From positions 1 through 21,817 of IMG/VR virus record IMGVR_UViG_3300034375_008000: a DNA stretch of 21,817 nucleotides, one strand, 5' to 3'. Position numbers and translations under genes: made by a program. The notes beneath the pieces are model-generated. The model had not been told where the DNA came from, made no database searches, and worked only from the letters and a program-made list of their open reading frames with translations. This DNA is from a virus. Shown piece after piece: positions 1 through 21,817 of the stretch; the first letter of the stretch is position 1, and the number at the start of each line of letters is the position of its first letter.

Positions 1-685
1 TTACAGTCTCAGGATTCATTAATAAGAAATTAATACATCGACCATCAATACCAACAGTTTCTGCCCACCGAGCCCAAACACTAGCATCAAATTTTACTTC
101 AGTAGAAATAAATCTAGTTCTTTGAGCATCATCAAGACTAGTAACTTGATAGTCACCATTGTCTGGATTAGTAGTCAGGATTACATGCCAGTTCTTTGGA
201 AGAGACCATGAAATATATTCTTGTCTATCAATTAACTCCATAGTAGCTTGCATAAATCTATGATCAGCACGAGTATAATCATCAAGAACTAAGAAACCGC
301 CTTCACCTTTACCTTGAATCCATTCAGGTGCAGCATGAGACATTCTTTTATCTACAATTTTATAACCTTTCTTCATTGCGGCATCTACTTGATTTTCATT
401 AATCCAAGTAGTCTGACCATCTTTGTTGGAAATCTTAAATTCTTTTACAGGAAAACCAACAAGGTCACCTAGTTCTTCTATCTGAGATAGATTAATTTTC
501 ACAACATCCATACCCAACTCTTTACCAAGTTGAATAATTGCAGAAGTTTTACCAAGGCCCGCATCACCTTCAATGTTTACAGCAACAGGTACTTTACCTT
601 CATTTTGAATGTGCTGATTGTTTTTCACCATGTGTTTTAAGAAGTCTTTTAACTCATCTACGTTTAGCTGTGTGCTATTGCTCAT
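1..685 (-). CDS. MoxR-like AAA+ ATPase (3' end beyond window)
   Basis: AAA+ ATPase of the MoxR/AAA_5 type, seen for its first 228 residues; the reading frame is still open at base 2, so the C-terminus lies outside the window. Visible motifs are a Walker A GDAGLGKT (residues 40-47), a Walker B FLVLDD (about 131-136), a sensor-1-like stretch TTNPDNGDY (171-179), and arginines after LDDAQ (R189, R191) that fit an arginine finger. MoxR proteins act as chaperone-like ATPases that remodel or load partners, usually together with a vWA-domain protein. The next gene upstream in the transcript (700-1917) encodes such a partner and ends 14 bases before this start, so the two probably work as one machine. 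The substrate cannot be told from sequence. Confidence 0.85.
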   Translation of the reverse strand, partial: MSNSTQLNVDELKDFLKHMVKNNQHIQNEGKVPVAVNIEGDAGLGKTSAIIQLGKELGMDVVKINLSQIEELGDLVGFPVKEFKISNKDGQTTWINENQVDAAMKKGYKIVDKRMSHAAPEWIQGKGEGGFLVLDDYTRADHRFMQATMELIDRQEYISWSLPKNWHVILTTNPDNGDYQVTSLDDAQRTRFISTEVKFDASVWARWAETVGIDGRCINFLLMNPETV

Positions 686-699
686 AATTTTTAATTTTT

Positions 700-1917
700 T
701 TAAATTTCTAATCTTATTTGTTTTCCTGGTAAGCTATCATTAAAATCAGATCTCTCTGACAATACCCATAGAATAGGTTTCCTGGGTTTTATACTTGTAT
801 ATGCTTCACCATCTGTGAAGTAAATCAAACTTGTAAACTTTCTATTTTCTTCAAAATATTCTAGAATAGGATCAAAACTGGTCCCGCCTCTACCTGCAAC
901 TTCTAGTTCAAACTTTCCATCATATTGTTTAATGGATTGCATTCTGGAGTCACATTGTGCAATTGTAATATCAACACCTGCTTTGTACAAGTGATGTATT
1001 TCATTAATAAATTCTTTTAATTCATCATCACAAACAGAACCTGAGGTATCAATACCAACTAACATGTTCTGTCTCATCTTTATTTTTAGACCAGGATTAT
1101 CAGAATATCTTTTATTCTCTTTTCTCCTAAGTTTTCTAGTAAAGATTTTTGTAGATATACCAGTAAATCTTCTAATATATCTTTTCCAATTAAATTTAGG
1201 TGGTGTGATTTCCTCTAGTACAATTAGACCTTCAATCTCACCTGGTACAAAACCTCTTTTCTTTAGAGTTTGTTCTTTAGCTTCTGTTAAAACTCTTTGA
1301 ACTTGTTTTTCAATTAGTTTCTTTTCAGCATCAGGCATATTTTCAAACTCTTCCCAATCATGATTAGGTAAATTAACATCTTTAATATTACCGTTTTCAT
1401 CTATGGTAACTGTCATTTGACCTTGTCCCATGCCATCAAGAAGTTTATCCATATTTCCATCACCACTACTGCCTTGTTCTTGCTTATCTTTCTGTGCTTG
1501 TTGTAGCTTATCATAATAATATCTGCAACCAGCACGCCTATTAAGATTAAGATCAGGATAATCATCTATATTAATACCACCTTCAGGCAACCAATCTTTA
1601 TCTATATATTGATTGATTTCCATGTCCATTGCAATATTAGCAAGTTTCTTATCTGCAAACATTGTAAATGTGGTTAGATGTTGAAATGCAATATGAAGCA
1701 ATTCATGTTTTAATAGACCAAGTCTATGTTCTTCAGATAGTGCTGTCCAAAACTTTTCACTTATCATAAGTTGAAAGTTGATTCCATTTTTACATACACC
1801 AGCTGTTTGTATTTTGTCATCCCATGACTTATGCAACATTAACAAAAAGAAACCATAATACGGTTCCTTTAACATCAAGTCTTTTGATGTTTTACTTAGT
1901 GAATCTTGTTTATTCAT
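700..1917 (-). CDS. HExxH putative metallopeptidase with vWA-like domain (DUF2201-like)
   Basis: A 405-residue protein with two recognisable parts. The N-terminal part carries HELLH at 71-75 in a helical context, a zincin-type metal-binding motif. The C-terminal part carries a vWA-like metal-ion-dependent adhesion site: DTSGS at 290-294, a GGTSFDP segment and a late YFTDGE. The charged linker between them (about 135-215) is low in complexity. This architecture matches the DUF2201 family (metallopeptidase-like plus vWA-like), which is typically encoded beside MoxR ATPases, as here (gene 1-685). The likely role is a cofactor or substrate adaptor of the ATPase. Whether the zincin site is catalytic is not known. 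The start ATG lies just after the stop of the previous gene (1919-2347). Confidence 0.8.
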   Translation of the reverse strand: MNKQDSLSKTSKDLMLKEPYYGFFLLMLHKSWDDKIQTAGVCKNGINFQLMISEKFWTALSEEHRLGLLKHELLHIAFQHLTTFTMFADKKLANIAMDMEINQYIDKDWLPEGGINIDDYPDLNLNRRAGCRYYYDKLQQAQKDKQEQGSSGDGNMDKLLDGMGQGQMTVTIDENGNIKDVNLPNHDWEEFENMPDAEKKLIEKQVQRVLTEAKEQTLKKRGFVPGEIEGLIVLEEITPPKFNWKRYIRRFTGISTKIFTRKLRRKENKRYSDNPGLKIKMRQNMLVGIDTSGSVCDDELKEFINEIHHLYKAGVDITIAQCDSRMQSIKQYDGKFELEVAGRGGTSFDPILEYFEENRKFTSLIYFTDGEAYTSIKPRKPILWVLSERSDFNDSLPGKQIRLEI

Positions 1918-1918
1918 T

Positions 1919-2347
1919 TTAAATATTTCCTTTGTAAAATTTTCCTAGTATGTTTCCATTTAGGTATTCTTCTTTTTCAAGGACTTCTCTTTTAAACTGA
2001 TATTTAGTTTCTTCATATGTTAGTTCTGTTTTAGAAAAACATATCTTAACCATATATCTTTTAATAGGAATTCCTGCTTTGTGGGCATCTTGCAGAACCT
2101 TATTACTACTATAGTAATTTTGATAACTAGGTTTAGTTATCATTGTGTACTTTTTAGTTCTTTTATCTGTCATTTCAGCTAATGCTTTTTTGCCAAATCT
2201 TTTTTTTCTAACACTAAAAAAGTTCTTTTTACCCACATACCTTACAGATTTACCATCAATGATTGCTTCCATTTCATACACAAAGCCTATGGCTCCTTCG
2301 GGAATCATTTCATCTTTAAACTCTACTGCTTTATATATCCAGCTCAT
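1919..2347 (-). CDS. GIY-YIG-like phage endonuclease family protein
   Basis: A 142-residue basic protein. It shows the two signature strands of a GIY-YIG-like fold: GFVY at 21-24 and RYVGKK at 36-41. These are followed by a lysine/arginine-rich segment, YYSSN at about 79-83, and a late helix with the glutamate-containing YEETKYQFKREVL. That order (GIY, YIG, basic helix, SSN, glutamate) is what I recall of small phage proteins annotated as putative Seg-like nucleases. I infer a DNA-processing or homing-type nuclease. The family is assigned from motif order only. The ATG overlaps the TGA stop of the primase gene (ATGA), indicating translational coupling inside the replication operon. Confidence 0.6.
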   Translation of the reverse strand: MSWIYKAVEFKDEMIPEGAIGFVYEMEAIIDGKSVRYVGKKNFFSVRKKRFGKKALAEMTDKRTKKYTMITKPSYQNYYSSNKVLQDAHKAGIPIKRYMVKICFSKTELTYEETKYQFKREVLEKEEYLNGNILGKFYKGNI

Positions 2348-3327
2348 ACTAATTGTTTTAATAACGGAAGAAGTTTATCTCTAGTTTCAGTAAGACCATA
2401 TTTTTTAATAGAGTCAGATAAATCCTTTTCCATATCAAGTATTACATAATCAAAATTATATTTTTCTTTATATCTTTTCATAGATCTAATACCTGCTTCA
2501 TCATTATCAAATAGAACAAATACTTTTTTGTATTTGCTTATTATCTTATTAAGCATGTGTTCAGGTATTAATGTATTCTCACTATCTGGTGCAATACATT
2601 CTGCATCATTTAACTTAAGTCTAGTAAAGGCCATTAAGTCTTTTAAAGAAGATGTTATTATTAAATATTTCTTATCAAATTTTAATTGATCAGAACCTTG
2701 AATATAATTACATATTTTGATAAATTTTTTATCAGAAACCTTAGGTTGATAAATTTTATACAATGTGCCATCATCTCTAAAATAACCATAAATGCTAAAA
2801 CCCTTTATAGTTATAGAACTTACCTTACCTTTATCATCTTCTTTACTCATTATATAGTAATCCAAAGGAGCAACATTATATTTCTCAAGTAGTCTTGAAC
2901 CAATATTATATTTAGTCCAGTACTTTTGATCTATTGTTGTCCAATGTCTTATTTCATAATCAGTAACTTGATACTTGCTATATTCTTTATATTCTTTAAT
3001 AGGATTGCAATCATTATTTAGTATATATTGATTATAATCTTCAATAATTTTCATAGCAGCTTCACCACGACTTTTAAGATTAAAATAAACTTTAACTAAT
3101 TCTACAGAATCACCACCTAGACCCGAAGAAAAATCTTTGAATTTGTATCTATGTGCAGTTGTATCAAAATAAATACACATAGAAGGTGTTCTTTCTCTAG
3201 TATTAACTATAGATTTTATTTTTATATCTTGACCATTTAAATGATCTGATAATTGTAAGTAATATTCAAAAGGCCATCCAGTTGGAATATCCTCTAAATC
3301 AGAAATTAAATTTTTTGTTGAAATCAT
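2344..3327 (-). CDS. DNA primase with TOPRIM domain
   Basis: A 327-residue primase-like protein. The N-terminal part has RYKFKDFSSGLGGDSVELV (60-78), like the CHC2-type primase domain, but without zinc-binding cysteine pairs. The C-terminal TOPRIM domain shows ITSSLKD (224-230) and the DxD motif in FVLFDNDEAG (270-279). The usual first TOPRIM glutamate is replaced by Thr/Ser, a variant I associate with phage primases. It should make RNA primers for phage replication, working with the DnaB-like helicase (5399-6403) and candidate SSB (3394-4083) of the same operon. Length fits a stand-alone phage primase lacking a helicase domain. A terminator-like hairpin lies about 20 bases upstream of the start, so expression may be attenuated. 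Confidence 0.82.
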   Translation of the reverse strand: MISTKNLISDLEDIPTGWPFEYYLQLSDHLNGQDIKIKSIVNTRERTPSMCIYFDTTAHRYKFKDFSSGLGGDSVELVKVYFNLKSRGEAAMKIIEDYNQYILNNDCNPIKEYKEYSKYQVTDYEIRHWTTIDQKYWTKYNIGSRLLEKYNVAPLDYYIMSKEDDKGKVSSITIKGFSIYGYFRDDGTLYKIYQPKVSDKKFIKICNYIQGSDQLKFDKKYLIITSSLKDLMAFTRLKLNDAECIAPDSENTLIPEHMLNKIISKYKKVFVLFDNDEAGIRSMKRYKEKYNFDYVILDMEKDLSDSIKKYGLTETRDKLLPLLKQLV

Positions 3328-3346
3328 ATAAATGGTTTTAGTTAAT

Positions 3347-3374
3347 AAAGGGGAACCTTTTCTGATTCCCCTTT
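3347..3374 (-). terminator. intrinsic-terminator-like hairpin before the primase
   Basis: A perfect 9-bp inverted repeat (3347-3355 with 3366-3374, core GGGGAA/TTCCCC and flanking A/T pairs) with a 10-base loop. On the minus strand it is followed by TTTATTAA, a weak U-rich tract. It sits after the candidate SSB gene's stop and only 20 bases before the primase ATG. It would therefore be a partial terminator or 3'-end stabiliser rather than an operon end. Confidence 0.6.
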
Positions 3375-3393
3375 AAACTCCATAGTATAGTTA

Positions 3394-4083
3394 CTAGTCT
3401 AGGTTGAAATCAGAACTTGTATTGCTAGGTATAGCAAAGTCATCATTATCATCAAAAGATTCAACTGGTTTGTTTTCAATCTTTTTTAGATGTTTTGCTT
3501 CATCATATTGAAGAACACTATTTGGATCCGAAGCATAACCATACTTTCTGTTTTGTGCTTTTGCAAACCAGCAGTCATATGCTATATATCCAGATTTGTT
3601 TTCATACTCTTTACCTGCAAGACAAACATGTAAATACTTTCCTTCAAAAGGTGCATCATTATTAAAGGCTTTTACAAAGTCTTCAATTGTTTCATGTTTA
3701 TTATCTTGTGCTAAAAACCAATCATTAACTCCTAAAGCAGAAGTTAAGTTTTTAAGAAACATCATTATAGAATTGTCTCTTTGAATTTTAATACCAGATT
3801 TAGTTTCACCATCAGCAAATGCATATTGACTTGCCTTTACTCTACCAATCTGACCCTCATATCTACCTTTAGATTCATCATTAGCATCTTTTAGAAATCC
3901 TTCAAATCCATCTATAGGTTTTGTTTCCATATCAAGGATTAAATGATATGCACCATCTATAAATCTAAATTCTTCTAATCTGACACCATTAATTTTTAAT
4001 TCATGATTACCTGTAGAAATTGTTTTAGGCATGTTGTTACCACTACCGCCTTCTGTCATTAAATCTGTTGTACTTAAAGCCAT
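3394..4083 (-). CDS. candidate single-stranded DNA-binding protein
   Basis: A 229-residue protein that I assign as the phage SSB with moderate confidence. The central part (about 20-180) is rich in alternating beta-type segments with aromatic residues, compatible with an OB fold (HELKINGV, YHLILDME, FEGKYLHVCLAG). The C-terminus is a flexible acidic tail (FDDNDDFAIP, ending SSDFNLD), as in many phage SSBs. It lies between the primase and the RecA-fold ATPase, where SSB is expected. It does not end in the bacterial DDIPF tip; a different small protein in this window (11254-11487) ends in DLPF. No catalytic motif is visible. Alternative: another replication-associated DNA-binding protein. The gene ends with TAG. 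Confidence 0.5.
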   Translation of the reverse strand: MALSTTDLMTEGGSGNNMPKTISTGNHELKINGVRLEEFRFIDGAYHLILDMETKPIDGFEGFLKDANDESKGRYEGQIGRVKASQYAFADGETKSGIKIQRDNSIMMFLKNLTSALGVNDWFLAQDNKHETIEDFVKAFNNDAPFEGKYLHVCLAGKEYENKSGYIAYDCWFAKAQNRKYGYASDPNSVLQYDEAKHLKKIENKPVESFDDNDDFAIPSNTSSDFNLD

Positions 4084-4111
4084 TTGATTTTTGTTTTTTA
4101 ATTATTAATTA

Positions 4112-4834
4112 TTACTTGTATATTTTATTCCAGTGAGTTTTTATCTCACCCTTTTCATTCATTTCAGAAATTACTATCTCTTCATTTCTTAAGTGGTCTG
4201 GTCTAGCACCACATGTTACTCCATCATTGTTTTTGAAATTAATAATGGTTTGGTTACCTTTCCTATACATATATCCAATTGCATCTGCATTTGCACAAAT
4301 TAAAGATTTAATCTTACCAGTTAAATCAATATTTGCGGCCATAACCATCTCGCCTTTATCATCAACTACTTTATCTTTAATATGACCTGATAAAATAATA
4401 CAGGGAGCTAAAGTATCAATAAAATCTAGAACTTGGAAAAAAGCTTGACGAATATATAAATAACCTGCACCATTAGCTAGTGTAGTTACATTATCTCCAT
4501 CAAAGTTTTTACCCATTGGAGTTTTTCTGTATAATTTTACAGCTAACGGCATAACCATTTCTTCTAATGCAGTTACAGTATCTATAGTAATATAGTCATA
4601 CGGTTTATCTGCTTCTTTAATAGCTTTGCCTGCATCCAATAGTTCTTGTAGGTTATTAACTTTTACTTTTAATGCTTCAACATACTCACTACCATTTTCG
4701 AGATCCAATATAAGATTATTCTTTAAACCTGCATAAGCAGTTGTTTTACCTGTTTTAGGTTTACTATAAATAATTAATCTTTTAGGATTTACTCTTTCTG
4801 CTTTTACTTTTTGAGTTGGAAGTACTATACCCAT
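4112..4834 (-). CDS. RecA-fold AAA ATPase (Sak4-like / AAA_24)
   Basis: A 240-residue P-loop ATPase with Walker A SKPKTGKT at 24-31, LILDLENGSEY at 41-51, and Walker B YDYITIDT at 79-86. This layout (short N-terminus, P-loop near residue 25, ILDLE-type strand, DYITIDT) is typical of the AAA_24/Sak4 group of phage ATPases. These are related to RecA, and some anneal or exchange single strands. The likely role is recombination or replication on SSB-coated DNA, supported by its position just upstream of the candidate SSB gene. Only two bases separate it from the preceding gene. I cannot tell strand annealing from a packaging-independent ATPase role by sequence. Confidence 0.75.
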   Translation of the reverse strand: MGIVLPTQKVKAERVNPKRLIIYSKPKTGKTTAYAGLKNNLILDLENGSEYVEALKVKVNNLQELLDAGKAIKEADKPYDYITIDTVTALEEMVMPLAVKLYRKTPMGKNFDGDNVTTLANGAGYLYIRQAFFQVLDFIDTLAPCIILSGHIKDKVVDDKGEMVMAANIDLTGKIKSLICANADAIGYMYRKGNQTIINFKNNDGVTCGARPDHLRNEEIVISEMNEKGEIKTHWNKIYK

Positions 4835-4835
4835 G

Positions 4836-5402
4836 TTATTTATCCATTTTAGTTAATAATATATTTGATAAATTTCTCAATTCATTACCTACTTTAATTA
4901 GCGCATCTCTTAAATCATCTTGATTATCTGATTTAGGTTTCAGGCTAACTTCTAAGTACTCTTTAGCAAAATTTGGAAAATCTGCTTCTTGTGTTTCTAC
5001 AGGAGGATTCTCTAGTCTTTCTTGGTATTTTGCATAAGGTATTTCTTCACCATTAGGTAAAACAGCAACTAGTTCATCCATAGGAACTATATATACTTCA
5101 TAATCATTACCAGACTTACTAGTCTTTTGCTCTAAAGGATATTCCTCTTTATAAAAAGGATTAAACTTTAATTTGTATAAAGTGTGTGTAGGATCTTCAG
5201 ATACACCTTCAAAGTCACTAAGTTCTGTATAGATATCTTTACCTACTTTAAATTCATTAGGAAAGAATTGCATTTTAAGGTCTTCTCCTGGAGGAGCCCA
5301 TGCAGATTTAGCAACAAAGTAGGGATCTTTTATACCTAGCTTTTTAAATGTTGGCAAATGGGTTGCCATGAGAATTTTGGTATTCTCCTGCCTTGTATTC
5401 AT
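4836..5402 (-). CDS. unrecognised replication-operon protein
   Basis: A 188-residue protein I do not recognise. The first 120 residues are mixed in composition with several aromatic/proline segments (AWAPPGED, FNPFYKEEYPL). The C-terminal 50 residues look helical and charged (DLRDALIKVGNELRNLSNILLTKM), possibly a coiled-coil tail. Its ATG overlaps the TGA of the DnaB-like helicase gene, and it is followed two bases later by the RecA-fold ATPase. It is therefore translated with, and probably works with, the replication proteins. No catalytic motif, signal peptide or membrane segment is visible. Confidence 0.7.
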   Translation of the reverse strand: MNTRQENTKILMATHLPTFKKLGIKDPYFVAKSAWAPPGEDLKMQFFPNEFKVGKDIYTELSDFEGVSEDPTHTLYKLKFNPFYKEEYPLEQKTSKSGNDYEVYIVPMDELVAVLPNGEEIPYAKYQERLENPPVETQEADFPNFAKEYLEVSLKPKSDNQDDLRDALIKVGNELRNLSNILLTKMDK

Positions 5403-6403
5403 ATTTGTATGTTTGTGTTTGTTTTCATTGGTACATCCATTTCTACTATTCTTATAGTATCTCTATCTAGTTTAAAGAAACTCATTCTTGTATCACCATT
5501 TCTACATTTTAAGAAATGAAATACTAGAGTTTCAGGATCATTTATTTGTATTCTTTCAGGACCATAATATCTAATCTTTCTTGCAGCTGGTTTATTAATA
5601 CCAAGTACTATATCAGCATGCTGTAATAATGCATCAGCACCAAATAGATCAGAATCTAAAACATAGTTTCCATATGTACCTTCTATAGCACGTTTAGGGT
5701 CATCTATATTTCTATTTAATTGACTTAAGATTACAAATGACAAAGGATAACTTCTTTTCATAAAAGTTAGGGCTTCTCCAAGATTATATAACATTTCAAA
5801 TCTATCCTTCTCATGTGAATCTCTTTTAAATAGAGCTGAGTGATCTACTGTTACTAATAATTTTGGATAAACCTTTTGTCCATCTTTTTCAACACAGTTT
5901 TGTTCAAAGTGATAATGTATACTTGCGCAAAACTCATTTACAGTACAAGGTCTATAAACAGAGAATACTCTGTTATTTTGAGTCAATGTACTTGTGTATT
6001 GTTTACATTTATTATAAATATCTTCTGCAAGTGGTTCATATTTACTATGTAAAACTCCATAGTCTTTTTGAGTGATTGCTGAAAATGCTCTCATACCAAG
6101 AGTTTTTTCAGGCATTTCAAATTGAAATTGTAATACTTGAAAATTTTGATCTTGATTTAAAGCAATAACTTCAGTAACAAGTTGTTCCATGAACAAAGTC
6201 TTACCAACACCAGGTCTAGCACCAACAACAGTTAAAGTATTCCACTCTAATCCATTTAAGGTAGCATCATTAAATTTAGGCCATGCTGTTTTTAGACTTT
6301 TAATTCTTCCGTCCATCCTGCCTCTCATCTCTATAAGAGCCTTCTCATAAGCACGAACTTTGCTAATAGCCTTTAAAGGCTTTGCATTTTTAAATTGTTC
6401 CAA
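5399..6403 (-). CDS. DnaB-like replicative helicase, ATPase domain
   Basis: An SF4 helicase of about 334 residues containing essentially only the RecA-like motor. Walker A is GARPGVGKT (61-69), a Walker B-type aspartate lies in LVTVDHS, and FVILSQLNR is the typical DnaB motif H3-like segment. ADIVLGI and a C-terminal KCRNGDTRMSFF follow. The N-terminal primase-interacting domain of bacterial DnaB is missing, as in other short phage helicases. It should unwind the fork ahead of phage replication with the primase encoded nearby. The frame has no ATG near its start: the codon directly after the preceding stop is TTG (6401-6403), which I take as the start. The next ATG (residue 27) would still leave the motor intact. 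Confidence 0.82.
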   Translation of the reverse strand: MEQFKNAKPLKAISKVRAYEKALIEMRGRMDGRIKSLKTAWPKFNDATLNGLEWNTLTVVGARPGVGKTLFMEQLVTEVIALNQDQNFQVLQFQFEMPEKTLGMRAFSAITQKDYGVLHSKYEPLAEDIYNKCKQYTSTLTQNNRVFSVYRPCTVNEFCASIHYHFEQNCVEKDGQKVYPKLLVTVDHSALFKRDSHEKDRFEMLYNLGEALTFMKRSYPLSFVILSQLNRNIDDPKRAIEGTYGNYVLDSDLFGADALLQHADIVLGINKPAARKIRYYGPERIQINDPETLVFHFLKCRNGDTRMSFFKLDRDTIRIVEMDVPMKTNTNIQI

Positions 6404-6404
6404 C

Positions 6405-6992
6405 TTATACTATTTTTTCTCTGAAAATATCATTTTCATTAGAGCTACTTTCATTTAGCATATCACAGTAAGTAGCTAAATCTGATTCAAAAGATTTATC
6501 AATGTTTTGTTTTCTAATGAAATATTGGGATGTTCTCATAAATTCATAATTTTTAGAACTATACTCTTCCACATACTTTTGTGTTGCTTTAAATATAGTT
6601 GCCCACTCGTAATCATAATTTTCAAAGAACCATCTAAAACCTGCTTCTAGATTTTTTACATTGGTTCTTGCATATTTACCACTTCTTAATTTTGTTGAGG
6701 GAAATATTTCATTGTATGTTTTAATACATACATCAAATTTATCACCCATTAAATCTGTTGAAGTTTTCTTCTTACTCTTTCTAAAATAAGAGTTTAATTC
6801 CTCTACAAATATATGACTTTTTTGTGAAAGAGTCAAATCTTCATTTAACCAGCCATCTGTTTGTAATCTAGTAATTTCAATACTACTATTAACAAATGAA
6901 TTAACAGACACCTTATTCTTAATACAATAAAGTACATACAAAGAATTAGGTGTCATTTTTTGTTTTAATAATTTATTAAAGATTTCATCCAT
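6405..6992 (-). CDS. unrecognised protein next to the helicase; possible loader
   Basis: A 195-residue protein without a family I can name. It begins with a segment compatible with a small helical or winged-helix domain (TPNSLYVLYCIKNKV). A lysine-rich linker (FRKSKKKTSTD) follows, then a helical region rich in Trp/Tyr/Phe and basic residues (GFRWFFENYDYEW, FMRTSQYFIRKQ). It ends one base before the TTG start of the helicase. Winged-helix proteins encoded next to phage helicases are often loaders (DnaD/gpO-like), so a loader role is possible, but this rests on position and general appearance only. No P-loop is present. Confidence 0.65.
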   Translation of the reverse strand: MDEIFNKLLKQKMTPNSLYVLYCIKNKVSVNSFVNSSIEITRLQTDGWLNEDLTLSQKSHIFVEELNSYFRKSKKKTSTDLMGDKFDVCIKTYNEIFPSTKLRSGKYARTNVKNLEAGFRWFFENYDYEWATIFKATQKYVEEYSSKNYEFMRTSQYFIRKQNIDKSFESDLATYCDMLNESSSNENDIFREKIV

Positions 6993-6993
6993 A

Positions 6994-7704
6994 TCACCAA
7001 GTTACTGAAAAATTATTATTCTTCTTTAAAATTTGATTTATCTCATTAAATACATTTTTACAATCCCATTCTGAACCTTTTACATATACAGCACTAGCAG
7101 GATGATTTACATAAAACTTATAATTTGTATCATTTACACAGTCTTTCCATTCTTGAGCTTGTTTACCCATATATACGTAAATTAAACCTGGATTGCCAAA
7201 TGTTAAATGATCAAATAGATATGCTATAAAAGGTTTCCATATGCTATAATGTTGTCCAACTTTACCTACAACTGTAGTTAAAGCAGTATTTAACATTAGT
7301 ATACCTTGATTAGCCCATCTTGTTAAATCTGGATTATGTGATTGACCTACTCCATCATATACAGTTCTGTTTACTGCATCTAAAATAAACTTCAAACTTG
7401 GTTGTAATTGCATTGTATTACTACAACTAAATGCAATACCATCTGCAACATCAAGTTTTGGATAAGGATCTTGCCCTACCATGATAACACTAAGTTTGTC
7501 ATAAGGGCATTCTTCAAAAGCTCTGAATAACTGGCTGATTTTAGGTGTAAATCTTTGATTATCTTTTGATAATCTAATTAGCTGTTTTAATATGTTATCA
7601 AAATCATTGCTAAATATAAAAGATTTAAGAAATCCCCAACCAGAGGCTTCTACTTTTTTAAATAATTTTTGTTTAATATCTTCTATGTCTATAGTAGTTG
7701 TCAT
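6994..7704 (-). CDS. ung: uracil-DNA glycosylase, family 1
   Basis: A 236-residue family 1 uracil-DNA glycosylase. The catalytic water-activating motif is GQDPY at 77-81 with Asp79, here followed by Pro instead of the common His. The LMLN segment is at 136-139, and the leucine-loop motif HPAS is at 201-204 with the catalytic His201. It excises uracil from DNA, the first step of base excision repair, and acts in the cytoplasm on phage or host DNA. UDG genes inside the replication module are known from crAss-like phages. Length is normal for the family. The gene opens the minus-strand replication operon, diverging from the plus-strand gene at 7736 across only 31 bases. Confidence 0.92.
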   Translation of the reverse strand: MTTTIDIEDIKQKLFKKVEASGWGFLKSFIFSNDFDNILKQLIRLSKDNQRFTPKISQLFRAFEECPYDKLSVIMVGQDPYPKLDVADGIAFSCSNTMQLQPSLKFILDAVNRTVYDGVGQSHNPDLTRWANQGILMLNTALTTVVGKVGQHYSIWKPFIAYLFDHLTFGNPGLIYVYMGKQAQEWKDCVNDTNYKFYVNHPASAVYVKGSEWDCKNVFNEINQILKKNNNFSVTW

Positions 7705-7712
7705 ATTTTTTA

Positions 7713-7720
7713 TATCTTTG
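7713..7720 (+). promoter_or_regulatory. possible Bacteroidota -7 box (TATCTTTG)
   Basis: TATCTTTG fits the Bacteroidota -7 consensus TAnnTTTG. It lies 15 bases before the ATG of the only complete plus-strand gene, in the 31-base gap between divergent genes. A TTG at 698-700 of this thousand-block (7698-7700) is the only nearby -33 candidate, and it is closer than usual. The implied leader is very short. Confidence 0.35.
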
Positions 7721-7735
7721 ATAAAATTTGAATAA

Positions 7736-8071
7736 ATGGAAATTAAGAAAGTTAAAGAAATGAAAGATGATGCTTTACTAAATGTAAAAGTAAATAAAAC
7801 TTATTACCAAATGGCAAAAGCGGCATTATTTACTCTTTTACAAGATGTATATAGCACTGAAAAAGGTAGTCCTGATACTTTTGTAAAAGATCTTGTATCA
7901 AAAGAATACAAAGATCAAACAGATAAGGAAAGAGCTTTCTATACTTTAACTTTACTTGTTGGTGAAATAGAAAAACAAGCTGTTGAAAACGATGCTTATT
8001 TTGAAAAAGAAATTGATCCTGAAAAGTTTAAAGAAGATTTGGAAAAGAGTGAAAACTCTAGTGAAGGTTAA
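7736..8071 (+). CDS. small acidic protein, only complete plus-strand gene
   Basis: A 111-residue, lysine- and glutamate-rich, probably helical protein with no recognised domain. The N-terminus (DDALLNVKVNKTYYQMAKAALFTLL) looks like a short beta strand followed by an amphipathic helix. The C-terminal third is strongly acidic (EKEIDPEKFKEDLEKSE). It has no signal peptide or membrane segment. The start has an A/T-rich leader like the minus-strand genes. Its stop overlaps the end of the convergent gene 8058-8417 by 14 bases. Standing alone against some 40 minus-strand genes, it probably has its own promoter (TATCTTTG at 7713). Its steady coding character argues against it being a shadow frame: no minus-strand gene occupies the same bases. 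Confidence 0.75.
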   Translation: MEIKKVKEMKDDALLNVKVNKTYYQMAKAALFTLLQDVYSTEKGSPDTFVKDLVSKEYKDQTDKERAFYTLTLLVGEIEKQAVENDAYFEKEIDPEKFKEDLEKSENSSEG

Positions 8072-8417
8072 CATTATATAATTCTCCAATTTCAATACAA
8101 ACCTGAATAGCTTGTGTTAACTCTTCTTTACTGCAGTCAGCAAAAGATTTTAAATCATCTCCTACAATAAGACCTGCTTTATCTTTAACTATCAGTTTCA
8201 TTTCATTGAAGCTGTATCCGCTTTCTTTTGCTAGTTCTCTAATACATTTGTGTACTTTGTTTATTTGTGCAGTACTGCCAATAGCATCCACTAATGACAT
8301 AAATACATCAACTTCTTGACCTTCAGAAAGTTTTTGAATAAATAAATCTAAGGCAACTTTAGCTTCTTTAGAGTAAACTAGTTTACCATTCTTAACCTTT
8401 AATTTTCCTGAAAACAT
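8058..8417 (-). CDS. conserved-looking phage protein of unknown function
   Basis: A 119-residue protein. The N-terminal MFSGKLKVKNGKLVY looks like a beta hairpin. The rest is mostly helical, with KVHKCIRELAKESGYSF, EMKLIVKDKAGLI and a C-terminal FADCSKEELTQAIQ block. The general layout (helical IRELA segment, EMK, then a SFADCSKEEL helix) recalls small phage recombination or nuclease-associated proteins of the NinB kind, but the match is too weak to assign. It ends with TAG, overlaps the end of the plus-strand gene 7736-8071, and its start overlaps the end of gene 8392-8643 by 26 bases. Confidence 0.7.
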   Translation of the reverse strand: MFSGKLKVKNGKLVYSKEAKVALDLFIQKLSEGQEVDVFMSLVDAIGSTAQINKVHKCIRELAKESGYSFNEMKLIVKDKAGLIVGDDLKSFADCSKEELTQAIQVCIEIGELYNVNLH

Positions 8418-8643
8418 CTATAAGTTCTTTAACTATTTTAGGATCTAGTATTTCACAGTCTGGATCAGACATGAATACAGTCCATTCACCATCAGCTCCT
8501 ACTTCATCACTTTCAGAACTATATAATACTAGATCTTGAATAAGTTCTAGATTATAATAATAGTAATCATACCCATTCTGACTTTCAGAATCAGGTATTA
8601 TTTCTTTTTTAAAACCTAATGCAAGTAAATCTTTTTCAGTCAT
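8392..8643 (-). CDS. small acidic orphan protein
   Basis: An 83-residue acidic protein (many Asp/Glu and a run of Tyr: NGYDYYYYNLELIQDLVLYS) with no recognised family. It ends with a basic helix-like segment (KELIDVFRKIKG). Both ends overlap neighbours (26 bases downstream, 8 bases upstream), as expected for translationally coupled phage genes. No catalytic, metal-binding or membrane feature is seen. Confidence 0.65.
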   Translation of the reverse strand: MTEKDLLALGFKKEIIPDSESQNGYDYYYYNLELIQDLVLYSSESDEVGADGEWTVFMSDPDCEILDPKIVKELIDVFRKIKG

Positions 8644-9049
8644 TGTTTTCTAATTTTTGTTTTTTACTCCATACTTCTTTGTTGAGAATCTTAGACTCAT
8701 AGTCTTCTCTACATTTAATATAAATACTTTTTTTGATATTAAATTCTCCATGTTCTTTAATTCTTTCTTTTCTGAAAAAATTAATTACTTGAGAAGCTAC
8801 AAACCAATTTTCTTCATCTTTGGATTCTAATAATCTAACAGTATTATTAAAATTATCTTCTGACATATAATTAAGATACTGGAGTAATCTTAATTCTGCA
8901 AGAAGAATAAAAGGTTTGTATGTATTTATTTTACTACCCATTTGATACATATGCCATAACATATGTAAATTTTTACATTCAGGAGCATCTGTTATTTCAT
9001 AATGCTCTTTACAAATCTTTTTTGATAAATTTTTTATTCTTTGTTCCAT
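8636..9049 (-). CDS. orphan helical protein
   Basis: A 137-residue, probably all-helical, basic protein of unknown function. It contains two Cys/His-bearing stretches (KKICKEHYEITDAPECKNLHMLWHMY) that could, but need not, bind metal. The C-terminal half (FFRKERIKEHGEFNIKK and after) is rich in charged residues. It overlaps its downstream neighbour by 8 bases, and the small ORF 9034-9153 overlaps its start by 16 bases. Confidence 0.65.
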   Translation of the reverse strand: MEQRIKNLSKKICKEHYEITDAPECKNLHMLWHMYQMGSKINTYKPFILLAELRLLQYLNYMSEDNFNNTVRLLESKDEENWFVASQVINFFRKERIKEHGEFNIKKSIYIKCREDYESKILNKEVWSKKQKLENND

Positions 9050-9153
9050 GATAAAATCATATTTCTTACTTTTTTACCTAAATCCATATCATTAGGATTT
9101 TCTTTTACAAGTTTTTCAATAGAACGAATATTAGGTTTTTTCTTTTTCTTCAT
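9034..9153 (-). CDS. 39-residue lysine-rich small protein
   Basis: A short ORF that fills the gap between genes 9131-9415 and 8636-9049, overlapping both by 23 and 16 bases. It reads MKKKKKPNIRSIEKLVKENP and continues with NDMDLGKKVRNMILSWNKE before TAA. The basic head and the NDMDLGKKVR helix look like a genuine small phage protein rather than noise. The overlap pattern on both sides is what translational coupling gives. Its function is unknown; the basic head could contact nucleic acid. Confidence 0.6.
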   Translation of the reverse strand: MKKKKKPNIRSIEKLVKENPNDMDLGKKVRNMILSWNKE

Positions 9154-9415
9154 TTAATAAAGTTTTAGTTTCAGCATTCACCTGGTCTTCTGACCAATCA
9201 GCATACTTAATATGCAGTAACTCATGAATAATATCTTCTTCTGTAAGATCTCTATCATGAAATATTACTGCACTTTTATTTTTAAAATCACGATCAATAC
9301 CTATAAAGTAACAGTCTTCTGCTGGACAATCACATAGAACCTGTTCATTGTTTAAAGGTTCTAATTCAACTGTCCAATCAGTTAACTCTAACTTCTTAAG
9401 CCATTTGTCAATCAT
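9131..9415 (-). CDS. small HExxH protein, zincin-like
   Basis: A 94-residue protein with HELLH at 64-68, preceded by EEDII, the form seen in compact zincin domains of phage and mobile-element proteins (SprT/ImmA-like minimal cores). The start KWLKKLELTDWTVEL is typical of such short putative peptidases. Three cysteines (C28, C30, C35) are present but not in a standard zinc finger. No third zinc ligand can be assigned with confidence, so peptidase activity is a guess. An identical 18-base block precedes this gene and gene 9408-9749. Overlaps are 8 bases upstream and 23 downstream. Confidence 0.65.
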   Translation of the reverse strand: MIDKWLKKLELTDWTVELEPLNNEQVLCDCPAEDCYFIGIDRDFKNKSAVIFHDRDLTEEDIIHELLHIKYADWSEDQVNAETKTLLNEEKEKT

Positions 9416-9749
9416 CTTTGTTTTGGTTTAATTTAACAATGTCTATTAACTTATCAAGACAAGCAAGTTCTGCTTCTTCGTAGGTTTGAAACTCAAAAGC
9501 ATTAAATATATGTAGCACACCACCTATATTCATAATAAAACTTTCATGTCCAATCCCATTTATCATGTGACCTAAGCCATATTTCTCTCTAAAAAACCTG
9601 AATACCTGTTGGTAGAGTGGTGCTTTTAATACTTCAACCATTTCTGTATAGAGATTACCTCCTCCATCATAATATCCAAAACAAGGTTCATCAAAACCAA
9701 GTTCTTTGAGTTTAATCGCCAACTCATAAGGTACAAATTCATTTTTCAT
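9408..9749 (-). CDS. conserved Bacteroidota phage/mobile-element protein, unknown function
   Basis: A 113-residue protein with a pattern I recognise from Bacteroidota phages and mobile elements, though without known function. It begins FVPYELAIKLKELGFDEPCF, continues GYYD, then LYQQVFRFFREKYGL, and ends with an EEAELACLDKLI helix. It probably acts in the cytoplasm: it has no signal or membrane segment. Its C-terminus (LNQNKDD) is almost the same as that of the neighbouring gene 9739-9930, because both ends read through the same repeated leader sequence. This family supports a Bacteroidota host. Confidence 0.75.
   Translation of the reverse strand: MKNEFVPYELAIKLKELGFDEPCFGYYDGGGNLYTEMVEVLKAPLYQQVFRFFREKYGLGHMINGIGHESFIMNIGGVLHIFNAFEFQTYEEAELACLDKLIDIVKLNQNKDD
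9413..9430 (-). repeat. 18-base start-region repeat, copy 1
   Basis: Minus-strand TTAAACCAAAACAAAGATG (the last G belongs to the next codon region) spans the start codon of gene 9131-9415. The same 18 bases recur at 9747-9764 over the start of gene 9408-9749, and a shorter version precedes gene 9739-9930. It is A-rich, as expected of a Bacteroidota translation start region, and also encodes the end of the upstream gene. Confidence 0.7.
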
Positions 9750-9930
9750 CTTTGTTTTGGTTTAAATAAGTACCATCTTCTTCACATTCATTACCGTTCT
9801 CATCTTCATAGCCAATAAAATAACAAGTACAATCAGTACCATAATTATGATTTTCATAATCTTCTTTTGTAATGATTAAGTCTTGTACACCTAACCTTAC
9901 ATATACTTCTTTAGCTTTTTCTTTACTCAT
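9739..9930 (-). CDS. small acidic orphan protein
   Basis: A 63-residue acidic protein of unknown function. The central DCTCYFIGYEDENG is flanked by a VRLGVQDLII strand and a Glu/Asp/Asn-rich C-terminus. It overlaps gene 9408-9749 by 11 bases and is preceded by an A/T-rich leader carrying the short form of the TTAAACCAAAA repeat. The CYFIG element is also seen in the HELLH gene two positions downstream (DCYFIGIDRD), which hints that the two small proteins share a beta-strand motif. Confidence 0.6.
   Translation of the reverse strand: MSKEKAKEVYVRLGVQDLIITKEDYENHNYGTDCTCYFIGYEDENGNECEEDGTYLNQNKDEK
9747..9764 (-). repeat. 18-base start-region repeat, copy 2
   Basis: Identical to 9413-9430. It spans the start codon of gene 9408-9749 and encodes the C-terminal residues of gene 9739-9930 in another frame. 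A partial copy (TAAACCAAAA) lies at 9939-9948. Confidence 0.7.
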
Positions 9931-9945
9931 TTTATTTATTTTGGT

Positions 9946-10209
9946 TTAAATATCTATAAATGGTAACCATTTAGTTACTTTGTTAATTACTTTAGTATCA
10001 TTAAATAAATGTGCTACTAAACCTAAACATAAAATGCTTAGTAAGATACATGCAAACAGCATGATAATACCTAATGCTAGGTAAAATATAAATCCTGATA
10101 GAGTATTTGTGGTAATTAAAATATATGCACCACGCCCTAATCCATACAATCCAGCAATATTACATACTGCCCATGTTAAATAACCCATTCCTTTTAATAA
10201 TTTATCCAT
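9946..10209 (-). CDS. small membrane protein with two transmembrane helices
   Basis: An 87-residue protein with two or three hydrophobic segments: about residues 9-32 (LTWAVCNIAGLYGLGRGAYIL) and 38-65 (FIFYLALGIIMLFACILLSILCL). A short polar tail follows. It would sit in the host inner membrane; its role is unknown. I chose the ATG at 10207-10209 over an upstream in-frame TTG at 10236. The ATG gives a natural eight-base overlap (ATGGATAA) with the stop of the small gene 10202-10309. Holin function is conceivable from size and topology, but no lysis genes are near, so I do not claim it. Confidence 0.65.
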   Translation of the reverse strand: MDKLLKGMGYLTWAVCNIAGLYGLGRGAYILITTNTLSGFIFYLALGIIMLFACILLSILCLGLVAHLFNDTKVINKVTKWLPFIDI

Positions 10210-10309
10210 TGTTATCTTCTTTATTTTGTTTTGCAATCAAATATTGTATATAGAGATCTTTATCAAAATGATCCCAGAATTGCATCCAGTCTAAAATGTT
10301 TGTTCCCAT
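10202..10309 (-). CDS. 35-residue small protein
   Basis: A short ORF reading MGTNILDWMQFWDHFDKDLY and then IQYLIAKQNKEDNNG. It is aromatic- and acid-rich, with an amphipathic look, and its stop overlaps the ATG of the membrane protein gene (ATGGATAA). Its leader is A/T-rich (AAAAATAAAATATG). It fills the space between that gene and the tRNA. It could be a real small phage gene or merely a leader peptide coupling translation of the membrane protein. Confidence 0.5.
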   Translation of the reverse strand: MGTNILDWMQFWDHFDKDLYIQYLIAKQNKEDNNG

Positions 10310-10323
10310 ATTTTATTTTTTAG

Positions 10324-10397
10324 TACACCCAAAAGGATTCGAACCTTTGACCTACTGCTTAGAAGGCAGTTGCTCTATCCAGCTGAGCTATGGGTGC
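10324..10397 (-). tRNA. tRNA-Arg (anticodon UCU)
   Basis: A complete 74-base cloverleaf on the minus strand. The acceptor stem GCACCCA pairs with TGGGTGT (G-U at the first pair). The D arm is GCTC...GAGC with the AGCTGGATAG loop. The anticodon stem ACTGC/GCAGT has loop CTTCTAA and anticodon TCT. The T arm contains GGTTCGAATCC and the discriminator is A. The CCA end is not encoded. It reads AGA (and AGG), frequent arginine codons in this AT-rich window, so it may supplement the host pool. Confidence 0.95.
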
Positions 10398-10402
10398 ATT
10401 GG

Positions 10403-11245
10403 TTAAAATATATACCTAATTGTATCTAAATCAAAATACTGTGAATATAATTCCTTAAACTCTTCAAGCAATCTTGTTTTATGCTTAAGAGGGTATCTCA
10501 TCACACCTGATTTGTTTTTAACCTCAGAAGATAATCGCATCAACTCTTGTGCTTCATCAGATGATCTTACCATTTGATTAGCATGATTAGTTAATGCAAT
10601 TACTTCACATTTATTTTCTCCTGCTATTTCTTTTACATTTTGAAATAGCTGACCATAATGATCTTTCCATTTTTTATAGAATACAAGTGGGCTATAGTTT
10701 ATATGTACTTCCCAACCTAAATCTTTTAGTCTATTAATTTCATGTATTCTATCTATGGCTTTCTGCATTTTGGGTTCAAGTATGTCTGCATATGCTTGTG
10801 GCATTAAACTTACTCTTACTCTTGGTTTTTTATTAAAATGATTTACATCTAATTTTAATAAACTAGGATACTTAGTAGCCATAGTACTATTCAATCTAGG
10901 ATGATTATCATATTTTTTTAGATAATCTATCAGTGGTTCTGGTAGATGTTTTTGCATCAATACTAAATCAGTATTACATGCTATATCTACCATTGTATAT
11001 ACAGGATCCTGTTGATCAGGAACCTTTGTAAATCCTTCTTCCCATTTAACAACTGAGTTAAATATATCATCTACATTTTCATTTACAAATACTCTTTTAC
11101 CATTGTATCTAGACATATAACAATAAGTATCTACACAACCACCAAAGCACCCATATATTAAATTAGGTGCTATGCAGTTAGCACTATTATTATTATCCTT
11201 AGTTACTAAAGTTTTAGTTACTTGATGTTTAATTGCCGCACTCAT
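10403..11245 (-). CDS. SPL-like radical SAM protein
   Basis: A 280-residue protein resembling the spore photoproduct lyase branch of radical SAM enzymes, which use a [4Fe-4S] cluster and S-adenosylmethionine. The N-terminal cluster region reads IYGCFGGCVDTYCYMSR, with cysteines 33, 37 and 42. Downstream are RVRVSLMPQ and GWEVHINYSPLVFY, which fit the barrel strands of SPL. SPL repairs UV-induced thymine dimers; other relatives have unknown substrates. The spacing is Cx3Cx4C rather than the textbook Cx3Cx2C, so either this subfamily differs or the cluster is bound unusually. The gene stands between the tRNA and a DNA-metabolism cluster, which fits DNA repair. SPL-like genes occur in crAss-like phages. 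Confidence 0.7.
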   Translation of the reverse strand: MSAAIKHQVTKTLVTKDNNNSANCIAPNLIYGCFGGCVDTYCYMSRYNGKRVFVNENVDDIFNSVVKWEEGFTKVPDQQDPVYTMVDIACNTDLVLMQKHLPEPLIDYLKKYDNHPRLNSTMATKYPSLLKLDVNHFNKKPRVRVSLMPQAYADILEPKMQKAIDRIHEINRLKDLGWEVHINYSPLVFYKKWKDHYGQLFQNVKEIAGENKCEVIALTNHANQMVRSSDEAQELMRLSSEVKNKSGVMRYPLKHKTRLLEEFKELYSQYFDLDTIRYIF

Positions 11246-11253
11246 TGTTTACT

Positions 11254-11487
11254 CTAAAAAGGCAAATCTTCTTTGTTACTTGTTTTGTCCTCTTCAATGG
11301 TAAATTCTTCTGGCTCAATCTCTTTTTTCTGAGCAGAACTAACCTCATTTTTCTTTCTTTCATATTCTTTTAATTCATAAGTTTGTAATTCTTTCATATG
11401 CAGAATATCAGGCCATGTAAGACCTTCTGGTAATTCACCATCATTGGCATTTATAATATTAATGTAAAGTTCCTTTACTCTTCCCAT
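11254..11487 (-). CDS. small protein ending in an SSB-like C-terminal tip (DLPF)
   Basis: A 77-residue protein. The first 45 residues are probably helical (RVKELYINIINAN, then a lysine/glutamate-rich helix ELKEYERKKNEV). The rest is a disordered acidic tail (EEFTIEEDKTSNKEDLPF). Acidic residues followed by a terminal Pro-Phe are the hallmark of the bacterial SSB C-terminal tip, which docks RecO, PriA, exonuclease I and other partners. No OB fold fits in so short a protein, so this may be an SSB-tip mimic or an adaptor that competes for or recruits SSB partners. That is an inference. Its start overlaps the end of the DnaA-IV-like gene by 13 bases. Confidence 0.65.
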   Translation of the reverse strand: MGRVKELYINIINANDGELPEGLTWPDILHMKELQTYELKEYERKKNEVSSAQKKEIEPEEFTIEEDKTSNKEDLPF

Positions 11488-11963
11488 TTTACTTTAATTT
11501 TAGTTTCCTCAATAAACTCCAAAGCTGTTTTAACTAGATGTAGCACAGTTTGATCTATTGATTTATCATGAGCGTGTGCATAATTAACTATTCTAGCTAT
11601 TGTTCTTAAATCATATGTTGTAGTTACTGCTCTTTCTGTTGAATGTGCATGTTTAGCATTTGAAACATCAAAAGGAAATTTATAGTACAGCATTGCTACA
11701 TTCATCTGAAAACTTGGATCTTGTGATTTAGTTAAAGCTATAACTTGCTTTTTAGAATGATTTATTGTACTCCTATCAATTTTATGTTTTGAATTTTCAA
11801 AACATTCTGCAATCATTTCTTCACTGTATCCAAATTTATAGTAAAGAATAGTTATTAAATAATTTCTCTGATCTAAATAAGATCTTTTTCTGGTTTTGTG
11901 CTCTGGAAATATTTCTTTTAATTCTCGAATAACTTCTTCAGCACTATAATTCTTGTCTATCAT
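11475..11963 (-). CDS. DnaA domain IV-like DNA-binding protein
   Basis: A 162-residue protein with a DnaA domain IV-like helix-turn-helix. It has YLDQRNYLITILYYKFGYSEEMIAECF (29-55) followed by DRSTINHSKKQV (63-74), close to the DnaA signature DRSTVxHAxxxV that reads DnaA boxes. There is no AAA+ domain, so it cannot act as an initiator ATPase. It could bind an origin or operators, or compete with host DnaA. The C-terminal half (TIARIVNYAHAHDKSID and on) is helical and unknown. It is expressed from a start only about 10 bases downstream of a strong terminator hairpin. Confidence 0.65.
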   Translation of the reverse strand: MIDKNYSAEEVIRELKEIFPEHKTRKRSYLDQRNYLITILYYKFGYSEEMIAECFENSKHKIDRSTINHSKKQVIALTKSQDPSFQMNVAMLYYKFPFDVSNAKHAHSTERAVTTTYDLRTIARIVNYAHAHDKSIDQTVLHLVKTALEFIEETKIKVKWEE

Positions 11964-11969
11964 AATGTG

Positions 11970-12149
11970 TTAAATAAAAAAAGGCCATAATAACCCTTTA
12001 ATTTCTGCTATTATTGGCCCTATAATTAATGATGTCAGAAAATCGTGGTTCTTTGCATAAAGATACCAAAAATATATCATCATAATTTGGGACACAATAA
12101 AGTATGCTGCAATGATATACATCACTGCATTAAATAATTTATCATCCAT
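11970..12149 (-). CDS. 59-residue membrane protein
   Basis: A small hydrophobic protein with one long or two transmembrane segments: residues 9-31 (VMYIIAAYFIVSQIMMIYFW) and 40-58 (SLIIGPIIAEIKGLLWPFF). Its ending EIKGLLWPFFI resembles small membrane proteins I associate with Bacteroidota phages. The ATG follows an A/T-rich leader after gene 12160-12471. Its last codons and TAA stop lie inside the right arm and U tract of an intrinsic terminator (11973-12019). Translation to the stop would melt the hairpin, so termination may depend on ribosome position. Function unknown. Confidence 0.65.
   Translation of the reverse strand: MDDKLFNAVMYIIAAYFIVSQIMMIYFWYLYAKNHDFLTSLIIGPIIAEIKGLLWPFFI
11973..12019 (-). 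terminator. intrinsic terminator overlapping the end of a gene
   Basis: On the minus strand GGCCAATAATA pairs with TATTATGGCC (10 bp, one bulged A; 11983-11992 with 12009-12019). The loop is 16 bases and is followed by TTTTTTTATTT. This is a convincing rho-independent terminator. It overlaps the last codons of the membrane protein gene 11970-12149 and ends about 10 bases before the ATG of gene 11475-11963. Confidence 0.75.
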
Positions 12150-12159
12150 ATTAAAGTGA

Positions 12160-12471
12160 TTATTCTAAAGTAGATAGATCAGCATCTTCAGCTGTTATAT
12201 TTTTAGAATTTTTAAGTTTTGTTGTAGATTTATACTCATTAAGTACAACAGGTGCATTATCAGGAACTATTAAAAATCTTTCTAATGCATAATATTTATA
12301 AGGAGCTGAAGCTTCTGTAAGTTGTACTTCTTCAAAAGCAACACCTAATGTACCATCTTGTGCAGATAACTCTACAACTTCAGTAATGGTGTAAACAGCT
12401 CCTTCTTCTATCCATTCATATTCAGATATCTGTGCTGGTTTTTTTGAACTATCTATGCAAATCGCTTTCAT
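12160..12471 (-). CDS. conserved Bacteroidota phage protein, unknown function
   Basis: A 103-residue protein of a type common in Bacteroidota phages. MKAICIDSSKKPAQISEYEW leads into a small beta barrel (GAVYTITEVVELS, LGVAFEEVQL, YYALERFLIV) and a disordered, acidic C-terminus. The barrel could be an SH3-like or KOW-like fold, but no function is known. It overlaps the ClpS gene by 23 bases. No catalytic motif is seen. Confidence 0.7.
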   Translation of the reverse strand: MKAICIDSSKKPAQISEYEWIEEGAVYTITEVVELSAQDGTLGVAFEEVQLTEASAPYKYYALERFLIVPDNAPVVLNEYKSTTKLKNSKNITAEDADLSTLE

Positions 12472-12706
12472 ATTGTTCTAATGAAACATTTACTTTGACA
12501 TAATCTAGTGTTTCTAGAATAGAATACATTTTATCAAAAGAGCCTGATGCAATAGTGACCTGACCCTTTTTATGTGCAATAAGAGCACACTGTTCTGCTT
12601 GAATTAACGTGTGACCACATATTTCAACTAAACAGCATATAACAAAATCAAAAGTGAGTTTGTCATCATTATACAGAATGACTTTATGTGTTTTAGATAC
12701 ATCCAT
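12449..12706 (-). CDS. clpS: ClpS-like adaptor protein
   Basis: An 85-residue ClpS-core protein. KVILYNDDKLTFDFVI (8-23) carries the ClpS NDD signature at 13-15. The helix CGHTLIQAEQCALIAHKKGQ (30-49) matches the second conserved block including His45 and Gly48, and the C-terminal VKVNVSLE strand completes the fold. ClpS binds N-degron substrates and delivers them to ClpA- or ClpC-type unfoldases for proteolysis by ClpP. A phage copy could redirect host degradation or spare phage proteins. The N-terminal extension that modulates ClpA is short here (7 residues). It is encoded between the SF2 helicase and a conserved orphan gene. Confidence 0.85.
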   Translation of the reverse strand: MDVSKTHKVILYNDDKLTFDFVICCLVEICGHTLIQAEQCALIAHKKGQVTIASGSFDKMYSILETLDYVKVNVSLEQYESDLHR

Positions 12707-12744
12707 ATTATAATATACTAATTTTTGATGAGATTTCCTGAGCT

Positions 12745-13836
12745 TTAGTCTAGATTTACATTATAACTCTTCCATTCAATTTTATCCTGGTCAAGATTTT
12801 CTAATGCACTTTTAACCCATTTTTCATCTACAGTATTTATATAACATAATACATGTACTATAGCTTTCTCATCTGGATTAAGTCTAAGTAATCTACCTAT
12901 TCTTTGTTGAGCCTTTCTTTCATTACCATATGCATGCATAATAATACCTTGTTTTAATTCTGGTATATTTACACCTTCATTTAATTGCATAACTGAAGAT
13001 AATTTAGTTATAGAACCTTCTTTAAACATTCTTAAATTATCATCAGAATCAGGATTATTACTATGGTAACTATGTGTACATAATCTATCTGCTTGATCCT
13101 GTGTATTAGCAAAGAGTATACATTTTGTATTAATGCTATTAAACAATAGCTTAGCATACTTTTCTTTACTTGGATACTCCATCATTGCTTTCATTCTCAT
13201 TACACGCAACATGGTAGTTTGATTTGGTGCAGCATCAATTCTATTACACCAGTAACTATAATTCTTCTGCTCAGAAGTCTTAAATGATTGTTTGCCTGTA
13301 ACCCAATAGTTATTATTTGTACCTAAATTAATTTTATGTACAATAATATGATAATCATTGAGTATTTTGTTTTCTACAGCACTGTCTGTAACAAATCTGT
13401 AGACAATTGGACAAAAGTCATTAACAAGTTTACCTTTTTCAGAATTCTGATATTTAGGTGGTGTACCTGTTAAACCAAGTATTTTACCTTTAAATTCATC
13501 AAGAAATGCTCTATGAGATTCTAGCAAACTATGACATTCATCCAAATATACAATATCAAAATCTTTTGGATTCTGTTTATTAATACTTAAATATGTTGTG
13601 AACTTAACATTGTTCAACAACTTTTCTTTTTCAAATTTTTGAGCCTCACTTCTCCAAGAATCAAATATTGATATCTTAGGTGCAACTACAAGTATATTAA
13701 GTAAAGGAGAATAATGATTTTCTAAGTGGTTTAAAGCTACAAGTGTTTTACCAACACCTGTAGCTAAAGCCAAACCACATCTTTCTTTACCCTCAGTTGC
13801 TTTTAAAGCTTCACTTTGAACTTTTTGTCTGTCCAT
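12745..13836 (-). CDS. SF2 DEAD/DECH-box helicase (UvsW-like)
   Basis: A 363-residue superfamily 2 helicase. Motif I is ATGVGKT (25-31), motif II DECH (99-102), motif III LTGTPP (122-127), and motif VI QRIGRLLR (311-318). The compact size and absence of extra domains recall phage UvsW/Ssl2-like helicases that process branched DNA, R-loops or stalled forks during recombination-dependent replication. It ends with TAG. Its ATG lies within the end of gene 13811-14101 (26-base overlap), so the two are translated together. Cytoplasmic; no accessory DNA-binding domain is visible. Confidence 0.85.
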   Translation of the reverse strand: MDRQKVQSEALKATEGKERCGLALATGVGKTLVALNHLENHYSPLLNILVVAPKISIFDSWRSEAQKFEKEKLLNNVKFTTYLSINKQNPKDFDIVYLDECHSLLESHRAFLDEFKGKILGLTGTPPKYQNSEKGKLVNDFCPIVYRFVTDSAVENKILNDYHIIVHKINLGTNNNYWVTGKQSFKTSEQKNYSYWCNRIDAAPNQTTMLRVMRMKAMMEYPSKEKYAKLLFNSINTKCILFANTQDQADRLCTHSYHSNNPDSDDNLRMFKEGSITKLSSVMQLNEGVNIPELKQGIIMHAYGNERKAQQRIGRLLRLNPDEKAIVHVLCYINTVDEKWVKSALENLDQDKIEWKSYNVNLD

Positions 13837-14101
13837 ATTCTTCCTCGTATTTATCTTCTAAATATGTGGCAACTCTATACCACATAGCTTTAGCAGTTTC
13901 TTCTGCTAATAATCTAGCGGATACAATTCCTGCATACAAAGCTTCTTTGGGACTTAATCTAGTTCCTATAACTTCTTCAACATAATCATATCTCTTATGA
14001 GTATTAATTAGTTTTTGAGCTAGCTCTAACATGCGTTCTTTAGTTATATCCTCAGTACAACTTTCTGATTTGGGTGTCACATTTTGTGATGGCATCATCA
14101 T
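13811..14101 (-). CDS. orphan helical protein
   Basis: A 96-residue protein, mostly helical, with MLELAQKLINTHKRYDYVEE, SPKEALYAGIVSARLLAEE and KAMWYRVATYLEDKYEEEY as successive helices. No family is recognised. It begins with three methionines, so the exact start is uncertain by up to two codons. It lies between the ParB-like gene (2 bases) and the SF2 helicase (26-base overlap), which suggests a role in the same DNA-processing pathway. Confidence 0.65.
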   Translation of the reverse strand: MMMPSQNVTPKSESCTEDITKERMLELAQKLINTHKRYDYVEEVIGTRLSPKEALYAGIVSARLLAEETAKAMWYRVATYLEDKYEEEYGQTKSSK

Positions 14102-14103
14102 AA

Positions 14104-14835
14104 TTATTTAGTTTTTAGATTAAATACTTTAGATCTAATATAATTAGATGCTTCCGTATTATCACTAATAAGCTTAATATTTTTAATATTAGATTTTAAA
14201 TTATTGATGATTTCAGATTGACTTATCTTACCATAAGCTTGAATAAATGCACTTAAAAAAGAGAATTTTATACTTCTATCTACATTTGCAAGCATTATAA
14301 ACAAATCACTAAAGTCTTTGCACATAGCTTCTGCAAGCGGATTAGTAACTTTAAACTCTCCAGATCTTATAATCTGACTATTAATAGTAAAACTATAATG
14401 ATTTCTGCATAGTGCTCCAACCATCATTAGTTCAAGATTATATAAATTTTTAAACTTTAAAAGTTTCCTATAATCATTAGAACAAAACTTATAAGCATTG
14501 ACATAATCTAATAATGCCCAAGATTTGGATGAGTTGTTTAATTTACCCATTTTATGAACTAAGTCAAGTTCATCTTTAACTTCAATAGTAGTATAAGGTA
14601 TAGACATACCTTCTCTTTCTAATGCTGTAGCTAGATGCTGACCATCTATAATATATAGTTTCTTTTCGCCTTCTACTACATCTGTTTCACATGCAACTAT
14701 GGGTCTTATAATACCCATATTTCTTACACTTTCTACTAGTTCTTCTACATGCTGAGATTTTATTTCTCTATTCATTGGTAGAATTGAAAACTTTTTATAA
14801 CTGTCTGTGTGTTTAATTGATAATTTCATAATCAT
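14104..14835 (-). CDS. ParB/Srx-fold protein
   Basis: A 243-residue protein whose N-terminal half has the ParB N-terminal (ParB/Srx) fold pattern. NREIKSQHVEELVESVRNMG (22-41) is followed by RPIV and then YIIDGQHLATALE (61-73), equivalent to the ParB box with a conserved DGQH. The C-terminal half is helical and unassigned. Stand-alone ParB-like phage proteins can be CTPase-type DNA-binding factors or nucleases; which applies here is open. No ParA partner is visible. It lies 10 bases after the HNH gene and 2 bases before gene 13811-14101. Confidence 0.7.
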   Translation of the reverse strand: MIMKLSIKHTDSYKKFSILPMNREIKSQHVEELVESVRNMGIIRPIVACETDVVEGEKKLYIIDGQHLATALEREGMSIPYTTIEVKDELDLVHKMGKLNNSSKSWALLDYVNAYKFCSNDYRKLLKFKNLYNLELMMVGALCRNHYSFTINSQIIRSGEFKVTNPLAEAMCKDFSDLFIMLANVDRSIKFSFLSAFIQAYGKISQSEIINNLKSNIKNIKLISDNTEASNYIRSKVFNLKTK

Positions 14836-14845
14836 ATTTTTTAAA

Positions 14846-15253
14846 TCATTTTAACCATTTCATTGTTCTAGCCTCTTTTGGATTACCATGAATCCAATTG
14901 TGGCAATTACGGCAAACAGGTAACCAAGTACTCTGTATTAAATAATACACATCTCTGTTGCTACCTGCATATGTATGATGGACATCTGTAGCTCCTTGAC
15001 TACATCCATTTACTTTTACTTTACATAAGGAATTTTCTGTAAGATACCTTTCTCTAAGTTTAAGATATTCTTGATCTTTCTTTTTTCTTTTAGAAGAAAC
15101 CTGAGGGATAGATACGGTTGGTTTCTGAGGCTTATTCAAATTGCTTTTGTGGCAACTCCAGCAATATTTGCAGTATCTAAAACCCTCATGGTTCTTCCAT
15201 ATTACAGATGGTTTATTACACCCATAACATTCTTTAAGCTTAGGTTTAATCAT
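14846..15253 (-). CDS. HNH endonuclease-like protein with N-terminal zinc ribbon
   Basis: A 135-residue basic protein. The N-terminal zinc ribbon has ECYGC (Cys 9, 12) and CKYCWSC (Cys 28, 31, 34). A lysine/arginine-rich linker (SSKRKKKDQEYLKLRERYL) leads to an HNH core with DVHHTYAG (His 92-93), VCRNCHNWIHG (Cys 114, Cys 117, His 118, His 122). HNH folds cut DNA using a bound metal; in phages of this type they often act in recombination (NinG-like) or packaging. I chose the ATG at 15251-15253; an in-frame TTG lies ten codons upstream at 15283. The gene overlaps 15246-15461 by 8 bases. Confidence 0.75.
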   Translation of the reverse strand: MIKPKLKECYGCNKPSVIWKNHEGFRYCKYCWSCHKSNLNKPQKPTVSIPQVSSKRKKKDQEYLKLRERYLTENSLCKVKVNGCSQGATDVHHTYAGSNRDVYYLIQSTWLPVCRNCHNWIHGNPKEARTMKWLK

Positions 15254-15461
15254 TGTTTGCAGGTTTTGGTACACCTTTGGCAATGTAATACCTAATTAGA
15301 TCAAGTTTTTCATACTTAGTTCTTTCTCTTTTATTACCTATAGAGTCAGTAACATACCAATAATTATCATCTCTCATATCAAGCCAATCTTGTAAATCAA
15401 AATTTTTAGTTAGAGTAAAAAATTCTTGTTCTACATATGACATTGAATCATGATAATCCAT
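15246..15461 (-). CDS. orphan small protein
   Basis: A 71-residue protein with an aromatic/acidic N-terminal half (MSYVEQEFFTLTKNFDLQDW) and a middle strand pair (NYWYVTDSIGNKRERTKY). It ends in a helix followed by GVPKPANND. It overlaps the genes on either side (8 and 14 bases). No family is recognised. Confidence 0.6.
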   Translation of the reverse strand: MDYHDSMSYVEQEFFTLTKNFDLQDWLDMRDDNYWYVTDSIGNKRERTKYEKLDLIRYYIAKGVPKPANND

Positions 15462-15942
15462 TTCCTTTTAATCTTGGTAATTGGTTTGGGTCTCTTTCTA
15501 AACTTAAAAAGTTTTTAGGTAAGATACCTTCATCAATAAAGATAGCAATAATTTGGTCTTTATCAATATTTAAATCTTTGAAATTTAAAGTATTTCTAAA
15601 TTTATCATCTGTTTCTGTTTGAGCTAACATAGCTTTAGTAAAAGCTGAATTAGGAAACAGTTTTTCAAAGAAATTATTTGTAATCTCAATTAGTTTTCTT
15701 TGTTTAATAGTATTAACAACACGTTGTGCTCTTTTATGCACATTATTAATTCTATATATCTTTTTCTTACACATTCTGCTAACTTCCTCTTCATCAAGAG
15801 AATTAACGCCATACAAAGCTCTTTTATAAAGATAGTTTTGATAAGCTGAATACTTATCTTGTTCATATGACATCACAGTTTGTGGGGTCAAGAGATACTT
15901 CTGTATCTGTTCTTGCAATTTTCCAATTTTAGTCGAATTCAT
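15448..15942 (-). CDS. orphan helical basic protein
   Basis: A protein of about 164 residues with no recognised family. It has a helical N-terminal half rich in Gln, Tyr and Lys (KIGKLQEQIQKYL, YSAYQNYLYKRALYG) and basic CKKKIYRINNVHKRAQRVV. The C-terminal half contains FKDLNIDKDQIIAIFIDEG. The frame stays open 23 codons further upstream to 16011, but that extension runs through a terminator hairpin (15980-16001). The ATG at 15940-15942 follows a poly-A leader typical of the genome, so I prefer it. It could be nucleic-acid binding, judging from charge only. Confidence 0.6.
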   Translation of the reverse strand: MNSTKIGKLQEQIQKYLLTPQTVMSYEQDKYSAYQNYLYKRALYGVNSLDEEEVSRMCKKKIYRINNVHKRAQRVVNTIKQRKLIEITNNFFEKLFPNSAFTKAMLAQTETDDKFRNTLNFKDLNIDKDQIIAIFIDEGILPKNFLSLERDPNQLPRLKGNGLS

Positions 15943-15969
15943 TTTTTTACATTTTAAATCATAAATAAT

Positions 15970-16002
15970 AAAAAGAAAAGGGGAAAACAATTGTCTTCCC
16001 CC
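15970..16002 (-). terminator. intrinsic terminator after gene 16029-16505
   Basis: On the minus strand GGGGAAGA pairs with TTTTCCCC (8 bp including one G-U that forms only on this strand; 15980-16001). The loop is CAATTG and is followed by TTTTCTTTTTA. It lies 27 bases downstream of the stop of gene 16029-16505 and about 28 bases before the ATG at 15942. Confidence 0.8.
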
Positions 16003-16028
16003 AATCTTCATTCACTCAAAAAATATCC

Positions 16029-16505
16029 TTATCCTCCTATTGAAAATTCTTCATTAGGTTGGACAGCAGTACTTTTCTTATTAGCATTATATGCTCTTAT
16101 TTCATCTATATTATCATGAGAAATTAAATCATCCTCTAGATTTGCATCTGAAGTCCAAAGTCTCTTTTGATAAATAGGTTTACCCATGAGAGTGCATACA
16201 GGTGCATCTTCACTACCTGCTCTTTTTAATTGCTTTTCAATATTAACATCACTGAAAGGCTCTAATGATTCCAAAGTAATAATTTTACCTGGAAGTTCTT
16301 GACCAGCATAAAAACCTGCTTGGGTTAATTGGTCCATTTTACCTGGAACAATTGCAGTAATTCTTTTTACATCTAACCAACCAGTACCAGTAGTAACTAC
16401 TTTAGATTGTTCTACTCTAAAATATCCATAGTCTGGATTGTTTTCTGAAACGTTAACAACTGCTTTTGTTTTTTCATCTGCTAATACAATTACTTTTGAA
16501 TTCAT
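16029..16505 (-). CDS. conserved-looking phage protein, unknown function
   Basis: A 158-residue protein of a type I associate with Bacteroidota phages. It has a beta-rich N-terminal half (KVIVLADE, YGYFRVEQSKVV, WLDVKRITAIVPG), GQELPGKIITLESLEPF in the middle, and a C-terminal segment with CTLMGKPIYQKRLW and ISHDNIDEIRAYN. No function is known. It forms its own small unit, with an A/T-rich leader and a predicted H-type pseudoknot 40 bases upstream (16546-16585). An intrinsic terminator lies 27 bases downstream of its stop. That suggests controlled, possibly abundant expression. No membrane segment or catalytic motif is seen. Confidence 0.7.
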   Translation of the reverse strand: MNSKVIVLADEKTKAVVNVSENNPDYGYFRVEQSKVVTTGTGWLDVKRITAIVPGKMDQLTQAGFYAGQELPGKIITLESLEPFSDVNIEKQLKRAGSEDAPVCTLMGKPIYQKRLWTSDANLEDDLISHDNIDEIRAYNANKKSTAVQPNEEFSIGG

Positions 16506-16545
16506 AATTCTGTTTTTTTTAATTAATTAATAAAATTTTGATTTG

Positions 16546-16585
16546 TGAGCATAGATACTATACCTGTGATTGCTCAAACACAGGT
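16546..16585 (-). promoter_or_regulatory. predicted H-type RNA pseudoknot in the leader of gene 16029-16505
   Basis: On the minus strand ACCTGTG (16585-16579) pairs with CACAGGT (16568-16562), and TGAGCA (16576-16571) in its loop pairs with TGCTCA (16551-16546). Loops are TT (2 bases), AT (2 bases) and a 10-base A-rich segment. That is the standard geometry of compact H-type pseudoknots (short deep-groove loop, longer minor-groove loop). The plus-strand reading gives a 2-base loop on the wrong side. It ends 40 bases before the ATG. Not matched to a riboswitch class. Confidence 0.55.
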
Positions 16586-16611
16586 GAGTTAGCTTTAATA
16601 AGCTTATTACA

Positions 16612-16848
16612 TTAGGATAGATTTCTTATATCTAAATCTGTAGGAAGTTCTTCATCATCATCAAAAACAGAGAAATCTCTGCTTTTAGATGGAATCTTTT
16701 TTGTATCTACTGCTGAACCACTAAATGGATTAACAATAGTATCCCCATAATCAATTGAAATTAGGTATTGAATATCTTCATCAGTAAGGTCTAAGTATTC
16801 TTCTACTGTGAGATAAATAACTTTGCCATTGGGTAACTGATAATTCAT
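16612..16848 (-). CDS. small conserved-looking phage protein
   Basis: A 78-residue acidic protein. MNYQLPNGKVIYLTVEEYL and LTDEDIQYLISIDYGD form a compact N-terminal domain. A disordered tail with FDDDEELPTDLDI follows. The pattern looks familiar from phages of Bacteroidota, but no function is known. It sits between the orphan gene 16975-17424 and the pseudoknot leader of gene 16029-16505. Confidence 0.65.
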   Translation of the reverse strand: MNYQLPNGKVIYLTVEEYLDLTDEDIQYLISIDYGDTIVNPFSGSAVDTKKIPSKSRDFSVFDDDEELPTDLDIRNLS

Positions 16849-16910
16849 ACACTAAGTACGTAATAAATCTTCAAAGGTTAATACATAAACAATAAAAATT
16901 TACCATTATA

Positions 16911-16960
16911 TAGCTAACAAGGGAAAAATATTTTTAATACTTCTCCCTTGATATCAGCTA
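16911..16960 (-). other. two-tier hairpin in a 126-base intergenic gap
   Basis: An outer helix TAGCT/AGCTA (16911-16915 with 16956-16960) and an inner 7-bp helix CAAGGGA/TCCCTTG (16918-16924 with 16944-16950) enclose an A/T-rich loop. There is no U tract on the minus strand, so it is not a clear terminator. It could be a 3'-end structure of gene 16975-17424 or a leader element of gene 16612-16848. Confidence 0.5.
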
Positions 16961-16974
16961 TAACTTATATTCGA

Positions 16975-17424
16975 CTAAAATATATTGTGATCATAGGTTT
17001 TTATGTCAGCTATAGTAGCTGAACATACTGTAGAATCAGTATCATTATACTTAAATTTGATTCTGTACTGAAAATAATTTAACAAACCTCTATACTCTTC
17101 TATAGTACAGGTAACTTCTCCATGTTTATTGAGAAGGTTATTCTTTTTAAGTTCTTCATAGACTTTCTCAGAATCATCTACTATTAATGATATATTTTTC
17201 CAAGGAACTCTAACAATAGAGCCAATTGGATGGAGAGTTGGTAAACTCTTACCAAGAATAATTTGTACAAAATAAGTACATGCTTGAGGATTTTGTAACA
17301 ATAACTCAGTAAATATTTGAGTTAAATTTGCTCTTTTATCCAGTTCTTGATTTTGAAATAATCCGCCTACCATTTGAGCGACATCTTCTTCTGTAATAGA
17401 TACATCAATTTTTCTAATATCCAT
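16975..17424 (-). CDS. orphan protein
   Basis: A 149-residue protein with no recognised family. The N-terminal half is helical (TEEDVAQMVGGLFQNQEL, NLTQIFTELLLQNPQACTYF). The C-terminal half has IGSIVRVPWKNISLIV and a beta-type end (RIKFKYNDTDSTVC). It has no signal peptide or metal site. It has its own short A/T-rich leader after gene 17446-17691. Confidence 0.65.
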   Translation of the reverse strand: MDIRKIDVSITEEDVAQMVGGLFQNQELDKRANLTQIFTELLLQNPQACTYFVQIILGKSLPTLHPIGSIVRVPWKNISLIVDDSEKVYEELKKNNLLNKHGEVTCTIEEYRGLLNYFQYRIKFKYNDTDSTVCSATIADIKTYDHNIF

Positions 17425-17445
17425 AATAATTAAATTATGAGAGTT

Positions 17446-17691
17446 CTAACCAAAGAACCCTCCTGTTTTCAAATACATTAAAATTCCCCACATTAAAGCA
17501 ACAATAGCAATTACCATTGCACCAATTGTTACACTATGAGTAAATCTAGCTGCGTTATAATACTTTTTAGCACTTTTCAAGTTTGCTTTAATAACACCAC
17601 GGGAACCTTTATTGTCTTTATGACATTCTAATTCATTTTCCCAGTATTTCACATCCTCGCGTGCATCTTTTAGTCTCTTATAAGTTCCCAT
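17446..17691 (-). CDS. small protein with coiled-coil and one or two membrane segments
   Basis: An 81-residue protein. Residues 1-45 form a charged helix (RLKDAREDVKYWENELECHK, then KANLKSAKKYYNAARF) like a coiled coil. A hydrophobic stretch HSVTIGAMVIAIVALMWGIL follows, ending KTGGFFG. It is probably a tail-anchored membrane protein with the coil in the cytoplasm. I chose ATG at 17689-17691, which leaves a 4-base gap after the upstream stop and an A-rich AAGATT leader; the frame could also start five codons earlier at 17706. A spanin- or holin-like role is possible but unsupported by neighbours. Confidence 0.6.
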   Translation of the reverse strand: MGTYKRLKDAREDVKYWENELECHKDNKGSRGVIKANLKSAKKYYNAARFTHSVTIGAMVIAIVALMWGILMYLKTGGFFG

Positions 17692-17695
17692 AATC

Positions 17696-17896
17696 TTAAA
17701 TATCATCAGGGTTAAACGCTCCTACACTGTCATAAAACATTTCATGATGTAACATGATTAATCTGTTTCTCAATGTTTTTAAAGTCGAAATATTAAGCTT
17801 GCAATCATAAATTCTTTCTATATCTTTATCAGATATAATATCTCCGTGCAATTTCATGTGTAAATCTTGAATTTCTTCAATCATAATTTCAGTCAT
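17696..17896 (-). CDS. orphan small helical protein
   Basis: A 66-residue protein, mostly helical (MIEEIQDLHMKLHGD, LKTLRNRLIMLHHEMFYD), unknown function. The start is either of two nearby ATG codons (residues 1 and 5). It is followed after 4 bases by the membrane protein gene and preceded by the small gene 17909-18034 with a 12-base gap. Confidence 0.6.
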   Translation of the reverse strand: MTEIMIEEIQDLHMKLHGDIISDKDIERIYDCKLNISTLKTLRNRLIMLHHEMFYDSVGAFNPDDI

Positions 17897-17908
17897 AACC
17901 TGTTAAAT

Positions 17909-18034
17909 TTAAATAGTTTGAGTAATCATTTTAATTTCAGTATCAGCATCAGCTCTTAAGAAAGCTATATCTTCATTTGGAGTAAAGTGCTCCTTTCCAT
18001 TTTTAATGTACATGTAATAAACAACTGTGTCCAT
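17909..18034 (-). CDS. 41-residue small protein
   Basis: A short ORF reading MDTVVYYMYIKNGKEHFTPN and then EDIAFLRADADTEIKMITQTI. It has a plausible beta-hairpin start and acidic helix, a TAA stop, and an A-rich leader (AAAACCAACAAA) after the terminator at 18066-18085. It is the first gene after that terminator, 12 bases before gene 17696-17896. Confidence 0.6.
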   Translation of the reverse strand: MDTVVYYMYIKNGKEHFTPNEDIAFLRADADTEIKMITQTI

Positions 18035-18054
18035 TTTGTTGGTTTTAAAAAGTA

Positions 18055-18085
18055 AATAATAAAAAGCAGGGCTTTTACACCCTGC
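18055..18085 (-). terminator. intrinsic terminator after the TerD-like gene
   Basis: On the minus strand GCAGGG pairs with CCCTGC across an 8-base loop (18066-18085) and is followed by TTTTTATTATTT. It starts 8 bases after the stop of gene 18094-19935 and lies 32 bases before the ATG of gene 17909-18034. Confidence 0.8.
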
Positions 18086-18093
18086 ATAGAGAT

Positions 18094-19935
18094 TTATGAC
18101 AATAAGCTAATTAAAGCTGACTTGTCATCAGTAGTTAGGTCAAAACAATCTTTGGGAATGTTTGTCTCATAGTCCATATAAACTTCAGAGTTCTCTGTGT
18201 ATAAATAATCATTTAACATAGGAGAACAATTAGATAGCTTAATTTGAGAATCAATGTAACCTTTAAGAAAGTCAGCATTAGAAACTCTGCTATTACCTAA
18301 TCCACGATTAGTAAATATGAACTGCCCATCAGTAAAGATAGCTGCAGTCATTTGTAGACTTGACAAAGACAACTGTGTCTTAAAAATTATATCATCAGGA
18401 TTGACCATATAACCTCTACCATAGTTAGATATATCTTTAGAAACTTTAGCTACAAAAAATGTAAACTTAGCATCTATTTTAGATTGATAACCATTTATGG
18501 CAAACACACCATCTTTTAATCCATCAGTAAACCACAAACATTCAGTAGCTTCAGGATTAGCTGAAGTCATATCACCAGAATAAACAATAGATTCATTATT
18601 ATAAGTAGCATTCCAACCAATCTTTTGACCATCTAAGTTCAAAAATGATAAATCAAGGTCAACAGCACCATCTTTACCAAACCAATGAATACCTACAATA
18701 AATGCGCTATCATTAGTTATCTTAAGTCTAGAATTTATGGGTAAAGTACCAGTAAAATTCTTTTCACTAGTAGGAATAGCCATATTAATATCAGACATAA
18801 CTTTAAAGTTGGTGTTCTTAAACTTATCATTACACTTAGCACGTAACTCAGAAGAAATCATTGATTTATAGTTCAATAAAACATCTATTTCCTCAGTAGT
18901 AAGATCAAAGTTATTTACCTTAACAAAGCTTTTACCATTACGAACATTATAAGTATCATAGAATCTATATGGCAATAAACGTTTTTGAACTGCATTATAA
19001 TACTTAGATAATTGGAATACAGAAGCTTCTTTAAGTAAGTCACTTACATTACTCGCATAATTACCATTAAGAAATGACTTAGTTAAGAACTTAGTAGACC
19101 ACGGTAACTCACAAGGAACATGATGCTTCTTAGACAACTTAGATATCTTGTTTATAATAGGAGCAAATTCCTTATTACTTTCCTTCATACTAAGGAAAAA
19201 ACGTTTATATCTATTAAAACCTTTAGATACTTCAGTATAACCTAAATACTCTATAAGTTCTTTAGTCTTTATAACTTCATCATTCATTACACGATTACTG
19301 TGAAAGAAAGTGTCATGATACATATTTATATTCTCACGAGACTTAACAATCATTGCAGACCCAGTAATCATATAATTAATCATAGACATCATGTCATCAA
19401 CATCTTTAGGATATATACCATACTTAACTTTATATGCTATGATGGCTTCACGATTTTGAATCTTAAATAATGATAGAGTAATATCAAATTCATCAATAAG
19501 TTCAAATAAATCTTTCAAAGTATTTTTATGAAGAGCAATGTTACTATATAGCATTTCTTTAACTTTCACAGTTATTTCATCTATAGTAATAGAATTTATA
19601 AACTTGCAGTCAGTAAAGTCAACACAAATATCAGACTGATTAGGAACATAAGCTTTACCTTGGAAATTTGTACCATATGTAGAGATATAGTGTAAAATTT
19701 GATCTACAGCTACTTCTTCAATAGTAAGGTTTACTACTTCTTCAAAAGTACTATAGAAAGTAGAGTTATAATTGATAGGTAATGTATCTATGTAAGCTTT
19801 AACACGATCTTGGTCAACATAACGGTCAATAGCATAACCTTTCTTTGCACATTCTACAATGAGTTCATGAGAAACAGAGGAATTCTCTTTGGACAGTGCA
19901 CGCCCAAACAAACGGATTTCAGCAAAATTTGCCAT
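18094..19935 (-). CDS. large protein with C-terminal TerD-like domain
   Basis: A 613-residue soluble protein. Residues 1 to about 375 are helical and unassigned. From about 380 it follows the TerD-like region I know from the bacterial MXAN_6230/SCO0854 group. NMAIPTSEKNFTGTLPINSR (384-403) is followed by VGIHWFGKDGAVDLDLSFL (414-432, with the VDLDLS motif) and SGDMTSANPEATE (453-465). TerD domains bind calcium and belong to tellurite and stress-resistance modules; here the role is unknown. It has the longest coding region of the window, a strong terminator just after it and a 400-base structured leader region before it. No membrane or signal segment is seen. A virion protein is possible but unsupported. 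Confidence 0.65.
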   Translation of the reverse strand: MANFAEIRLFGRALSKENSSVSHELIVECAKKGYAIDRYVDQDRVKAYIDTLPINYNSTFYSTFEEVVNLTIEEVAVDQILHYISTYGTNFQGKAYVPNQSDICVDFTDCKFINSITIDEITVKVKEMLYSNIALHKNTLKDLFELIDEFDITLSLFKIQNREAIIAYKVKYGIYPKDVDDMMSMINYMITGSAMIVKSRENINMYHDTFFHSNRVMNDEVIKTKELIEYLGYTEVSKGFNRYKRFFLSMKESNKEFAPIINKISKLSKKHHVPCELPWSTKFLTKSFLNGNYASNVSDLLKEASVFQLSKYYNAVQKRLLPYRFYDTYNVRNGKSFVKVNNFDLTTEEIDVLLNYKSMISSELRAKCNDKFKNTNFKVMSDINMAIPTSEKNFTGTLPINSRLKITNDSAFIVGIHWFGKDGAVDLDLSFLNLDGQKIGWNATYNNESIVYSGDMTSANPEATECLWFTDGLKDGVFAINGYQSKIDAKFTFFVAKVSKDISNYGRGYMVNPDDIIFKTQLSLSSLQMTAAIFTDGQFIFTNRGLGNSRVSNADFLKGYIDSQIKLSNCSPMLNDYLYTENSEVYMDYETNIPKDCFDLTTDDKSALISLLS

Positions 19936-19954
19936 AATTAAAATAAATTAAAGA

Positions 19955-20343
19955 GTGAAAAAATAAAGAGTGCCTCAGATGGGATGTAAATATTTATGCT
20001 TGAATTAGAAAAAGGAACATCCTGTATCTATCAGCACTCTCATAGGTTAATTTGTTGAAGCATCCATAAAGACCAGAACACAGGCGACCAGTACATATTG
20101 CCTTGTTGTGTTGTCAAACTTTATAGACCTCCAACTCTCTGTTTAAATTGTTTAAACAGGAACTGGTATTTTGGTTTTAGTTAAAGACGGAAAGTAAGTG
20201 CTGCTATTATAAATGAATAGGAACTTTCTATGTCTTAGTACAGCTGGTTACTACACGCTGTCTGTGCCAGCAGCTTACTGGATAGGATAGATTCACGAGT
20301 TTATAGTCAGAACAATCTCCAAACAACCTGACTTGGGGGAGGA
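19955..20343 (-). ncRNA. candidate structured RNA 1 (pseudoknot-rich, about 390 nt)
   Basis: No gene fits this stretch. Perfect helices: 19967-19973/20034-20040 with 19982-19987/20017-20022 inside; 20066-20071/20119-20124 enclosing 20077-20085/20100-20112 (bulged); a 9-bp hairpin 20139-20147/20151-20159; 20193-20205/20269-20279 (11 bp, one bulge); 20305-20310/20328-20333. Loop bases cross out to downstream partners: 19996-20001 with 20058-20063, 20087-20092 with 20162-20167, and 20317-20320 with 20338-20341, giving three pseudoknots. On the minus strand the last helix (AGAGTGC...GCACTCT) is followed by a TTTATTTTTT tract. That looks like an intrinsic end and favours the minus strand. It could be a free RNA or the leader of the TerD-like gene. 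Confidence 0.5.
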
Positions 20344-20344
20344 A

Positions 20345-20506
20345 TTAAATACTATTTTCAATTGAAGTTTCTTGAGATGCATTATCTTCATCTCGTCTTC
20401 TCTCTTCATAGCATTGCTGACACTCATGATAGTCATCACAAGTGCAAGTTAATTCTGGTGATATGCTATATAACATATACATATCTTTAGCTTCTTCAAA
20501 GTTCAT
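20345..20506 (-). CDS. 53-residue Cys-containing small protein
   Basis: A short ORF starting MNFEEAKDMYMLYSISPELT and continuing CTCDDYHECQQCYEERRRDE, with TAA stop. The four cysteines (CxC...CxxC) could bind a zinc ion. The acidic tail is disordered. Its ATG lies just after the stop of gene 20518-20697 and its stop borders structured RNA 1. Confidence 0.55.
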   Translation of the reverse strand: MNFEEAKDMYMLYSISPELTCTCDDYHECQQCYEERRRDEDNASQETSIENSI

Positions 20507-20517
20507 AATTTCTAAAT

Positions 20518-20697
20518 TTAAGATTTATACTTTTCTTCATCTGGAAACATCTGTGGCACCCATAAGAACATGAAACTAAATACAGCCATAACAGCACTAG
20601 CTGTTGGTGCTTGGGCATATATACACATAACTGCAGATACACCACATAACATTCCTAACGTTACTAAAAACAAGTAACCGTTGCTAAACTTTTTCAT
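20518..20697 (-). CDS. 59-residue membrane protein
   Basis: A short ORF with two hydrophobic segments (YLFLVTLGMLCGVSAVMCIY and SAVMAVFSFMFLWVPQM) and a charged end (FPDEEKYKS). It is likely an inner-membrane hairpin protein of unknown role. It has a lysine start (MKKFSNG), an A/T-rich leader and a TAA stop, and lies between the two structured non-coding blocks. Confidence 0.6.
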   Translation of the reverse strand: MKKFSNGYLFLVTLGMLCGVSAVMCIYAQAPTASAVMAVFSFMFLWVPQMFPDEEKYKS

Positions 20698-20719
20698 AAT
20701 AAAATAAATTTATTTAAGT

Positions 20720-21421
20720 GAACAATACATCTTACGTTGAGGTGCATTTATTGCACCACAAATATATAAAAGTAAAATGAGGACTTGCCTGTGCTAGGTA
20801 CACAGGACTTTATTTAATGTTAATTAAGATAATGAGTTTTGTTTATGCTCTAAACAAAATCTTATAAACAAGAGTATAACAATATCCTACATTGCTATTA
20901 GACCGCTGAGTCATCACTTGAATTATACTGAATTCCACTTCAGTCAGCTGTATTCTCCCAAGTGGAATCTTTGTGGAGGAGAATAGATAAATGACATACC
21001 ACATATTACTGCTGTGGTCAACAGGATCACACTGCCAGATTGCTCTCGTGTATAAAACTGTCTAGTTTAAATTAAACTCACATAGCTTTATCATTACTAT
21101 ATGTAAAATACCTGATTTTAAAGTCTGCACTAACTTTGGATTCATATCACTGCAAATGATATGTTAGCACTATACTCTCTTTGCAGGAGAAGTATAGAAC
21201 CCAATAGAAGCCCCACAGGTTTGTCACTGTTTGCTAACAGTAAAGAGTACTCTCACAAGGTTGCAACCCTTGTTTTGTTCAAATCATGCTGTTTTGCGAA
21301 CATCTACACTTTTCAGTGACAGCTATAGTTAGAAGTAAATCATCTATGTTTACTACCTGCAATTGGATGAGAGTATGTCAAGGTTTGTTTTAGACACTGC
21401 ACTCAGACAGGTACTTGACGG
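20720..21421. ncRNA. candidate large ornate RNA 2 (pseudoknots and kissing loops, about 700 nt)
   Basis: 742 bases without a gene hold many perfect helices. Hairpins: 20741-20746/20752-20757, 20788-20793/20801-20806, 20837-20845/20851-20859 (9 bp), 20998-21003/21013-21018, 21143-21149/21157-21163, 21170-21179/21187-21197, 21255-21260/21268-21273. Pseudoknots: 20932-20940/20960-20968 with 20951-20958/20978-20985; 21162-21169/21232-21239 with 21222-21229/21314-21321; the latter with 21248-21255/21368-21375; 21354-21359/21408-21413 with 21377-21382/21414-21419. Loops CTGCAAA (21150) and TTTGCAG (21180) are fully complementary. The strand is unresolved: neighbours are on minus, but the helices are nearly free of G-U pairs. 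The density of crossing helices resembles GOLLD/ROOL-type RNAs; no family is assigned. Confidence 0.5.
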
Positions 21422-21441
21422 AAGGTATAACATTACACCTT
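21422..21441 (-). other. hairpin at the end of gene 21440-21694
   Basis: On the minus strand AAGGTGTA pairs with TATACCTT (8 bp with one G-U available only on this strand; 21434-21441 with 21422-21429) around a 4-base loop, immediately after the stop codon. It may end the mRNA or separate it from RNA 2. There is no U tract. Confidence 0.4.
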
Positions 21442-21694
21442 ATAAGTTATCATAGACAATAATACTATCTATCTCAGATACTTTTGCTTTATACACATCG
21501 CCATATCTATTCTGCACAAACGCAGAGTCTCCCTGAACTTCAATAATATATTCAGGTTTAACAAGAGGCGGGAACATATCCTCATGATAACAAGTATCAT
21601 CATAAGCATTGTGTATTAGTATATGTACTATAGTAGCAGTAAGAATAGTACCTAACAAAAATCCAATTAAATAACGGTCATTATTAGTAGTCAT
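21440..21694 (-). CDS. small membrane-anchored protein
   Basis: An 84-residue protein starting MTTNNDRYLIGFLLGTILTA, with one transmembrane helix (about 8-27). A soluble part follows with VKPEYIIEVQGDSAFVQNRYGDVYKAKVSEIDSIIVYDN, a small beta-type domain. A single N-terminal anchor implies the domain lies on one side of the inner membrane. The frame is open 33 codons further upstream to 21793, but that would overlap the divergent plus-strand start, so I use the ATG at 21692-21694. It is the first minus-strand gene at the switch point. Confidence 0.6.
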   Translation of the reverse strand: MTTNNDRYLIGFLLGTILTATIVHILIHNAYDDTCYHEDMFPPLVKPEYIIEVQGDSAFVQNRYGDVYKAKVSEIDSIIVYDNL

Positions 21695-21796
21695 GGCCAA
21701 TAAGATTAGAGAGTGAATAAAAAAGCGGGAAACTAAGGGTATACCAATCCTATATATAGAGATAACACATAGTAAGGGTAATCTAAAAAACAAATC
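21695..21796. promoter_or_regulatory. divergent intergenic region
   Basis: About 100 bases separate the minus-strand ATG at 21694 from a plus-strand ATG at 21797. Promoters for both directions should lie here. No clear TAnnTTTG box is seen on either strand, so phage-type or modified-polymerase promoters are possible. A TATATATAGAGATA stretch at about 21753 is the most A/T-rich candidate. Confidence 0.35.
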
Positions 21797-21817
21797 ATGA
21801 AAGTTAAAATTAGCTAT
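21797..21817 (+). CDS. start of a plus-strand gene (cut by window end)
   Basis: ATG AAA GTT AAA ATT AGC TAT (MKVKISY) is preceded by an A-rich leader CTAAAAAACAAATC like those of other genes here. Only seven codons are visible, so it may be a gene or chance. Confidence 0.4.

Follow-up and report, generated by a model that had tools for sequence, protein, structure and literature searches.

The Hatchet is a class of self-cleaving ribozyme, reportedly first described by Weinberg in 2015. According to the passages of a 2015 biochemical paper considered here (PMC4604424), cleavage in known Hatchets falls at the base of stem P1, between C-1 and U1; P1 very often has exactly 6 bp, a regularity noted there and left unexplained. 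The same passages assign a P0 hairpin, unconserved in sequence and dispensable, to about 90% of Hatchets, and give no example from a completely sequenced organism; a later review, in the part considered, names Veillonella genes for the class. The natural role of Hatchet ribozymes is not stated in the literature passages covered. Gut phages carry the Theta ribozymes, an HDV-like class described in the passages covered as cutting next to the 3' ends of tRNAs (PMC10879173). The open-licence literature gave us no report of Hatchets in crAss-like phages, or of the leader and the modules A and B that are presented below.

We analyzed a complete IMG/VR virus record of 21,817 bases (the window), in which a block near one end (20720-21421) had been singled out in a preliminary description as noncoding on both strands. 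This is what we find: no ORF of at least 60 aa overlaps 20698-21439 on either strand, the longest ORFs of the block have 53 aa (minus) and 52 aa (plus), and a protein frame across the block is rejected on this ground. An Rfam scan places a full-length Hatchet ribozyme (RF02678) at 21110-21247 on the minus strand (86.7 bits against a cut-off of 51, E 4e-17). When 19900-21817 is scanned, the Hatchet match has an E of 3.6e-18 and aligns positions 1-133 of the 133 of the model; it is one of five matches at E up to 5, and the other four have E of at least 3. RF02678 has no match in 14 control genomes. The conserved core, between P1 and P2 and in the P2-P3 bulge, is present as ACAA.CCUGUGGGGC and GUGCAGAC.UUAAAAUCAGG when aligned to RF02678, and 28 columns are invariant across the 30 Hatchets, out of 43 distinct ones, in our alignment (A1). 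These comparisons establish, at the level of sequence, that the core of the block is a Hatchet. Its P1 is the 6-bp stem UUACUG/CAGUGA with a C|U site at the base, in line with the P1 lengths of 3 or 6 bp of the class, and the RF02678 alignment, read with the C-1/U1 site published in the passages considered, predicts cleavage at C21247|U21246 (21246-21247, minus strand). From the known chemistry of the class we infer that the transcript would cut itself at this bond.

The predicted cut is also a border in sequence conservation. We compared 22 distinct leader-bearing Hatchets for which the upstream sequence is long enough. In the 60 bases that precede the cut, pairwise identity averages 0.31-0.37; in the 45 that follow, it averages 0.97, with position +3 as the single variable one (identity 0.32). 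At the threshold chosen, the last 87 bases upstream of the cut form 10 groups, a grouping that separates L010 from L011 although the comparison of upstream segments links these two. Base -1 is C in the window; among the 22 loci it is C in only eight, U in 12 and A in two. Because the jump in identity coincides with the predicted cut, the conserved unit begins where cleavage by the ribozyme would create an end.

A helix listed in the preliminary description, 21162-21169/21232-21239, corresponds to an internal contact of the minus-strand Hatchet, in which the P1 loop (21232-21237) pairs with L3 (21164-21169). The P1 loop reads UUAGCAAA, UUAGUAAA or UUGAUAAA in 32 of the 43 distinct Hatchets, and the matching L3 partner was found for 31 of these 32 (20/21, 6/6 and 5/5, respectively), with L082 as the sole exception. 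The contact was counted by script since RNAalifold on A1 did not recover P1, whose long loop was misaligned. An initial count over loop positions 1-5 gave a partner in 13/20 of the UUAGC class; the final one was made on positions 2-6, with one wobble permitted and the region's first 20 bases left out. Partners found by chance in the other loop classes amounted to 1/21 and 3/5 for UACUR, 11/21 and 3/6 for UAUCR, and 0/11 for UGCUR. The counts support a covarying P1-loop/L3 contact within the Hatchet, and this pairing offers a reason why P1 so often has exactly 6 bp. The passages of PMC4604424 considered here make no mention of the contact, and the word pseudoknot is absent from that paper as covered.

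At the place of P0 the window carries a larger element, module A (21249-21374, minus strand), whose closing stem (21368-21374/21249-21255) ends one base before the C of the cut site. The layout is stem, UCCAA(UU)GCAGG, variable interior, the conserved hairpin CAAGG-RUUGCAA-CCUUG (21256-21272) and the stem again. The helix proposed earlier at 21248-21255/21368-21375 is this closing stem, and it covaries; the one proposed at 21222-21229/21314-21321 is not supported, as one of its arms is a strand of Hatchet P1 and the other falls within the module's variable interior. A pattern scan for module A returned 73 contigs. The hairpin is present in 61 of 71 distinct hits and the full 7-bp stem in 56 of those 61, while the 10 of 71 without the hairpin are probably chance hits in coding sequence. 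In a hand-picked alignment of 35 of the 71 hits (A3), 4 of 12 pairs show changes on both sides, compared with 1.0 in shuffled alignments (as many in 0/500). The 100% pairing of module A is valid for the rows of A3 only, because 5 of the 61 hairpin-bearing hits are without the 3' arm of the closing stem. L141, L144, L210, L263 and L272 keep the hairpin intact and have this arm replaced, as if by recombination at the module end.

Taken with its flanks, module A overlaps no ATG ORF of at least 60 aa in 49 of 64 cases, and the next ORF lies on the same strand upstream in 57/64 and downstream in 53/64. Its 68 inserts belong to 28 families. In ten other regions the module comes after the leader, and the two closest relatives of the window, L006 and L012, have a plain hairpin at its site. 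L023 has a second, diverged module A hairpin (~1000-1060) within ~70 bases of the first. Searching named phages with one instance of the module gave no match at E up to 1, and a single pattern found none in bacterial and archaeal genome contigs.

On the other side of the cut, the Hatchet heads a conserved RNA of ~470 nt (21247-20779, minus strand). Alignments of the block with many relatives start at 21246-21249 and end at 20778, which fixes the boundaries of the unit; others stop earlier, in some cases because the contig of the relative ends. With L010, L011 and L013, no other part of the window aligns. A scan with a leader-core pattern, exact over 28 bases and reaching close relatives only, returned 25 contigs, and all 25 also hold a Hatchet over the cut-off, which ties leader and Hatchet together. 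Directly after the Hatchet comes a hairpin, CAUAUAG/CUAUGUG (21079-21104, minus; the position of the 3' arm was counted by eye), that is conserved in the alignment of the group. It is followed by an exchangeable arm (20992-21064, minus), absent or replaced in relatives, of which there are 26 in 8 families and none in L006 and L013. The leader core, D (20779-20991, minus), has hairpins at 20978-20985/20951-20958 and 20928-20943 and further ones at 20901-20912, 20880-20894, 20837-20859 and 20788-20806.

The stems of the core covary. We aligned 24 earlier leader cores and L048 (A2, 25 cores) on a structure written by hand, with 39 pairs distributed over 6 helices: 18 of the 39 pairs changed on both sides against 8.0 in shuffles (sd 1.3; 0/500), and 88.7% of cells pair, a share that is 85.1% in shuffles and never exceeds 48.5% after sliding. 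Further pair types, at 30, do not exceed the shuffled value of 29.7, and in the present alignment helix 5 is paired in just 41.5% of cells. An unconstrained fold adds the hairpin CUGAA-GUGGAA-UUCAG, whose loop can pair with UUCCAC, the loop of the hairpin AUUCUCC/GGAGAAU. The stems of both hairpins covary and the six pairs between the loops are invariant; the two loops probably form a kissing loop (20962-20967 with 20933-20938, minus). The preliminary description had suggested that the RNA may be a new class. Its core is the known Hatchet, and the suggestion may hold in part, for the domain after the Hatchet and for module A, for which Rfam 15 has no family at gathering and no match at E up to 1-5 in the stretches scanned to that depth.

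The block lies among genes of its own strand. Most of the larger ORFs of the window are on the minus strand, as are those adjoining the block on both sides: upstream 21440-21694 (84 aa from ATG, or 117 aa with a start at the TTG of 21793; PHROGs gave no match) and downstream two small ORFs of 59 aa (20518-20697) and 53 aa (20345-20506). Among the ORFs listed for relatives such as L006, those upstream are mostly co-directional as well. The notion of a transcription switch point at the block is not borne out by this arrangement, the window ending 123 bases past the ATG at 21694. Further downstream is an ORF of 613 aa (18094-19935, minus) with no PHROGs or Pfam match and a single relative in viral contigs, 89% identical.

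We consider it likely that the minus strand encodes a composite, self-processing RNA, made of module A, Hatchet and leader, within a gene transcript. Transcription would run from the 84-aa ORF through module A, the Hatchet and the folded leader into the small ORFs and the 613-aa gene, and the folding Hatchet would cut its own transcript at the predicted site. By analogy with the class, the upstream product would stop one or two bases beyond the closed stem of module A and bear a 2',3'-cyclic phosphate at its end; its downstream counterpart would start with a 5'-OH, continue as the structured leader of ~470 nt and carry the following ORFs. The likely use would be to separate and protect two RNA products and to place a standard leader before exchangeable small genes. 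Co-transcription with the neighboring genes, and a role in protection or translation, are what we infer from this layout.

What follows the leader bears on the role of the downstream product. In 20 of 24 loci an ATG lies 18-45 nt after the last leader hairpin and opens 43-300 codons; the ORFs belong by eye to several families, the commonest having 44 aa. Since the start codons of differing ORFs keep this distance, the downstream domain looks like a portable 5' leader. The exceptions are the window itself (59-aa ORF at 80 nt), L006 and L012, which have no ORF of at least 15 codons within 160 nt of the leader, and L064, whose stored stretch ends at the leader; it is in the lineage of the window itself that the leader reading is at its weakest. 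It is possible, if doubtful, that the downstream product is instead a free noncoding RNA with its 3' end at or after 20788-20806, which the ORFs merely adjoin. The sharp ends of the conserved unit, the variety of the ORFs behind it among phages and the want of a long ORF starting nearby in the window, L006 and L012 would fit such an RNA, but the narrow range of ATG distances speaks for a leader, and by eye no terminator is apparent at the place in question. We think it unlikely that the leader is a regulatory switch in which cutting or translation answers to a ligand, to a phage protein or to the exchangeable arm. A switch would be in keeping with the conserved loops, with the many exchangeable arms and with a probable kissing loop next to the start codon region; however, the several different ORFs that follow point to no single metabolite or product, and the matches to the block at E up to 5 include no known riboswitch.

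The free exchange of the segments before the cut could also be taken to mean that the Hatchet is a sequence relic or stays uncut in the cell, and that the block is a spacer or a DNA-level element such as a recombination site. We regard this as quite improbable, given that the Hatchet core is intact, the stems covary as RNA and one strand folds better than the other; a self-processing RNA accounts for the locus better in our judgment.

That one strand is the minus strand. RNA folding z-scores for 20779-21247 are -2.48 on the minus and -1.15 on the plus strand, and -0.87 for the plus strand of 20720-21421 (from only 20 shuffles). With the Hatchet match and the ORFs on both sides in the same direction, the comparisons put the RNA of the block on the minus strand; a plus-strand RNA was rejected for its weaker folding and for want of a family match. 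The earlier impression of structure was sound, because local hairpins exceed shuffles: Watson-Crick stems of at least 6 bp with loops of at most 12 number 11 against 2.3 in dinucleotide shuffles (0/60 as high), those of at least 7 bp 2 against 0.47 (4/60) and those of at least 8 bp 1 against 0.15 (9/60). The perfect hairpins of 6-10 bp, at least seven, reported there thus hold as an excess of short hairpins and fail at the upper length, as a perfect helix of 10 bp is absent from the block, whatever the distance between its arms. Without a limit on distance, helices are only mildly over chance at 8 bp or more (10 against 5.1; 2/60) and number 2 against 1.4 at 9 bp or more (22/60). The pair 21377-21382/21414-21419 is identical in L006 and L012 and stays a candidate. 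A pseudoknotted noncoding RNA common to phages was rightly recognized, with two helices that covary, and was assigned to the wrong strand. The large ornate plus-strand RNA held by a chain of crossing helices is scarcely tenable: it draws on the local hairpin excess and on two helices that are real on the other strand, whereas the Hatchet sits on the minus strand, plus-strand folding is little better than in shuffles, the supposed kinship to GOLLD, ROOL and OLE finds none of them among the five matches in 19900-21817 and none at gathering in the window, and the pair thought to close the whole (20906-20911/21401-21406) is not common to relatives, its upstream arm lying in sequence that most of them do not have.

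Relatives were collected by two exact-pattern scans of viral contigs for the Hatchet core, which gave 14 and 74 stretches, 6 of them common. A Hatchet exceeds the cut-off in 52 of the 82 records behind the scans (8/14, 21/34 and 23/34; 2 more lie below); the pattern is short and many of the remaining records are probably chance hits. Two named human-gut phages are among the carriers. In cr115_1, of the order Crassvirales, two Hatchets (38623-38746 and 40799-40937) lie between annotated features, with no RNA feature annotated at either; one is ~420 bases upstream of a tRNA-Leu. The other phage, cr60_1, has one. The record of L037 (G035) has three, at 34050-34233, 34335-34443 and 37787-37907. 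Many records of this group of uncultured phages are 100-124 kb long, and the phages look mostly aquatic, going by their IMG sample numbers. The DnaB-like helicase of the window has relatives in 13 of 15 records tested (31-96% identity); among named phages its nearest are crAss-like (~30%), and the SF2 helicase is nearest to Flavobacterium phages (31%). Terminase models for placing the phages matched in 0/15 and 1/14, and a crAss-like tail protein matched in 6 of 15 records, cr115_1 and five at E 1e-4 to 1e-3. Membership of Crassvirales is not claimed for the window, because the terminase models failed and the tail-protein matches outside cr115_1 are marginal; these phages may be distant kin of that order. 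No named phage is similar to 19936-21817 at E 1e-5.

Module A is one of several such elements. Module B has the frame UUAAUGCACCA-hairpin-CAGUUGUAA-insert-UUACAACUG-AGUGCAGAGGGG and occurs, for example, at L023:1094-1214 and in 131 other places in 174 array regions (retained of 201); it was not found in the window. Its 5-bp hairpin covaries over 136 distinct instances and 18 stem types (on average 4.83 of 5 paired against 3.46 in shuffles), and its closing helix pairs at 6.73 of 7 against 5.14 over 15 distinct combinations. Its 134 inserts, of 24-166 nt, form 105 families. Module B has no Rfam match in the stretches scanned, one instance has no match in named phages at E up to 1, and no insert is common to different module types at E 1e-3. 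A recurrent motif, CTATCCAGTAAG, lies at 20274-20285 (minus) in the window and in 21 other array-region instances, and probably belongs to yet another RNA module, located in the noncoding stretch that precedes the 613-aa gene.

Segments found before Hatchet cuts recur elsewhere: 23 of 39 also match places without a recognized Hatchet behind them, an upper bound since some of these places are contig ends with a cut-off Hatchet (e.g. L084/L132). This recurrence suggests that the RNA modules are shuffled at their ends. Judging from such comparisons, we give about an even chance to the reading that the phage group carries intergenic rows of structured RNA modules whose ends are sites of recombination, the Hatchet cut being one such junction; that several modules are a constant frame around a fast-changing insert belongs to the same reading and is as evenly balanced. 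If true, the rows would be an undescribed phage RNA system, and inserts that change so fast would make sense if the RNAs act against host targets that vary, for instance as decoys or binders.

The locus can now be set beside the systems that it most resembles. GOLLD, ROOL and OLE are, in the passages covered (PMC12286853), large structured noncoding RNAs with pseudoknots, the first two in phages; the block matches none of them at E up to 5. The glmS ribozyme, as described in the parts considered (PMC6154101), is likewise a self-cleaving ribozyme in a 5' untranslated region, but it is of another class and ligand-controlled, and here several different ORFs follow. The Theta ribozymes of gut phages, again from the passages covered (PMC10879173), are small phage self-cleaving ribozymes that cut beside structured RNA. 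Here, in contrast, the class is Hatchet and what precedes the cut is module A or another segment rather than a tRNA; the window has no HDV-like ribozyme match, and its sole tRNA is at 10323-10397. The closest likeness is to RF02678 itself, with its full-length match, conserved core, cut at the base of P1 and hairpin-closed element before the cut; the difference is that the Hatchet is here fused to a conserved leader and that the place of P0 is held by a module that also occurs alone. The ribozyme class is thus known, and the leader, module A, the inner contact and the phage context are apparently new. The leader and modules A and B have the look of RNA families that Rfam 15 does not contain. 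The Hatchets here have a repeated place, between phage genes, heading a conserved leader, with unrelated segments ending before the cut, and this repeated place opens the role of the Hatchet to testing, which holds for cr115_1 and other named gut phages as well.
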